Shown here: in pieces, positions 1-64,000 of the stretch
Position numbering within the stretch: the first letter of the stretch is position 1
Layout: every line of letters starts with the position of its first letter
Assembly: GCA_012729535.1 (NCBI GenBank)
Contig: JAAYCY010000005.1
Span: 62,001 to 126,000 of the forward strand
DNA: 64,000 bases
Direction of reading: 5' to 3'
Source of the DNA: Methanomicrobiales archaeon
GTDB lineage: Archaea; Halobacteriota; Methanomicrobia; Methanomicrobiales; Methanospirillaceae
Position numbers and translations under genes: made by a program
The notes under the pieces: generated by a model
The model's database searches: none
Told to the model about the DNA's origin: nothing
What the model saw: the letters and a program-made list of their open reading frames with translations, nothing else

Positions 1-1201
1 AGTATCCTCCTGATCTCTGAATGGTGATGTCAAGCGACATCATGACTGCATCCCCTACTTCGGTGATGAGAACCGTCCTGTCGTCGATAAGGGAATTAAT
101 TGCAGGAACAAGGCTTTTGGTAGTGATTTTTGCATCAGACGGGGTGAAGGATGGGAGTCGCTGTCTGACCGGAACAGGAACCCCGCTCATCGTATGATAA
201 CGAAGTTCTTTTTCAAGCAGATCGTGCAGGAGCATTAGACCTGGAACGGAAAATTCCCGTTTCCCAATGGAACACTCCTCATCAGACAGCGTAACCATTA
301 CATCCGGGCTGATAACTGCTGTATTTGCACCCATATCCACATCGGTCAGGAGCATACCAGCAAGAATAACACAATCGCTAGATTCAACATAAGCCCTGAC
401 TGCATCATCTCCGATAATCCCTGCATATACCCCGAGAAAATGTGTATTCCTCTCATCAAGAACAGATTTTCCAAGAATTGTTGTGACAATTGGGATATTG
501 GTCTTTTCAGCAAGAGATTCAAGCGCTGACACAAGATTATACCGTAAAACACCGATTCCTGCCATGATGACCGGCTGCTTTGCTGAATTTATGGTATGAA
601 CAAGGGCATCCACCGCTTCCGTCTGAAGAGATGAATCAGGCTTTTTGACCTGATCTGTATGATCGGAGACAGGTGTCACCAGCATATCCACCATATCACG
701 GGGAAGTTCGATAAATCCTGGTCGTTTTAATCTGAGGACGGTATGGATGACTCGGTCAATCTCCTGGCATATTTCAGTTGGATTATCAAGACCGGTGGAT
801 GCCACGGTGATTCGTTCAAACATCCTGAGTGAATCATCATACTTGTTTGGCTTATGATGGAGGAACTGATATTTCTCCCGTTCTTTATAACCGGGAGCAC
901 CGGCAATAACCAGTATAGGGGATTTTTCAGCAAAGGCACATGCAGTCGCATTGAGCACCTTGAGTCCTCCTACCGTATACGTGACACATACCACCCCGAA
1001 TCCGGTAAACCGGGCATATGCATCAGCGGCAAATGCTGCAGCCTCCTCATCTGACGTATTAATAAGCTTTAGCGGGCTCTTGTTTAGTTTCGCATAAAAA
1101 TTCAGGATATAATCGCCCGGAACACCAAATACATGCCGGGTACCGGTTTTATAGATCGCTTGAATGAGGTATTCGCCAATATTGAGTGAATTTTCATCCA
1201 T
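1..1201 (-). CDS. Thiamine-diphosphate-dependent decarboxylase (pyruvate/indolepyruvate decarboxylase-like), 3' part cut off by window edge
   Basis: I translated 400 codons from the ATG at 1201; the gene runs off the left edge. The N-terminal PYR domain has the family hallmark: FGVPGDY at residues 25-31, then a catalytic-type Glu52 in TSDEEAAAFAADAYAR (residues 49-64), which would activate the ThDP cofactor. A central domain with KQPVIMAGIGVLRYN follows. The Mg-ThDP motif (GDG...N) would lie beyond the edge and cannot be seen. The family decarboxylates 2-oxo acids such as pyruvate or indolepyruvate, or condenses them as acetolactate synthase does. The GVPGDYIL form and the acidic residues before Glu52 look more like the decarboxylase branch than AHAS. 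The substrate cannot be told. A second ATG four bases downstream is out of frame, so the start is clear. The upstream side is gene-free. Confidence 0.85.
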   Translation of the reverse strand, partial: MDENSLNIGEYLIQAIYKTGTRHVFGVPGDYILNFYAKLNKSPLKLINTSDEEAAAFAADAYARFTGFGVVCVTYTVGGLKVLNATACAFAEKSPILVIAGAPGYKEREKYQFLHHKPNKYDDSLRMFERITVASTGLDNPTEICQEIDRVIHTVLRLKRPGFIELPRDMVDMLVTPVSDHTDQVKKPDSSLQTEAVDALVHTINSAKQPVIMAGIGVLRYNLVSALESLAEKTNIPIVTTILGKSVLDERNTHFLGVYAGIIGDDAVRAYVESSDCVILAGMLLTDVDMGANTAVISPDVMVTLSDEECSIGKREFSVPGLMLLHDLLEKELRYHTMSGVPVPVRQRLPSFTPSDAKITTKSLVPAINSLIDDRTVLITEVGDAVMMSLDITIQRSGGY

Positions 1202-1382
1202 GTGAGAGTACATACACGTCAATGATAAAAAAGTTGGGTTTCATAGTGTTCCAGACACCCGAAAAAATAAAAATTAGATATTCTTGTCAATTTCACTCTG
1301 AAAATGATAATGACCTAGTATCCTCAGGTTGTTACTTCGGTGCACTATATCAATACGCGACAGGATTGCGGGCATAATTACT

Positions 1383-1396
1383 ATCGCTCGAGCGAT
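1383..1396. promoter_or_regulatory. Perfect 14-bp palindrome, possible operator
   Basis: ATCGCTCGAGCGAT is an exact inverted repeat without a spacer. It lies about 180 bases upstream of the start of the leftward decarboxylase gene. Dyads like this often bind dimeric regulators, but no regulator or promoter position supports the idea here. It could be chance or a remnant. Confidence 0.3.
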
Positions 1397-1455
1397 TAGC
1401 CTTTATCCACTTTTCATATTCCAGAAGTCATCAGTTGTTAAAATCAGAATATTCA

Positions 1456-1471
1456 CATCAGAATTCTGATG
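1456..1471. promoter_or_regulatory. Perfect 16-bp palindrome, possible operator
   Basis: CATCAGAATTCTGATG is an exact inverted repeat. A partial extra copy of its half-site (ATCAGAAT) lies just to its left at 1443-1450. The spacing suits a regulator-binding dyad, but the function is inferred from symmetry alone. Confidence 0.3.
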
Positions 1472-1620
1472 GTTTATTTGAATGATATTCTCCAAAAAAG
1501 ACATAATTTATGAACAGACTGAAGTATCGCTTTTCTATCAGGAGGGAGAAATAGTCCTGGATCATCAAAAGTGAATGTAGAATTGATTAGATTCATTGTA
1601 CCATCGGATAATTACATAAC

Positions 1621-1639
1621 GCCTGATAGTGTATCAGGC
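1621..1639. repeat. Short hairpin, 8-bp perfect stem
   Basis: GCCTGATA, a 3-base loop GTG, then TATCAGGC. It sits about 100 bases beyond the 3' end of the leftward acetyltransferase gene, without a clear T-run. It could be an RNA 3'-end structure for that operon or a protein-binding dyad. Confidence 0.3.
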
Positions 1640-1735
1640 AGCAGATATTTCATAACCCCTTTGATGATGAGACATTATGATCTTGTCAAGATGAAACATT
1701 CGATATCAAGACAGACGAATTTATCAAACCTCTTT

Positions 1736-2212
1736 TCAAAGGGACATTTTCAGAATTACCTGGTCTTTTAATTGTATTCCATCTTCAAATATTGGCTCTG
1801 GATAGTTTTGGATAAAATAATCCGGTATCACCCTGTATGGTTGAAACCCTGCTTTCTGGTAGAGGTATAACTGTTTTTGAGCACAATCAGCGGTCGCGAT
1901 GACAAGTTCGGAGCACCCTTCTTCTTTGGCCTTATCAATAATATCTAATAAGAATCGGTATCCGACACCTTTATTTTGCCAATCCTCTCGTACCGCGATA
2001 TTTTTTATCTCCATAACCTGTTCATCTATCATGGCTGTGGCACACACAGCAATCATTTCTCCTTCATGTTCCAGAACAGAGATAACTGACTGATGAATAT
2101 ATCTATCAATCGCCTCAACTGTCTCATCGGCAAGTAAGAGGAGTGAATAGGGGATATTCTCACCGGGATGGAGTGTTCGCAGTTTCAAATCTTTCTGGTT
2201 GAACATTATCAC
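1736..2212 (-). CDS. GNAT-family N-acetyltransferase
   Basis: The protein has 158 residues, usual for a single-domain GNAT. The acetyl-CoA pyrophosphate-binding loop is visible as REDWQNKGVGYRFL (residues 75-88), preceded by beta-strand 4 (VMEIKNIAV) and followed by the typical helix (LLDIIDKAKEEG) and C-terminal YLYQKAGFQP. The fold transfers an acetyl group from acetyl-CoA to an amine; the substrate is not predictable. It is the second gene of a minus-strand pair, 12 bases downstream of the larger GNAT/YoaP-like gene, so the two are probably co-transcribed. Translation could also begin at the third codon (also Met). Confidence 0.85.
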   Translation of the reverse strand: MIMFNQKDLKLRTLHPGENIPYSLLLLADETVEAIDRYIHQSVISVLEHEGEMIAVCATAMIDEQVMEIKNIAVREDWQNKGVGYRFLLDIIDKAKEEGCSELVIATADCAQKQLYLYQKAGFQPYRVIPDYFIQNYPEPIFEDGIQLKDQVILKMSL

Positions 2213-2224
2213 ATATAAGAAAAT

Positions 2225-3013
2225 TTAGGAGATGAGTTTTTTCATGATGTTTTCAAACCGGCCGTTGCTGATGGGATGGTGGCTGATAACCGTCCCGTTG
2301 TACAGAATACAAAAAGAGCCAAAGGCACAGGGGGAATGTTGCACGGCTGCTGGTGAATCAAGATCAATTAGAACCGGATTCAGATTATACTTCTCTTTCG
2401 CAGTTTTAATGATGGCATTCACGTTTTTCACCGAGTACGGACATTGGGCTGATCTGAGTATAATAAGTCCTTCCGGGTATTCTGCTGCCCGCTTATTCAG
2501 ACCTGGTTGAAATTTCGGCTCTGGTGCATCGGTATCAAACCGGTATGTCAGCAGTTCAAAGTCCGGTGGGGCAGTATCAACGACAGAGAACCCGAGTTTC
2601 AGAAAGATATCCTTGGTTGCCATGAACGATCCCTTCCGGGTGACAACAGCAATACCGATGTATGACCCATCTTCAGCCTCTTTCATACATTCCCGAATGA
2701 GCATCTCTCCATATCCTCTCCCCTTGTATTCCTTCTTAAAGCCGACAAAAACACACTGGATGAAGAGATACCCGTCTGCGGCAACCGGCCGGTGAGCAAT
2801 TTTTCCCGGCATATACTCTATCATACCCTGGTACCCGTCGATTTTCGAAAAAAGCCCCTTTATCCGGAGCCCTTCCGGATAGTACTTCGAGTACCATGCA
2901 ATTTTTCTGACCAGTTCTTCGTGTTTGTGCACGTCTTTGTACCCGCAGACTCCGTAATTGGCAATCGTGTCCGGAGTAAAATTGATGATTTCGATATCTT
3001 CCATCAACAACAC
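2225..3013 (-). CDS. GNAT acetyltransferase fused to a YoaP-like thioredoxin-fold domain
   Basis: The protein has 262 residues. Residues about 5-155 form a GNAT domain with the acetyl-CoA loop KKEYKGRGYGEMLI (93-106) and the late GNAT helix/strand FLKLGFSVVD. Residues about 180-262 resemble the C-terminal YoaP domain and carry a glutaredoxin-like CPYS motif (191-194) after a hydrophobic strand (GLIILRSAQ), then a second strand at NPVLIDLD. The CPYS arrangement leaves one active-site cysteine, as in monothiol glutaredoxins. This architecture is known as a conserved YoaP-type family without a settled function; an acetyltransferase acting on a thiol-bearing or small-molecule substrate is only a guess. 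It leads a two-gene operon with the next GNAT gene. Confidence 0.8.
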   Translation of the reverse strand: MLLMEDIEIINFTPDTIANYGVCGYKDVHKHEELVRKIAWYSKYYPEGLRIKGLFSKIDGYQGMIEYMPGKIAHRPVAADGYLFIQCVFVGFKKEYKGRGYGEMLIRECMKEAEDGSYIGIAVVTRKGSFMATKDIFLKLGFSVVDTAPPDFELLTYRFDTDAPEPKFQPGLNKRAAEYPEGLIILRSAQCPYSVKNVNAIIKTAKEKYNLNPVLIDLDSPAAVQHSPCAFGSFCILYNGTVISHHPISNGRFENIMKKLIS

Positions 3014-3260
3014 TCAATAACAGAATGATAATATCATGTTAAAGGATTTATTTTATTCGAAATTAGGAGAAATATTATATTTCGACAGTAATTATTTATC
3101 CCTTAATAGATACGTATCCACGAGGGAAGGCCGAAAGATTATGATTTAACCGAATTTTATCAGATAAAGATTATAATCCGTGAAAATCAGTGTTAATAAA
3201 TTTTAATCATTACCTCCCCATAAACCTGAAATTTTTCTCTATCTCTTTCTTTAACCGTTC

Positions 3261-3268
3261 TTATATAT
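3261..3268 (+). promoter_or_regulatory. TATA box of the triosephosphate isomerase gene
   Basis: TTATATAT lies 25-32 bases upstream of the ATG at 3293, in an A+T-rich stretch. Initiation about 25 bases downstream would give a leaderless or very short-leader mRNA, which fits the absence of a Shine-Dalgarno sequence. Confidence 0.6.
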
Positions 3269-3292
3269 GTAATAAAAAGATCAATTATAGCC

Positions 3293-3976
3293 ATGAAACC
3301 TAACTCACTGAAAACCCCCCTGATTCTGGTCAACCTCAAATGTTATACCGAATCAATCGGAAATGGGGCCCATCGTATTGCCCGGGCAGCACGGGAAGTC
3401 TCCGATGAATCCGGAGTCACGATAGGTCTAGCCCCTCTCTATCCGGATATACACCCAATCAATCATCATTATGACATCCCCGTTTTTGCGCAGCATGTGG
3501 ATCCAATAGAACCCGGAGCACACACCGGACGGATACCTCTTCTTGCGGTAAAATCTGCAGGAGCCATCGGATCTCTAGTCAATCATTCAGAATACCGTCT
3601 TAACATTGCTGATATTGAAAAGAATGTGACCGCTCTTCGGGAGTCCGGAATGCTCTCCTGCGTATGTTCGAATAATATTGCAACAACTGCAGCCCTTTCC
3701 GCACTCGGCCCGGATTATGTTGCCATTGAACCTCCGGAACTCATTGGCGGAAAAATTTCGGTATCCGAGGCTAATCCCGGAATTATAACCGGTTCGGTTG
3801 ATGTCGTCCGTAAAATTAACTCTTCAGTAAAAGTTCTGACCGGAGCTGGTATTCATTCAGGAAAATGTGTAAAAACTGCACTGGAGCTTGGAACTGATGG
3901 TGTCCTGCTTGCATCAAGTGTGGTAAAAGCAGAAAATCCCGCAACAGTGCTTCGTGACCTGGTTTCCCTACTATAA
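3293..3976 (+). CDS. tpiA: Triosephosphate isomerase (archaeal type)
   Basis: The protein has 227 residues, the short archaeal length (bacterial enzymes are about 250). It interconverts dihydroxyacetone phosphate and glyceraldehyde 3-phosphate in glycolysis/gluconeogenesis and feeds glycerol-1-phosphate for ether lipids. The N-terminal active-site Lys and Asn are in LVNLKCY (residues 12-18). FAQHVDPI holds the second-strand signature. [10 protein letters not shown] contains the electrophile His region. The catalytic Glu is in [12 protein letters not shown], and the phosphate loop is TGAGIHSG plus [11 protein letters not shown]. The gene ends one base before the end of the convergent receiver protein gene. 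A TATA box sits close upstream and no ribosome-binding site is evident. Confidence 0.95.
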
Positions 3977-3977
3977 A

Positions 3978-5654
3978 TCAGGTTGTGTAATGAGGATCCA
4001 GGGTAATGAGTATTTCGGATCCTTCCTGTTTTTCTGGAACTATTACCATAATCTTACAATACATATCAATTAATACTTGTGATATTTCACATTTTGATAG
4101 AAATGAGATATTTTTCCCGGTTTTTATAGCTTTATTGAATTCCTGTGGAATATTCATATTATTAAGGATTTCAATTGTATTCAATGGTCTGCCCTGAACC
4201 TTATCATAGGTTGTCTGCATTAATTCAAGAGCTCTTTTATTTACTATGGAAATTGTTCCGTGAATATCTGCAAGGATAATGCCAATATGAACCCTCTGTA
4301 TGACTGATTCGTACCTTTCCCGGGATTTCTTTAGCATGTGCTCAATATCAGGATATCTGGTAATATCTCTACCCAGAGTAACAGTTCCGATTTGCTTACC
4401 ATCCTCTATTTTAAAAGGGACCGTAATAATATCATAGTTTGATGTTTTAGATCCGGAAAGTGATTGAATCTGGATAGAAGAATCGGAATTTTTTATTATT
4501 GGAATCTGAGAGGATATAATTCCTCTTTTTAAAAATTCTTCTTCTTCTTTTCCTACAGGCTCTCTGGTATCATATGCTTGTAGAAAATCAGCTCCTGCCT
4601 GGTTTACAAAAATAAATTTCTCTTTATTATCTTTTGCCCACAGGATGTCCGGAACCGTATCACATAGTCTTCTCATCAGAGAATACATCTCTGCATATTC
4701 TTCTTTTGCTGCAATAAGTGAATTCTTCATCAAATCTTGCTGAATTGCAGATCCTATCATTGATGATGCAGCAATTAGAGCATCAATTTCTACTCCGGAC
4801 CAGTTCCTTTCACATATATAATCCGCAAACCATATAAGGCCCCAGACCGACTGGTTTACAAACACCGGAAATATCGCTACGGATTTTGCCTCGATTTCAC
4901 TCCGGCATGGATCCAGGTATAAAATATTGGATATATCACAGATATATGGTTCGCCTTTCATAATTGGAATTATCAGATCAGGTTTTACAATGAGCCTCGA
5001 ATTTCGAATATATTCTTCTCTATCTGGAGGATGAATGGTAATCCGTGTCCATGATCCAATATTCCGGATATATTTTTCAGAATGAACATCATCCTTGTTA
5101 TCGGTTTCAATTTTAAACATTCTGACAGCATCTACTTCTGTAGCCAGTCCAAAAAGAGTAATTGCTTCTTTTATTGCTTTTTCAAAAGGTTCTCCCCCCA
5201 GAAAAAGGTTAGAAACCAGACTTACTGCCTCCAGGACAGAGTCTCTTCTTTTCAGTGCCATGGTAGTGTTGCGCTGCTGTATGGCATACTGGACTTTATG
5301 GTTTAGTTCGGCAAAAAGCGCCTTAGGATCCCCACCTTTCTGGATATAAAAATCTGCGCCGGTATTAATTGCATCAATAATTACTGTTTCACGTCCTTTT
5401 CCTGAAAAAAGAATAAAAGGGATATTTTTATCAAAATTTCTGACTTCTTTTAAAAAATCAAGCCCATTCATATGGGGCATTTCATAATCAGAAATAATAC
5501 AGGAATAGATCCTGGATTGTATCAGTTTCAAGGCATCCTGTGCAGAATTCACAATATCTACTTCAAGCCTGCCCCCTTTTTCAAGGGATATTTTAGTCAA
5601 ATCGCAGATAACCTGTTCATCATCTACATGGAGGACACGGACTGGTGAATTCAC
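3978..5654 (-). CDS. Response-regulator-like sensor: receiver, GAF, two PAS domains, no kinase
   Basis: The protein has 558 residues. The N-terminal receiver has acidic residues D11-D12, phospho-acceptor Asp56 in SDYEMP, Ser84 and Lys106 in FYIQKGGD. A short helical linker leads to a GAF-like domain (about 145-315). A PAS domain (about 330-435, WAKDNKEKFIFVNQ) and a second PAS (about 445-550, HIGIILADIHGTISIVN) follow. No HisKA, HATPase, GGDEF or DNA-binding output follows. Such proteins are presumed to relay phosphoryl signals within the large two-component networks of methanogens. The receiver is clearly related to that of the large kinase at 28177-32106: both have (S/T)GKGRE and QKGGD. The stop lies one base from the end of tpiA. 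Confidence 0.85.
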   Translation of the reverse strand: MNSPVRVLHVDDEQVICDLTKISLEKGGRLEVDIVNSAQDALKLIQSRIYSCIISDYEMPHMNGLDFLKEVRNFDKNIPFILFSGKGRETVIIDAINTGADFYIQKGGDPKALFAELNHKVQYAIQQRNTTMALKRRDSVLEAVSLVSNLFLGGEPFEKAIKEAITLFGLATEVDAVRMFKIETDNKDDVHSEKYIRNIGSWTRITIHPPDREEYIRNSRLIVKPDLIIPIMKGEPYICDISNILYLDPCRSEIEAKSVAIFPVFVNQSVWGLIWFADYICERNWSGVEIDALIAASSMIGSAIQQDLMKNSLIAAKEEYAEMYSLMRRLCDTVPDILWAKDNKEKFIFVNQAGADFLQAYDTREPVGKEEEEFLKRGIISSQIPIIKNSDSSIQIQSLSGSKTSNYDIITVPFKIEDGKQIGTVTLGRDITRYPDIEHMLKKSRERYESVIQRVHIGIILADIHGTISIVNKRALELMQTTYDKVQGRPLNTIEILNNMNIPQEFNKAIKTGKNISFLSKCEISQVLIDMYCKIMVIVPEKQEGSEILITLDPHYTT

Positions 5655-5798
5655 GGTTTAACCTGCTTTTTTATATTATTATTCGGATATTTTATTACTA
5701 TCATAATACTCTTCCTATATTGTTTTCTAATATCAGAACTGCTATGTTGATAGATTAAAATGCCTCAAATGATATACTCATTGATATCGGAGGCATAC

Positions 5799-5803
5799 AG
5801 GAG
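5799..5803 (+). promoter_or_regulatory. Shine-Dalgarno sequence
   Basis: AGGAG lies 6 bases before the ATG at 5810 and fixes the start of the small exported protein. Confidence 0.5.
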
Positions 5804-5809
5804 ATAAAC

Positions 5810-6361
5810 ATGCGATTATGGTTTACAAAGATCCTTACTATATTAGGAATCATTCTTTTATCTTTTTTTATGACACCCGTCTCAGCCCAGGATATGACGA
5901 TTTCAGATAATTTCACTAAAAATGACACAGAATTTCTCTTTATGATGAATCAGTACTGGATTCCTGATCTGTTTGAAATTAAAGGACGGATTGATAATTC
6001 ATTAAGCTATGATGTCTCTGATATGCTTAATCTCTCTGTTGATTATGCTCAGATCCGCCTGATGAAAAACGTGAATGAAACTAAAGCATACAATATATCT
6101 CCGGATTTATCTGCCCTGAGACAGGCATATTACCGTACAGTAACATCTGAACTGATGCGACTAAAACGTCTGCCTGCACTAAACCGTTCAGAAATTAATT
6201 ACGAAGGACAGGTTTCATCTATAACTGCGCGATTACCATTATATGGATCATGGCTTGAATACCAGGTCATGCAACGTTATAACATCCATAATAGAAATTA
6301 TCCTGAATTAGCTACCGTTCCTGCCAATGAATTCTTTTCTATAATGGCTAACATGACATGA
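5810..6361 (+). CDS. Small exported protein of unknown function
   Basis: The protein has 183 residues. It starts with a clear signal peptide: a short basic n-region (MRLWFTK), a hydrophobic core, and probable cleavage after the VSA near residue 26. The mature part is alpha-helical in character and polar, with several N-glycosylation sequons (NLS, NET, NRS). I do not recognise a domain. It stands alone, with its own ribosome-binding site and a T-run terminator behind it, upstream of the phosphate transport genes. No data link it to them. Confidence 0.7.
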   Translation: MRLWFTKILTILGIILLSFFMTPVSAQDMTISDNFTKNDTEFLFMMNQYWIPDLFEIKGRIDNSLSYDVSDMLNLSVDYAQIRLMKNVNETKAYNISPDLSALRQAYYRTVTSELMRLKRLPALNRSEINYEGQVSSITARLPLYGSWLEYQVMQRYNIHNRNYPELATVPANEFFSIMANMT

Positions 6362-6403
6362 TGTGACAGGGATGGTGTAATAATATAGATACGAGATTTC
6401 GCC

Positions 6404-6411
6404 TTTTTTTT
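6404..6411 (+). terminator. T-run terminator
   Basis: Eight consecutive T residues 43 bases after the stop of the small exported protein gene. Oligo-T on the non-template strand is the usual archaeal termination signal. It separates this gene from the DUF47/PiT operon. Confidence 0.45.
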
Positions 6412-6465
6412 CAAGAACACTATTCTTACGAATACCTCATATGATATCAACGTTCATGGAAGAAT

Positions 6466-7098
6466 ATGCGTATCCGTGATATCATCCTCCCTGAAGATCA
6501 CCTTTTTCTCATAATTTTTCAAGAATTATCGGATAATATCGTTCAGGCGTCATCCCATTTAGCAGACCTTGTTGCTGACACAGACAAGGGAAATAGTCTG
6601 CATTGTCAAAAAATTCACCAGCTTGAACATGAATCTGATGAACTGGTCCGTAAGATTTTTGAACGTCTTGAAGAATCATTAATTCCTCCTTTGGAACCGG
6701 ATGAGATAGAACGTCTTTCAAAGGCATTGGATGATGTTATTGATATCATTGACTGGGTAGCTCATCAGATATGTAATTATCAACTGGATGGATCATATCC
6801 TCATCTGGGAAAATTTACTGAATATATTGTAATTTCAACCACTGAAATACAAAAAGGTGTAAATCTCCTGGGATCGTGGGACCAGATAAAGGAGATCAAA
6901 AATACATACATGAATATTAATCAGATCTACAGCCGGTCAAGTGATCTGTTATCAACTGCCGTGACTGAACTATTTTCTCTTCAGGATCCGATACTGATTA
7001 TTAAACTAAAGGATATTTATGAAAACCTTGAAGAAGTCCTGCAGGAATGCAATGATGTTGGTCATGTCCTTAGTGAAATTACTATCCGTCATAGATAA
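6466..7098 (+). CDS. DUF47 / PhoU-like phosphate transport accessory protein (copy 1)
   Basis: The protein has 210 residues, the usual DUF47 (TIGR00153) length, and is all helical with a PhoU-like fold. Recognisable family elements are the HQLEHESDELVRKIFERLE helix, PPLEPDEIERLSKALDDVIDIID, and the C-terminal VLSEITIRHR. DUF47 genes usually sit beside PiT phosphate permeases and are thought to regulate them. Here the permease gene starts only 3 bases after this stop, so co-translation is likely. An upstream ATG at 6456 is out of frame with an early stop, so 6466 is the start. Confidence 0.9.
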   Translation: MRIRDIILPEDHLFLIIFQELSDNIVQASSHLADLVADTDKGNSLHCQKIHQLEHESDELVRKIFERLEESLIPPLEPDEIERLSKALDDVIDIIDWVAHQICNYQLDGSYPHLGKFTEYIVISTTEIQKGVNLLGSWDQIKEIKNTYMNINQIYSRSSDLLSTAVTELFSLQDPILIIKLKDIYENLEEVLQECNDVGHVLSEITIRHR

Positions 7099-7101
7099 AT
7101 A

Positions 7102-8304
7102 ATGGAATTCATATTTATCTTCGGAATTTTTCTTGCATTACTCTTTTGTTTTATAAACGGAGTGAATGATGCCGGCAACTCTATCGCAACAATAGTTGCA
7201 ACACGTGCCCTCAAACCGTTGTATGCATTAATTCTTGCAGCAGTATGCAATTTTGCCGGACCCTTTGTATTAACAACCGCTATTGCAAAAACCATTGGAA
7301 CAGGACTTATTATTCCGGGGATTTTAACTCCTGATGTTCTGGTAATTGCCTTAGTTAGTGTTGTCATAATCCTTGTATTGTTGACACTGCGTGGCTTTCC
7401 AGTTTCGGCCAGTCATGCTCTTATCGGAAGTATGACTGGATCTTCAGTTGCTGCAGCAGGGATTTCTGTAATAATCTGGCCTGGCATTGATGTAATACTT
7501 ACAGTACTACTAGCGGGAACCATAGGGGCATTATGTGGCAGTCTTTACCTATCCTTTCTCTTCTGGGTTCTGAAAGGTCAGATCAAATATGGGGCACTAT
7601 CAGGTGCAATAGGAGGATTCTCACTATCAATAATTGTTCTAATGACATTGGGATATGTAAAAATAAGCGGAATATTATCCATATTTCTTTTTATTGTAAT
7701 CTCTCCAACCATAGGATTTTTAAGCGCTTACTTGCTGGATGTCGTAGTTTCATATATCTTCAGGCATTCCCGGCAGTCAACAAGGAATAGAATTTTTTTC
7801 CCCCTTCAGGTAGTTACTGGCGGACTTCAGGCAATGGGTCATGGAGCCAATGATGGAATGCATGCGGTAGGAGTAATTGTTGCCCTGTTTATTGCAGGAG
7901 GATTACAAATCGGGTTTGATGCCCCCACATGGATTATATTAGCGGCAGCCATTGCAATCGGAACCGGTACAATTTTTGGTGGATGGAATGTTATTACCAA
8001 GATGGCTATTGGAATTACTAGGATTCGTCCGTATCAGGGTTTTTGTGCATCAACAGCCGGGGGTCTTGTTATCTCCTCATTAACCCTGGCGGGAATTCCT
8101 ACCTCTTCTACTCATATCATTAGTGGAACAATAGTAGGAGTTGGAGCTACAAGAGGAATAAAAGCCGTGGACTGGAGTATCGTGCGAGGTATTGTAACCA
8201 CCTGGATAGTCACCTTTCCATTCGCATTTTTCTTATCTGCTTTACTATTTTTAGCTTTCGGGTCTGTATCTGCTTTCTATTCCATGTTCCTGACTTTTGT
8301 CTGA
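7102..8304 (+). CDS. Inorganic phosphate transporter, PiT family (copy 1)
   Basis: The protein has 400 residues and about ten to eleven membrane helices, as usual for prokaryotic PiT permeases. Each half carries the PiT signature: NGVNDAGNSIATIVATRAL near residues 20-38 and GHGANDGMHAVG near 247-258. It imports phosphate (or metal phosphate) with a cation down its gradient. Further conserved loops are PVSASHALIGSMTGSSVA and GIPTSSTHIISG. It is paired with the DUF47 gene immediately upstream. A second DUF47-PiT pair follows directly downstream. Confidence 0.92.
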   Translation: MEFIFIFGIFLALLFCFINGVNDAGNSIATIVATRALKPLYALILAAVCNFAGPFVLTTAIAKTIGTGLIIPGILTPDVLVIALVSVVIILVLLTLRGFPVSASHALIGSMTGSSVAAAGISVIIWPGIDVILTVLLAGTIGALCGSLYLSFLFWVLKGQIKYGALSGAIGGFSLSIIVLMTLGYVKISGILSIFLFIVISPTIGFLSAYLLDVVVSYIFRHSRQSTRNRIFFPLQVVTGGLQAMGHGANDGMHAVGVIVALFIAGGLQIGFDAPTWIILAAAIAIGTGTIFGGWNVITKMAIGITRIRPYQGFCASTAGGLVISSLTLAGIPTSSTHIISGTIVGVGATRGIKAVDWSIVRGIVTTWIVTFPFAFFLSALLFLAFGSVSAFYSMFLTFV

Positions 8305-8355
8305 AGACAGATCGGTGTATTTTTACCTATGTAGGAAACATTTCTAGCGATTACT

Positions 8356-8985
8356 GTGGGAATTAAGGAATGGTTGATACCACAGGATAAAGTATTTTTT
8401 GACCTGTTTGAACAGCTGGCTGGTATTGTCGTGCTTGCGGCTGGTAATTTAGAACAGATTGTCACTAATGAAACAGATCCTGAAACAACCTATAAAAAAA
8501 TCAGGGAACTTGAACACCAGGGTGATCTGATTACCCATGAAATATACGAACATTTAAACCGGACCTTTATTACTCCTTTAGATCCCCTGGAGATATCCCG
8601 TCTTGCATCAGCACTTGATGACGTTATTGACTATATTGATGATTCAGCTGAAAAACTCATCATTTATAATATCGATGAATATGACAAAACTATGCAGAAT
8701 TTTGCTCAAATTATCAGATTATCTTCAATACAATTACAATGCGGTGTTAAGGGGATTAGATCGATTAAAAACGGAAATGTCCTTGAGGGTTGTGGGATTG
8801 AGATAAACCGGCTGGAAAATATGGCTGATGATCTTCTGGCCCAGTCTATTCAGCGTCTGTTTGCAACTCAGGATCCGATGACTACCATAAAACTGAAGGA
8901 TATTTACGAGTGCCTCGAAACAGCGACTGATAAATGTGAAGATGTTGCAAATGTGCTATCTGATATTACTATCAGGCATTCGTGA
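8356..8985 (+). CDS. DUF47 / PhoU-like phosphate transport accessory protein (copy 2)
   Basis: The protein has 209 residues and is a paralogue of the protein at 6466-7098. Shared elements are the HQGDLITHEIYEHLN helix, ITPLDPLEISRLASALDDVIDYID, and the VLSDITIRHS end. The start is a GTG at 8356; the same frame upstream meets a TAG within 30 bases and has no ATG. Its TGA stop overlaps the GTG start of the next PiT gene (GTGA), a sign of coupled translation. It is thought to modulate the partner permease. The two paralogues are clearly related but far from identical, so the duplication is not recent. Confidence 0.9.
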   Translation: MGIKEWLIPQDKVFFDLFEQLAGIVVLAAGNLEQIVTNETDPETTYKKIRELEHQGDLITHEIYEHLNRTFITPLDPLEISRLASALDDVIDYIDDSAEKLIIYNIDEYDKTMQNFAQIIRLSSIQLQCGVKGIRSIKNGNVLEGCGIEINRLENMADDLLAQSIQRLFATQDPMTTIKLKDIYECLETATDKCEDVANVLSDITIRHS

Positions 8986-10169
8986 TAGGAATGGAACCAA
9001 TCCTGATCCTCGGTATTTTCGTAGCCCTTATTTTTAACTTTTTAAATGGTCTTCATGATGCTGCTAATTCTATATCCACGATAGTGGCAACAAGGGTTCT
9101 GACACCAGTACAGGCAGTTACTCTTGCAGCATTCTTCAATCTTGTCGGACCACTTTTATTTACAACAGCGATAGCTAAAACCATTGGAAAAGGTATCATT
9201 GCACCCGGCTGGCTTACTCTTGAAGTAATTATTGTTGGGATTGTTGTTGCTTCATTTTGGATTTATGCTACAGCGTACATCGGAATTCCCATCTCCTCCA
9301 CACATGCGATGGTTGGAGGGCTAATTGGAACTTCAGTGGCATATGGAGGGATGAATGTTGTAATTCTTCCTTCATTATCCTTGATTGGTGGAGTTATTGT
9401 TACAGGTATTTGCGGTGCCATATCCGGAGCATTGATTCTTGCCGGTCTTGCAAGGTTTAAAAAGGAGCAGAGAATTAGAGACTACCTTATTATTGGGGGT
9501 TTCTTTGGGTTCATTTTCTCTATTCCTCTATCTATTATCTTTCAAATCCTGCCGATCAGCGGTCTGTTAGGCATCATTTTGTTTATCGTTATTTCCCCCT
9601 GCCTGGGATTTGCATTTGCTTTTCTTTTTGGGTGTCTTGTAATCAGATTATGCAGGAATTACAACCAGCAGATAATGAATAAAATTTTTAATAAACTTCA
9701 GATAATTTCTGCATCTTTTTACAGCATCGGGCATGGAAGTAATGATGCTCAACATGCAATGGGTATCATTACCGCAATGCTCGTTACTGCTGGAGTTTTG
9801 TCCGATTTTTCCGTACCGCTCTGGGTTATCCTGATATCAAGTGCTGCAATTTCTCTTGGGACCCTGACTGGTGGATGGAAAATTGTCCGTACAATGGCAA
9901 AACGAATTACACATCTTCGACCATACCAGGGATTTTGTGCAGAAGCTGGTGGAGGATTGGTGTTATTGTTTGTTACCCTCTTTGGTGTGCCGGTTTCAAG
10001 TACCCATGCAATAAGTGGCTGTATCATGGGTGTCGGAGCAACACAGGGAAATAATGCAGTTCAATGGTCTGTTGTCAGGCAGATTGTTACTGCATGGATT
10101 GTAACGATTCCGCTGACCGCAACTTGCGCCTATCTGGTCTTTTTTATAATTCTTCAAATCTGGAAGTAA
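8982..10169 (+). CDS. Inorganic phosphate transporter, PiT family (copy 2)
   Basis: The protein has 395 residues. The two PiT signatures are NGLHDAANSISTIVATRVL (near 22-40) and GHGSNDAQHAMG (near 250-261), with the loops GIPISSTHAMVGG and GVPVSSTHAISG. It is homologous to the copy at 7102-8304, but has a longer basic loop between the halves (FKKEQRIRDY). The GTG at 8982 overlaps the preceding stop; an ATG three codons later (8991) is the alternative start. Two differently tuned permeases, for example for different affinities or cations, are a reasonable inference. The sequence does not show which cation is used. Confidence 0.92.
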   Translation: MIGMEPILILGIFVALIFNFLNGLHDAANSISTIVATRVLTPVQAVTLAAFFNLVGPLLFTTAIAKTIGKGIIAPGWLTLEVIIVGIVVASFWIYATAYIGIPISSTHAMVGGLIGTSVAYGGMNVVILPSLSLIGGVIVTGICGAISGALILAGLARFKKEQRIRDYLIIGGFFGFIFSIPLSIIFQILPISGLLGIILFIVISPCLGFAFAFLFGCLVIRLCRNYNQQIMNKIFNKLQIISASFYSIGHGSNDAQHAMGIITAMLVTAGVLSDFSVPLWVILISSAAISLGTLTGGWKIVRTMAKRITHLRPYQGFCAEAGGGLVLLFVTLFGVPVSSTHAISGCIMGVGATQGNNAVQWSVVRQIVTAWIVTIPLTATCAYLVFFIILQIWK

Positions 10170-10194
10170 AAATTTCATTTAGAATAAACATTTT

Positions 10195-11064
10195 TTAGAT
10201 GTCTCTTGTAGCAAACAGGTATTGCTGGGCATATCCTGCATAAGGTCCAAAATAATTCCTGCAAAAATCAGATATGGTATTGTATGAATACTCTGATGCT
10301 GCATAATGGGTTGGTAACTTGTCTGCATATTGCTGAGTTATTATCCTGCGAATTCTGATATCAACCGGCACTGCTTCCATGCGTTCAAACCCGAATAACA
10401 GGACACAGTCAGCTACCTTAGGGCCTACACCAGGCAGTTTCATGAGGGCATTTTTTGCTTCCTGATACTGAAGAATGAATACCTGGTCAAAAAAATCAGA
10501 ATTATTTTTTATATATTCAGCGGTTCCTTTCAGATAAGGTGCACGATACCCGGTCTGACATTTACGCAGGTCATCTTGTGTGCTTTCTGAAAGAATACCA
10601 GCATTGGGAAAGAGGTTCTCATCATTGGAACATATTGGGCCATAATTTTTCATAAGAAGAATAATTCTTTTCCCGATAGCCTGGACATTAGAATTTTGCG
10701 AGCAGATGAAACTTATCAGGCACTCCCAGGGATCCTGGCGTAAAATCCGAATTCCTTTTGATAGTTCATACATCTCATTAAAAAATGAGTCTTCACTGCC
10801 ATGATTGTATTTAGTAATGCTATTGTTAATTGACCGGTAAATATCTCCCGGATTGTCTTTTAGGCCTAAAAAATTGAATAGCGTATCAGAATTACAACCT
10901 GAATAACTGATTGTCCTTTTTTCCATTTTAAGGGTTATAATTCTGCCTTTATGGACTCCTTTCCAGGTTTTTCTGATCTTTTTCCATCCAAATATCTGAC
11001 CACAGGAGAATGTCAGGTCAAGGTCAAATGGCAAACAGGAAGAAGGCAGGTAAAAAGAATTCAT
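10195..11064 (-). CDS. 8-oxoguanine DNA glycosylase/AP lyase (OGG1 type)
   Basis: The protein has 289 residues. The N-terminal OGG_N-like domain (FDLDLTFSCGQIFGWKK, residues 13-29) is followed by a helix-hairpin-helix-GPD domain. The catalytic Lys216 lies in the hairpin LPGVGPKVADC. The activating Asp235 lies in VPVDIR; the 19-residue spacing equals that of human OGG1 (K249/D268). WECLISFICSQNSNVQ matches the conserved helix before them. The enzyme removes 8-oxoguanine and nicks the abasic site in base excision repair. The gene is divergent from the exported repeat protein; their starts are about 100 bases apart. Confidence 0.92.
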   Translation of the reverse strand: MNSFYLPSSCLPFDLDLTFSCGQIFGWKKIRKTWKGVHKGRIITLKMEKRTISYSGCNSDTLFNFLGLKDNPGDIYRSINNSITKYNHGSEDSFFNEMYELSKGIRILRQDPWECLISFICSQNSNVQAIGKRIILLMKNYGPICSNDENLFPNAGILSESTQDDLRKCQTGYRAPYLKGTAEYIKNNSDFFDQVFILQYQEAKNALMKLPGVGPKVADCVLLFGFERMEAVPVDIRIRRIITQQYADKLPTHYAASEYSYNTISDFCRNYFGPYAGYAQQYLFATRDI

Positions 11065-11168
11065 ATAGCAGCATATGTCAGGACTACAAGATGAGAATAT
11101 TCATTCCGGGACGACAGAATGAAATAAGGGAAATCAGAAATCCTTATCTGACGACGAGGATTGAACGA

Positions 11169-11807
11169 ATGAACCGGCTCATAATGTTTTGTATCGGAAT
11201 TTTATTTGCATGTATCGCAACCGGTGTAGTAAACGGAGAAGAAGTATCAGACGCTCCGGAAACAATGCCAGAAGTAACCGGCGATCTGTATAGTGGGTCA
11301 ATAGACCTTACATCCGGCTGGAATTTTGTATCAGTTACCCGAAGACTTGCAGATTCTTCTAACACTGCGACAATTTTCAGAGGGATTGATTCTGCTGGTC
11401 ATAGTATCTGGACATTTAACCAGAATAACGGAGGATGGAATGACCTGACTGAAGATGAAAAAATCCTGCCTCTTGAAGGGTACTGGGTATATACCACATC
11501 CCCGGTTAGTGTACCCCTCAGGTTTTCAGATGATCCTCTCCAGGTTCCTCCGGTAAAGGATATGATATCAGGATGGAACATGTTTGGTTTTACTGGCAGT
11601 ACACCTGCATCTGCCCGTGATTCACTTCTTTCTATACGGAACTTCTGGACTGAAGTTATCGGATTTGATCCGGCTATGCAACAGTTTGAGGTTACGATTA
11701 TCAATGGCGGTTCAAATGAACAGGTAGATTCCCGTATGCTTCTTCCAAATCATGCATACTGGGTTTATGTTACAGAATCATGCAGCCTTGCAAGTATCGG
11801 AGCATAA
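11169..11807 (+). CDS. Exported protein with two copies of a GWN...YWVY domain
   Basis: I place the start at the ATG at 11169 (212 residues). There the protein begins with a clean signal peptide, MNRLIMFCIGILFACIAT, cleaved near NGEE. The open frame reaches further upstream to 11010, but that part is basic and lies opposite the DNA glycosylase start. The mature part has two related units of about 80-90 residues. Each opens with SGWN and closes with a YWVY-type strand (EGYWVYTTSPVSVPL and NHAYWVYVTESCSLAS). Such surface modules occur in methanogen extracellular proteins. I cannot assign a function. It faces the GH26-like gene convergently. Confidence 0.75.
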   Translation: MNRLIMFCIGILFACIATGVVNGEEVSDAPETMPEVTGDLYSGSIDLTSGWNFVSVTRRLADSSNTATIFRGIDSAGHSIWTFNQNNGGWNDLTEDEKILPLEGYWVYTTSPVSVPLRFSDDPLQVPPVKDMISGWNMFGFTGSTPASARDSLLSIRNFWTEVIGFDPAMQQFEVTIINGGSNEQVDSRMLLPNHAYWVYVTESCSLASIGA

Positions 11808-11935
11808 CATGTCTGTCATTTCCAGTAATGTCAATATCAGATAGACAATGAACCATAATTTTTCTTATATTCGGATAATTCGAAGATACGGTAAGAAATT
11901 TTTAAAACAGATTTTTCGATTCCAAAATTAAAAGG

Positions 11936-13000
11936 TTAACAGGATAGTTGGTCTTTTATCCTAGTATTTAAAAGAGCAGATTGAAATGCCTGGCTTACTG
12001 AAGAGTTGTCCTGTAATCTCATTGTAGAATCATGCAGAGGATTGTTATCGTTTTTCCATGCAGCATTATGCCAAATGAATGCCTTAACCCCCGGCCATGT
12101 CTGTCCTGATAATGATGAGACCGCATCTTTTACAAAGGAAGCAGGGTCAACAAACCTGTTACGCATATCAGTCCCGGTGCTGATAAGAACCGGTTTAAAT
12201 ATGGAAGCTCTCTCAAGTTCACTGGTAACCTTATTCATTATCTCTGTAAAGTCTTTTTTTCCTGTTTCAAAGGGCTTTTTTGTTCCGTATAATGATACCG
12301 TTATAACATCGCAGTATTCATCGCCGGGATAATAAGAGGTGGCATTATTCCATGACTCATCCGGTTGGCTTTCTGCATTCATGTGATATGCAAAGATGAG
12401 ATTTGAGGCACCTTCTTCGTTCATGATTCTTTGGATATGCCGGTATGCGTCCTTAAACAGCACCTGTCCGTAATCGTTTGAATTCCAGTACCCGTTCCAT
12501 GGATAACTCCACTGGTTTATTTCAGTTCCATATTCGATAATAATTGGAGAACCAAATGCCCGTGCCTGCCGTGCCCAGGCTCGTAATTCTCCGTCAAATT
12601 TACCAAGAGCAATATTTTTGAGCGTATATACTGGTTCCTTCTGGTATGGTTTATCAGTACTGCGCATCATGAGTCGGACATATGGTGTCATCCCCAGGTT
12701 CCTGATGCTGGTAACTATCTCAAGGGGGAATTTTTTGTCAATACTCCATTCATCTGAAAATACCGCAATTGCCGGTTTTTTACCTGTAGCTTTTTGAAAT
12801 GCACTGATATCTTCCAGAATGATAAATCCTTCTCCGGATGATGAGGAATGGGGTGCAAAAACTCCCAGTGAAAGAGTTCCATTATCCGGAAAACAAAATC
12901 CTGGTGGCAAAGCCGCTCCATGCACAGACAGAAAAATAAGGCTGGTAGCAATTGCAATCCCAATTATTCTGATGATATCCCCCGTCATACCATACACCAT
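11936..13000 (-). CDS. Secreted glycoside hydrolase family 26-like protein
   Basis: The protein has 354 residues. A hydrophobic signal segment (about residues 8-29) precedes a TIM-barrel-like domain. GTEINQWSYPWNG (158-170) matches the GH26 acid/base region (H-E-x-N-G-x-W-x-P-W), with Glu160 as the presumed acid/base, and GASNLIFAYHMN matches the next conserved strand. GH26 enzymes cut beta-mannan and related glycans. The expected nucleophile strand (KP-x-x-x-A-E-x-G) reads KPVLISTGTD, with Thr275 where Glu is expected, so activity is doubtful. It may be a binding protein, or act on a polymer of the cell's own surface. An alternative start is Met5. Confidence 0.7.
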   Translation of the reverse strand: MVYGMTGDIIRIIGIAIATSLIFLSVHGAALPPGFCFPDNGTLSLGVFAPHSSSSGEGFIILEDISAFQKATGKKPAIAVFSDEWSIDKKFPLEIVTSIRNLGMTPYVRLMMRSTDKPYQKEPVYTLKNIALGKFDGELRAWARQARAFGSPIIIEYGTEINQWSYPWNGYWNSNDYGQVLFKDAYRHIQRIMNEEGASNLIFAYHMNAESQPDESWNNATSYYPGDEYCDVITVSLYGTKKPFETGKKDFTEIMNKVTSELERASIFKPVLISTGTDMRNRFVDPASFVKDAVSSLSGQTWPGVKAFIWHNAAWKNDNNPLHDSTMRLQDNSSVSQAFQSALLNTRIKDQLSC

Positions 13001-13073
13001 TATCCGGAGGTATTATTGTTTACATGTAAATAGTCTGTCTCTTTTCTTTCTGGCAGATGGAATATTCGGATCA

Positions 13074-13084
13074 TTATATATATT
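13074..13084 (+). promoter_or_regulatory. TATA box of the asparagine-synthetase-like gene
   Basis: TTATATATATT lies about 26-36 bases upstream of the ATG at 13110. It supports that start over the longer open frame, which would begin inside the opposite-strand GH26-like gene. Confidence 0.55.
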
Positions 13085-13109
13085 GCGAATATTGCACCTG
13101 TTGATACGT

Positions 13110-14099
13110 ATGCTGCTAAAAGGCTGGGTAGAACTTGATGGGAAACTCTTCTCTGAAGATGAACTTTCCCAAAGAATTATGGATGACCCATCCATATTAT
13201 CCCGTCTTGGAGGGGAATTCTACCTTGAGTATGAAACATACAGGGCACGTGATCATTATGGGATCATACCGGGAGATTGCCCTGCCGGTACAATCATTTG
13301 TGATAACCAGGTTAAAGGAAAGATAGATCCGCAATATGCTGATCTCTCTCTTGCAGATGCTATCCGGACAGCAGTAACTCTTCGATCTGATACAGGTGTG
13401 GTGGCACTTTCTGGTGGGGTTGATTCGGCACTAATTGCCGCTCTTGCAAAACGTCCATGTCTTGTAGTAGGTATGGAAGGTTCGCATGATATCAGGCAGG
13501 CACAGGCTGTTGCAGCGATCCTTAATCTGCCGCTACATGTCAGAACCATAACCGTTCCGGAAATTGAGGACGTAATCCGTGTTGTTGCACGGGAGCTGGA
13601 GGAACCAAATCCTGTAGATCTTGCAATTGGAACCACACTTTATTTTGTTGCTGATACCGCTCATAATCTTGGGCATGAACGAATTCTGACCGGTCAGGGG
13701 GCAGATGAAATGTTTGGCGGGTATGCCCGGTATCTTACGACCCCGTCTGAAGAACTTGAAGAGTTGTTTTTAACTGATTTTGAATCTCTTCAAAGGCAGG
13801 GTAGGCGTGACCAGAGGATTGCCGGACTTATGGGGACATACCTCTCGATGCCATATCTTGATATCAGGGTTGTATGCGCTGCCCTAAAAATACCCTCCGG
13901 TGAAAAGGTCAGTGATGGAGTTCGTAAAAAACCGCTTCGAGAAGTGGCCCTGCAGTATCTCCCCGAATCATATGCACTATACGAGAAAAAAGCCATGCAG
14001 TATGGGACCGGGATCTGGAAAGAAATAAAACGCATTGCCCGGCAGAATGGTTATCACAGCTCAGTTTCAGATTTCATAATTCATATCAGGAGGCCGTAA
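13110..14099 (+). CDS. Asparagine-synthetase-like protein with truncated glutaminase domain
   Basis: The protein is 329 residues from the ATG chosen because of the TATA box just upstream. Residues about 92-300 form an AsnB-type ATP-pyrophosphatase domain: PP-loop SGGVDS (101-106), LTGQGADEMFGGY, and the C-terminal LDIRVV/RKKPLREVA region. Residues 1-65 look like only the last third of a class II glutamine amidotransferase domain (GGEFYLEYETYRARDHYG resembles its G-x-F/RD-x-x-G signature). The N-terminal nucleophile Cys is absent. Full AsnB proteins have about 500-600 residues. It would need free ammonia or a partner, or act on another substrate. It sits 7 bases upstream of gatC, so it probably shares an operon with gatCAB-topA. 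Confidence 0.8.
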   Translation: MLLKGWVELDGKLFSEDELSQRIMDDPSILSRLGGEFYLEYETYRARDHYGIIPGDCPAGTIICDNQVKGKIDPQYADLSLADAIRTAVTLRSDTGVVALSGGVDSALIAALAKRPCLVVGMEGSHDIRQAQAVAAILNLPLHVRTITVPEIEDVIRVVARELEEPNPVDLAIGTTLYFVADTAHNLGHERILTGQGADEMFGGYARYLTTPSEELEELFLTDFESLQRQGRRDQRIAGLMGTYLSMPYLDIRVVCAALKIPSGEKVSDGVRKKPLREVALQYLPESYALYEKKAMQYGTGIWKEIKRIARQNGYHSSVSDFIIHIRRP

Positions 14100-14106
14100 G
14101 TAAACA

Positions 14107-14376
14107 ATGGTTACCGCAGAAGACGTCAGAAAAGTCGCTAAACTCGCTGATGTCGGCATTGACGATTCAGAAATTGCCGAATTTACCCGGCAGTGTTCGG
14201 GTGTATTAGAATATTTTGAAATTCTTGATACCCTTGATCAGAATCAACAGCTCTATCGCGAACGATATAATATTCTCCGTGAGGATGAAGTGACACCTTC
14301 TCTTTCCCAGGAAGAATCACTTCAGAATGCAGGACAGACAGAAAAAGGATTCTTTAAAGCTCCCCGGGTGATGTGA
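14107..14376 (+). CDS. gatC: Asp-tRNA(Asn)/Glu-tRNA(Gln) amidotransferase subunit C
   Basis: The protein has 89 residues, the usual GatC length. It begins with the typical VTAEDVRKVAKLADV and continues with the DDSEIAEFTRQCSGVLEYFEIL helix. GatC is a small belt that wraps GatA and stabilises the GatCAB complex in the cytoplasm. It is followed by gatA after a single base and gatB next, the full gatCAB order in one operon. Confidence 0.93.
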   Translation: MVTAEDVRKVAKLADVGIDDSEIAEFTRQCSGVLEYFEILDTLDQNQQLYRERYNILREDEVTPSLSQEESLQNAGQTEKGFFKAPRVM

Positions 14377-14377
14377 G

Positions 14378-15676
14378 ATGGCAAAAATTCTTTCATTTAC
14401 GCCGGATGATTCGGTCCATGCTTTTCTCACAACAATCCCAGAGGTTACCTATGGAGAAGGGCCGCTTTCAGGAGTAACCGTAGCCGTAAAGGATAATATT
14501 TCTACAAAAGGGATTGAAACAACCTGTGCTTCAAAAATTCTGAAAGGTTATATCCCTCCTTACGATGCCCATGTTGTGGCCCTGTTAAAAGATGCCGGGG
14601 CTGCCATTGTCGGAAAGACAAACATGGATGAGTTTGGTATGGGAACGACCACAGAAAACAGTGCATTTGGGCCTACATTAAATCCTCTGGATAAAAACCG
14701 GGTTCCTGGTGGATCATCCGGAGGGTCTGCTGCAGCGGTTGCATCAGGTCTTTGTGATGTTGCAATAGGTTCAGATACCGGGGGTTCTATCCGGTGTCCT
14801 GCTGCATTTTGTGGTATTGTCGGACTCAAACCTACATATGGCCGGGTATCCCGGTATGGATTGATTGCGTATGCAAATTCACTTGAACAGATTGGCCCGA
14901 TGGCCCGCGACGTAAAAACTCTTTCACGGTTATATTCGGTTATCGCAGGTCATGATCCTCGTGATGCCACAACAGTTAATAAACCTTATTCTCATGAACC
15001 TTCAGCAAATATTGAGGGTCTGAAGATTGGAATTGTTGAAGAATTCTTTGGAGAAGGAGTAAATCCAAGGGTTGCAGAAGTAGTAAAAGAGGCATTAGCG
15101 ACTCTTGAATCTCTTGGGGCAGTTGTCAAATCATACACTATGCCTTCTATGAAATATGCCCTTTCCGCATATTATGTGACCTGTACCAGTGAAGCATCCA
15201 GTAATCTTGCCCGGTTTGATGGTGTCAGATATGGTCCCGGACTTGACAGTGCCAAGAGCTGGCATGATGCATATTCAGAGCAAAGAAAAGAAGGTTTTGG
15301 AAAAGAAGTTCGCAGGCGCATTATTTTAGGGACATTCTCGCTTGCAGCCGGGTATTATGGAAGGTATTACCAGAAAGCACAGACTGCAAGGCAGATGGTT
15401 CGGGATGATTTTGAACGGATATTCCGTGATGTTGATGTAATTGCCGGCCCGACAATGCCGGATATTGCGTTCAGGCTGGGGGAAAAAAGTGATCCCCTCC
15501 AGATGTATCTTGCAGACATACTCACAGTTCCTGCAAACCTTGCCGGAGTTCCGGCAATTTCTGTCCCTTGCGGAAAAATAGATTCCATGCCGGTAGGTCT
15601 GCAGATTATCGGGAAATATTTCGACGACGAGAAGATCATCGACACAGCATTTGCTTTTGAACAGGAGGGAGTATAA
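14378..15676 (+). CDS. gatA: Asp-tRNA(Asn)/Glu-tRNA(Gln) amidotransferase subunit A (amidase)
   Basis: The protein has 432 residues and belongs to the amidase signature family. The catalytic Ser-cisSer-Lys triad is visible: Lys in VAVKDNIS, cis-Ser in GGSSGGSAAAVASG, and nucleophile Ser in GSDTGGSIR. It releases ammonia from glutamine (or asparagine) and channels it to GatB for transamidation of misacylated Asp-tRNA(Asn), and Glu-tRNA(Gln) where used. Its last base is the first base of the gatB ATG. The protein is slightly shorter than many bacterial GatA proteins (about 480) but complete in its core. Confidence 0.95.
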   Translation: MAKILSFTPDDSVHAFLTTIPEVTYGEGPLSGVTVAVKDNISTKGIETTCASKILKGYIPPYDAHVVALLKDAGAAIVGKTNMDEFGMGTTTENSAFGPTLNPLDKNRVPGGSSGGSAAAVASGLCDVAIGSDTGGSIRCPAAFCGIVGLKPTYGRVSRYGLIAYANSLEQIGPMARDVKTLSRLYSVIAGHDPRDATTVNKPYSHEPSANIEGLKIGIVEEFFGEGVNPRVAEVVKEALATLESLGAVVKSYTMPSMKYALSAYYVTCTSEASSNLARFDGVRYGPGLDSAKSWHDAYSEQRKEGFGKEVRRRIILGTFSLAAGYYGRYYQKAQTARQMVRDDFERIFRDVDVIAGPTMPDIAFRLGEKSDPLQMYLADILTVPANLAGVPAISVPCGKIDSMPVGLQIIGKYFDDEKIIDTAFAFEQEGV

Positions 15677-17100
15677 TGGAAGACAGAGAAACTATCATTG
15701 GTCTGGAAATCCATTGTCAGCTCAATACCAAATCAAAAATGTTCTGCGGGTGTTCAACGGATTTTCGTGATAATGAACCAAATACTCATACCTGTCCAGT
15801 CTGTCTGGGTCTTCCAGGTAGTATGCCGATGGTTAATAAACGGGCAATAGAATTTGCCTTGAAGGTAGGAAAAGCATTAAACTGCACAATACGTGAGGAA
15901 TCTGAATTCTCACGAAAGAATTACTTTTATCCTGATCTGAATAAGGCATACCAGATAACCCAGTATGACAAACCCCTGGCAGAGTGGGGAAAACTCCTGA
16001 TTGATGGCGATAATGGGGAAAAAGAAGTAAAGATAACTCGTATACACCTTGAAGAGGATCCTGGCCGTTCTGTTCACATGGGAACAACTGACCGGGGCAA
16101 ATATACGCTGGTTGATTATAACCGTGCCGGTATTCCCCTTATTGAAATTGTTACCGAGCCCGATCTCCGTTCACCAAAAGAAGCCAGGAAATTCCTGAAT
16201 AAACTTCGGGCAACGCTTGAATACCTGAATGTATTTGATTCAGAAAAAGAGGGATCCCTTCGTGTTGATGCCAATATCTCAATTAAAGGATCAGAACGTG
16301 TCGAGGTTAAAAACATCTCCTCTTACAAAGGAGTAGAAAAGGCCCTGACTTTTGAAGTTACCAGGCAGAGAAATCTGCTTAGACGTGGTCAGCCAATAGC
16401 ACGTGAAACCAGGCATTTTGTTGAAACTAGAGGTATAACCACTTCTTCCCGTTCAAAAGAAGAAGAAAATGACTACCGGTACTTCCCTGAACCAGACCTT
16501 CTCCCCCTCCGTGTTTCTTCCTGGGTAGAATCAATAGAACTTCCTGAGCTTCCCGATGCCCGCCGTGAACGGTTCATCCGTCAGTACGGTGTTTCTGCTG
16601 AACATGCAAAGACACTGACCGGAGGTCTTAAACTTGCAGAATTTTATGAATCCGTTGCTCCTGCAGACCCTGCCCTCGCTGCAACCTGGACAGCAGACTA
16701 CCTGCTTGGTGAACTCAATTACCGTGATTTTACCATTGATGCGATGCCGGAAGATCTGTTCCGTGAGCTTATTAAACTGATAAAGAGCAATGCCATCACC
16801 GATAAGTCAGCGGTTGAGATACTCCGGATTATCCTTGATGAAGTGAAGGAAGGAAAGGGGCCTGAGCATCCACAGGCAATTGTTGACCGATTGGGTCTTG
16901 CAAAATCAAGTGAAGACCTGGTCATGAAGATGGTTGAAGAGGTTGTCGCAGAACAACCGGCAGCAGTTGCAGATTACTATGCCGGGAAGATGCAGGCACT
17001 CAATTTCCTTGTCGGACAGGTCATGAAAAAGTGTCGTGGAAGGGCTGATCCAGGACATCTGAATACCCTCCTGAAAGAGTTACTGGATAAGAAGGTCTGA
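15676..17100 (+). CDS. gatB: Asp-tRNA(Asn)/Glu-tRNA(Gln) amidotransferase subunit B
   Basis: The protein has 474 residues, full length. The N-terminal GatB cradle begins IIGLEIHCQLNTKSKMFCGC; CGCS and HTCPVCLGLPG supply the zinc cysteines. PGRSVHMG and LVDYNRAGIPLIEIVTEPD are family hallmarks. The C-terminal YqeY-like tail domain (about 330-474) binds the tRNA. GatB activates the misacylated tRNA carboxyl with ATP and uses ammonia from GatA. Its start overlaps the gatA stop (TAATG), and topA begins 4 bases after its stop. The window shows no archaeal GatDE pair. Confidence 0.95.
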   Translation: MEDRETIIGLEIHCQLNTKSKMFCGCSTDFRDNEPNTHTCPVCLGLPGSMPMVNKRAIEFALKVGKALNCTIREESEFSRKNYFYPDLNKAYQITQYDKPLAEWGKLLIDGDNGEKEVKITRIHLEEDPGRSVHMGTTDRGKYTLVDYNRAGIPLIEIVTEPDLRSPKEARKFLNKLRATLEYLNVFDSEKEGSLRVDANISIKGSERVEVKNISSYKGVEKALTFEVTRQRNLLRRGQPIARETRHFVETRGITTSSRSKEEENDYRYFPEPDLLPLRVSSWVESIELPELPDARRERFIRQYGVSAEHAKTLTGGLKLAEFYESVAPADPALAATWTADYLLGELNYRDFTIDAMPEDLFRELIKLIKSNAITDKSAVEILRIILDEVKEGKGPEHPQAIVDRLGLAKSSEDLVMKMVEEVVAEQPAAVADYYAGKMQALNFLVGQVMKKCRGRADPGHLNTLLKELLDKKV

Positions 17101-17104
17101 TAGC

Positions 17105-19900
17105 ATGCATCTGATCATTGCCGAAAAAAATATTGCTGCAAACCGTATTGCACATATCCTTTCTGGAAAGGATAAGGTTTCGGCAAAAAAAGAGAATGGG
17201 GTTAATGTATATTATTTCGGTGACAGGACATCAGTCGGACTTCGTGGACATGTTGTCGAAGTTGACTTTGTTGAAGGGTACACGAACTGGCGTTCTGCTG
17301 AGCGTCCACCTCGTTCTTTAATTGATGCAGGGACCATTAAACGGCCTACTGAACCTGGAATTGTAAAACTTATACAAAAAAATGCCAAAAAGGCTGACCG
17401 GGTAACCATAGCCACTGATTTTGATACAGAGGGAGAACTTATCGGGAAAGAAGCATTTGAATTGGTCAGAGCAGCAAACCCTAAAGTCCCAATTGACAGG
17501 GCCCGGTTTTCTGCCATTACCGCAGAGGAGATTAATCGTGCTTTTTCAGAGACTACTGAACTTGATTTTGATCTTGCTGCTGCTGGGGAAGCCAGACAGG
17601 TTGTAGACCTTATCTGGGGAGCTTCTCTTACCCGGTTTATTTCCCTTGCAGCAAAACGTGGCGGTGGAAATATTCTCTCAGTCGGAAGGGTGCAGTCACC
17701 AACCCTGGCAATGATTGTGGACAGGGAACGAGAGATAGAATCTTTTATTCCCGAACCGTACTGGGAAATTTCCCTAAAGGCAGACAAGGATGGGGAATTA
17801 ATCGAGGCAAGGCATTCAGAAGGCAGGTTTACTGATAAAACCCTGGCGGATGCTGCATATGCAGGAACAAAAGATCCTCTCCTTGTAACTGAAATCAAGG
17901 AAGGGAAACGGATTGACCGTGCTCCAACTCCTTTTGATACAACCGGCTTTATTGTTGCTGCAGCAAGAATAGGATATTCTGCGGCTAATGCCATGCGGGT
18001 TGCAGAAGAACTGTATATGAATGGTTTTATCTCATACCCCCGTACTGACAATACAATCTATCCTCCATCTTTAAACCTGGATCATATTCTTTCCACCTTG
18101 GAAAAGACGAAGTTTTCAATTGATGTTGCATGGGTAAAGAAAAACCGACGCAAAAAACCAACTGAAGGTAAAAAATCATCAACAGACCACCCCCCAATTC
18201 ATCCAACCGGAGTTGCAAGCCCTGAACAGCTTGGTGATAACTGGAAACTTTATGAACTTGTTGTAAGACGGTTTCTTGCAACCCTTTCACCTGATGCAGA
18301 ATGGGCCACAATGCGGATTACCATGGATGCGTCTGGTCAGCAATATATTGCAACAGGTTCACGTCTCATTGATGCCGGATGGAGGACGGTCTATCCATAT
18401 TCAGACGCAAAAGATACCGTTCTCCCGGTTGTGAAAAAGGGCGAGAGATTAAAGATACAGGATCTGAATCTTGAAGAGAAACAGACCCAGCCTCCACCAC
18501 GTTTCTCCCAGAGTAAACTTATTCAGGTGATGGAAGAATTAGGTCTTGGAACAAAATCCACTCGCCATGAAGTAATTCAAAAACTCATCTCCCGTAAATA
18601 TATCGAAGGAAATCCTTTAAGGCCTACCCTTGTAGGAAAAGCGGTAACAGAATCACTTGAGGCCCATGCATCCACTATCACCTGTCCTGACATGACCCAG
18701 CAGCTTGAACAGGCGATGGAAGCTATCAAGGTAAAAAATCAGTCACGTGATATTGTAGTAGACAACTCACGAAAGATGCTGCACCAGGTCTTTGATCAAC
18801 TAGAGCCTAATGAGGCAGTCATTGGCCAGGAGATTATGGGTCAGACTGATGAGGAACTGACCATTGGTCCCTGTCCGGTCTGCGGGAAGGATCTTCGGAT
18901 CAGGAGAAAGGGTGGTTCGCAGTTTATCGGATGCAATGGTTATCCCGATTGTACATTTAATATTTCACTTCCCGGTACCATGTGGGGTTCTGCGGTCAGA
19001 ACCAAAGCGGTTTGTGACATCCACAATCTCTTTCATGTCAGTCTGATCGCCAAAGGAGCAAGACCCTGGGAGATGGGTTGTCCGCTATGTCAGCTTATCG
19101 GACAGCAGAATGAACATTATGCAAAAATGCCTTCAATGACAGATGCATTACAACAAAAACTCCTCGACACTAAGATCTTCTCACTTTATGATCTGACGAG
19201 AACTGACCCTGCTGATGTAATGAAAAAACTAGGGCTTTCAAAAAAGCAGGTTGAAATAATAATAAAGGAAGCGAATGAAGTTCTAGATCTTATCCGTCGT
19301 CGTTCAGAATGCAAAAAGTTTATGAGACAGTTCGTTCCGCCTAAACGCGGAAGAAGTCATACGAAGGTAATGAATGGTTTTGCCGAGTCAGGAATTAACT
19401 GTATTGGAGACATTGCACAGACTACGGTTGAGATTTTGAAAAAGAGCGGTCTTTCAGATGAAGAGGCTAAAAAACTCAGAGATGAAGCAATTATCTTTAA
19501 TGCAAAGCTCAGGCTCAAAGAGATCGGTATTCCTGCAGTTTCTCTAAAAAAATACCAGGAATCGGGTTTTATAACACCTGAACATATTCTTTCTGCGCAT
19601 CCCGCATATGTATCACTAAAAAGTGGGGTTTCAATAGATACGGTAATGAAACATCTCTCCCTTTTGGCGAATGCATTAAAAAAACCAGTCCCACAAAAAC
19701 TCTCTAAAAAACAATTAGAGTCAGGGCGCCAGGAGTTATTATCAACCCCCGGAATAAGTGAGTCATCTCTTGAGCATCTGTATCATGCCGGAATTATCAA
19801 TAAAAAAGATCTTCAGACAACTGATCCAGTAAAGCTTTCTCTCATAACGGGACTTTCCAAAGATCACGTAAAAAAACTGCAATCACCCGCCAGGGTATGA
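17105..19900 (+). CDS. topA: DNA topoisomerase I (type IA) with C-terminal helix-hairpin-helix array
   Basis: The protein has 931 residues. The Toprim domain (residues 1-150) holds LIIAEKNIAANRIA and the acidic ATDFDTEGELIG. The active-site Tyr lies in FISYPRTDNT. A C4 zinc ribbon begins near residue 593 (CPVCGKDLRIRRKG...GCNGYPDC), with further cysteines after it. From about 678 to the end come repeated helix-hairpin-helix-like units (for example DPADVMKKLGLSKKQVEII, TTVEILKKSGLSDEEAKKL, DPVKLSLITGLSKDHVKKL). The enzyme relaxes negatively supercoiled DNA through a single-strand break. The HhH tail, about 250 residues, probably adds DNA grip. Last gene of the gatCAB run. Confidence 0.94.
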   Translation: MHLIIAEKNIAANRIAHILSGKDKVSAKKENGVNVYYFGDRTSVGLRGHVVEVDFVEGYTNWRSAERPPRSLIDAGTIKRPTEPGIVKLIQKNAKKADRVTIATDFDTEGELIGKEAFELVRAANPKVPIDRARFSAITAEEINRAFSETTELDFDLAAAGEARQVVDLIWGASLTRFISLAAKRGGGNILSVGRVQSPTLAMIVDREREIESFIPEPYWEISLKADKDGELIEARHSEGRFTDKTLADAAYAGTKDPLLVTEIKEGKRIDRAPTPFDTTGFIVAAARIGYSAANAMRVAEELYMNGFISYPRTDNTIYPPSLNLDHILSTLEKTKFSIDVAWVKKNRRKKPTEGKKSSTDHPPIHPTGVASPEQLGDNWKLYELVVRRFLATLSPDAEWATMRITMDASGQQYIATGSRLIDAGWRTVYPYSDAKDTVLPVVKKGERLKIQDLNLEEKQTQPPPRFSQSKLIQVMEELGLGTKSTRHEVIQKLISRKYIEGNPLRPTLVGKAVTESLEAHASTITCPDMTQQLEQAMEAIKVKNQSRDIVVDNSRKMLHQVFDQLEPNEAVIGQEIMGQTDEELTIGPCPVCGKDLRIRRKGGSQFIGCNGYPDCTFNISLPGTMWGSAVRTKAVCDIHNLFHVSLIAKGARPWEMGCPLCQLIGQQNEHYAKMPSMTDALQQKLLDTKIFSLYDLTRTDPADVMKKLGLSKKQVEIIIKEANEVLDLIRRRSECKKFMRQFVPPKRGRSHTKVMNGFAESGINCIGDIAQTTVEILKKSGLSDEEAKKLRDEAIIFNAKLRLKEIGIPAVSLKKYQESGFITPEHILSAHPAYVSLKSGVSIDTVMKHLSLLANALKKPVPQKLSKKQLESGRQELLSTPGISESSLEHLYHAGIINKKDLQTTDPVKLSLITGLSKDHVKKLQSPARV

Positions 19901-19967
19901 CTGCGTATCCCGAATGTTTTTCATTTAGAACCAACGAAGGTATACAGACTCTTGAGGACAGGCACAT

Positions 19968-20654
19968 ATGAATATGAAATGGAAGACCTGGGCACACGTT
20001 ACCAAGTTAGACCCTGATAAGAACCTTACCGAAGACCAGATTGCAGAGATTGCAACGAGCGGGACAGATGCCCTGATTCTCTCAGGAACCCTTAATATCA
20101 CCAGGGAAAATATGTCTGAATTGCGGGACCAGGTCAAAGAATACGGTCTGCCGCTTGTAGTTGAACCAGCAGGTCCTGAATCTGTAGTTTTTGAAGGAAT
20201 TGATCTCTTGTATGTTGCGAGTGTTATGAATACACCTGATGCGAGATGGATCGTTGGTAAACACCGTGACTGGGCGATGAACCCTTCAATTGTCTGGGAA
20301 AAAGTAATTCCGGAAGCTTATATTGTTCTAAATCCGAATTCTGCAGTAGGAAAAGTAACTGGTGCAGACTGTTTAATCTCTGCACAGGAGGCTGCTGCAT
20401 ATGCCAGCGTTGCTGATCATTACTTTAAATTCCCCATTGTATACATCGAATACAGCGGCACTTATGGGAATCCGGAAGTTGTCAGACAGGTTTCTCAATC
20501 CATTGAAAATGCGATTCTCTATTATGGTGGAGGGATTGACTCAGGTGAGAAAGCCGCAAAAATGGCGCAGTATGCTGATACCATAGTGGTCGGAAATGCG
20601 GTATATGATAAGGGCGTTAAAACCTTGATTGAGACTGTTCAGGCAATTTCATAA
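19968..20654 (+). CDS. Geranylgeranylglyceryl phosphate synthase (GGGPS/PcrB family)
   Basis: The protein has 228 residues and a TIM barrel. It joins geranylgeranyl diphosphate to sn-glycerol-1-phosphate, the first ether bond of archaeal membrane lipids. Family elements are WAHVTKLDPDK at the N-terminus (substrate Asp), ALILSGTLNITREN, LPLVVEPAGPESV, the YIEYSGTYGNP loop (phosphate/glycerol side), and YYGGGIDSGEKA with TIVVGNAVYD (the standard phosphate-binding pair). Length and motifs fit the group I/PcrB-like branch. A second Met two codons in is a possible start. It is followed by the methyltransferase gene after 5 bases. Confidence 0.9.
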   Translation: MNMKWKTWAHVTKLDPDKNLTEDQIAEIATSGTDALILSGTLNITRENMSELRDQVKEYGLPLVVEPAGPESVVFEGIDLLYVASVMNTPDARWIVGKHRDWAMNPSIVWEKVIPEAYIVLNPNSAVGKVTGADCLISAQEAAAYASVADHYFKFPIVYIEYSGTYGNPEVVRQVSQSIENAILYYGGGIDSGEKAAKMAQYADTIVVGNAVYDKGVKTLIETVQAIS

Positions 20655-20659
20655 TAAAT

Positions 20660-21415
20660 ATGCCTCATATCCGGATTGTCCTGGTAGGACCTCTCTACGA
20701 GGGAAATGTTGGTTTTGCTGCCAGGGTTATGAAGAATTTCGGGTATACTGATCTCATTCTGGTAGATCCCTGCACTATTGGTAAAGAAGCAAAGATCCGG
20801 GCATCCCATGCGGATGATGTTCTGGAAAATTCAAAAATCATGACCCTTGATGAAGTTTTTGCTTCATCCCACCGGGTTATTGCAACAACCGGGGCGCTTT
20901 CATATTCAGCCTGCCATCCGACACGAATGCCTTTTTATTCTCCAAAGGAACTACGGGATTTAATATCAGACTTAAAGGGCACTATCTCTATTTTATTCGG
21001 GCGGGAAAACTGGGGGCTGTCAAACGAAGAAGTAAGAAGGGCAGATATTATCTGTACTATTCCAACCTCTCCTGATTATCCCATAATAAATTTGTCACAT
21101 GCGGTGGGAGTTATCTGCTATGAACTGGCAAACCTTCCCACACCCCAAATTCCGGTTGCTACCGTGGAAGAAATGGACCACCTCTATGAACATATCGACC
21201 AGTACCTTGACCTTGTTGACCACCCGGGATTCAAACGCGAATCTACGATGACGTTAATAAGACGTGTGCTTGGTCGATGCAACCTGACCTGGAGAGAATG
21301 TAGTACTATTCACGGACTTCTCCGGCGTTCAGAGTGGCATTTCATTCCGGCAGATCATAACCAGCCAGGTTCGAAGGATAAAGATCACGTTTCGGATGCG
21401 AACGATAAACTGTAA
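20660..21415 (+). CDS. trmJ: SPOUT RNA methyltransferase, TrmJ-like
   Basis: The protein has 251 residues. The SpoU/TrmH domain fills residues 1-165: IRIVLVGPLYEGNVGFAARVMKNFG (start of the fold), VIATTGALS, SILFGRENWGLSNEE (knot motif 2) and PIINLSHAVGVICYEL (motif 3, SAM binding). A C-terminal helical extension (MTLIRRVLGRCNLTWRE...IHGLLRR) is typical of TrmJ. TrmJ 2'-O-methylates tRNA position 32. Archaeal members act on C32 in known cases; the exact target here is inferred. It lies between the GGGPS and dCTP deaminase genes on the same strand. Confidence 0.85.
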   Translation: MPHIRIVLVGPLYEGNVGFAARVMKNFGYTDLILVDPCTIGKEAKIRASHADDVLENSKIMTLDEVFASSHRVIATTGALSYSACHPTRMPFYSPKELRDLISDLKGTISILFGRENWGLSNEEVRRADIICTIPTSPDYPIINLSHAVGVICYELANLPTPQIPVATVEEMDHLYEHIDQYLDLVDHPGFKRESTMTLIRRVLGRCNLTWRECSTIHGLLRRSEWHFIPADHNQPGSKDKDHVSDANDKL

Positions 21416-21436
21416 TCCGGAACAACATTTCGGTAC

Positions 21437-21994
21437 ATGATCCTTGTTGACTGGCAGATTACTGACCGGATAGAAAGGGGGTATATTGGTATCGATCCAT
21501 ATAATCCTGAATTAGTTCAACCGAATTCAATTGATATCCGGCTTGGAAATCATTTTGTCTGGTATACTCCCGGAGACACGGTTATCGATCCATATCTTCG
21601 TCACTCTGTCACTGGCGGAACTGAAGAGATGACTACAGATAGTATAGTCTTAAATCCCGGACAGTTTGTCCTTGCTGAAACCCTTGAGGCAATCAGTCTT
21701 CCAGATAATATTGTTGCCAGCATTGAAGGAAAAAGCAGTATTGCAAGACTGGGAATAGAACTTCACCAGACCGGAGGCTGGATTGATGCAGGATTTGCAG
21801 GGACAATAACTCTTGAGATGTGCAATGTTAATCAGCGCCCGGTGAGGATGCATGCCGGAATGCCAATCGGCCAACTTGTCTTTTATACTACTGAGCGTGC
21901 ACTCTGTCCATATAATACAAAAAAAGATGCAAAATATCTAAACCAGCGTCAGGCAACTCTCTCGCGATATTATGAAAATAAAAAACGTGAGTAA
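21437..21994 (+). CDS. dcd: dCTP deaminase
   Basis: The protein has 185 residues, the usual length. It has the trimeric dUTPase-fold signature: [22 protein letters not shown] (phosphate contacts) and [18 protein letters not shown], which includes the catalytic Glu. It converts dCTP to dUTP for thymidylate synthesis. Some archaeal homologues are bifunctional and also hydrolyse dUTP to dUMP; the sequence alone does not decide that here. It is the last of the plus-strand run; thrS follows with its own promoter. Confidence 0.92.
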
Positions 21995-22042
21995 TGGAAT
22001 TTACTCACCATAATTGAATACCTTTTTTCACAATACCTGCGG

Positions 22043-22050
22043 ACTATATA
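22043..22050 (+). promoter_or_regulatory. TATA box of thrS
   Basis: ACTATATA lies about 50 bases upstream of the ATG at 22099. Initiation near 22075 would leave a short leader carrying the GGAG at 22086-22089, which is 9 bases before the start. Confidence 0.4.
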
Positions 22051-22098
22051 CCTAATTAACATAAACATATATGGATATTGTACGTGGAGACCTGATTC

Positions 22099-23931
22099 AT
22101 GCGCCTTCTTTTAATTCATTCAGATTTTATCGAATACGAAGCAAAGAAAAAGACAAAAATTGCAGAAGATCCCTGTAATCCTTCAGGAAGGCTTGAAGAA
22201 GCCCTGGTTGCATTTTGTGCAGTCGAGTCTCCTGATGCTGATGGCATTGAAGATGTTGTCGATCAGACAGTGGTTGCAATTAGTGAAATGGCGGGAAAAG
22301 TTGAATGCAACCGGGTGATGGTATACCCGTATGCACATCTTTCATCTGACCTTGCAGCTCCTGATCTTGCAGTTGCTGCACTGAGGGCAATCGAGGCATC
22401 ATTGGAGAAGGCCGGGCATGAAGTTAAACGTGCTCCATTTGGCTGGTATAAATCATTTTCACTCTCCTGTAAGGGACACCCGTTATCAGAACTCTCACGA
22501 TCGATTACTCCTTCTGAAGATCTGGTAAAACCGGAGAAGAAACACATTGAGCATAAATTCTTTGTGATGACTCCTGACGGGAATATTCATGATACGAAGG
22601 AATTCCTGAATGATTCTCCTTTTGCAGCTCTTGTTAAAAAGGAGATGGGTATTGCAGTCCCCGTTGGTGGAGAGCCGGTTCACGTGGATCTGATGCGGTC
22701 AAAGGAATTCGTTGACTATGAACCGGTTTCTGATGTTGGACATCTTCGCTGGCTTCCCCGTGGAAAACTTGTCCGTGATCTGCTGGCCGACTACGCCCTT
22801 TCTCTTGTCCTGGATTATGGTGCAAGCCCTGTAGAGACACCAGTCATGTATGACCTTGCTGATAAGGCCATCTTTGAACATGCAGATAAATTCGGGGAAC
22901 GCCAGTACCGGTTCAAGTCAGGTAACAGGAACATGATGCTCAGGTTTGCAGCCTGTTTTGGTATGTTCACCACGATGAGGAGGATGCATATCTCTCCAAA
23001 CCACCTTCCGATGAAGATGTACGAGCTTTCTACATATTCATTCCGTCATGAACAAAAAGGAGAAGTAATCGGTCTGAAACGACTTCGTGCATTTACCATG
23101 CCTGATATGCATTCCCTGTGTAGGGATCTTGAGAATGCACTTACCTGTTTTGAAGAACAACTGGCTATCGGATGGAAGACCGGACGTGATTTCGGTACAG
23201 AACTAGTTGCCGTGTTCCGTTGTACTGAAGAGTTTTACAAGGAACATGAGGCCTGGATAAAGAAGATTGTCAGGGAATCAAATGTTCCAATGCTTATTGA
23301 AACTTTGTCAGATCGTGTTCATTACTGGATTGCAAAGGTTGATCTTGCAGCAATAGATGGTCAGAGTCGTCCAATTGAAAATCCGACAGTCCAGATTGAT
23401 GTAGAGAGTTCAAAACGGTTTGGTATAAAATATCATCTTGGCGATGGGACAGAAGTATATCCCCCTATCCTTCATTGTTCACCGACTGGATCTGTTGAGC
23501 GTGTGTTTTGTGCAATTCTTGAAAATACTGTTAACCAAAAGGTTGCACATCTGCCGACCTGGCTTACTCCAACACAGGTGCGGATTATCCCGGTCACAGA
23601 CAATCACCTCTCATATGCACAGGAACTTGCAGATACCCTTACCCGGGCCCGAATCAGGGTTGATGTTGATGACCGGGACGATTCACTGAATAAAAAGATC
23701 CGTGCAGCTGGTATGGACTGGGTGTCATTTGTTATCGTTGTTGGAGATTCGGAAGTAAGTTCAAAGAACCTGACCGTTACTGTTCGTGCACAGTCAGAAC
23801 CTAACAAACCCCATAAGATAACCTGCACTACTGATAAACTGGTAGAAATGATTAGCGCAGAGACCGAAGGGATGCCATTCAGGCCCATGTATACACCAAG
23901 AATGTTATCTCAAAAACCAAGATACATCTAA
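22099..23931 (+). CDS. thrS: Threonyl-tRNA synthetase, archaeal type
   Basis: The protein has 610 residues. Residues 1 to about 145 form the archaeal DTD-like editing domain ([18 protein letters not shown]...), which clears Ser-tRNA(Thr) and replaces the bacterial N2 domain. The class II core follows, with motif 2 near [18 protein letters not shown] and motif 3 near [13 protein letters not shown]. The C-terminal anticodon-binding domain (about 490-600) includes [21 protein letters not shown]. It charges tRNA(Thr); a tRNA-Thr(CGT) gene lies at 32.4 kb. The Shine-Dalgarno and TATA sequences upstream support this start. The adjacent downstream region is a decayed ferredoxin/AOR locus. Confidence 0.95.
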
Positions 23932-23987
23932 TTAGTATCAAATTTTTTTCCCCAAATATTGATAATCTTATACCCTGATTCTCTCAT

Positions 23988-24116
23988 ATGCCAATAAAGC
24001 GGCTCGCCGTCATTGACGCTGACCGTTGTGTCGGGTGCCAGTCCTGTATGTTTGCGTGTACCCGCAGACTGGGCTTTGGCGGAGTGGGGAAATCTGCCAT
24101 TCTTTTAATTTTTTGA
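23988..24116 (+). pseudogene. Truncated N-terminus of a 4Fe-4S ferredoxin
   Basis: From ATG 23988 there are 42 codons: MPIKRLAVIDADRCVGCQ, then SCMFACTRRLGFGGVG. Cys14, Cys17, Cys20 and Cys24 form a perfect CxxCxxCxxxC cluster motif. The frame ends at a TGA (24114-24116), after a few residues that do not resemble a ferredoxin. Intact relatives continue with a second and often more clusters. No second cluster follows in any frame before the oxidoreductase remnant. It looks like the 5' end of a dicluster or polyferredoxin gene truncated by deletion. Whether the 42-residue peptide is made is unknown. Confidence 0.7.
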
Positions 24117-24117
24117 G

Positions 24118-24494
24118 ATGGTTGCTGAACAATCAAATCAGTTTTACCAGGATATCGGGAGAGGTGCAGATTAGGTTGCATTCCAATATGGCGGAACAGA
24201 ATATGCCCTTACTTTTGGAAAAAATGAAATGCCAGGATACCACACAGGTCTGGCAACATTCATATGGTATATCTGTGGTGCATGGCATAGTAATCTTGAT
24301 AATGCCGGGTCCAGCGTTGACCAATAACCTCCTGAAAAGTTTTTGGGAAAATCCTGAATTAATTGCAGAAGAACTCTACGAGGAGAAGGCATACTGGCAG
24401 ATTTTATCCAGTTTAGTAGTATGCTTTTTTCCCCGGGCCCTTTACTCCCAAGATATAATCATTGAAGTGTTATCGGTCTGTGGGATTGATATGT
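24118..24494 (+). pseudogene. Aldehyde ferredoxin oxidoreductase remnant, frameshifted
   Basis: A first segment (24118-24327) reads VAEQSNQFYQDIGRGAD, then a stop, then YGGTEYALTFGKNEMPGYH and, further on, ICGAWHSNLDNAGSS. These resemble the middle of tungsten aldehyde ferredoxin oxidoreductases (MPGY and the later H-x-x-x-D stretch). It stops at TAA 24325-24327. Homology resumes in another frame from about 24330: SFWENPELIAEELYEEKAYW and LSSLVVCFFPRALYSQD, typical of the AOR C-terminal domain. At least one nonsense and one frameshift mutation, and loss of both ends, make it non-functional. Intact enzymes have about 600 residues. The adjacent ferredoxin fragment is its plausible former electron partner. 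Confidence 0.65.
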
Positions 24495-24497
24495 CAA

Positions 24498-24638
24498 TTG
24501 AATGCGGTGATAATGCTTTTGGTTGCAGAAAATGGAGATCCTCAACTGGCAAATTCATTGATGAGTATGCTGGGAACAACACTTGCTGCAGTCGTAGGGT
24601 TTTATTTTGGCGGAAGGGTATTAGAAGGAAAAAAATAA
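24498..24638 (+). pseudogene. C-terminal remnant of an unknown membrane protein
   Basis: In a third frame, an open segment reads NAVIMLLVAENGDPQLANSL, then MLGTTLAAVVGFYFGGRVLE, and ends at TAA 24636-24638. The last part is a hydrophobic helix with a short GKK tail, like the C-terminus of a small one- or two-helix membrane protein. It directly follows the oxidoreductase remnant and has no start of its own. I infer a deletion that fused two decaying genes. The parent family is not recognised. Confidence 0.45.
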
Positions 24639-24715
24639 GAAAAACTCCATATTTTTTTTATACCATTACTAAATAATAAGAGGATTATATGTAATATATC
24701 TGACCGGGGATTAAC

Positions 24716-25429
24716 GTGGAATACGTAATCATAACACATAATTTAACAAAATTTTATGGTAATCTTATCGCTGTCAATAGTGTGAATCTTTCAGTCAGAA
24801 AGGGTTCATTATTCGGCCTATTAGGTCCGAATGGTTCTGGAAAAACTACCATTATTAAAATGCTGACCGGACAGATACTTCCTTCATCAGGAAAAGGAGA
24901 TGTTCTTGGAATTGATGTCGTATCAGATCCGATAAAAGTTCGAACATTGGTTGGAATAATCCCAGAACAGGAAACACCTCCCAGTTTCCTGACCGTGATG
25001 GAATACCTTGATTTTGTCGCAGAAATCAGAAAGATACCTGAAATAGAGAAAAAAGCAGCATGGTGGTTTAATTACCTGGATTTCGAAGATAAAAAACATG
25101 TACTCTGTAAAGATCTCTCCAGAGGTACCCGTCAGAAACTGATGCTTACTCAGGCATTTATCCATGAACCTGAACTGGCTCTGATAGATGAACCGCTTAT
25201 CAACTTTGATCCGATTATGCAGGCAAAGGTAAAGGAATTCTTTGTTTCCTATGTTCAGAAGAATAATACCCTTTTTTTATCCACCCACCTGCTTGAAACC
25301 GCTGAAGAGATATGTTCTGACATTGCTATTCTGCATAAAGGAGATCTGTTATATTCCGGATCGATGAGTAAGATACTGGAAGAAAACAGGCATCTGTCAG
25401 AATTTTTCTTATCACTGGTCAGGAGATAG
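24716..25429 (+). CDS. ABC transporter ATP-binding protein
   Basis: The protein has 237 residues from a GTG start at 24716. Walker A is GPNGSGKTT (37-45). The signature is LSRGT (134-138), a variant of LSGGQ. Walker B is LALIDEP (154-160), and the switch His is in STHLLE. The family energises ABC-2 type export of drugs, lipids or polysaccharides. It is followed after 1 base by a 468-residue membrane protein, the likely permease partner. The transported substrate cannot be predicted. Confidence 0.9.
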   Translation: MEYVIITHNLTKFYGNLIAVNSVNLSVRKGSLFGLLGPNGSGKTTIIKMLTGQILPSSGKGDVLGIDVVSDPIKVRTLVGIIPEQETPPSFLTVMEYLDFVAEIRKIPEIEKKAAWWFNYLDFEDKKHVLCKDLSRGTRQKLMLTQAFIHEPELALIDEPLINFDPIMQAKVKEFFVSYVQKNNTLFLSTHLLETAEEICSDIAILHKGDLLYSGSMSKILEENRHLSEFFLSLVRR

Positions 25430-25430
25430 A

Positions 25431-26837
25431 ATGTCTGGTCTGTTTTTAAACATGATAAAAGAGGAATGGAGAATTCATTCCACCATGTTCGGGAGTTTAA
25501 ACTTTGCCCTGTTTCCTGTCCTTATTTGTGCCATCGGTTTTATGGGGACATTTCTCATTCCTCTTATTCAAAATACGCTGACACTCACTGATCTGGTAAT
25601 TCTCATTCATGCAAATTATCTGATGCTCGGTCTCATGGTAGGAGCTTTCGGCCTTCTTGGAAATGAAGTAATGAATAGACGTTTTGGACAGGCAAGTCTT
25701 CTTGCTTATTCTGCCCGGACCCTGCCCCTGACTCCCCGGTATATTTTTTTAACCTTCGTTCTCAAAGATACTCTCTATTATTTCTTTCTCTGGATATTAC
25801 CCCTTGGAGCGGGTTTTTTTATCGCTTCACTGGTTATTGGAATTGATCTGATGATTCCGCTTCGTCTTCTTGTTACACTAACTTTTTCATTCCTTTCCGG
25901 GATGTCCTGTATCTTTTTTTTATCAACTGTTTATGAACGTTCTGCCAGGCTTTTAGGAATAATTCTCGTATTATCTGGACTTATCGGTTCATTTTATACG
26001 ATATATTACGGAATAAATCCTGCATCCTTGTTTCCTGCTCTTTTGCTTTTCACCACCTTCAATGTAAAAAATCTGTTTCTTACATTATTGACTCTAATTA
26101 TTCCTTTTATTGCAGCCCTTCTTCTATACTCACCGGATACCAGGAATACAACAAAAATCTATGAAAACAAGATGAAACCACTCATTCATAGATTGCGTTT
26201 CATACCCTATCCATCGCTGATGGTTAAAGATATGCTGGATCTTTGGCGAAGTGGGAGTATTATAGGTCAGGTAATTTTTTCTTTTTTCGTTCCCCTGGTT
26301 GTTATCTGGTTTTTTCTCTCTCTTCTGGATGAATATATCTCAATTCTTCAGTTACTTTTTACTTTTGCGATGATTACCGGAATAATTGCTTCCACTATGT
26401 ATACCTGGATTACGATGTTTGATTCACTGAGTATATATACCGTATTACCAGTTGATGTCCCTGTTGTAATTAAAAGTAAAATTACCTTATTTTCACTGCT
26501 ACAGGTAATTCCGGCTTTGTTCATCAGTGGGATTTGTCTTTTTGCAGGAGAAGGTGCCTATCTTTTCCCTGTCCTGGTTTTGACTTTGTCTGTTTCTTTT
26601 TATGTATTGGCCGTCATGATCTGGCTTACTGGACTATCACCAAGTGTGCTGGTATATAGTGCCAGGGTAATGGTTCTTTATTTTCTGCTAATCGGTTTGA
26701 TATTAGCAATTTTTAGTTCTCTAACCATGATTAATCCCTGGTCTGGAATTGGAGCTGTTCTTTTATTCATTCCTGCTTATGAATTCATAAAGCTCGGTTT
26801 TCGAAGATGGGATCGAGTGGAACAAGGGATATTTTGA
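25431..26837 (+). CDS. ABC transporter permease (ABC-2-like)
   Basis: The protein has 468 residues and roughly ten to twelve hydrophobic segments with short loops. One basic cytoplasmic loop lies near residues 235-270 (YSPDTRNTTKIYENKMKP). There is no ATPase domain and no substrate motif. It begins one base after the ATPase gene and must be its partner. A T10 run at 26841-26850 ends the pair. Size and layout resemble ABC-2/EcsB-like half-exporters that work as dimers with two ATPases. Confidence 0.8.
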   Translation: MSGLFLNMIKEEWRIHSTMFGSLNFALFPVLICAIGFMGTFLIPLIQNTLTLTDLVILIHANYLMLGLMVGAFGLLGNEVMNRRFGQASLLAYSARTLPLTPRYIFLTFVLKDTLYYFFLWILPLGAGFFIASLVIGIDLMIPLRLLVTLTFSFLSGMSCIFFLSTVYERSARLLGIILVLSGLIGSFYTIYYGINPASLFPALLLFTTFNVKNLFLTLLTLIIPFIAALLLYSPDTRNTTKIYENKMKPLIHRLRFIPYPSLMVKDMLDLWRSGSIIGQVIFSFFVPLVVIWFFLSLLDEYISILQLLFTFAMITGIIASTMYTWITMFDSLSIYTVLPVDVPVVIKSKITLFSLLQVIPALFISGICLFAGEGAYLFPVLVLTLSVSFYVLAVMIWLTGLSPSVLVYSARVMVLYFLLIGLILAIFSSLTMINPWSGIGAVLLFIPAYEFIKLGFRRWDRVEQGIF

Positions 26838-26840
26838 ATA

Positions 26841-26850
26841 TTTTTTTTTT
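26841..26850 (+). terminator. T10 terminator after the ABC operon
   Basis: Ten consecutive T residues directly follow the permease stop codon (26835-26837). They match archaeal oligo-T termination. Confidence 0.55.
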
Positions 26851-26942
26851 GACAGGGTAGGTACATTCATTACGTACCCATAATATCGAGAAAAATGAAC
26901 AAAAGGTAAATGTCAGAAAAAATTTTTAGGTTAAGAAAATTT

Positions 26943-27173
26943 TTAATCTTCCTCACGACATGACCCAATAACGATACCATTCTTCACATCATACCAGGTG
27001 CCACCTCTTCCTTTTTTATCCGGAGGTTTAATGGTTATCCGATAGTCCCGGGTCTTTGCAGCTGTAGCTGCATTTACCTGTTCCATGATGATCTTTTGTT
27101 CTTCTTCACTTGCATTATCAAGGATATTTTTAAGATTATCCTTCTCTAGTGGATGATATGTTGCATTATACAT
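26943..27173 (-). CDS. Small hypothetical protein, 76 residues
   Basis: It opens MYNATYHPLEKDNLKNIL and continues with an acidic-basic helix (NASEEEQKIIMEQVNAATAAK). The C-terminal half (RDYRITIKPPDKKGRGGTWY...GIVIGSC) looks like a small beta structure. I do not recognise a family. The coding frame is convincing: no competing frame and a polar soluble composition. It lies 64 bases downstream of the small membrane protein gene on the same strand and could be in one unit with it. Confidence 0.55.
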   Translation of the reverse strand: MYNATYHPLEKDNLKNILDNASEEEQKIIMEQVNAATAAKTRDYRITIKPPDKKGRGGTWYDVKNGIVIGSCREED

Positions 27174-27237
27174 AGCTCTTTCCTCATGCAGGCAGGTTTT
27201 TTAAAAATTTTTCAAAGATTAAAAAGGGTAATTATTT

Positions 27238-27570
27238 TTACACCGGTCCTGTAAGAACAGGGAGAAACCATCCGACAATGGATGTAATAATCCATATGAC
27301 AACTGCAATAATCAGAGATTTTACCCATCCGATGGTATACAATTTTTGTAACGCTATAAGCCATACAATTCCAGCAATAAATGCAGCGATAAGTCCCTGT
27401 CCGATGATGAAATAGATTATCGTGTAAATAACAGTTCCGATAATCGCTGCAAGGAATGCAGTCTTAATATCTTCGGTTTCACCAAATAATTTGGTAATCA
27501 CATAGATAATAACTGCAGAAATAATGAGTGCAATGATGAACATTAACACTGCAGTAATAGTCAGATCCAT
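27238..27570 (-). CDS. Small integral membrane protein, four predicted helices
   Basis: The protein has 110 residues, mostly hydrophobic. Likely helices lie at about 5-27, 37-57, 58-78 and 84-104, with only short charged turns (GETEDIKTA, WVKS). There is no signal peptide and no catalytic motif. Its function is unknown. It lies between the unknown 76-residue gene and the DUF2098 gene, all on the minus strand. Confidence 0.6.
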   Translation of the reverse strand: MDLTITAVLMFIIALIISAVIIYVITKLFGETEDIKTAFLAAIIGTVIYTIIYFIIGQGLIAAFIAGIVWLIALQKLYTIGWVKSLIIAVVIWIITSIVGWFLPVLTGPV

Positions 27571-27810
27571 AGTTCATCAATTGTCAGAGTACGCTATAAT
27601 TCTTTCTAAACCAGTTGATGTACTATCAAAAGATGTATTTTTTTTTTATGACATACAGAAATCAGCATTGAGTTACGAAAAACTACACCCATTAACCAGG
27701 GAATCACATTTTTCGAATAATTCTCTCATCAAAAAAAATTATTTTTTCTCAAATAATCATGTTTCGAATCATATCACAAATTTATAGATATTGTGTCATT
27801 TATGAAAAGA

Positions 27811-28098
27811 TTACCCTCCTCCATGGCATGCTCCGTCCTGCTGGAGTGCAGCATCAGAAAAGTCGACCTCCTCAAATAGTTCCTTCTCTTTCCGAAATTG
27901 CTCCATATTTTTATCCTTTTCGACAGGTTTTGACATTTCTCCTTCTACCGCCGGAATTAGTTGATCTATACGATAAAAAAGGCCAGTACTATCTAAGAGA
28001 GCAAAGGTATGTCCATGGCTCTGCTGAAACTGAACAATTGTTCCCACAGTACCTGTCTTTGGATATTTGGCATAACTCCCAATGTCTATCACATTCAT
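27811..28098 (-). CDS. DUF2098-family protein
   Basis: I start at the ATG at 28098 (95 residues), where the protein begins MNVIDIGSYAKYPKTGT as DUF2098 members do. The frame is also open for eight more codons upstream. The core (GTVGTIVQF, FALLDSTGLFYRIDQL) is a small SH3-like beta barrel typical of DUF2098, a family found mainly in methanogens. The tail (about residues 55-95) is charged and ends in a CHGGG motif, possibly metal-binding. Its function is unknown. It is followed by the small membrane protein gene about 240 bases downstream. Confidence 0.7.
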   Translation of the reverse strand: MNVIDIGSYAKYPKTGTVGTIVQFQQSHGHTFALLDSTGLFYRIDQLIPAVEGEMSKPVEKDKNMEQFRKEKELFEEVDFSDAALQQDGACHGGG

Positions 28099-28176
28099 CA
28101 CCAACCGGTACCTATACTTCAAAGCTCATAATTATTTGCATGATAATCTTTAGTGTTTAATTGAGTTTTCTAAATT

Positions 28177-31100
28177 TCAATAAGAGGGCTGATAGATTCT
28201 ATAGTTACCTTTTGGCACTATTATCTCAAATCGTGCACCGATTTTATATGTTCCTGTCTCTCTGATGCTGATATCAGTCAGAGAAAGTATTTCCCTTGAG
28301 AGAAAAAGACCAAAGCCAGTATTTTTTCCAAATCCTTTATCAAAAATTTCTACTTTCTCTTCATCAGGAATACCTAATCCGTTGTCTTCCCATGAAATTA
28401 TCAATTCATTATCTGTTATTGTTGTTGACAGCCTGACTTCAGAAACATGCTGACCATGACGAATTGAGTTATCAAGTAATGTGAAAAAAACCTTCTGTAA
28501 CATTGAATCTGCAAAAATATACAGATCCGGGAGATCTTTTTTTAGGGTTATTGATTTCGGGATTGACAAATGTGAAATCAGAGAATCGATTTTTACCCAA
28601 TAAGGTTCACCGGTCCCTATTTCATCATATATCCGAGTAAATTCTATCAGATCTTGAATTTCTTCTATAGCTTTTATGGTAATTTTCAGGTACTCAGATG
28701 ATTCAGGATCTTTATATTTATCCTTCAGAAATTCTGTAATTGCATAAACTGTAGATATTTTGTTTAGAATATCATGACGGGTAATGCTGGTGAGTAGACT
28801 AAGTTTACGATTTGCTTTTCTAATTACTTCTTCTGCTTTTTTACGCTGAGTAATATCCTGGTTTACGCCGTGTGTTCTGATTGTTCTGCCATTTGCATCC
28901 TTGGTTATTCGGGTGCGGATATTCATTGACCGGATCTCGTTATCTCTCCTAATAATGCGGTGCTCTATATCTGATTGAAAATCAGGATCAGTTGTCTCAA
29001 TAGCCTTATACAATTCTTTTGATACCAGTTCAAAATCACCTGGATAGAAAAATTCACGGAAGTATTTCTCTCCACTCATCTGGTATCCTCCCTCCTGCTC
29101 AGCACTAGTCCCGTACAAATCATAAAACCTGTCATTGAAGGTAAACGTGCCAGATGTGATATCACATTCCCAATGTGCGAGACTTGCCATATCCATTGCT
29201 TCTTTAAGCGCAATCTGACTATCAATAAGAGATTGCTCTATCTGAGCTCTCTCAATCTCTGCTGCTGCCTTTACTGCAATTATATCAATTATTTTCTGTA
29301 CAGAAGGGGAGTGCTGAATGGGATCTCGAAAAAGGACACACAAAATGCCTAGTACTTCACCATCTGAATTCCACAAGGGGGTTCCAATATATCCCCGGAT
29401 ATTTAATTGCTGAAGATCTGGACTATTAGGAAAAAGTTTTGTCGCATCATCAGGATATATACAAAAACCTTTTTCCCGGACACTTTCACAAGGAGTGTCT
29501 ATGATACTGTATGAAAAATCTGAAACAAATTCTCCATCCAATAGCATGGAAAGAACCCTAACCGTATTACTATCAGGTAATAATTCACTAATCATAATAC
29601 AATCAGCTTTTAGCCAGGATCTGATGTTCTCTGCAATTGAATTGAGAGAATTGATACCGGTTTTCCCAACCATACTCTGGACTATTGTTTTAAAAGCAGA
29701 TTGAATATTGATATTTTCTGTAATATCCTCAATGGATGAGAGAATATGAGGTGTTCCTCCAATGGTAATAATACTTGATGAAAACCTGGTAATTCCATTA
29801 TTACCAGAGGCCATTCGGGATGAAATTTCAAATCCTGATACCTCCTTTTTTTCACGAATCTCTGTAAGAAATTTGTGATATTGATCGTTGTCAGGAAACA
29901 CCCCAAGGCTTTGTGCAGTTTTCCCAATAATATCTGACCTGGTATAACCGGACATTCTGATAAATGCATCATTTACGTCGACAAAAACGCCGTCTTTTGC
30001 CGAAACCAGTGTGAGCGCGACCGGATTATTCAGGAATAATGAACTCATCTTTTGTTCAGATTCACGAAGTCCGTCTTCTGCTTTTTTTCGTTCGGTAACA
30101 TCATGAATAGAAAAGATAATCGCGGAAATCCCAGAATAAAAAATCTTACGACCAATGCACTCGATCCAGATGAGTCTCTTATCAAGGGTTGAGACTTGAT
30201 AATTCATAATAAAGTCATCACTCCCAGCCTTGATTTTTTGTAAATCATTGAGAGCATTATCACGAAATTCCGGAAGAATAAATGAGAAAATATTTATCCT
30301 TTCCTCGAGGTTTTCATCCAAGGAGCAACCCATAATATGACAAATCCTGGGATTAGAAAATAAAATATTTCCGGAAAAATCGACAATTATGGTCCCGTCA
30401 AGTGATTTTTCTACAAGGGCCCTGAATTTTCTTTCACTATCTTTTATCTCCTCCTCCATTTTTTTTCGTTCTGAAATGTCTACTATAACTCCACGGATTC
30501 CGGTAATTTCCCCATCCTTGAAAATTGGTGAAGTATAGATATTAATCGGAAAAGTAGTTCCGTTACCTCTTAAAGCTAGATATTCCTCTAATTCATAAGG
30601 AATTCCTCCGATTAATTTCTGAATATTTTCTCTGATTTTTTCATGTGAAGAGGGATGGATAAATGAAAGAGCAGGATATCCTTCCTTGATATTCTGGTTT
30701 TGAGAATCCTTCATTGTTCGGCCATGCTGATTTACATAAGTAATAATTAGATCCATATCCATCTCGAATATGGTTTGAGGTTTTAATTCGGCAAAAGAAC
30801 GGAATTTTTCTTCACTATCACGGAGTGCATCTTCAGCTAATTTCCGACTGGTGATTTCTCTCCAGGAAATCAGAATAGATTCTGACTTTTGATGTGGTAT
30901 TTTCCTTCCATGACCTTCAACCCAGATTTCACGATTCTTTCTGGTAATGAGTTTATACTGGGTTATTTGTCCTTCAATACCATCAATAATGCTATGAAGA
31001 TCCCGGGTTATTATCTCTTTAAAAACTGGATGGATATATTCCAGGATATCTTTCTTACCAATTATTTCTTCGCTTCGTTGTTCATCAATAATACTAAGGC

Positions 31101-32106
31101 CTGTTGGATTAATAAACTGGATGATACCATTAAAATCCAGAATTAGAATTGAATCATGTGAGTATTCCACAAGATTTCTGAATTTACTCTCGCTTTCACG
31201 TAATGAATGCTCGGTGTTTTTTACCTTCGTAATGTCACGGATTGATTCTATGGCACCGGTAATCTCACCGGCCTGGTTATAGAGTGGACAAGCTTTGGTA
31301 AGAATGTGAATCCGTTCTCCCTTGGAAAACGAGGTGTTACTTTCTGCAGAGATTGCATCACCGTTTTGATACACATTATTATAGTATGATTCAATCGTTA
31401 CAATTGGTTCTTGTATGAGATCAATGAGAAGAGGACGACGATAACCATAAAAAGGAATGGCATAGTCATAATCTCCTTTTCCAAGCATATCTGATGATGA
31501 TATACCACTAAGTTCTTCAATTGCACGGTTCCAGGCAATTACTCTGCCTTCCTTATCGATTGCAAAGGTAGCATCAGGGAGGAATTCAATGATATCAGAA
31601 AGCCTTTTTTCAGTATCCCGATGTAATCGTTCGGCCTGTTTTCGTCTCACAGCCTGCTTAATTTTATGCGATAACTCCGCATACTGAGGACGTGCATCTC
31701 CTCCTTTCTGGAGATAAAAATCTACCCCGTTATCTATTGCCTCTATTACGACTTCTTCTCTGCCTTTTCCAGTAAAAATTATAAAAGGAATATCAGGAAA
31801 CCGTTTTCTGAAGGTTTTGAGAAACTCAATGCCGTCCATATCCGGCATCTGGTAATCTGATACAATAGCGTCGTAATATTCTATGCTTGGAGAATTCAAT
31901 GCATCTTCTGCAGAATTTATAATATCAACATTAAATTCATCGGTTTCTTCAAGAAAAAGTTTACATAAATCGAGTAAATATTCTTCATCATCTACATATA
32001 ATATCGATATTTTGTGTCGAACAGATGGGACAGTGTTTCGATTACCATTTATCAACAGGTCAGACAATCCCAATCTTCCTCCTTTATAAATTATACATTT
32101 TTTCAA
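28177..32106 (-). CDS. Giant hybrid sensor histidine kinase: receiver, six PAS, one GAF, kinase core
   Basis: The protein has 1,309 residues. The N-terminal receiver (about 33-150) has D39-D40, phospho-acceptor D84 in SDYQMPDMDG and K134 in LQKGGD. PAS domains sit near 170-290, 305-420, 430-550, 560-670 and 680-795, a GAF domain near 805-945, and a sixth PAS near 955-1085. The kinase has the phospho-His helix TRHDILNKIS and an ATPase with DNSIRHG (N box), EDNGLGIP (G1) and GFGLFLSREIL (G2). It has no membrane segment, so it senses inside the cell, perhaps redox, ligand or light through PAS cofactors that cannot be read here. Its receiver is paralogous to that of the 3978-5654 protein. Start alternatives lie within the first 20 codons. 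Confidence 0.88.
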   Translation of the reverse strand: MKKCIIYKGGRLGLSDLLINGNRNTVPSVRHKISILYVDDEEYLLDLCKLFLEETDEFNVDIINSAEDALNSPSIEYYDAIVSDYQMPDMDGIEFLKTFRKRFPDIPFIIFTGKGREEVVIEAIDNGVDFYLQKGGDARPQYAELSHKIKQAVRRKQAERLHRDTEKRLSDIIEFLPDATFAIDKEGRVIAWNRAIEELSGISSSDMLGKGDYDYAIPFYGYRRPLLIDLIQEPIVTIESYYNNVYQNGDAISAESNTSFSKGERIHILTKACPLYNQAGEITGAIESIRDITKVKNTEHSLRESESKFRNLVEYSHDSILILDFNGIIQFINPTGLSIIDEQRSEEIIGKKDILEYIHPVFKEIITRDLHSIIDGIEGQITQYKLITRKNREIWVEGHGRKIPHQKSESILISWREITSRKLAEDALRDSEEKFRSFAELKPQTIFEMDMDLIITYVNQHGRTMKDSQNQNIKEGYPALSFIHPSSHEKIRENIQKLIGGIPYELEEYLALRGNGTTFPINIYTSPIFKDGEITGIRGVIVDISERKKMEEEIKDSERKFRALVEKSLDGTIIVDFSGNILFSNPRICHIMGCSLDENLEERINIFSFILPEFRDNALNDLQKIKAGSDDFIMNYQVSTLDKRLIWIECIGRKIFYSGISAIIFSIHDVTERKKAEDGLRESEQKMSSLFLNNPVALTLVSAKDGVFVDVNDAFIRMSGYTRSDIIGKTAQSLGVFPDNDQYHKFLTEIREKKEVSGFEISSRMASGNNGITRFSSSIITIGGTPHILSSIEDITENINIQSAFKTIVQSMVGKTGINSLNSIAENIRSWLKADCIMISELLPDSNTVRVLSMLLDGEFVSDFSYSIIDTPCESVREKGFCIYPDDATKLFPNSPDLQQLNIRGYIGTPLWNSDGEVLGILCVLFRDPIQHSPSVQKIIDIIAVKAAAEIERAQIEQSLIDSQIALKEAMDMASLAHWECDITSGTFTFNDRFYDLYGTSAEQEGGYQMSGEKYFREFFYPGDFELVSKELYKAIETTDPDFQSDIEHRIIRRDNEIRSMNIRTRITKDANGRTIRTHGVNQDITQRKKAEEVIRKANRKLSLLTSITRHDILNKISTVYAITEFLKDKYKDPESSEYLKITIKAIEEIQDLIEFTRIYDEIGTGEPYWVKIDSLISHLSIPKSITLKKDLPDLYIFADSMLQKVFFTLLDNSIRHGQHVSEVRLSTTITDNELIISWEDNGLGIPDEEKVEIFDKGFGKNTGFGLFLSREILSLTDISIRETGTYKIGARFEIIVPKGNYRIYQPSY

Positions 32107-32381
32107 TTAAATCCAGGTTCGGATTGTATGCTATAGTCTTTTAGTTTGAAAAATTTATCTGTCACCAAAAAAATTTTTTTCCCAGATAATGTACATTATT
32201 GTTCATTAAATAACTATTTATATCATTGGATAATTTTGAAACGAAGTATCGATAATAACACAGAAATAGCCGGATTTGTTGTTGGAAATGAATATTGCGT
32301 TTATCGGAACAGGTAATTAGAGAATAAATCACTGATATCCAGTATCGAATTGATGAAAAAAAACCAAATGAACCGAACTTA

Positions 32382-32453
32382 AGCCGCTGGAGGGACTTGA
32401 ACCCTCGACCTGCTGATTACGAATCAGCCGCTATACCGCTAAGCCACAACGGC
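32382..32453 (-). tRNA. tRNA-Thr(CGT)
   Basis: A complete cloverleaf on the minus strand. The acceptor stem is GCCGTTG/CAGCGGC with one G-T wobble. The anticodon arm is GCTGA-TTCGTAA-TCAGC with anticodon CGT. The T arm is GAGGG-TTCAAGT-CCCTC. The discriminator base is T, as usual for archaeal tRNA-Thr. No CCA is encoded and no intron is seen. It decodes ACG and is charged by the ThrRS at 22-24 kb. Confidence 0.95.
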
Positions 32454-32476
32454 GTGCCGTTATTATACGATGGAAT

Positions 32477-32485
32477 TATATTAAA
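32477..32485 (-). promoter_or_regulatory. TATA box of tRNA-Thr
   Basis: TTTAATATA on the minus strand, 24-32 bases before the tRNA 5' end. This is the standard distance for an archaeal TBP site. Confidence 0.5.
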
Positions 32486-32698
32486 AAATATCTCTTTTCC
32501 AAAAAAAATAATCGGTTTTATAAAACACGTTTACCATTAATCTCGTCCTTGCAATTCACAAATTCCTGAATATATACGCTTAATCAATCTGGATGAAATT
32601 ATCTCCAGATATTGGGACTATTTATTAAAATAATACCTCTTCCATATAAGTTCCGTGATAAGAAACTATTTCTCTGACAATCAATTGATATATATGGC

Positions 32699-34606
32699 AT
32701 GAAGATCGGAATAACACTCCCGTTCCTTGTACTGTTATTCTTATCTGCTTTTACTGCTGGAGTAATAGCAGATGAAGAAAACCTTACCGGAACAGGTTGG
32801 TACGATCAAGGACAGATGGCCCTTGAAAATGAAAACTATGAAGAAGCTGTCACTGCTTTTACCAATGCATTAGAAGAAGAACCGGAAAACTCAGAACTTT
32901 TCTTTAAATTAGGTAATGCATTAGTCATGACTGGAGATGTGGAATCTGCACTCTATGCATATGAGAATGCCACTTCTATCAATCCTGAATATGGAGAAGC
33001 CTGGGGTAATATGGGATATATCTATCTCATTGGCAAACAAACACCAGAACCAGAACCTGCACTTGAAACTTTAACAAAAGCAGTGGAATATGTCACCGAT
33101 GATCCTGGAATTTATATCAACAAAGGTATTGCTCATCTGCTCAACAGTGATTCGAATACTGCCCTTGAAAGCTTTAATGAAGCAATAAATCTTAATCCGG
33201 ATGGATCACGTGCATATTACTGGAAAGGTATTACCCAGTCTGACCTTGGTGCTCCTGACGAAGCAATTGAGTCTTATAATAATGCCATCGAATTAAATCC
33301 CGAATTTAAAGATGCTCTTTATGCAAAAGGAATAGCAGAAAGTGCTCTTGGACTGTTTGAAGAGGCAGAAACAAGCTTTAATGAAGTGCTTACAATTGAA
33401 GGAGATTATTCAGAACCGTTCCTTACTGTTGGTAGCGATTCAGATGTATGGGACCGCAAGGGGCGTATCCTCTTTGAAGTTCAAAACAATCCTGATGAGG
33501 CAATTGTTGCTTTTAATAAGGCTGTTGAGTTAAACCCTGATAATGCAAATGCATTATACTACAAGGGCCGGGTTTTATATGACCAGGATGATTTGACAGG
33601 AGCCATGGCCGCATTTGATGCTGCAAGCCAGGCTGATCCTACCATGGGAGTCGTCCATTACTGGAAAGGACAGGTATACATTGATATGAGTGACCGTTCT
33701 GGTGCGATATCTGAATTTAGAACTGCAACCGAATTAAACCCAGGACTTGCTGATGCATGGTATTACCTTGGTGGACTTTTAAGTGATGATGGATCCTACG
33801 AGGAAGCCGTTCAGGCACTTGATGAGATGATTTCTCTCCGTCCTGACCTTGCCGATCCATATTATCTCAAGGGACTTAGTCAGTACCAGATTGAAAGTTA
33901 CCAGGATGCAATAGATTCCCTTGAACAGGCAACAGTTCTGAATGCCTCACAAATGACAGATGATGATCGTTCAAAGGCATATTATACCCTTGGACTTGCA
34001 AAGGTCCAAAACGATGATTCACAGGGTGCTTCTGAAGCTTTTGCTGATTCAGTCGCTCTCAATGCATCAAATGCGGTAGCATGGAATGATTATGGCGTCA
34101 CCCTTGACACTCTCGAAAATTATGAGGAAGCACTACAGGCATTTGAAGAAGCACTGACAATTGGTGGAGATTCTGCTGAGTATTATTATAACCAGGGTAC
34201 TACCTTAAACAAACTTGACAGGACAGAAGAAGCAATAGCATCCTTTGACAAGGCTTTAGAGATTGAAACAAATCAGCGTGCATATCTCGCCAAAGGTATT
34301 GCTCTAATGAAACTGGAAGACTATGCAACTGCTCAAACTGTATTTGAACAGGGTATTGCAATGGATGATACCAAGGCAGATCTCTGGGCACAAAAAGCCA
34401 TGGCTCTGTATAAACAGGGTAAGAACGACGAAGCACTTGAAGCAGTCAATATGGCTTTGAGTCTTGATGAATCCTGGCAGTATGCTCTTGATTTAAAAAC
34501 CCTTATTGAAAATCCTGATAACCAGACAGATACAACATCAGAAAATACAGATGAATCCAGTACAAATGAGAGTTTTATTGAAGATAATAACATGACCGAA
34601 GAATAG
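32699..34606 (+). CDS. Exported TPR-repeat protein (about 16 repeats)
   Basis: The protein has 635 residues. A signal peptide (about residues 1-24) starts MKIGITLPFLVLLFLSAFTA. About 16 consecutive tetratricopeptide repeats of 34 residues fill residues 30-610, each with the pattern Y/W-x3-G..A-x6-AIxxFxxAxxLNP. The last 25 residues are acidic and Asn/Thr/Ser-rich, with no membrane anchor. TPR arrays are superhelical protein-binding scaffolds, so this one should act outside the membrane or tethered by glycans. Partners are not known. A second TPR gene without a signal peptide follows about 90 bases later. Confidence 0.88.
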   Translation: MKIGITLPFLVLLFLSAFTAGVIADEENLTGTGWYDQGQMALENENYEEAVTAFTNALEEEPENSELFFKLGNALVMTGDVESALYAYENATSINPEYGEAWGNMGYIYLIGKQTPEPEPALETLTKAVEYVTDDPGIYINKGIAHLLNSDSNTALESFNEAINLNPDGSRAYYWKGITQSDLGAPDEAIESYNNAIELNPEFKDALYAKGIAESALGLFEEAETSFNEVLTIEGDYSEPFLTVGSDSDVWDRKGRILFEVQNNPDEAIVAFNKAVELNPDNANALYYKGRVLYDQDDLTGAMAAFDAASQADPTMGVVHYWKGQVYIDMSDRSGAISEFRTATELNPGLADAWYYLGGLLSDDGSYEEAVQALDEMISLRPDLADPYYLKGLSQYQIESYQDAIDSLEQATVLNASQMTDDDRSKAYYTLGLAKVQNDDSQGASEAFADSVALNASNAVAWNDYGVTLDTLENYEEALQAFEEALTIGGDSAEYYYNQGTTLNKLDRTEEAIASFDKALEIETNQRAYLAKGIALMKLEDYATAQTVFEQGIAMDDTKADLWAQKAMALYKQGKNDEALEAVNMALSLDESWQYALDLKTLIENPDNQTDTTSENTDESSTNESFIEDNNMTEE

Positions 34607-34621
34607 AAAGGTCACTTAAAC

Positions 34622-34629
34622 TTTTTTTT
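34622..34629 (+). terminator. T8 terminator
   Basis: Eight T residues, 16 bases after the stop of the exported TPR gene and upstream of the next TPR gene. The two genes may therefore be separately transcribed. Confidence 0.4.
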
Positions 34630-34693
34630 CCCCAAAGTTCAATTAATCCTGTGCTGATATCTATAACACATAGGAACTACAGGTTCCTGGTTT

Positions 34694-36550
34694 ATGGTCT
34701 TTATGCAATCAGGTGAGAAAGAACTTATTATGCTTCGTGCAATTCATCATGCACAACATGAAGAATTTGACAAAGCAATAGCGTGTATACAGTTGATTCT
34801 TGATGATGATCCGTATGACATGACTGCCTGGTTTAATAAAGCCCATACATTGAGACTTTCAGGAAGAACAGATGAAGCATATACATTACTCTCCTGGCTG
34901 TACAAAGAATGTCCGGATCGTGCAGATATCTGTTTTGAATTGGGAATGCTGGCTAAAGAATCTGGTAATATAAAAGAAGCAGAAAAATTTTTTTTAACCT
35001 GTATTTCTATCGAGCCTCTATCATCTATACCCCGTGTTGAGCTCGGAACTATGTTTTTTGCTAATAACGATTGTATTAAGGCAAAAAAATTCTTTGCCGA
35101 TGCCTTGGTATTTAATCCCGGAAATATTTACATCCTTCATCATCTGGGTCTCATTGCCCAGCATACTGGTACCTATGAGGAAGCAGAACGCTGGTTTTTT
35201 GAAGCTTCCGAACATGATCCGACAGACACTGAAACATGGTATAATATGGCACACCTCTATGAACTCCAGGGGAGACATACCGATGAAATCGCCTGTTATG
35301 ATCGGATAATTGCATTAGATCCTGAACAATTAGTCCCCTGGCTCAAGAAAGGCCTGTGTTATCTGATATCAGATGAACTCTCTAAGTCCATAGCATGCTT
35401 TCGGATGGCTTGCAGGCTGGATTCAGATAGTCATCTTCCATATCTCCTGACAGGTCTTGTTTACTCCATACTAGACCAGAATGAAGATGCTGTTTTATCA
35501 CTGGAAAAAGCAGTTAGATTATCTGACGGTACGGAAGTAATGGTCCAATATGGACGTGCTCTTGGTGCCTGTATGCGATACGAAGATGCGTTGGAGGTTT
35601 TCTCAGGGATAATTTCGCGTCATCCGGATAACAAAGCTGCTGCTGAAGGGTATGCCCGCTCACTTTACCTCCTTGGCAAGTATGATGAAATTATTCCCTT
35701 GTGTATTGAACAACTAAAGCGGGATCCTGATAATCCTTTTTGGGTAACGACTTATGCCCGAGTATTGGGATGGAATCTTGAGGATCCCAATACTGCTATC
35801 TCTATTCTAAACAAAGGAAGAGTAAATATCTCTGGACTTCAGATACCCCTTGTACTCGCAGATCTCTTAGTACAAACCGGCAAAATAGAAGAAGCCATGG
35901 ACTTGTTATTGGATTTGGAAACTGTATTCACAAATGATTTTCAGGTTCTTTTTAGGTTATCTTCACTTCTTGCAAAGATGAAGGATTTTGAGAGAGCTTC
36001 ACATTATTTTGAAATGCTGGTGAAACAACGACCAAATGATATGAATCTTTTATTCCTGGCTGGGCAGGCTTCTGAACAATCAGGTGATCCTTATAACGCA
36101 TTAAGCTTGTATACTAAAGCAGTAACAGGAATGCCGGATAATCCAGAATTATGGCTGGCAAGAGCCCGTGTTATGATGGATCTTGAGATGTACCAGGATG
36201 CTGCAGTAAATGCTTCTCAGGCAGTTGCGTTAAACCCTGACTGGCATGAAGCCTTTCTCCTGAAGGGTATGGCAGAGATCCATGTTGAAGATTATGACAA
36301 GGCACGAAAAAGCCTGACATGCGCTACCACCCTTGACAGAGATAATCCTGATGGCTGGGGATATCTAGGCGATGCACTTTTCCTTTCCGGTGAAAAACAA
36401 GCTGCAAAGATATGTTATGAGCGGGCTTTAAAACTTGATCCTGATGATCCCAAAGGACAGGCAGGATATAAGGCATGTTCCAAAAATGAATCAGGAACAA
36501 AAGACCGTAACAATGAAGAACCTATATTGGATAAAAATTTGAAAGATTAA
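34694..36550 (+). CDS. Cytoplasmic TPR-repeat protein (about 17 repeats)
   Basis: The protein has 618 residues with no signal peptide or membrane segment. Some 17 TPR-like repeats of 34 residues run from residue 10 to about 590. The best-conserved are at both ends (for example GTYEEAERWFFEASEHDP and SGEKQAAKICYERALKLDP). The middle repeats (about 290-420) are degenerate. The C-terminal tail is short and charged. It is a probable protein-interaction scaffold of unknown partners. It shares neighbourhood and repeat type with the exported TPR protein, but its repeats differ in sequence, so it is not a recent duplicate. Confidence 0.85.
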   Translation: MVFMQSGEKELIMLRAIHHAQHEEFDKAIACIQLILDDDPYDMTAWFNKAHTLRLSGRTDEAYTLLSWLYKECPDRADICFELGMLAKESGNIKEAEKFFLTCISIEPLSSIPRVELGTMFFANNDCIKAKKFFADALVFNPGNIYILHHLGLIAQHTGTYEEAERWFFEASEHDPTDTETWYNMAHLYELQGRHTDEIACYDRIIALDPEQLVPWLKKGLCYLISDELSKSIACFRMACRLDSDSHLPYLLTGLVYSILDQNEDAVLSLEKAVRLSDGTEVMVQYGRALGACMRYEDALEVFSGIISRHPDNKAAAEGYARSLYLLGKYDEIIPLCIEQLKRDPDNPFWVTTYARVLGWNLEDPNTAISILNKGRVNISGLQIPLVLADLLVQTGKIEEAMDLLLDLETVFTNDFQVLFRLSSLLAKMKDFERASHYFEMLVKQRPNDMNLLFLAGQASEQSGDPYNALSLYTKAVTGMPDNPELWLARARVMMDLEMYQDAAVNASQAVALNPDWHEAFLLKGMAEIHVEDYDKARKSLTCATTLDRDNPDGWGYLGDALFLSGEKQAAKICYERALKLDPDDPKGQAGYKACSKNESGTKDRNNEEPILDKNLKD

Positions 36551-36641
36551 TAATGACAAATTCCGATGCTCTGTATCATTCACCTAATATTCCTAAACCA
36601 TGTCATTTTGTATGATATCCCTCCCGGAGGTTTACTAACAG

Positions 36642-37613
36642 ATGGAAGAAGCACACGCAATATGGATTGAAAAGTATCGGCCTCATTCTCTTGCAGATAT
36701 TATTGGCCAGCAGGAAATCATCGAAAGACTTACCTCATATGTTGCAAAGCATGAGATGCCTCACCTGCTTTTTACCGGAAATGCCGGAACAGGAAAGACT
36801 ACTGCTGCTGTTGCCCTTGCCAGAGAATTTTTTGGTGAAAACTGGCAGATGAACTTTCGAGAACTGAACGCCTCTGACGAACGTGGAATTGATGTAGTAA
36901 GGAACCAGATTAAACAATTTGCCAGGACATCCCCTTTTGGGGGAACTACCTTTAAAATTCTTTTCCTTGACGAAGCAGATGCTCTGACAGCAGATGCTCA
37001 GTCCGCTCTCAGACGGACCATGGAAACATATGCACAGACCTGTCGGTTCATTCTTTCATGTAATTATTCATCAAAAATTATCGATCCAATCCAAAGCAGA
37101 TGTGCAATATACCGGTTTCGTCCTCTTGGCAGACAGGCAATAGCAGAAATGGTTCAACGAATAGCACACGACCAGGATCTTACAATTTCCCCCGAAGTCG
37201 AAGACGCTATTTTTTATATTGCCCAGGGAGATATGCGAAAGGCAATTAATGCCCTCCAGGGTGCAGCGATTCTGGGAAGAAAAATAACTCCAGATATGAT
37301 TTTTGCAATAACAGCAACTGCACGCCCAGAAGAAATCGATGACCTTATCGAGCTGTGTCTGGCAGGTAACTTTCCGGGAGCGGGAAGTTCATTATCCTCT
37401 CTTCTTCATGACCGAGGAATTGCACCACAGGAATTGATTGGTCAATTATACCGAGCAATTATGAAACGCGATATACCTGAGGGCATTAAGGTTCGTCTCA
37501 TCGATGCACTTGGTGAGACAGACTTCCGGCTCTCTGAGGGAGCAGGGAGTGATATCCAGATGCAATCCATGATAGCCAAATTTGTGATGTATGCGGGAAA
37601 AAACACACGATAA
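36642..37613 (+). CDS. rfcS: Replication factor C small subunit (clamp loader)
   Basis: The protein has 323 residues, full length without an intein. It begins [17 protein letters not shown], the RFC box II. Walker A is GNAGTGKTT (46-54), Walker [10 protein letters not shown] (near 107-115), and the SRC motif is in [13 protein letters not shown]. With the large subunit it loads the PCNA clamp on primed DNA. The large subunit is not in this window. A ribosome-binding site (CCCGGAGG) precedes the ATG by about 12 bases. The mcm helicase gene lies 266 bases downstream on the same strand. Confidence 0.95.
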
Positions 37614-37781
37614 AGAAAATCAATTAAAAATGCCCATATGAACTAAAGGATTCCAAGAATTATCAATCGAATATCCTGATTTAATCATTACATGAAGTAA
37701 TCATTATTTTATTTACATCGATTGTCGATACTCTTACTGGGAAAACTGAAAAATGAAAGAGAATGTGAAAACTGTAACTTG

Positions 37782-37832
37782 AGATCACTTAAGATCACTA
37801 TCGAAAATCTCTTGTCTTGTGAAGATGATCTC
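37782..37832. repeat. AGATCACT direct repeat plus inverted half-copy upstream of mcm
   Basis: AGATCACT occurs at 37782-37789 and again at 37792-37799, ten bases (one helical turn) apart. TGATCTC at 37826-37832 is the reverse complement of GAGATCA, which begins the first copy. The group lies 50-100 bases upstream of the mcm start. The phasing suggests a regulator site, but no regulator is identified. Confidence 0.3.
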
Positions 37833-37879
37833 ATTACTCCTTGTGTGATTCAATATTTATCATCCATTTATGAGCAGAT

Positions 37880-40000
37880 ATGACACCAGCAAAAGAATCA
37901 GAAATAATAGAAATTACAGATCGCGATACTGACTGGAATCGGTTTTTCAAGAACAGGTATAAGAAAGAACTGGACGAAATATCCCGTGAATATCCGTATA
38001 AACGATCTCTATACATTAATTATCATGACATCGAAAGTTTTGGAAAAACTGGAATCCAGTTAGCCGATGAACTGCTCGAAAACCCAGGAAAGGTAATTGG
38101 TGACATCAGGGATGCAATAAGGACGCACCGACTTATTAAAACCCGGAAAAAAGAAGAACAACCTGATATTAATATAAGATTCACGAATCTTCCCCGCAAG
38201 ATTGCAATCAGGGAGATCAGATCAGATCATATCGGGAAATTTATCAGTGTTGAAGGAATTCTCAGGAAAACTACTGAGGTACGACCAAGAATTACTCTTG
38301 CTGTATTCAGATGTCCTTCCGGACACCGGACAGTAAAAGCACAATCATATGGTTCGTTTGTCGAACCAGACGGATGCCAGGCAGATGGGTGTACACAAAA
38401 AAAACTGGAACTCATTCCCAGGTTTTCACGGTTTGTAGATTCTCAGAAACTTAGAATACAGGAATCACCAGAGGGTCTTCGGGGTGGAGAACAACCACAG
38501 ACCATAGATCTCGATGTTACTGATGATATCTGTGGTATTGTAGCACCTGGAGATCGTATAGTCGTAAATGGAATTCTACGTTCTATACAGAGGAATTCAT
38601 ACGGGAGTAAATCTACAATATTTGACATCTATATTGAATGCAACTCGATAGAAGTGGCAGAAAAAGAATTTGAAGAGGTTAATATCAGTGAAGAGGATGA
38701 AAAAGAGATAATTTCCCTTTCTCAGGATCCAAATATTTACCGTAAGATTGCACATTCTATTGCCCCGACTATATATGGTGTAGATGATGTCAAGGATGCC
38801 ATTTCTCTCCAGTTATTTGGGGGAATTGCAAAAGAAATGCCAGACGGGAGCAGGCTACGTGGAGATATCCACGTGCTTTTGATAGGTGACCCAGGTATTG
38901 CAAAATCACAGATGCTTCGATATGTTGTCCGGCTCTCTCCAAGAGCCATATACACATCCGGTCAATCGACAACATCAGCCGGTCTCACTGCTACTGCGGT
39001 AAAAGATGAGTTTGGTGATGGTAGATGGACACTTGAAGCAGGGGCACTGGTTCTTGCTGATATGGGTGTGGCCTGTGTGGATGAGATGGACAAGATGGAC
39101 AAGCATGACCGGAGTGCTTTACATGAAGCAATGGAGCAACAATCTATCTCAATTGCAAAAGCAGGCATTACTGCGACACTTAAATCAAGATGTGCTCTCC
39201 TTGGAGCTGCGAATCCCAAATATGGGAGGTTTGATGATTTTGCTCCAATAGGAGACCAGATAGATATGCCCGCTTCTTTACTCTCCCGATTTGATTTGAT
39301 ATTTGTTCTTGCTGATAAACCAGAACATGAACGTGATCTTGCCATAGCAGAGCATATACTTAAAGCACATAGTGTTGGAGAACTGATTGCCCAGCATACC
39401 AGGGAACCAATTCCAGGTATTGATGAAGATTACATCACTGAACAGTTAAAACCGGTTACTCCTGAGATTGATCCGGTGTTGTTTCGGAAATACGTGGCCT
39501 ATGCAAAAAGAAACTGTTTTCCAAGGCTGAAAGATGAGGCAAGAGATGCTTTGATAACTTATTACATGAAATTACGGGATCTGGCTGATGCTAACAAACC
39601 TGTTCCTGTTACCGCCCGACAACTAGAAGCGATAGTCCGTCTTGCAGAAGCATCAGCACGAATACGTTTATCTTCAGAAATTGAAAAAACAGATGCAGAA
39701 CGGGTTATTACAATAATTGATACCTGTCTCCGTCAGGTCGCATATGATCCCTCTAGCGGGACTTTTGATATTGATATTCTGGCAACAGGTGTCTCAAAAA
39801 GCAAGCGTGACCTGATAAGGACAATCAAGCAGAGTATTCGTGATATAGCAGATGAAAATGGGAGGGCCCATAAACCTGACATTATTGAACTGGTCAGGCA
39901 GCAGGGCTTTGACCGTGACGAAGTAGAACGCCAGATTGCCGCGATGCTTCGTTCTGGTGAGGCTATGGAGCCTAAATTAAATATAATAAAACTTATATAG
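37880..40000 (+). CDS. mcm: Replicative DNA helicase MCM
   Basis: The protein has 706 residues. The N-terminal DNA-binding part (about 1-270) includes a zinc-binding stretch CPSGH...CQADGC. The AAA+ domain follows: Walker A GDPGIAKSQ (near 333-341), Walker B ACVDEMDKMD, sensor 1 LLGAANPKYGRF, and arginine finger SRFDLIF. A winged-helix tail (about 620-706) follows. It forms a hexamer that unwinds DNA 3'-5' at the replication fork. There is no intein. It sits beside rfcS, a common pairing of replication genes in archaea only in some lineages. The start is the ATG at 37880. Confidence 0.95.
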   Translation: MTPAKESEIIEITDRDTDWNRFFKNRYKKELDEISREYPYKRSLYINYHDIESFGKTGIQLADELLENPGKVIGDIRDAIRTHRLIKTRKKEEQPDINIRFTNLPRKIAIREIRSDHIGKFISVEGILRKTTEVRPRITLAVFRCPSGHRTVKAQSYGSFVEPDGCQADGCTQKKLELIPRFSRFVDSQKLRIQESPEGLRGGEQPQTIDLDVTDDICGIVAPGDRIVVNGILRSIQRNSYGSKSTIFDIYIECNSIEVAEKEFEEVNISEEDEKEIISLSQDPNIYRKIAHSIAPTIYGVDDVKDAISLQLFGGIAKEMPDGSRLRGDIHVLLIGDPGIAKSQMLRYVVRLSPRAIYTSGQSTTSAGLTATAVKDEFGDGRWTLEAGALVLADMGVACVDEMDKMDKHDRSALHEAMEQQSISIAKAGITATLKSRCALLGAANPKYGRFDDFAPIGDQIDMPASLLSRFDLIFVLADKPEHERDLAIAEHILKAHSVGELIAQHTREPIPGIDEDYITEQLKPVTPEIDPVLFRKYVAYAKRNCFPRLKDEARDALITYYMKLRDLADANKPVPVTARQLEAIVRLAEASARIRLSSEIEKTDAERVITIIDTCLRQVAYDPSSGTFDIDILATGVSKSKRDLIRTIKQSIRDIADENGRAHKPDIIELVRQQGFDRDEVERQIAAMLRSGEAMEPKLNIIKLI

Positions 40001-40051
40001 AGGCTTGTAATTAAGAGAATACTGTTATTGAGTGCAGTCATATCATATGAT

Positions 40052-40822
40052 ATGGATTCACATAAGGGGAAATATAAAGTTCCCAGACTGACTGTATTTT
40101 TGATGATTAGCCTGTTATCTATTCTCTTTGTTACAGGCGGTTCTACTGTCCTGGCAGACAAAGTTGAAACTTCTCTTTCAATTCTCACCGATCCTGATGA
40201 CCCGGGATATGATCTTCCTTTTAAGATAGTCGGTATATTAAAAGACGGAGACGGAAACCTGCTTGGAAATAAAAAAGTTACCCTTGAACAATTTGAAAGT
40301 GATAACCCTGATGCAAATTATAAGTTCCTGGCAACCGCAACTACCGACATTAATGGGAATTACTCATTCTTCCGTCCTGATGCATCACCTGCAGAATATC
40401 TCCGGGTAAAATATAATGGAAATAATCAGTTTGAAGGTACAGTTAGTGAAATTATCCAGGGACACAAACCTGCACAGGATGATGTTGAACCAGAAACTAT
40501 ATCCTCAATTACTAAATCAGATACGAAAATTACTGCCAAGGCATCTCCTTCTAACCCATCACCAGGTCAGACTGTTGTAATTACCGGGCAACTTTTGGGA
40601 GCTAATGGAAAACCATTGAACGGTAAAAAGGTAATTTGTGAGGCATCTGACAGGATAGGCAATAAGAGTGACTTTTCCATCCTTGGAATATCCACTACTG
40701 ATGAAAACGGATTTTTCAGGTTTGGAGTTGGTGGAGGTTCAACCACTACATATATCCATATTCACTTCACCGGTGATGACCAGTATGAAGAGTCCTATAG
40801 TGACCTGATTGTGGTATTATAG
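40052..40822 (+). CDS. Exported protein with two Ig-like (carboxypeptidase-regulatory-like) domains
   Basis: I start at the ATG at 40052 (256 residues); a TTG eight codons upstream (40028) also fits the frame. A basic n-region (DSHKGKYK) and a hydrophobic core to about residue 40 form a signal peptide or anchor. Two beta-sandwich units follow (about 40-140 and 160-256). Each has a DGDGNLLGNKKVTLEQF or NGKPLNGKKVICEAS strand and a T-T-D-x-N-G-x-Y/F-x-F turn, a pattern seen in surface Ig-like repeats. It is probably attached outside the cell. A TATA-like stretch (39991-39998) lies inside the end of mcm. Confidence 0.7.
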   Translation: MDSHKGKYKVPRLTVFLMISLLSILFVTGGSTVLADKVETSLSILTDPDDPGYDLPFKIVGILKDGDGNLLGNKKVTLEQFESDNPDANYKFLATATTDINGNYSFFRPDASPAEYLRVKYNGNNQFEGTVSEIIQGHKPAQDDVEPETISSITKSDTKITAKASPSNPSPGQTVVITGQLLGANGKPLNGKKVICEASDRIGNKSDFSILGISTTDENGFFRFGVGGGSTTTYIHIHFTGDDQYEESYSDLIVVL

Positions 40823-40829
40823 GAATTTT

Positions 40830-41588
40830 TTATTTTTTTTCAAGGTTTACCGGAAATTCTTTTCTGATGGTTTCTGCTTCAAGCGGATCTATCTCAAAAA
40901 ATATCAGATCTTCCCTGTCACTTCCCATAGCTCGTACTGTTCCATCTGGTCCAGCAATACACGAACCTCCATTATATGAATCAACAGGAGTCTGACCAAC
41001 AGTATTAACCGATGCAACAAACGTCTGAAATTCAAGTGCTCTGGATCTTGTAAAGAGATGGAAATGTTTTATTCTTGCTGCGGGCCATGCTGATGGAACC
41101 AGCATCAGGTTTATTCCAGCATCTCGATATGCCTGAAAAACACTGGCAAACCTGAGGTCATAACAGATGGCAATTCCTAGTAAGCAGGAATCATAAGGAA
41201 AAAAGCATGGCGATTCTCCTGGGGAATACATGTTGTCTTCTCCTCCTGGAGAAAAAAGATGAATTTTTCGATATTTTGAAAGAGTTTTTCCATCAGTCCC
41301 AATTGCAATGCAGGTATTATACAATTTGTCAGTATCTTTTTCTCTGAATGATCCCAGAATCCCGATACTATAATCCTGTGCAATTTCACGGATCGTTGAA
41401 ATATTCTCCCCACTCTCATCAGTTGCCAGGGAATCATCAGATGGATTCCACCCAGTCAGACATTGTTCCGGAAACACCAGAAATGATGCGTCGCCCTCTA
41501 CCGCTTCTGCTGCACAATCTCTCATCTTTTTTAGATTTCGTTTCGGCTCATTCCAATAAGGAGACACTTGAGCCAGACAAAGTATCAT
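40830..41588 (-). CDS. Carbon-nitrogen hydrolase (omega-amidase/nitrilase family)
   Basis: The protein has 252 residues. The catalytic triad is plain: Glu41 in LVFPEQCLTGW, Lys108 in KYRKIHLFSPGGE and Cys142 in GIAICYDLRF. The family hydrolyses amides of small molecules. The ICYDLRF motif and length resemble omega-amidase/YafV-like members, which deamidate 2-oxoglutaramate and similar amides. The substrate is not certain. It is convergent with the exported Ig-like gene. The poly-T between the genes forms the last codons on this strand. It is divergent from the copper ATPase. Confidence 0.88.
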   Translation of the reverse strand: MILCLAQVSPYWNEPKRNLKKMRDCAAEAVEGDASFLVFPEQCLTGWNPSDDSLATDESGENISTIREIAQDYSIGILGSFREKDTDKLYNTCIAIGTDGKTLSKYRKIHLFSPGGEDNMYSPGESPCFFPYDSCLLGIAICYDLRFASVFQAYRDAGINLMLVPSAWPAARIKHFHLFTRSRALEFQTFVASVNTVGQTPVDSYNGGSCIAGPDGTVRAMGSDREDLIFFEIDPLEAETIRKEFPVNLEKK

Positions 41589-41662
41589 GATACAGTATGT
41601 TTCTTTTTCTTTGAATTGAGTTTTCGGATAGAATTTATACCTGAAAAAAATTGATCTTAATT

Positions 41663-41667
41663 AGGAG
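41663..41667 (+). promoter_or_regulatory. Shine-Dalgarno that supports a TTG start
   Basis: AGGAG lies 8 bases before the TTG at 41676. The next in-frame ATG is inside the first metal-binding motif, so this site fixes the TTG as the start of copA. Confidence 0.6.
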
Positions 41668-41675
41668 TTGTTGTA

Positions 41676-44144
41676 TTGGAAAATAAATTAACAAAAATAG
41701 AATTGCAGGTAGGAGGGATGCATTGTGCTATCTGTGCTCATACTGTTGAAAAAGCTCTATTATCGACTCCTGGAGTAAAGAAAGCAGAAGTGAATCTTTC
41801 TACCGAAAAAGTACAGCTGGAATATGATTCTACAAAAACAACTCTTTCTGATCTTACTAAGACTGTTCAAAAATCCGGTTTTTCAATTGCTGCTGAAAAA
41901 GTATCGGTGAAGGTCGGTGGGATGGCATGTGCGTCTTGTGCACAAACTCTCACTAGAGCGCTGCTCCATCAGAACGGAATTATTACTGCGGATGTAAATC
42001 TTAGCCTTGAAAAAGCTAATATTTTCTATATTCCATCGCTCATAGATGTTGATAAGATTCGGGATATTATCACCGGCACGGGTTTTAAATTCCTTGGGAC
42101 CGATTCAGATTTGTTAAAAGAACAGGAAAAGGAGAGAACCAGAGAACTAAATCTACAATTGTACAAAATAATTATAGGATTTTCAGTATCTTTGCTTCTC
42201 ATGGGGATGATGTTTTTTACCCCCTATGATATGCAGACCATCGCTTATCTTCAGTTATTCATAACTACTCCTGTCCTCATATGGCTTGCTGCTCCAATTT
42301 TCAAAGCAGCATATGGTGCACTCCAAACCATCTCATTGACGATGGATGTAATGTATGCCATGGGTATTGGGGTTGCATACGGAGCCAGTATATTGGGAAC
42401 GTTTTCAATTATTTTTGATCAATCTACCCTGTTTTATGAAACTACCCTGATGCTTACTGCATTTCTGATGCTGGGACGATTTCTAGAAGCAAAAGCGAAA
42501 GGAAAGACTTCTTCCGCAATTAAGGCATTGATGGGTCTTGAAACAGATTCAGCATCGGTAATTCGGGATGGAAATGAAATTACAATTCCAGTTCAGGATG
42601 TCACAATCGGAGACCTCATTCAGATGAGACCGGGGCTTCGAATACCTGTTGATGGAATTGTAATATCCGGTTCAAGTTACGTTGATGAATCCATGGTTAC
42701 CGGAGAACCATTGCCAGTACACCGGACACCAGATATGGAGGTGATTGCAGGAACTCTGGTTACAACAGGGGCATTTATCTACGAGGCGACAAGGATCGGT
42801 GAAGACACGATGCTTGCCCGGATAATCAGACTGGTTGAAGAAGCACAAGGATCACGTCCTCCAGTCCAGCGACTTGCAGATAAAGCAGTTACCTGGTTTA
42901 TTCCGGTAGTACTTACGGTTGCAATACTCGCATTTCTTTATTGGTTACTTATCAGAGGTATGGATATCAGATTTTCCCTTCAGACACTGATTGCTGTTCT
43001 TGTTGTGGCATGCCCCTGTGCTCTGGGCCTTGCAACGCCCACTGCAGTAACGGTAGGAATTGGGAGAGGAGCAGAATATGGTATTCTTATCAGGAATGGT
43101 TCTGTTCTTGAAATGGCAGATAAAATAACTCTTGCCTTGTTTGACAAGACTGGTACAGTAACCCTTGGAAAACCAGTAGTTACCGATATAGATACCTTTA
43201 CCGGAAATCCTGAACTACTCCTTTCCATAGCTGCTTCACTTGAATTTCTTTCAGAACATCCGATAGGTAAAGCAATACGTGAAAAGACAGACGAAATGGG
43301 GATTGAACCAACTGTTGTCACTCATTTTGAAACGATATCCGGAAGTGGACTTAAAGGGGTAGTCGCAGGTGACAATGTGTACCTTGGAACACAGGATTTT
43401 ATTCTTTCAACGGGATGTTCAATTTCCGAAGAAGATATTTCACTGATTACCCGCCGTGAAAAGGAAGGAAAGACCACGGTAATTATATCACGTGATAATA
43501 TCACTCTTGGGATGATTTCTATATCTGACCTTGTTAAACCAGATGCAGATCTTTGTGTCAGGGTTCTTCAGGAAATGGGTATCAGGTTAGGAATGGTCAC
43601 TGGTGATAATGAAATAACTGCACGATCTGTTGCAGAAATAATTGGGATTGAACAGGTACATGCACGTATATTGCCGGAAGGGAAAGAACAGGAAGTAAAA
43701 CGTCTTCAGAAATCAGGAGACAAGGTGGCATTTATTGGTGATGGGATCAACGATGCTCCTGCCCTTGCAAGAGCAGATACCGGCATTGCAATAGGATCAG
43801 GTACAGATGTTGCAATAGAGAGTGCAGACATAGTACTGGTCAGGGATTCCCTTTTGCATATTCCTGCTTCGATTCAACTTGCCAGAAAAGTAATGAACAG
43901 GATAAAATTAAACTTATTCTGGGCTTTCATTTATAATATTATTCTAATTCCCCTTGCTGCCGGAGTGCTGTATCCTTTCATAGTTTTCAGACCGGAATAT
44001 GGGGCATTTGCAATGGCCTTTTCTTCAGTTACGGTCGTTTCAAGTTCATTACTTTTAAAATATTATGTCCCACCTGCACTTACTGGCACACATAATTCTC
44101 ATGCAAATTTCATAGATTCAAATAAAGAGACATCTGTAGTATGA
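41676..44144 (+). CDS. copA: Copper-exporting P1B-type ATPase
   Basis: The protein has 822 residues from a TTG start. It has two heavy-metal-binding domains (GGMHCAIC near 12-19 and GGMACASC near 83-90), then eight membrane helices. The translocation motif is CPC (about 446-448, in VVACPCALGLATP). The phosphorylation site is DKTGTVT (about 490), HP is in SEHPIGKA, and the hinge is GDGINDAPA. It pumps Cu(I) out of the cytoplasm. The CPC motif with two CxxC domains is typical of CopA. No CopZ or CsoR-like gene lies nearby. A divergent hydrolase gene lies upstream, so the short gap may hold two promoters. Confidence 0.94.
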   Translation: MENKLTKIELQVGGMHCAICAHTVEKALLSTPGVKKAEVNLSTEKVQLEYDSTKTTLSDLTKTVQKSGFSIAAEKVSVKVGGMACASCAQTLTRALLHQNGIITADVNLSLEKANIFYIPSLIDVDKIRDIITGTGFKFLGTDSDLLKEQEKERTRELNLQLYKIIIGFSVSLLLMGMMFFTPYDMQTIAYLQLFITTPVLIWLAAPIFKAAYGALQTISLTMDVMYAMGIGVAYGASILGTFSIIFDQSTLFYETTLMLTAFLMLGRFLEAKAKGKTSSAIKALMGLETDSASVIRDGNEITIPVQDVTIGDLIQMRPGLRIPVDGIVISGSSYVDESMVTGEPLPVHRTPDMEVIAGTLVTTGAFIYEATRIGEDTMLARIIRLVEEAQGSRPPVQRLADKAVTWFIPVVLTVAILAFLYWLLIRGMDIRFSLQTLIAVLVVACPCALGLATPTAVTVGIGRGAEYGILIRNGSVLEMADKITLALFDKTGTVTLGKPVVTDIDTFTGNPELLLSIAASLEFLSEHPIGKAIREKTDEMGIEPTVVTHFETISGSGLKGVVAGDNVYLGTQDFILSTGCSISEEDISLITRREKEGKTTVIISRDNITLGMISISDLVKPDADLCVRVLQEMGIRLGMVTGDNEITARSVAEIIGIEQVHARILPEGKEQEVKRLQKSGDKVAFIGDGINDAPALARADTGIAIGSGTDVAIESADIVLVRDSLLHIPASIQLARKVMNRIKLNLFWAFIYNIILIPLAAGVLYPFIVFRPEYGAFAMAFSSVTVVSSSLLLKYYVPPALTGTHNSHANFIDSNKETSVV

Positions 44145-44246
44145 TAAAAAACTATTATGTTAATGGACGGAATAGATTTTATACCGTGGAATTTCTGAAA
44201 AAAGGTAAAAATGATGCAGAAAATTCTGATTTTTTTATGAAATTTT

Positions 44247-44990
44247 TTATTCGTAAACAGTAATTTTTAATATTCTGGAATTTGATGAACTGTAACCGTC
44301 ATCGCCAGGAAATATTGTTTCAATCTGGACAGAACCACTTTCAACAACCGGAAGGGTAAAAGAATATTCTCCGCTCATATCTGTTGTAGTGGTTCCCGCA
44401 TCTCTCCATTCAAGATATCCCCCAAAGGCACATCCACCAATACATCCAATCGGACTTGAAGCAAGGCGATAAGTCACTGGTTTTAATCCTATTCCTTTCC
44501 CTTCACTATCACTCAGCCGTCCTTTAAATGTTACAAGATCGCCTACTTTCGGAAAAGTTGGCCAACCACTCAGAGTCAGTGCTGTCTTTTTTGGTTCATC
44601 GCCCGGTACTGCTGCAACACTAACCCTGTTACTATACATTCCCGTGTATAAAGCCTCAAAGTTCCAGTCTCCTCCGATATCTGCAACCTGGTTGTACTGA
44701 AACGATCCATTATGTGATGTCTTTGCAAGATTAAAGGAATCAGCATGAGAACCTGCCGGAGCCGATATGAGAATTATCACATCAGACGGACTTGTTCCAT
44801 ATAATGAAGAATTAATTTTTCCGGTTAACGAAATATTGTCTCCGATGATTACCTCATTCATTTCCTCCATGAGAGTAACCAGATTATTTTGTTTTTCATC
44901 TTCCTGCCTGACCTCATCCATTGCCATTACTCCAGGAATACAAGGAAGAAATAGTAGTGAAATGAGTATAACCGAAAAAAATTTATCCAT
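44247..44990 (-). CDS. Exported protein with two Ig-like domains
   Basis: The protein has 247 residues. A signal peptide (MDKFFSVILISLLFLPCIPG) is probably cleaved near VMA. Two beta-sandwich units follow, about 40-130 (GDNISLTGKINSSL...GDWNFEALYTG) and 135-247 (VGDLVTFKGRLSDSEGKGIG...MSGEYSFTLPV). The second contains a Cys pair in SPIGCIGGCAFGG that could form a disulfide or bind metal. It resembles the exported protein at 40052-40822 in design but not closely in sequence. It is probably extracellular; its function is unknown. It lies 102 bases from the convergent copA. Confidence 0.7.
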   Translation of the reverse strand: MDKFFSVILISLLFLPCIPGVMAMDEVRQEDEKQNNLVTLMEEMNEVIIGDNISLTGKINSSLYGTSPSDVIILISAPAGSHADSFNLAKTSHNGSFQYNQVADIGGDWNFEALYTGMYSNRVSVAAVPGDEPKKTALTLSGWPTFPKVGDLVTFKGRLSDSEGKGIGLKPVTYRLASSPIGCIGGCAFGGYLEWRDAGTTTTDMSGEYSFTLPVVESGSVQIETIFPGDDGYSSSNSRILKITVYE

Positions 44991-45393
44991 ATCCTGTCCC
45001 GTTTTACATCCAGTTAATATATTATATTATCGTAGGAGTTTATCAGGTTTGAGGAGAATTGGTGGCGATCTTTGACATACACATATAATTATTTCCAAGG
45101 AGCGGATGAAAAACCAGCAACCTAAATATTTTTTCATGATATTGTATCCACCGGATACGGCAATATGACATATAAATTTCTTCTGAATTGCTGATAGATT
45201 CACCTGCATGATAATATATCAGTTTTCAAGACAAATTACATTTCTACCGAAAATAATAGATTCATTACTATGTGCACCCTTTTTTACTTTACTAATTCTG
45301 ACGGGATGAAAATCACATTCATGATCTTACCAGATTCGTAATTGCATACGGTTGAAGTCCTCATTTACAATTAGAGATAATAATCAGGCATTT
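44991..45393. other. Intergenic stretch, mostly without recognisable features
   Basis: About 400 bases between two minus-strand genes. Its left end holds a TATA-like run for the exported Ig-like gene, listed separately. I see no gene: the 60-codon minus-strand frame at 45027-45209 has no recognisable sequence or start signal. No RNA structure was found by eye. Confidence 0.5.
45015..45030 (-). promoter_or_regulatory. TATA-like element of the exported Ig-like gene
   Basis: An A/T-only run (AATATAATATATTAA read on the minus strand) lies 25-40 bases upstream of the ATG at 44990. Confidence 0.4.
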
Positions 45394-46152
45394 TTATCTG
45401 TAATGCTGCTGTGATTCTCTGGAAAAGATTGAGGGATCTCCTGAACGGACCGGTCTGCCTTCAAACCAGGGATCAACAAAACCAGGGCTGAGAAGATGTG
45501 ATAACAATTGCATTTCTTTAATACTGTATTGTCCTGGAGATGTGGCACTTTCGATATAACAATAGGTATAAAGAGAACCAAAGAGACAAAGCAACGGACG
45601 TGCATATCGATAAATCGTTCCGGTGACACTCATGATAACCGGATATGGACACTCTGAAGTTATTTTGAGCAGGGTAAGTAGATCTTCCTGGTTCTGTGGT
45701 TGAACTGCTATTTTAACAATATCACCAAAAACATGAAGGGTTGTCATCAGTTTCATGAGTTCTGCAGAATCTGGCATATAGTTCTGATGGCAGGAAGCAA
45801 TTACCGTTTTTTCATAGTTTTTTAGTCGCTCTGCATGGTCCTTAAACCGGATTTCCAGATCTACCATATCCACATCAGGAAGATAAGGAGATAACCTGTC
45901 CCATAATCCTTCAGTTCCTCCTGCATATGCTCCTCCTTCATCGCTGCTACGGATTGTGAGAATGATGGGGCCGTCAAATGACTTTCGTAGATTGTGAAGA
46001 GCATCATCAATAGGTTCTGTTATCATATCCAGCCTGATTTCTAGGGCGTCAGCTTCCTTTATCATAGGAGAATCAAATTCGCGTGGACTGGATAAAGAAG
46101 CAATAATCCGGATGATTCTATTTGAATCGGCCTTTAATGCATCATGGATCAT
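45394..46152 (-). CDS. aroD: 3-dehydroquinate dehydratase, type I
   Basis: The protein has 252 residues. Type I active-site residues are present: Glu38 and Arg40 in LEIRLD, general-base His122 in ASCHQ, Schiff-base Lys147 in VKIAV, and the late loop SPGQYS. It makes 3-dehydroshikimate in the aromatic amino acid pathway. Its ATG overlaps the stop of the upstream TldE-like gene (ATGA, 4 bases), so it ends the lon-tldD-tldE-aroD operon. No other shikimate gene lies in the window. The C-terminus (about 20 residues) is longer and more polar than in many homologues. Confidence 0.92.
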   Translation of the reverse strand: MIHDALKADSNRIIRIIASLSSPREFDSPMIKEADALEIRLDMITEPIDDALHNLRKSFDGPIILTIRSSDEGGAYAGGTEGLWDRLSPYLPDVDMVDLEIRFKDHAERLKNYEKTVIASCHQNYMPDSAELMKLMTTLHVFGDIVKIAVQPQNQEDLLTLLKITSECPYPVIMSVTGTIYRYARPLLCLFGSLYTYCYIESATSPGQYSIKEMQLLSHLLSPGFVDPWFEGRPVRSGDPSIFSRESQQHYR

Positions 46153-47447
46153 GATCCTCTCCCGATTACTGTAAGGTCAGAAATCCTCACATAAGGAATG
46201 ATGCTACTTCCTAAAGTCCGGGTATCTTTGCTACATCCTTCTATCCGGAATAATATTTCAAAAATATTTCCCGATATCATACCGGTCCTAATTGGTTCAC
46301 AGAGTTCCCCATCATGAGCAAAAAAAGGTGAAGATAATTCTACAGAAAAATCTCCAGACATAGGATTTGCCGTATGGGCACCAATGAGATCATGAACGAA
46401 AATCCCTTTTTCATCAAAGACTGATATCTCCGGACCTGATAGTACCAGGTTATGATTTCCTATTGATGGTGCTCCGGATTGTCCTAACCGGACTGCACTG
46501 GCAGTTGGTGTCTGATCATACCGATATGCTGTCCGAAGATCATAAGCATAAGACTTCAGGATACCATTTTCAATAAATGGTATTTTTTTAACAGGCATTC
46601 CTTCTCCATCCCAGGCACAATTTGCTAGACCTCTGGTATCAAACGGATCATCGATGACTGATATCGCTTCATGAGCGACCATCTGTCCAGATTTTCCCGC
46701 AAAAAACGAACGTCCGGTGTGAACATTACGCCCTGACAAAGCAGGAATAATCGCTGCATCAAGTAATTGGGAAAAAGCTGTTGGTGAAAAAATTACATCA
46801 TAAGATCCGGTTTTTATCTCTTCTCCACCTTGACCTTTACTAGCAAAAAAAGCAGCTTTTTCACCGGTTTTTTCAGGATCAATCAGATCAAGGTTCCATG
46901 ATGCATCATGTTCAAATCCTGTTGACTGACCAGCAATCATTTCAAGGCTGATATGAGCAGAAGTTCCTTTCACTGAATAAAGCAGTCCGTTACTATTTGC
47001 AAGAGTGTGTTCTGACCATGCAAGTGAGGCAGATCCTGATGTAATATTAGCGGGGTATTTATCTGAACCTGATTTAAGCTGCGATATAAGTTCCATTATG
47101 AGATCCGGATCCGGAGTAATCCGGTTATCATAAGCAAGGGGTTCCTGAGAGAGATTTTCGGGTCCTGGAAGTCCTTTCCAAGGAATCGGGTCAGCAAATC
47201 TGGAACTTACCAATGCAGCATCAAGACATTTTTTCCAGGAATCAGGATTGTCAGTGCATGAAACACCGATTTTCCCATTATTAATTACCCGGATAATCAG
47301 TCCAAAACCCTGTGTACGGTTTCCGATAGCGATATCATTCTGTTTCAGGTCAGCACCAATCGATTCAGAGCGGGCTAGTAAAATTTCAGTTTCATCAGTA
47401 ATTTTTTCTGCTGCCCGCAAAATTTCATCAATCAATTTCACACCCAC
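46149..47447 (-). CDS. TldE/PmbA-family protein
   Basis: The protein has 432 residues, the TldE/PmbA side of the TldD-TldE heterodimeric metalloprotease. The family layout is visible (GFGLIIRVINNGKIGVSCTD, SGRNVHTGRSFFAGKSGQ, DDPFDTRGLANCAWDGEG). It has no HExxxH, as expected for the non-catalytic partner. TldD/TldE degrades unfolded peptides in a tunnel-like chamber and matures microcins in bacteria. It overlaps the tldD end by 20 bases and aroD by 4, so translation is probably coupled. The product works in the cytoplasm. Confidence 0.9.
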   Translation of the reverse strand: MGVKLIDEILRAAEKITDETEILLARSESIGADLKQNDIAIGNRTQGFGLIIRVINNGKIGVSCTDNPDSWKKCLDAALVSSRFADPIPWKGLPGPENLSQEPLAYDNRITPDPDLIMELISQLKSGSDKYPANITSGSASLAWSEHTLANSNGLLYSVKGTSAHISLEMIAGQSTGFEHDASWNLDLIDPEKTGEKAAFFASKGQGGEEIKTGSYDVIFSPTAFSQLLDAAIIPALSGRNVHTGRSFFAGKSGQMVAHEAISVIDDPFDTRGLANCAWDGEGMPVKKIPFIENGILKSYAYDLRTAYRYDQTPTASAVRLGQSGAPSIGNHNLVLSGPEISVFDEKGIFVHDLIGAHTANPMSGDFSVELSSPFFAHDGELCEPIRTGMISGNIFEILFRIEGCSKDTRTLGSSIIPYVRISDLTVIGRGS

Positions 47448-48762
47448 CTACAACAGCATTGTTAAGAAGAAGATGGGGAGAGCCATCGGTAACTGGAACG
47501 GTCTGACCTCCTTTTCCACAATAACCCGGATGGAGGGCAAGATCATTTCCGACGAGAGAAATAGAATGTAATGTCTGTAATATTTCTCCGGATAATGATA
47601 CATCCCGTACCATATCGGTTAGTTCACCATTTTGAATAATATACCCATATTCAGCATTAAACTGAAACATTCCACGCCCTGGATCAACCTGCCCCCCACG
47701 TGAACCTTTTAACAAAATACCTGATTTACACGTTTCAATAATTTCATCGTAAGTAGAATCACCATTTTCAATAAAAGTATTACTCATGCGAACAATCGGT
47801 TCAATACCTGGCATACCCCTACAGTGTCCGGCATCCCCATTCCCCATACTTGCAAGTGTTTCTTTTGAATGAAGATATGACATCAGTATTCCATTTTTAA
47901 TAATATCTGTTCGTTTTGTTTCTGATCCTTCATCATCAACCGGACAGAACCCGAATTCGGTTAGTGAGGGATCATCAACAATGGTGAGCAGGGGAGAACC
48001 AATAGTTTCCCCTATCTTTCCCTTGAGAATAGAACTTCCTTCTTTTACCAGGTCACCTTCAGACGCATGTCCCACTGCTTCGTGGGCAAAAACCCCTGCA
48101 AGTTCAGGATCAAGTACAGCATGCATGATCCCTCCCTTACACGGTCTGGCGTCAAGAAGGTGTTCGGCCCGGTTAGCTGCCTCATGTGCCAGATCGTACC
48201 GGTGCCTGATATTAAGACCAGAAATCGTATGATCACGTTCATAACCCATTTGTACAATTCCTGATCGGGACGCCACTGCCATGATCGAAAAACCATTCCG
48301 GCAGAGATGATACTCATAGAAGTGACCATGAGAGTCTGAAAATGAAACAGTTTCATCCTTTTCAATAAAGTTTATCCGCCTGCTTACAATATCACGACCC
48401 TCAATGGATTTATATAAATCCAGTAAAATTGATACTTTTTCATCAAGGCTTACGTCTGCTGGATTCTCTCTCATTGAAGGAACAGAATGAATTGATGAAG
48501 GAGTGTCTTTAATAGTTATATCAACGGTAGTAACTTTTGATGTGGCATATGCTTCCCTGATGAAATTTTCTGATAATTTTTCACAATCGGCCTCTTTTCC
48601 GGAGACAGAAAAAACTCCCCATCCCTTGTCTCCAAGAACCCTTATCACTGCTTTATCAAAAAAGGAAGTGCCTGCCTGGTCAACTTTTCCATTATCAACA
48701 TCAATCTGGGTGACTTCTCCGCTAACTCTCCGGATGTCATAATACCGGTATGGAATGGTCAT
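47428..48762 (-). CDS. tldD: TldD-family zinc metalloprotease subunit
   Basis: The protein has 444 residues. The zinc motif is HEAVGH (residues 227-232, HExxxH) in GVFAHEAVGHASEGD, with the third ligand expected in the downstream cysteine/His region (CRGMPGIEP). GSRGGQVDPGRGMFQFN and LHPGYCGKGGQ are family hallmarks. With TldE it makes a peptide-degrading heterodimer. Its ATG overlaps the stop of lon (TGATG). This links two ATP-dependent or peptide proteolysis stages: Lon cuts proteins and TldD/E may finish the peptides. That link is an inference from gene order. Confidence 0.93.
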   Translation of the reverse strand: MTIPYRYYDIRRVSGEVTQIDVDNGKVDQAGTSFFDKAVIRVLGDKGWGVFSVSGKEADCEKLSENFIREAYATSKVTTVDITIKDTPSSIHSVPSMRENPADVSLDEKVSILLDLYKSIEGRDIVSRRINFIEKDETVSFSDSHGHFYEYHLCRNGFSIMAVASRSGIVQMGYERDHTISGLNIRHRYDLAHEAANRAEHLLDARPCKGGIMHAVLDPELAGVFAHEAVGHASEGDLVKEGSSILKGKIGETIGSPLLTIVDDPSLTEFGFCPVDDEGSETKRTDIIKNGILMSYLHSKETLASMGNGDAGHCRGMPGIEPIVRMSNTFIENGDSTYDEIIETCKSGILLKGSRGGQVDPGRGMFQFNAEYGYIIQNGELTDMVRDVSLSGEILQTLHSISLVGNDLALHPGYCGKGGQTVPVTDGSPHLLLNNAVVGGCEID

Positions 48763-50804
48763 CAGATAACCGTCCGTGGAGCAGGTAAATCGGAGTTTAA
48801 TATTTTATGAGTGGTAGACCAGGCTATTGATTTTAACTTGTCCAGGAATAATTCATGATTATCCGGAACCAGTGCAATCTTAAGGACTTCATCAATTCTT
48901 TCAACCGGGATTATTTCTATTGATGTGATGAATTCATCTTCGATTAAGACATCACCAAGGTTTGCCTTTGGAATGAGAACTTTTCTGATTCCTGCTCTGG
49001 CTGCTGCTTCTATTTTATAGGTTACTCCCCCAACAGGAAGGACATCGCCCCGGACAGACAATGATCCGGTCATGGCAATATCCTGTCTGACAGGTATCGA
49101 TTCTAACGCACTGATAGCAGCAGTAGCAACAGTTACAGAAGCCGAATCTCCCTCAACACCCTGGTATGTTCCGATAAACTGGATATGGATATCAATATTC
49201 CGAATATCTTTTCCAGTAAATCGTTTCAGGATTGCACCCACGTTCTTGATAGATTCCTGTGCTATCTCCTTTAATAAACCAGTTGCAATTATTTCTCCAC
49301 CATCTCCCTGGGCAGGAGTAATGGCTGCCATGATGGGAAGAACAGACCCGGCATCACTTCCCATAACTGCAAGACCATTTACTCTTCCGATTTCTGTTCC
49401 TTCCACAACTGCAAGTTCATATTCACGGGTTCTTCGTATCATCTGTGCAGATATTTGATCCTCAATTGAGCGGGCAGTATTCTTTGCTTCTATCACATGA
49501 CGACGAGTGGTGAGTTTAGCACTTTCCTGCCGGGCAAGATCTCCGGCAACCCTGATTAGACCTCCCATATCACGGAGTTTTAAAGTCAGGTACCCTTTAC
49601 GGTTGGATCTGCGCTTTGCTTCATGAAGTACTTCATCAATTGCACTACGATCAAAATGCGGAATCATACCATCGTTTTTAATTTCCTGAGCAATAAAGCG
49701 GATAAACTTTTCCCGATTTTCAGAAGTATCCGGCATGGTATCTTCCATGTAAATTTCGTATCCGTTCCCTCTGATTCGTGACCGGAGAGCAGGATGCATT
49801 CCTTCGACGGCGTCCAAATTTCCTGCCGCTACCATCACAAAGTCACAAGGAACCGGTTCAGTTCTAACCATGGCACCAGAGGAACGCTCACTCTGACCAG
49901 TAATAGAGAATTCTCCTTCCTGCATAGCAGTCAGCAGGCTCTGCTGTGATGGAAGACCAAGAGTATTAATCTCATCAATAAAGAGAACCCCTTTGTGTGC
50001 CCGGTGTATTGCTCCCGCTTCTACTCGATCATGGGACGGAGTTTCAAGACCTCCTGACTGGAAAGGATCGTGCCTGACATCACCGAGAAGTGCACCGGCG
50101 TGTGTTCCCGTGGCATCAACAAAAGGAGCAGTCGAAGTTTTGTCATTTGACACCAGGAGTTTTGGGACCATCTGTTCTTCACGAGGGGTTGCATACCGGA
50201 GAGCCATGAAAATGAATGCTGCTGCGATAATCCCCATCAGCCACTGGTAGGTAATGAAAGCGTACCCGATGATACCAATCATCAGGATCATAATGAGGGT
50301 ATTTCTAAATTGGATCTTCTTTTTTGCTTCATTCTTATGAGCAGTTACGATTTCCTTACCCCGTCCGGATTTTACCGTTCGGATTACCGGCTCGTTCTGA
50401 TCATCTGAGTTTGGATATGCCAGGATATCCTGCATCTCTTCCTTAGGAAGAAGTTCAGCCATAGCCTTTGCCAGCATGGATTTTCCCGTTCCCGGAGTTC
50501 CGATCATCATGACGTGCCTGCGCTGTGTAGCTGCTTTTCTGATAACTTCTACCGCATGATCCTGACCTATAACCTGATCTATTAGTTTTTCAGGGACACT
50601 TACTGCCTGGGATGATCCATCAACTGGTTGTTCATTATTGTTTTGCTCCTGATCATTCCCATCAGTCATGACATTTCCTGTAGGCGCATTCGATATTTCA
50701 TCCATGCCAAGGGTAGCTGAAATTTCCTTATCAGGCTCAATGACACCTTGATTCGGATTATCATGTATTATTTGTTCTTCTGCTAGTTCATTCACCCGAT
50801 TCAT
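48762..50804 (-). CDS. lonB: Archaeal membrane-anchored Lon protease (LonB)
   Basis: The protein has 680 residues. An N-terminal extension (about 1-70) is acidic and Asn/Gln-rich and unusually long. Walker A is GTPGTGKS (102-109). Two membrane helices (about 165-202) are inserted in the AAA+ domain, as in archaeal LonB. Walker B lies in [12 protein letters not shown]. The protease domain has the Ser nucleophile in GDSASVTVA and the dyad Lys in [14 protein letters not shown]. It degrades membrane and damaged proteins at the inner membrane face, driven by ATP. It leads the operon lon-tldD-tldE-aroD, is divergent from prs, and the shared gap is only 85 bases. Confidence 0.93.
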
Positions 50805-50889
50805 TATAATTTCGACACCTGCAATACCGTTCGTGGTTATACTTTCATGGACAATTGTTTAAGTACTTTCAGACAATCCATATGGAATC

Positions 50890-51729
50890 ATGAAGGTAGT
50901 GAGTACCGAGCGATCCCAGGTTCTAGCAACCCGCCTTGCAACTGCTTTAAATATTCCTGTTATTGATGCAAGGTGGCAGAGGTTTCCAGATGGTGAAATA
51001 TATCTGCGTGCGATGGATTCAGCACAAAGAGTAATTATTTGTGGAAGTATCCTTACCAGTGATGATCTGGTAGAAATTCTACTGTTAAAAGATACCTTCA
51101 ATCAATCAGATATCACGCTTGTCATTCCATACATGGGTTATGCTAGACAGGATAAACAATTCAATGTTGGTGAAGCCTTATCCGCACGGGCTATTGCAAA
51201 GGTTCTTGGCACTGATGTATCCAGAGTTTATACCATTAATATTCATGAAAAATCAATTATAAATTATTTTCAAACTAATGCAACAGATATTTCCCTTTCA
51301 TCTCCCATTGCAGATTATATTAAAACACTCTCTTTGGATGATCCTCTTCTTATCAGTCCAGATGAAGGAGCGCTCCATCTATCCAAGGATGTTTCATCTT
51401 TAGGGAATTGGGAGTATGATTATCTTCAAAAAACCAGACTATCCGGAGAAGAGGTGCGTATTGCACCAAAGACTATTCCGGTGAAGAATCGTGATATTAT
51501 AATTCTTGATGATATCATTTCAACCGGGGGAACACAGGCCACAGCTGCATCCATGCTGTATAAACAAGGTGCACGTTCAATCCACACGGTAGGAATTCAT
51601 GGTGTATTGGCATCAGGTGCATATTCAAGACTGACCAGTGCAGGGATATATTCAATATCCTGCAGTGATACAATTGAGCGGGCTTGCAGTGCGTATTCAG
51701 CAGCATCTGTTCTTGCGGATCACATCTGA
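50890..51729 (+). CDS. prs: Ribose-phosphate pyrophosphokinase
   Basis: The protein has 279 residues, the short archaeal class (bacterial enzymes are about 315). It opens VVSTERSQVLATRLATAL. The flexible loop and Mg site lie in PYMGYARQDK and INIHEKS. The PRPP-binding loop is IIILDDIISTGGT. It makes PRPP from ribose-5-phosphate and ATP for nucleotide, histidine and tryptophan synthesis. nob1 follows 14 bases after its stop and a PRPP-sensing regulator gene comes next, so this is probably one transcript. Confidence 0.94.
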   Translation: MKVVSTERSQVLATRLATALNIPVIDARWQRFPDGEIYLRAMDSAQRVIICGSILTSDDLVEILLLKDTFNQSDITLVIPYMGYARQDKQFNVGEALSARAIAKVLGTDVSRVYTINIHEKSIINYFQTNATDISLSSPIADYIKTLSLDDPLLISPDEGALHLSKDVSSLGNWEYDYLQKTRLSGEEVRIAPKTIPVKNRDIIILDDIISTGGTQATAASMLYKQGARSIHTVGIHGVLASGAYSRLTSAGIYSISCSDTIERACSAYSAASVLADHI

Positions 51730-51743
51730 CCGGGAAGGATACT

Positions 51744-52229
51744 GTGAATGACATAGACTCACCATCTATCCAGATAATCGATACTTCTGCTTTTTTTTTA
51801 TCAATTCCCTTAAATGGAAGATTAATGACAGTTTCACGGGTAGTTAATGAATTAAAGGATCTCAGGGGGAAAGCAAGACTTGATGTTTTGATATCCCGGG
51901 GATTGATTGTTACCGACCCGGGCAGGGATTCCATTACAGCTGTCATCGATGCTTCAGAAAAATCAGGGGATAAAACTGTTTTATCAGAGACAGATATTGA
52001 TGTTCTTGCCCTTGCATATGAAATGAGAGGAAAATTATTTACAGATGATTATGCTTTGCAAAATACTGCACGACATATGGGGGTCAGTATTTGTCCCATT
52101 TTGCAGAAGAATTCTGTGAAAAAAAAATGGAGATTGCGTTGTTCAGGGTGTGGGAAATATTATGAACGGATGCCGGAAGGGTCTGTCTGTGATGTGTGTG
52201 GGTCACCAGTGAAAAGAAAAATTAAATAG
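51744..52229 (+). CDS. nob1: Nob1-like ribosome maturation endonuclease (PIN + zinc ribbon)
   Basis: I start at the GTG at 51744 (161 residues), which has a GGAAGGA five bases upstream (51733-51739). The longer frame would begin inside prs. The PIN domain (about 5-120) has its acidic residues in [27 protein letters not shown] and FTDDYALQN. The zinc ribbon (about 128-155) has CSGCGKYY and CDVCGSP. Nob1 cuts the 3' end of 16S rRNA precursor. It lies between prs and gfcR, one base before gfcR, so ribosome making and PRPP control may be co-transcribed. Confidence 0.9.
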
Positions 52230-52230
52230 A

Positions 52231-52848
52231 ATGACGAAAATCTCTGTTCAGATGTCAACCCTTGATGATTTGATTAAAAAAGCACGTCATCTCCGTAGTG
52301 AAAGCCATAGTCCAGGCCAGATTGCAGATGAATTGTCCCTTTCCATGGAAACGGTGACCTGGCTGCTCACCCAGGAGAAAGGAGCGGCGACTCCCAAAGA
52401 TGTACATATTGACTGGACCAGTGTGAGTGGAGAATCACAACTTCTTGAAGAGAGTGCCATGATGCTTCAGTTACAGCTTCATCTTAAGGAACCAGAAGGA
52501 CTGGTACCACAGGTCTACGTAGGTATTGCAATTTCCGGTATCCCTCTTGCAACACTTATGGCCGTATCTGAAGGTGTCAGACTGGGAATATATCATCCTT
52601 CCAAGCAGGTTATCGGCGATGAACCAATCGGTTCCATGAGTGGAAATTTTGGTATCCGGCCAGGAGAAAGAATTGTCATCGTGGATGACGTAATAACCTC
52701 AGGAAAAACCCTTCAGGAAGTAATCAGTTACATTAAACAACATGGAGCGATTCCGGTTGCTTGTTGTGTCCTTTTTGATAAGCGCGGCATTCGTGATATA
52801 GATGGCGTTCCAGTATACAGTCTGTTTAAGGTCTCCCGAATCGACTGA
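52231..52848 (+). CDS. gfcR: GfcR-type transcriptional regulator (HTH + PRPP-binding domain)
   Basis: The protein has 205 residues. The N-terminal helix-turn-helix (about 8-45, [20 protein letters not shown] then [12 protein letters not shown]) is fused to an orotate phosphoribosyltransferase-like domain with the PRPP loop [15 protein letters not shown] (about 148-162). In haloarchaea GfcR proteins control sugar-catabolic and related genes in response to a PRPP-like signal. In methanogens such proteins are annotated as PyrE-like. I expect DNA binding rather than OMP synthesis because of the HTH. It follows prs and nob1; sensing the product of prs is a plausible feedback. Confidence 0.85.
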
Positions 52849-52880
52849 ACGGAATGATCTACACATCGAATTTCACAATT

Positions 52881-52888
52881 TTTATATA
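52881..52888 (+). promoter_or_regulatory. TATA box of the thermosome gene
   Basis: TTTATATA lies 40-47 bases upstream of the ATG at 52928. A leader of about 15 bases would then contain the GGAGG Shine-Dalgarno at 52916-52920. Confidence 0.6.
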
Positions 52889-52915
52889 GAACTTTAAATC
52901 CACCTGTATTGAAAC

Positions 52916-52920
52916 GGAGG
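52916..52920 (+). promoter_or_regulatory. Shine-Dalgarno of the thermosome gene
   Basis: GGAGG ends 7 bases before the ATG at 52928. It is one of the strongest ribosome-binding sites in the window. Confidence 0.6.
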
Positions 52921-52927
52921 ATATTCC

Positions 52928-54520
52928 ATGCTTGCTCAACAACCGATAATCATTCTGAAACAGAATGTCGAGCGTACACAGGGCTATGAAGCTCAGCGCT
53001 CCAATATTGCAGCAGCGAAAGCACTCGCTGAAGCCGTCCGCTCTACCTTAGGTCCCAGAGGTATGGACAAAATGCTTATTGACGGAACTGGAGATGTCAC
53101 TATCACCAATGATGGCATTACAATTCTTGATGAAATATCTGTCCAACACCCGGGAGCAAAAATGGTCATCGAGGTTTCCCGTACACAGGATGAAGAGGTG
53201 GGGGATGGAACCACTACCGCAGTAATTCTTGTGGGATCTTTGATGGAACAAGCAGAATCTCTGCTTAATAAAAAGATCCATCCTACGGTAATCTGTAGAG
53301 GATACAGACTCGGGATGCAAAAGGCCCTTGATATTTTACAATCCATGGCATCAAAAACGGACCCGTATAACAAGGATGTCATGAAAAAGATTGTTCAGAC
53401 TGCAATTACAGGTAAATCTATTGAGGATGTCAAAGACAAAATCAGCGAGATTTCAGTAGAAGCAGTTATGAAGGTTGCTACAAAGAACGGGACAAAAATT
53501 GTAGTCAACGAAGATGATGTCAAGATAAAGAAGCAGACCGGAGCTTCAATGGATGATGCTGAACTAATAATGGGCTGCGTCATTGAAAAGGCACGAGTAA
53601 ATCAGGAGATGCCGAAGCGTATCATGAACGCAAAAGTTGCTCTGGTTCAGAAGGAACTTGAAATCAAAAAGACTGAAGTTAAATCCAAGATTAAGATATC
53701 AACTACAGAACAGGTTGAAGCGTTTGCCGAGCAGGAACGTGAAACATTAAAAGGAATGGCCGATGCAGTCATTGCATCCGGTGCAAATGTTCTTCTCTGC
53801 CAGAAAGGCATTGCAGACGCAGCACAGTATTATCTTGCCAAGGGCGGTGTTCTCGCAATAGAGGATGTACCAGAATCTGATATGAAATTTGCTGCCCGGT
53901 CACTCAATGCTTCAATAGTATCCAAACCAGAAGACCTTACAAAAAGTGTTCTTGGTATTGCAGCAAAAGCAGAACAACTGGATGATGCTGAAATGGTAGT
54001 TATCTCCGGAATTAAAAACCCGAAGATGGTAACCATACTCCTTAGAGGTTCAACCTACTACCTTGTAGATGAGCTTGAAAGAGCAGTTGTAGATGCAACT
54101 CGTGTAGTCATGGATGCAATGGAAGATGGACTGTTTGTACCTGGAGGAGCAGCGGTTGAAAGTGAACTGGTTGTAAAATTACGAGATTATGCTGTTCAGA
54201 TTGGTGGTCGGGAACAGATGGCTATTGAGGCTTATGCAGATGCATTTGCAGCAGTTCCCATTACCCTTGCAGAAAATTCGGGATATAATCCAATCGATAA
54301 ACTTGTGGAACTCAAGAAAGCACATGCTGAAGGAAAAAAGAATTACGGTCTGAATGTATATACCGGAAATCTAGTTGATATGCAAAAAGAGGGAGTCATT
54401 GAACCACTCCGATGCAAAAGGCAGGCCATCCAGAGTTCTGAAGAAGCAGTTGAAATGCTCCTCAGAGTTGACGACATGATGGTATCCCAGTCTGGCAAAA
54501 ATATGCCACCAATGGAATAA
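52928..54520 (+). CDS. Thermosome subunit (group II chaperonin)
   Basis: The protein has 530 residues, full length. Motifs are the nucleotide-binding GPRGMDKMLID, VGDGTTTAVILVGSL with its catalytic Asp, TGKSIEDVKDK, and LVDELERAVVDA, plus the C-terminal GNLVDMQKEG and the tail GKNMPPME. It folds cytoplasmic proteins in a two-ring, eight- or ninefold complex, closed by built-in lids. The tail lacks the GGM repeats common in relatives. A strong TATA box and ribosome-binding site suggest high expression. The gene faces a small minus-strand gene that ends 6 bases beyond it. Confidence 0.95.
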   Translation: MLAQQPIIILKQNVERTQGYEAQRSNIAAAKALAEAVRSTLGPRGMDKMLIDGTGDVTITNDGITILDEISVQHPGAKMVIEVSRTQDEEVGDGTTTAVILVGSLMEQAESLLNKKIHPTVICRGYRLGMQKALDILQSMASKTDPYNKDVMKKIVQTAITGKSIEDVKDKISEISVEAVMKVATKNGTKIVVNEDDVKIKKQTGASMDDAELIMGCVIEKARVNQEMPKRIMNAKVALVQKELEIKKTEVKSKIKISTTEQVEAFAEQERETLKGMADAVIASGANVLLCQKGIADAAQYYLAKGGVLAIEDVPESDMKFAARSLNASIVSKPEDLTKSVLGIAAKAEQLDDAEMVVISGIKNPKMVTILLRGSTYYLVDELERAVVDATRVVMDAMEDGLFVPGGAAVESELVVKLRDYAVQIGGREQMAIEAYADAFAAVPITLAENSGYNPIDKLVELKKAHAEGKKNYGLNVYTGNLVDMQKEGVIEPLRCKRQAIQSSEEAVEMLLRVDDMMVSQSGKNMPPME

Positions 54521-54526
54521 CCATTT

Positions 54527-54904
54527 TTAATATTCGTTTGAGCTTTCTGATTTTTCAGGCAACCTGTTCAACCTATTTTTTATATCCTTCTGCTCCAGAG
54601 CTTCAAATCCCTGAATCATAAATTTTATCTTTGCTGCCTCATGTTCAAGTCTTTGATCTTCCTCTTCAAGTTTTCTCAGGACATTTTCAAGCATCTCAAT
54701 TACTTCAGGGGATGTTTTCTTCCTTGATCCCTTAAGAATATCAAAAACGTCATCCAGATACATACCCGAAGCTTTTGCTATTGATACAGCGGAAAAACCT
54801 CTGAGTCGTGCCAGCAGATCAGGAGGAAAGGGAACTGACCAGGCAATTTTTCCGATTGTATTTTTTTCATCACTATTTTTAAAAAGATCCATAACAATCA
54901 TCAA
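54527..54904 (-). CDS. Small helix-turn-helix-like protein with coiled-coil tail
   Basis: The protein has 125 residues. Residues about 15-60 (LLARLRGFSAVSIAKASGMY then LDDVFDILKG) look like an XRE-like helix-turn-helix. Residues 65-110 are a charged helix, probably a coiled coil (EVIEMLENVLRKLEEEDQRL). There is no enzyme motif. It could be a DNA-binding regulator; its target is unknown. It is convergent with the thermosome and separated from it by 6 bases. The confident part is the coding frame; the HTH is inferred from pattern only. Confidence 0.55.
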   Translation of the reverse strand: MMIVMDLFKNSDEKNTIGKIAWSVPFPPDLLARLRGFSAVSIAKASGMYLDDVFDILKGSRKKTSPEVIEMLENVLRKLEEEDQRLEHEAAKIKFMIQGFEALEQKDIKNRLNRLPEKSESSNEY

Positions 54905-55157
54905 TTAATTATTCAATGAACCCTCGATAATACCAGCAATACAGTATTCTGTTAGTAAATAAAAAATTTATCGTTGTATTGAAATATTTATAAAAATTCC
55001 TGTTTAAAGTTATTATTTAATTAAAAAGACGAAAAATCTTTCATATTTTACATTTTTAAAACATTATTACAAATAACTGGATTTATCGAGAAATATATCG
55101 TCCCTGATTCTTCGATATACTTATCAAACGGTAGAGATAACATGATAAAGCACTTAA

Positions 55158-55241
55158 GCCGAGGTAGTCTAGTCCGGGAAGGCGGTGGTCTCGAAAACCA
55201 CTGGTGGTAACACCTCGGGAGTTCAAATCTCCCCTTCGGCG
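55158..55241 (+). tRNA. tRNA-Ser(CGA)
   Basis: A complete class II tRNA with a long variable arm (about 84 bases). The acceptor stem is GCCGAGG/CTTCGGC with one G-T pair, and the discriminator is G. The anticodon loop is CTCGAAA with anticodon CGA. The T arm is GGGAG-TTCAAAT-CTCCC. No CCA is encoded. It decodes TCG codons. A T-run follows. Confidence 0.95.
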
Positions 55242-55247
55242 CTGCTG

Positions 55248-55254
55248 TTTTTTT
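55248..55254 (+). terminator. T7 terminator of tRNA-Ser
   Basis: Seven T residues start six bases after the discriminator base; archaeal tRNA genes often end in such runs. Confidence 0.55.
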
Positions 55255-55262
55255 GATAAGAG

Positions 55263-55274
55263 TTTTTATATATT
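55263..55274 (+). promoter_or_regulatory. TATA box of the PKD-protein gene
   Basis: TTTTTATATATT lies 36-47 bases upstream of the ATG at 55310, between the tRNA terminator and the gene. Confidence 0.55.
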
Positions 55275-55309
55275 AAAATCTATATTCTATATCAGGATGG
55301 GTCTGACTC

Positions 55310-58300
55310 ATGAAAATGGGTAATTGGTTTGGTTTTTTCTGGATAGGAAGCTTAATGCTTCTATTCCTGTGTGGGATTACTGCAGGGGACATTCCTCCAA
55401 TCAGTGTGCAGAACGCACACACGTCATTATCTGCTGATTTTACCGCAGATACTATCTCTGGAACTGTACCTTTGGCAGTATCATTTACTGATGTATCATC
55501 AGGACTGATTGAGAATTATTCCTGGAATTTTGGTGACGGAGATTATTCATTAGAAAAAAATCCTGTTCATACGTATCAATCACCAGGTGTATATACTGTT
55601 TCTCTGGAAGTTTTCGGTACCGGGGGAACAGATAAAAAAACACGAATAGGTTACATAAAAGTTGAACAACCGGTTACAAAACCGGGTAAAGATTTCATAC
55701 CAGGAGCCTTAAATAACAAAAACGATGATACACATATTGAAAGTATACCGGATGAAAGAGCAGAATCAACCAATATAATTCTCTCTGAACCAAAGGTAAT
55801 CGAAGAAACAAAAGGGGATACAACGGAAATTAAAGAAAACTTATTTTCTTCTAATTCTATACCGGACAAAGAAATACCCCCAGTTATTATTGCTGAATTT
55901 TCAATCAGAGATACCAAGGGTTTTGCACCGCTTGAATTGTCATTTACCGATGAATCTTCAGGTAATATTCAAAAATGGTTATGGACATTTGGAGATGGAA
56001 CTTCCTCAACCACAAAATCTCCTGTACATACCTATCAAAAACCCGGAAAATATTCTGTAACACTAACAGTAGAGGGTGATGGAAATTCAGATTCTATCAC
56101 AAAAACAGACCTTGTTCATGTTACAGAACAGGTATCGGCTGATTTTGAAGCACAAGTCACTGACGGTATTGCTCCTTTGAAAGTTACGTTCAACGAACAT
56201 AACACTGGTGATATAACAAAACGGGAATGGTCATTTGGTGATGGAAGTATAAGCGAAATAGAAAACCCAAACCATGTATATGAAAAACCAGGAACATATG
56301 ACGTTTCTTTAAAAGTCTATGGACATGAAAATGAAGATGAAGAAACCAAACTATCATATATACTAGTAGGGCCCGATCTTCCAAAACCAACTCCTCCTCC
56401 TGTACCAATGAATAATAATATTCAGGAAACCGGGGAATTCAATTCTTTATCAGAAAATTATCAGGATGAAAATGTTTCACCAGTTCATGAATTACTATCT
56501 GACAACGAAAACCAGGAACCATTACCTGAATCAACAATAAATGAACCGGATTTATCAGTTCCAATGATCTCATCTCTCATTGCTGAGTGTTCAGTCACAC
56601 CGACACAAGGAGTAGTACCTCTGGAAATAACTTGTCATGACCAATCATCCGGAGAAATAACCGGATATTACTGGGATTTCGGAGATGAAACCAGTTCAAC
56701 GGAGAAAAATCCTATTCATCGATATGAAAGACCCGGGGAATATGTTATTAATTTCACCATTTACAGTGATGAGTCAGACAAGTACGTTAATAAAGTAATA
56801 CCAGTCACCGTCAATGAAGTTCCACTTAAACCAAAAGCAGAATTTTCAGTTAGCAGTACTGAAGGAGTGGCACCATTCTCATTATTCCTGACAGATATGT
56901 CAACGGGTGAAATAACTGACTGGATATGGGATTTTGGTAACGGAAAACTTATCAGGGGAAGAAATCCTGTCCATACATATTATGATTCAGGAGAGTTCTC
57001 GATCACTCTTACCGTGAAAGGTCCAGGAGGAAAGGATGAATATACTCAGAAAGTTTTAGTACGCCCTCCTGAAATTCCTCTTAAGGCTTCTTTTCAATAT
57101 GAAAACAATAAGGGGTATTTACCGTTAAAAACACAATTTTTTGATACATCATCAGGACAGATTAGCGGATGGCACTGGGATTTTGGTGATGGAACCATTT
57201 CCACCGAACAAAATCCTATTCACGAATATTCAACTCCTGGAACATTTTCGGTCCATCTTACCATATCCGGCCATAACGGAATGAATGAAACCATTCAGGA
57301 AAAAATAATTACTGTCAATGAACCGGTAATTCCAGTTAAGGCTTCATTTTCTGCTAACCCCGTAAATGGAGACGCACCATTGGAGGTTTCTTTCACGGAT
57401 AAATCATTGGGTAATATTTCATCCTGGTACTGGCAATTTGGTGATGGGGAGACTTCAACTCTGCAAAGTCCGGATCATTCCTACACTAAACCCGGCATTT
57501 ATTCAGTATCATTAGAAGTGAAAGGTGAAAATGGCCTTGATACTACAACAAAGAAAGATATTATTGCAGTTATGGGTTCAGTTTTAAGTCCTGAATTGAT
57601 TATCGAGGCAATCCCCTCAGAAGGAGATGCACCATTATCTGTATCCTTCTCACGCAAACCTGAAGGAAATGAGAGATCCTTCCTGTGGAGTTTTGGAGAC
57701 GGAGCAACATCATCAGAATCTTCACCATCCTATGTTTATACAAAACCAGGAATATTTGATATAAGTCTTACAATACAGGACGCCCTGGGACAAAACAGAA
57801 CCATAACAAAAATTGGTTTAGTAAATGTAACACGACCCATACCTCCTCCTACTGCCAACTTCACCATGAATTCTACTACAGGAACGGTACCATGTACAAT
57901 CAGGTTTACAGATTTATCTACAGGAGATATTACTAACTGGACTTGGGAATTTGAACCTAGCATATTCGTGTCTTCCCAAGATCCCCTCTATACGTTTACC
58001 AGACCTGATAGTTATCCCGTAAACCTCACAGTTACCGGTCCTGGAGGCTCTGACCATATTATTCGTGAAATCATTGTCTCCCTTCCGGAAATTGAAGAGC
58101 CGGTTACAATCAAGCAACAGGATTTAATAGAGAATGATGTATCTGGTAATGCAGACACATCAGAAGAGTTAACACAGCCTGCAGAGATTTCTGCTCTCAC
58201 CGTTACCAAACCTGGAGTAATTCTTGCGGACATTCAACAAAAACCGGATGGTAACGAGACTGCGATAATACAGAATCCTTATCCTGCTGCTTTAGAAGTT

Positions 58301-59413
58301 GAAATACCTGAAAAAATTGCAGACGAAGGAGATATAAGTAACATAACGTATCCACTCCTTTATGCATCAGCAACTAAAGGAGCAGCACCGATGAAAATCA
58401 CCTTCAGTTCTTCCTGGTCAGGAACCCCGGGATCTTTCCTCTGGGAATTTGGTGATGGAACAACATCTGATCAAATGGAGCCGGAACATGTTTATTCTCA
58501 ACCGGGTCTTTATTCTGTCCAGTTAACACATGGATCTGAATCATATGAAGAGAAGGTTATTGGAACAGATCTAATAGAGATAACTAAGGCAGTTGCCGCT
58601 CCGGTGGCTTCTTTTACTGCAGAACCTCTAACCGGATATGCTCCTTTAAATGTGCTCTTTACCAGTACATCCACGGGTTCTAGTTATAATTGGAAATGGA
58701 ACTTTGGGGACAAAAAAACTGGACAGGGTGAGGCCATAACTCACACCTATACTAAAGCAGGTAATTATTCTGTTACTTTGAATGTTACTGGTCCACAAGG
58801 ATCTTCTGGAGATATTTACACAGATTTCATTACCGTGCTCCCACCCAGGACTCCTCCTGAAGCAGATTTTATTACAGTAAACAGGACTGGGTCAGCCCCA
58901 TTAGATGTTCAGTTTATAGACAGATCTAAAGGTGAGATAACTAAAACTCACTGGGAATTTGGTGATGGTAATGAATCAATGGAGAAAAATCCAGTTCATC
59001 AATACAACAATACTGGTATGTATACAGTTAAACTGAATGTTGAAGGACCAGATGGGATTGATTCAATAACCCGACAAGGATACGTCGTTGTCCGACCCTC
59101 AATTAATCCATTGGTTGCCCGTTTCCAGGTATCACCTTCATTAGGAAAAGCCCCATTAATAGTAGAGTGTACCAGTTCTTCTTCCGGAACAATCAACCGA
59201 CTTCTTTGGGAATTCGGTGATGGAGCAGTATCTGAAGATAATAATCCAGTTCACCAGTATGTAAATCCAGGAACATATCTCCTTAAACTTACCGTATATG
59301 GAATGAATACAATGAGTTCAGCTGACCAGACAGTTACTGTTTTACCGAATGAAGCTACCGCTAACGATCAACCAGTACAAGGTAGAATTCTCCATCACTA
59401 CAGGATTTTGTGA
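55310..59413 (+). CDS. Very large exported PKD-repeat surface protein (13 PKD domains)
   Basis: The protein has 1,367 residues. The signal peptide is about 1-27 (hydrophobic FWIGSLMLLFLCGITAG). I count 13 PKD beta-sandwich domains, each starting like ADFTADTISGTVPLAVSFTD and containing a WxFGDG strand and a HxYxxPGxYxVxLxV strand. Linkers rich in Pro, Glu and Asn occur after domains 1, 3 and 9. Domain 9 lacks the FGDG motif (FEPSIF) and domain 4 has FGDE. There is no C-terminal membrane helix, sortase-like or PGF-CTERM-like signal. PKD proteins form cell-surface fibres or stalks and bind proteins or glycans. It is convergent with the dockerin-tailed beta-helix protein. Confidence 0.9.
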   Translation: MKMGNWFGFFWIGSLMLLFLCGITAGDIPPISVQNAHTSLSADFTADTISGTVPLAVSFTDVSSGLIENYSWNFGDGDYSLEKNPVHTYQSPGVYTVSLEVFGTGGTDKKTRIGYIKVEQPVTKPGKDFIPGALNNKNDDTHIESIPDERAESTNIILSEPKVIEETKGDTTEIKENLFSSNSIPDKEIPPVIIAEFSIRDTKGFAPLELSFTDESSGNIQKWLWTFGDGTSSTTKSPVHTYQKPGKYSVTLTVEGDGNSDSITKTDLVHVTEQVSADFEAQVTDGIAPLKVTFNEHNTGDITKREWSFGDGSISEIENPNHVYEKPGTYDVSLKVYGHENEDEETKLSYILVGPDLPKPTPPPVPMNNNIQETGEFNSLSENYQDENVSPVHELLSDNENQEPLPESTINEPDLSVPMISSLIAECSVTPTQGVVPLEITCHDQSSGEITGYYWDFGDETSSTEKNPIHRYERPGEYVINFTIYSDESDKYVNKVIPVTVNEVPLKPKAEFSVSSTEGVAPFSLFLTDMSTGEITDWIWDFGNGKLIRGRNPVHTYYDSGEFSITLTVKGPGGKDEYTQKVLVRPPEIPLKASFQYENNKGYLPLKTQFFDTSSGQISGWHWDFGDGTISTEQNPIHEYSTPGTFSVHLTISGHNGMNETIQEKIITVNEPVIPVKASFSANPVNGDAPLEVSFTDKSLGNISSWYWQFGDGETSTLQSPDHSYTKPGIYSVSLEVKGENGLDTTTKKDIIAVMGSVLSPELIIEAIPSEGDAPLSVSFSRKPEGNERSFLWSFGDGATSSESSPSYVYTKPGIFDISLTIQDALGQNRTITKIGLVNVTRPIPPPTANFTMNSTTGTVPCTIRFTDLSTGDITNWTWEFEPSIFVSSQDPLYTFTRPDSYPVNLTVTGPGGSDHIIREIIVSLPEIEEPVTIKQQDLIENDVSGNADTSEELTQPAEISALTVTKPGVILADIQQKPDGNETAIIQNPYPAALEVEIPEKIADEGDISNITYPLLYASATKGAAPMKITFSSSWSGTPGSFLWEFGDGTTSDQMEPEHVYSQPGLYSVQLTHGSESYEEKVIGTDLIEITKAVAAPVASFTAEPLTGYAPLNVLFTSTSTGSSYNWKWNFGDKKTGQGEAITHTYTKAGNYSVTLNVTGPQGSSGDIYTDFITVLPPRTPPEADFITVNRTGSAPLDVQFIDRSKGEITKTHWEFGDGNESMEKNPVHQYNNTGMYTVKLNVEGPDGIDSITRQGYVVVRPSINPLVARFQVSPSLGKAPLIVECTSSSSGTINRLLWEFGDGAVSEDNNPVHQYVNPGTYLLKLTVYGMNTMSSADQTVTVLPNEATANDQPVQGRILHHYRIL

Positions 59414-59449
59414 GATTTATTAAAACCTAATAAATCTCTTAATTTTTTT
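59412..59449 (+). terminator. Hairpin-and-T terminator of the PKD-protein gene
   Basis: GAGATTTATTA, loop AAACC, TAATAAATCTC: an 11-bp perfect stem that overlaps the stop codon (59411-59413), followed by TTAA and seven T residues (59443-59449). It has the look of a bacterial intrinsic terminator, in a genome whose other genes mostly end in bare T-runs. Confidence 0.6.
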
Positions 59450-59639
59450 ATTCGAAATAGTTCTATCAAAGATTTTTCCTAATGAATTTAATAAAGACTG
59501 ATTCTTTTTTTCTCAAAATCATAAATTAAACATATCGCTTCAAAATGCAACAATTAAAAAGGTTATTTTTGGGAAGTTTTAGAAACAGGAATAGTATAAT
59601 TTCTCAGTGAAATTCTAAAGTATTTAAAAATACAATTGA

Positions 59640-61814
59640 TTATTGATTGCTGATATACTGAAATAATGCTACAACATCGTTCAGGTTAACCCGTCCATCA
59701 CCACTAAAATCATAAACAATGTCATGCTTACCTGAACTGATAATATTCATAAGTACTACCACATCCTGAAGTTCCAGTCTTCCGTTCTGATTCAGATCTG
59801 ATGTTTGAAGGACGGATAATACTGAATATTCCGCAGATAGAGGATGATAATCAATATTATGAGTATTCATAATGTATGCATTATCGCAAAAACCAGTAGA
59901 ATCAACAGAACATATATCTGAATAACCCTGATTACGTGGGTCTCCCCAGTAATTTCCTCCGATTTTAATATCCGGGGATCCAATAATTGAATTATTCCAG
60001 GTATTACCCTGGTTGTTAGAGGTAAAGATAACATTTTCCACATTCTGGAAAAAATTGTTGACGAAATAATTTGATTGAGAATTGATGAGAACAAGACCCT
60101 TTTTTCCATTGTTTTTTACAGAGTTACTCATAATTTTCGATTCATTTGCCTGGATTATTACCCCTGTATCCGCATTCTGAACAAATGCATTATCCCTTAT
60201 CTCTGCTGGTCCGTTTATTAATACTGATCCCGTATAATCATTTTTCAGAAATGAATTGTTCGAGAGAACAAGGTTTTTCGTGTCTGATATCAGACCGGCA
60301 TATGTACATCCGGTAAATAAAGATTTTTCAATATGGATGTCAGATGAATTACAAATCGTCATACCTGAAGGCAATCGGGATTTTGCCCCAGTCATCTGTG
60401 ACATGGAAATTTTTTCAATTATTCCGTCATGTGAGTTTTTTATGTATACTCCAATCGGGCTTTCCTGACCATACAAAGATTTTAGGGAAAATTTGCCGGT
60501 TTCAGAAAGGTAATAGCCACAAACGAGATTTCCTTCGGCATGTAATTGTGACAACTGAATTTTTTCTGAACCAAAATCCACCTTGATACCAATTCCATTA
60601 TCCATAAAGTAACTATCACGAACATTAGTATTGTCACAGGCTGCAAGAATAATCCCGGCCCCGTTTTTAGAAAAAATCAAGTCGGATATCGTTAAATTTG
60701 ATGAATTTACAGCAATTATCATCGCAGGATTATCACTAAGTCCAATTTTTCTGTTTTTTTCATTGGTCAGGTAGATGATTTTTCGAGAATTTATTAAATT
60801 TGTCTGATCTATTGAATGAATAAGGTATTCAATATCAGATGCAGAAATATCAAATCCAATGCGGTTATTATTTAGAGAATTTCCTGATAGAAACATATCT
60901 TTGGAATTACTAACAGACAATCCGATGGTATGATAATTTATTTGATTGTTAATAACTGAAGGATGAACAGATGATGAGATGTCAAGTCCGGTTCCTTTAT
61001 TCTTTTCCAGTACACATCCGTAAATAACCAAATTATCACTATTACTGATACTAACTCCACTACCTGAGTTTATTGATATCGTATTATCTTTGATGGTAGT
61101 ATTATCAGAATCCATGATACGAATTCCTGTTCCAGGATTAGACTGGATGTCAGAATCTATAATTGAAAATCCATGTGTTTTTGTAACAAATATTCCACCT
61201 GAATTAGATTTTCCTGATTTTCCATTTCCATGAACTCTGACATTTTGAAATTTCATGTCTTGTGAATCAGTTATTGATAATCCGTATCCTCCAGTTATGT
61301 CATTATTAGTATTTTTTATCTCACTATTAAAAATAAAAAAGGATGAACAGTTATTTAATTGAATACCTGCACGTAAATTTGATGATAGGATGATATCTTC
61401 AATCACACAATCAGAGACTCTCTCATATTGAATTCCGATATCAAAGGCCTGGAGGGTTATATTTTTTATAGAAATATTATGAATATCAGTTGTCGTACCG
61501 GAAATGTTGATTCCCGTTGTACCAGTAGAATAATTACCTCCTATAGTGTTTCCCATTCCATCCAATCTGACATCAGAAGAAGTGATTACTATTGATACAG
61601 ATTCTGCATCATCTGATATATTTAACATATAATTACCAGGTTTATCAATAATAACCGGAAGTGTAGATATGATAAAAGGGCTATCAATCTCTTCTGCTTT
61701 TTCATGTTGATAATTATCAGCAATAACGAAATTTCCTGGAAAAACCAGAATGATGAATCCTATTATTACGAATAAAATTACATGATTTTTAAGAGATATT
61801 GATGTCAGCCCCAT
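59640..61814 (-). CDS. Exported NosD-like right-handed beta-helix protein with dockerin-like tail
   Basis: The protein has 724 residues. An N-terminal hydrophobic signal (HVILFVIIGFIILVFPG) is followed by a long parallel beta-helix (about 70-640) of short N/S/D-rich coils, such as NNTTIKDNTISINSGSGVSI-type repeats of the NosD/PbH1 family. The last 52 residues (673-724) hold two EF-hand-like dockerin repeats: DLNQNGRLELQDV and DFSGDGRVNLNDV. Dockerins bind cohesins with calcium. Beta-helix proteins bind or cut polysaccharides, but no catalytic motif is evident. It is probably secreted or surface-bound. A cohesin domain was not seen in this window. Confidence 0.85.
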   Translation of the reverse strand: MGLTSISLKNHVILFVIIGFIILVFPGNFVIADNYQHEKAEEIDSPFIISTLPVIIDKPGNYMLNISDDAESVSIVITSSDVRLDGMGNTIGGNYSTGTTGINISGTTTDIHNISIKNITLQAFDIGIQYERVSDCVIEDIILSSNLRAGIQLNNCSSFFIFNSEIKNTNNDITGGYGLSITDSQDMKFQNVRVHGNGKSGKSNSGGIFVTKTHGFSIIDSDIQSNPGTGIRIMDSDNTTIKDNTISINSGSGVSISNSDNLVIYGCVLEKNKGTGLDISSSVHPSVINNQINYHTIGLSVSNSKDMFLSGNSLNNNRIGFDISASDIEYLIHSIDQTNLINSRKIIYLTNEKNRKIGLSDNPAMIIAVNSSNLTISDLIFSKNGAGIILAACDNTNVRDSYFMDNGIGIKVDFGSEKIQLSQLHAEGNLVCGYYLSETGKFSLKSLYGQESPIGVYIKNSHDGIIEKISMSQMTGAKSRLPSGMTICNSSDIHIEKSLFTGCTYAGLISDTKNLVLSNNSFLKNDYTGSVLINGPAEIRDNAFVQNADTGVIIQANESKIMSNSVKNNGKKGLVLINSQSNYFVNNFFQNVENVIFTSNNQGNTWNNSIIGSPDIKIGGNYWGDPRNQGYSDICSVDSTGFCDNAYIMNTHNIDYHPLSAEYSVLSVLQTSDLNQNGRLELQDVVVLMNIISSGKHDIVYDFSGDGRVNLNDVVALFQYISNQ

Positions 61815-61985
61815 ATATCTATTAATCTTATATTTCTCTTACCATAAAAAGATCAGATATCTTAAGTGTCCCTTTAATCTGGATCTAAAAAATTTATTCT
61901 TTACATATTATAAAAAACGTCTTACTACCAGATCATTTTCTTTTTTTCGCATCTCATTAATCATAGTAAATCAAAAGAACTAGAG

Positions 61986-64000
61986 ATGAATGAGCTGCAG
62001 GACTGGTTTGCATATAACACATTTCGGCCAGGACAGGAAGATATGCTCAGGAAAGCAGCAGAAACTGCCAGTTTAGGGGGAGTTTTACTTATTGATGCTC
62101 CCACAGGTTCAGGCAAATCTTCAGTTGTATCAGCATTACTTTCCCAGAGAAAAGACAGACAAATAATTATTGCGGTCAGGACCATTTCTCAACTAACCAC
62201 ATATATCCGCGAACTTGAACTTATCCGGAAAAAACAACCAGGTCTAAAATTTTCCTATCTGGTTGGAAAAGGTTCCATGTGCCCTCTTGGGGGAACAGGA
62301 GATATTTACAGAAAATGTGAATCGGTAAAAGCTTTTTCCACCGCTTTAATTCGTGAACGGGCAGATCGTGGATCACTGGATCCTTCCAGGGATAAACAAA
62401 TACTAAAACAAATACAAAAGAATGATCCAGACCATCCACTCATATGTCCATTTTTTATCAGAAGCAGAATTGCAGTACCTAATGAAAAAAGTGGAGGATT
62501 CCGTCTGGTTCCATCAGAACAATGTAAGAAATTATCCGGAAGAGTAATTGATAAATGTATCAGACCTGATTCTTTAAAAGAATCGTGTAATGGTGTTTGT
62601 CCTTACGAGGTGATGACACAAGCTTCACTTCAGGCTGATGTATTGATTTGTAATTATCACCATATCATGGATGATCAGATACGTGAGCAATTATATCTAA
62701 ACCTTCAAAAAGAACCTGGAGACATCCTGCTACTCATCGATGAAGCCCATAATTGTGGAGATGTTATGCAGGACATCATGTCTGTAAGTCTTGATAACCG
62801 GGCTCTGGAACAGGCTGATCATGACATTTCATCTCTCAAACGTGATATAAAAGATCTGGAAGCTATCAGACGTCTGTTACCTGGAATTCGTAAGTTTCTT
62901 GAGGGGCTACGACGTTCCGCAGAATCAGAAGACTGGTTTGATCCCCAACTCTTTAGCAGGATGATTCTCCGTGAATCCTTTTACAATACCATGGAGGAAG
63001 TGGTCGACGATCTGATGGATCTTGCTGAATCTATAAAGGAAGCAAATAGTAAAAGAGGGGATTATCGTACTACCGGAATAGAACGGCTTTCTGCCTTTTT
63101 ATACCGACTCCACAACTCCGGCAGCAATCCTGCTTACCTGACCCTTTTCAGAAAAGATAATGAAAATATCTATCTTGAAGTAAGGAATATCGATCCTTCT
63201 CCTGCACTCTCAACACTGGCAAGAGATCATTTTTGCTCGGTTTACATCTCCGGAACCCTGACTCCCCTATCAAGTTATCAGAAATTATATTTTAGAACAC
63301 TTCCTATGAATTATCCCATATCATTATTCTCCTTACCAAATCATTTTCCACAAAAAAACCGGTTACTTCTTGCGACTTCTGATATTACATCAACTTTTTC
63401 CCAAAGACAATCTAGTGAGAACACCAAAGGAATTGTATCATATATCAGGAATTTTAATAAACTTCCAGGAAATCTTGCAGTTTGGTTCCCTTCGTACCAG
63501 ATGCTCGAAATGGTAACAAAAGAGACTGAAATGTATATGAACGAGAGGGAAGTGTTTATCGAGCCCCGGGATAGTAGCGAAGCAGGCTCTTTGCTTTCAA
63601 GATTTATGGATCTTCCCAGAATCGGACAAAAAGGAATTCTTTTTGCAGTATGCGGGGGGAAATTTTCTGAAGGACTGGACTACCGGGGAGAAATGCTGAC
63701 TGGAGCATTGGTGGTTGGCCTCCCACTTGCACCCTGGAACCAGGTCAGGCAGATGATTATGCAATATTATACACGCCAGTATGGAGATGAAGGGAAATTT
63801 ATCGCTTATACTCTCCCCGCGTTAAACAAGGTGCTTCAGGCTCTGGGAAGAGTTCTCCGGACTCCTGAAGATCATGGTGTTCTTATTATAGGAGAAAACA
63901 GGTTTTTGGATCAATCAATCAGGGATAGACTTCCAGAATGGATGCAACAGGAGATACAGGAAGTGACGGTGAATTCATTCCCATCGGTTATAAAAGGATG
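61986..64000 (+). CDS. XPD/DinG-like superfamily 2 DNA helicase, runs to the window edge
   Basis: From ATG 61986, 671 full codons are in the window; the next codon starts TG, so the stop may lie just past the edge. Walker A is DAPTGSGKSS (near 38-47). A cysteine-rich insert (GKGSMCP, YRKCES, SEQCKK, DKCIRP, ESCNGVCPYE) is expected to hold a 4Fe-4S cluster as in XPD. Walker B is LLIDEAHNCGD, and motif VI is QALGRVLR, with the preceding GKFSEGLDYRG. It unwinds DNA 5'-3'. Its role in repair or R-loop removal in methanogens is inferred from family membership. No intein was noticed. It is divergent from the beta-helix gene. Confidence 0.92.
   Translation, partial: MNELQDWFAYNTFRPGQEDMLRKAAETASLGGVLLIDAPTGSGKSSVVSALLSQRKDRQIIIAVRTISQLTTYIRELELIRKKQPGLKFSYLVGKGSMCPLGGTGDIYRKCESVKAFSTALIRERADRGSLDPSRDKQILKQIQKNDPDHPLICPFFIRSRIAVPNEKSGGFRLVPSEQCKKLSGRVIDKCIRPDSLKESCNGVCPYEVMTQASLQADVLICNYHHIMDDQIREQLYLNLQKEPGDILLLIDEAHNCGDVMQDIMSVSLDNRALEQADHDISSLKRDIKDLEAIRRLLPGIRKFLEGLRRSAESEDWFDPQLFSRMILRESFYNTMEEVVDDLMDLAESIKEANSKRGDYRTTGIERLSAFLYRLHNSGSNPAYLTLFRKDNENIYLEVRNIDPSPALSTLARDHFCSVYISGTLTPLSSYQKLYFRTLPMNYPISLFSLPNHFPQKNRLLLATSDITSTFSQRQSSENTKGIVSYIRNFNKLPGNLAVWFPSYQMLEMVTKETEMYMNEREVFIEPRDSSEAGSLLSRFMDLPRIGQKGILFAVCGGKFSEGLDYRGEMLTGALVVGLPLAPWNQVRQMIMQYYTRQYGDEGKFIAYTLPALNKVLQALGRVLRTPEDHGVLIIGENRFLDQSIRDRLPEWMQQEIQEVTVNSFPSVIKG

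Follow-up and report, generated by a model that had tools for sequence, protein, structure and literature searches.

What do the gene fragments packed into 650 bases between two intact genes of a Methanospirillum genome represent, and how did they come to lie there? The locus belongs to a window of 64,000 nucleotides, the whole stretch of DNA that was analysed, and the genome itself (G000) is a 3.09-Mb draft in 86 contigs that is 96.8% complete. Six-frame translation of positions 23988-24638 reveals pieces of a ferredoxin, an aldehyde ferredoxin oxidoreductase (AOR) and a membrane protein arranged head to tail (Table 1). The first-pass annotation, made from the sequence alone, had described three head-to-tail segments in three frames, and this is borne out: the AOR piece occupies two frames and the membrane-protein tail shares the frame of the ferredoxin. 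The pieces score 69 to 114 bits, compared with best tblastn scores in 500 dinucleotide shuffles of 22.7 bits for AOR, 25.4 bits for ferredoxin and 28.9 bits for the membrane protein, and are therefore not chance matches. The locus is almost certainly a pseudogene of a two-gene module, whose catalytic subunit, of the tungsten AOR family, was accompanied by a ferredoxin-type subunit with four clusters.

Table 1. Features of the decayed locus and its flanking genes (positions in the window).
Feature	Position	Strand	Evidence
Threonyl-tRNA synthetase, intact, 5' flank	22099..23931	+	610 aa, NCBIfam NF003068 869 bits
Truncated ferredoxin (AorA-like Fe-S subunit)	23988..24116	+	tblastn 69.3 bits
Ferredoxin/AOR deletion junction	24100..24114	+	sequences at both breakpoints
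AOR remnant a, about codons 393-468	24109..24336	+	tblastn 114 bits
Frameshift inside AOR remnant	24337..24352	+	alignment to four congeners
AOR remnant b, about codons 475-524, different frame from a	24353..24502	+	tblastn 78.6 bits
C-terminal tail, unrelated 254-aa membrane protein	24504..24638	+	tblastn 69.7 bits
ABC-transporter ATPase gene, intact, 3' flank	24716..25429	+	syntenic in G010, G009, G003, G001, G011

The original state of the locus is preserved in relatives. DNA searches with the flanks of the locus found the same neighbourhood in M. stamsii Pt1 (G010), the metagenome-assembled genome (MAG) M59 (G009), G003, G001 and G011, and the threonyl-tRNA synthetase (ThrRS) of the window is syntenic in all five of these close congeners; same-genus loci also include M. 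hungatei MAGs. Alignment of gene order with sister genomes, proposed as a check in the earlier note, showed the ferredoxin and AOR genes to be intact at this site in four congeners (G010, G009, G003 and G001), where the order is threonyl-tRNA synthetase, ferredoxin (138 or 139 aa), AOR-family protein (589-591 aa) and ABC transporter. The pairs of M. stamsii Pt1 (L031/L056) and M59 (L032/L057) agree with the window copy in site, order and families, and have the highest identity to it. Relative to the intact Methanospirillum pairs, the window copy is short of about 100 codons of the ferredoxin and about 460 of the AOR, and contains two stops and a frameshift. In G009 and G001, a 244-aa FMN-reductase-like (flavodoxin-fold) gene lies between the AOR gene and the ABC transporter (L032 5017-5751, L034 5108-5842); it is absent from the two other congeners with a syntenic pair.

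The intact large subunit matches AFOR_N (215 bits) and AFOR_C (187 bits), and the intact small subunit matches Fer4 families. Among solved structures, the large subunit matches several kinds of AOR, including 1aor (202 bits) and 9mqx_D (194 bits), and the small subunit matches the Fe-S subunits 9mqx_E, 8c0z_C and 6x6u_B of AOR complexes. Published work describes tungsten enzymes in which a catalytic subunit is accompanied by a small subunit that carries four Fe4S4 clusters (PMC6365974, PMC12096430). By analogy with the family, aldehyde oxidation, or acid reduction, would take place at a metal-bispterin site of the large subunit, whose 4Fe-4S cluster would hand the electrons on to the polyferredoxin subunit. 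AorAB of Aromatoleum aromaticum (8c0z; PMC6365974, PMC10413684) likewise combines a large tungsten subunit with a small polyferredoxin carrying four Fe4S4 clusters, although the intact Methanospirillum subunits match it distantly (156 and 36 bits) and its FAD subunit, AorC, has no counterpart within the Methanospirillum pair. The AOR and Fe-S subunits of 9mqx (chains D and E) are the second best solved-structure match of the large subunit and the best of the small subunit, respectively; the 9mqx complex also has an NADH-binding subunit, whereas no such gene adjoins the Methanospirillum pair. Similarly, BamBC of class II benzoyl-CoA reductase (4z3w) joins a tungsten subunit to a small Fe-S subunit, but the match is weak (82.9 bits) and confined to the N-terminal 220 residues.

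The AOR portion of the window carries several kinds of damage. Remnant a matches M. stamsii at 56 of 76 residues and is interrupted by two in-frame stops (TAG at 24172-24174 and TAA at 24325-24327), and the frameshift that separates it from remnant b consists of one extra base near 24339-24345. The first-pass annotation had noted the frameshift correctly, but had counted a single stop. Alignment with 1aor places the cluster ligands of the intact orthologs at C289, C292, C296 and C497, and equates the second-shell residues Glu313 and His448 of the Pyrococcus furiosus enzyme with E323 and H454. In the window, the first three cysteines of the CxxCxxxC plus distal Cys arrangement are deleted and the codon of the fourth is kept in remnant b (SLVVCFF; C494 of P. 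furiosus AOR), while the glutamate is deleted and the codon equivalent to His448 reads Asn. Among 67 columns that are invariant across six intact orthologs, 10 are broken in the remnant; when each syntenic intact ortholog was judged by the others, 0-3 of about 68 columns were broken (p = 0.001-0.04).

Pfam recognised none of the AOR pieces when these were searched directly, and the AFOR_C profile found no match in the window's own genome; the pieces were assigned only through orthologs from sister genomes. The proposed profile check against AOR and ferredoxin families thus identified the intact orthologs and not the AOR pieces of the window: AFOR_N and AFOR_C are both present in the intact syntenic ortholog, and the remnant gives no Pfam match. 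The window copy is dead as an AOR, a remnant and not a working family member. Its frame is disrupted, its ortholog at the syntenic site is intact and constraint on it is relaxed, as is characteristic of a pseudogene.

At the first junction, ferredoxin codon 38 is joined to about AOR codon 393, with the loss of about 1.5 kb relative to M. stamsii. The pentamer CAGTT is present at both M. stamsii breakpoints, and the window has changed there since; in these sequences, the CAGTT pair would fit a deletion between short repeats. At the second junction (24503/24504), near AOR codon 524, the native AOR C-terminus is replaced by a hydrophobic tail of about 45 C-terminal codons, which ends in GFYFGGRVLEGKK and matches residues 207-252 of a 254-aa membrane protein (L038 2308-3072, minus strand). 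An unrelated small membrane protein had been named as the source of this last piece; it is indeed unrelated, and its source can now be specified as this 254-aa protein, which only G001 among 232 class members encodes in full, at an unrelated site. A partial relative occurs in G213, and the distribution is patchy. No further copy of the gene was found in the window genome, no syntenic counterpart of the tail was found in congeners, and searches of Pfam and NCBIfam assigned the protein to no family (DUF5752 scored below its cut-off). The likeliest course is that the membrane-protein gene once lay downstream of the AOR gene, and that one deletion took the AOR end together with the start of this gene. 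Overall, the module was inactivated by two stops, a frameshift, the loss of about 1.5 kb and a further rearrangement, in which the membrane-protein tail took the place of the AOR C-terminus. The remnants, their order, the breaks and the intact syntenic relatives are observed directly, and we infer the order of events, the loss of function in the cell, the substrate and deletion between short repeats.

Substitution patterns bear on the age of the loss. The threonyl-tRNA synthetase of the window differs from that of M. stamsii by a dN of 0.05 and a dS of 1.35 (dS 1.55-1.65 for other congeners). The AOR remnant and its M. stamsii ortholog give a dN of 0.13-0.17 and a dS of about 1.1, and intact AORs of G010 and G001 differ by a dN of 0.12-0.16. 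The excess of amino-acid change in the AOR remnant is small, which suggests that decay was recent on the scale of the branch since the M. stamsii split; this is a relative dating and not an absolute one. As a rough estimate, the unconstrained time may amount to about a tenth of that branch. The earlier suggestion of recent decay, or of deletions still in progress, thus holds for the first half: the substitution pattern fits recent decay, and the deletions show a finished loss in the sequenced genome.

The ferredoxin piece is better preserved. Its 42 codons comprise native codons 1-38 and four codons read through past the deletion junction before a stop, confirming the earlier description of a ferredoxin N-terminus with a CxxCxxCxxxC motif that ends at 42 codons. 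The start and the motif (CVGCQSCMFAC) are retained, 36 of 38 residues are identical to those of M. stamsii (G010), eight of the ten differences from M. stamsii fall at third positions, and none of 25 invariant columns is broken. These features would suit an expressed and selected one-cluster mini-ferredoxin that has outlived its dead AOR partner. However, the contrast in broken columns with the AOR part reaches only p = 0.057 (Fisher), and the first Cys motif is the only one left of the four in an AorA-like four-cluster subunit; intact congener ferredoxins have several 4Fe-4S Cys motifs and lie directly upstream of the AOR gene. Such conservation is, moreover, expected by inheritance, because most of the divergence predates the loss. 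A selected mini-ferredoxin is therefore very unlikely. Either the truncation came later than the AOR damage or the difference arose by chance, and the piece may have been retained longer or may still be doing something.

Two further readings question the decay of a working pair in this lineage. A draft genome of 86 contigs could contain sequencing or assembly errors that mask intact genes, yet three kinds of lesion, including the loss of about 1.5 kb and the join to an unrelated gene, fall within 650 bases, point changes also break invariant residues, and the intact flanking genes speak against poor sequence. Errors of this kind are exceedingly improbable as the explanation. The lack of a syntenic counterpart of the tail in congeners might also indicate that the pieces never formed a working pair in the window lineage and arrived as fragments by horizontal transfer. 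This is just as improbable, given that both the ferredoxin and the AOR fragments occupy the exact syntenic site and resemble those of M. stamsii most, the species that is also the nearest relative by ThrRS (dS 1.35 versus 1.55-1.65). The inactivated two-gene module is a case of ordinary gene decay, clearly documented, in a known kind of module.

The Methanospirillum proteins belong to an uncharacterised AOR clade (L056-L135) that occurs widely in anaerobic archaea and bacteria of many phyla; a ferredoxin-like gene lies at most 700 bases upstream of the AOR gene in 72 of the 73 clade loci with enough flank. No title or abstract on the ferredoxin-AOR pair in Methanospirillum was found in the literature. 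Each of the six other congeners whose genomes are at least 90% complete has an intact AOR. Across the 86 contigs of the window genome (96.8% complete), no AOR was found elsewhere and the remnant was the sole match; an AOR gene may be hidden in an assembly gap. The locus pinpoints a recent loss of a module otherwise kept across well-sequenced Methanospirillum, and this loss would have entailed a metabolic change. The window species represents a natural null for the clade, and its physiology, compared with that of M. stamsii or M. hungatei, could reveal the role of the module.

Other members of the genus also show variation in these genes. G011 (L006) has about 140 bases between the threonyl-tRNA synthetase and the ABC ATPase and neither ferredoxin nor AOR at the site, which may reflect an independent loss or ancestral absence; neither of the two ThrRS trees resolves the G011 branch. 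AOR genes occur elsewhere in G004, G005, G002 and G008, with a ferredoxin directly before the AOR gene in all three loci read. In the G002 AOR (L036), the frame is open apart from one in-frame TAG at codon 336, a position at which G005, the closest of the orthologs compared, encodes Trp; this may be an early stage of decay in a second, independent case, or a MAG sequencing error. In G005 (L037 1-6000), the pair occupies another site and, in a translation read by eye, is followed by two moeA-like genes, which hint at metal-pterin cofactor insertion.
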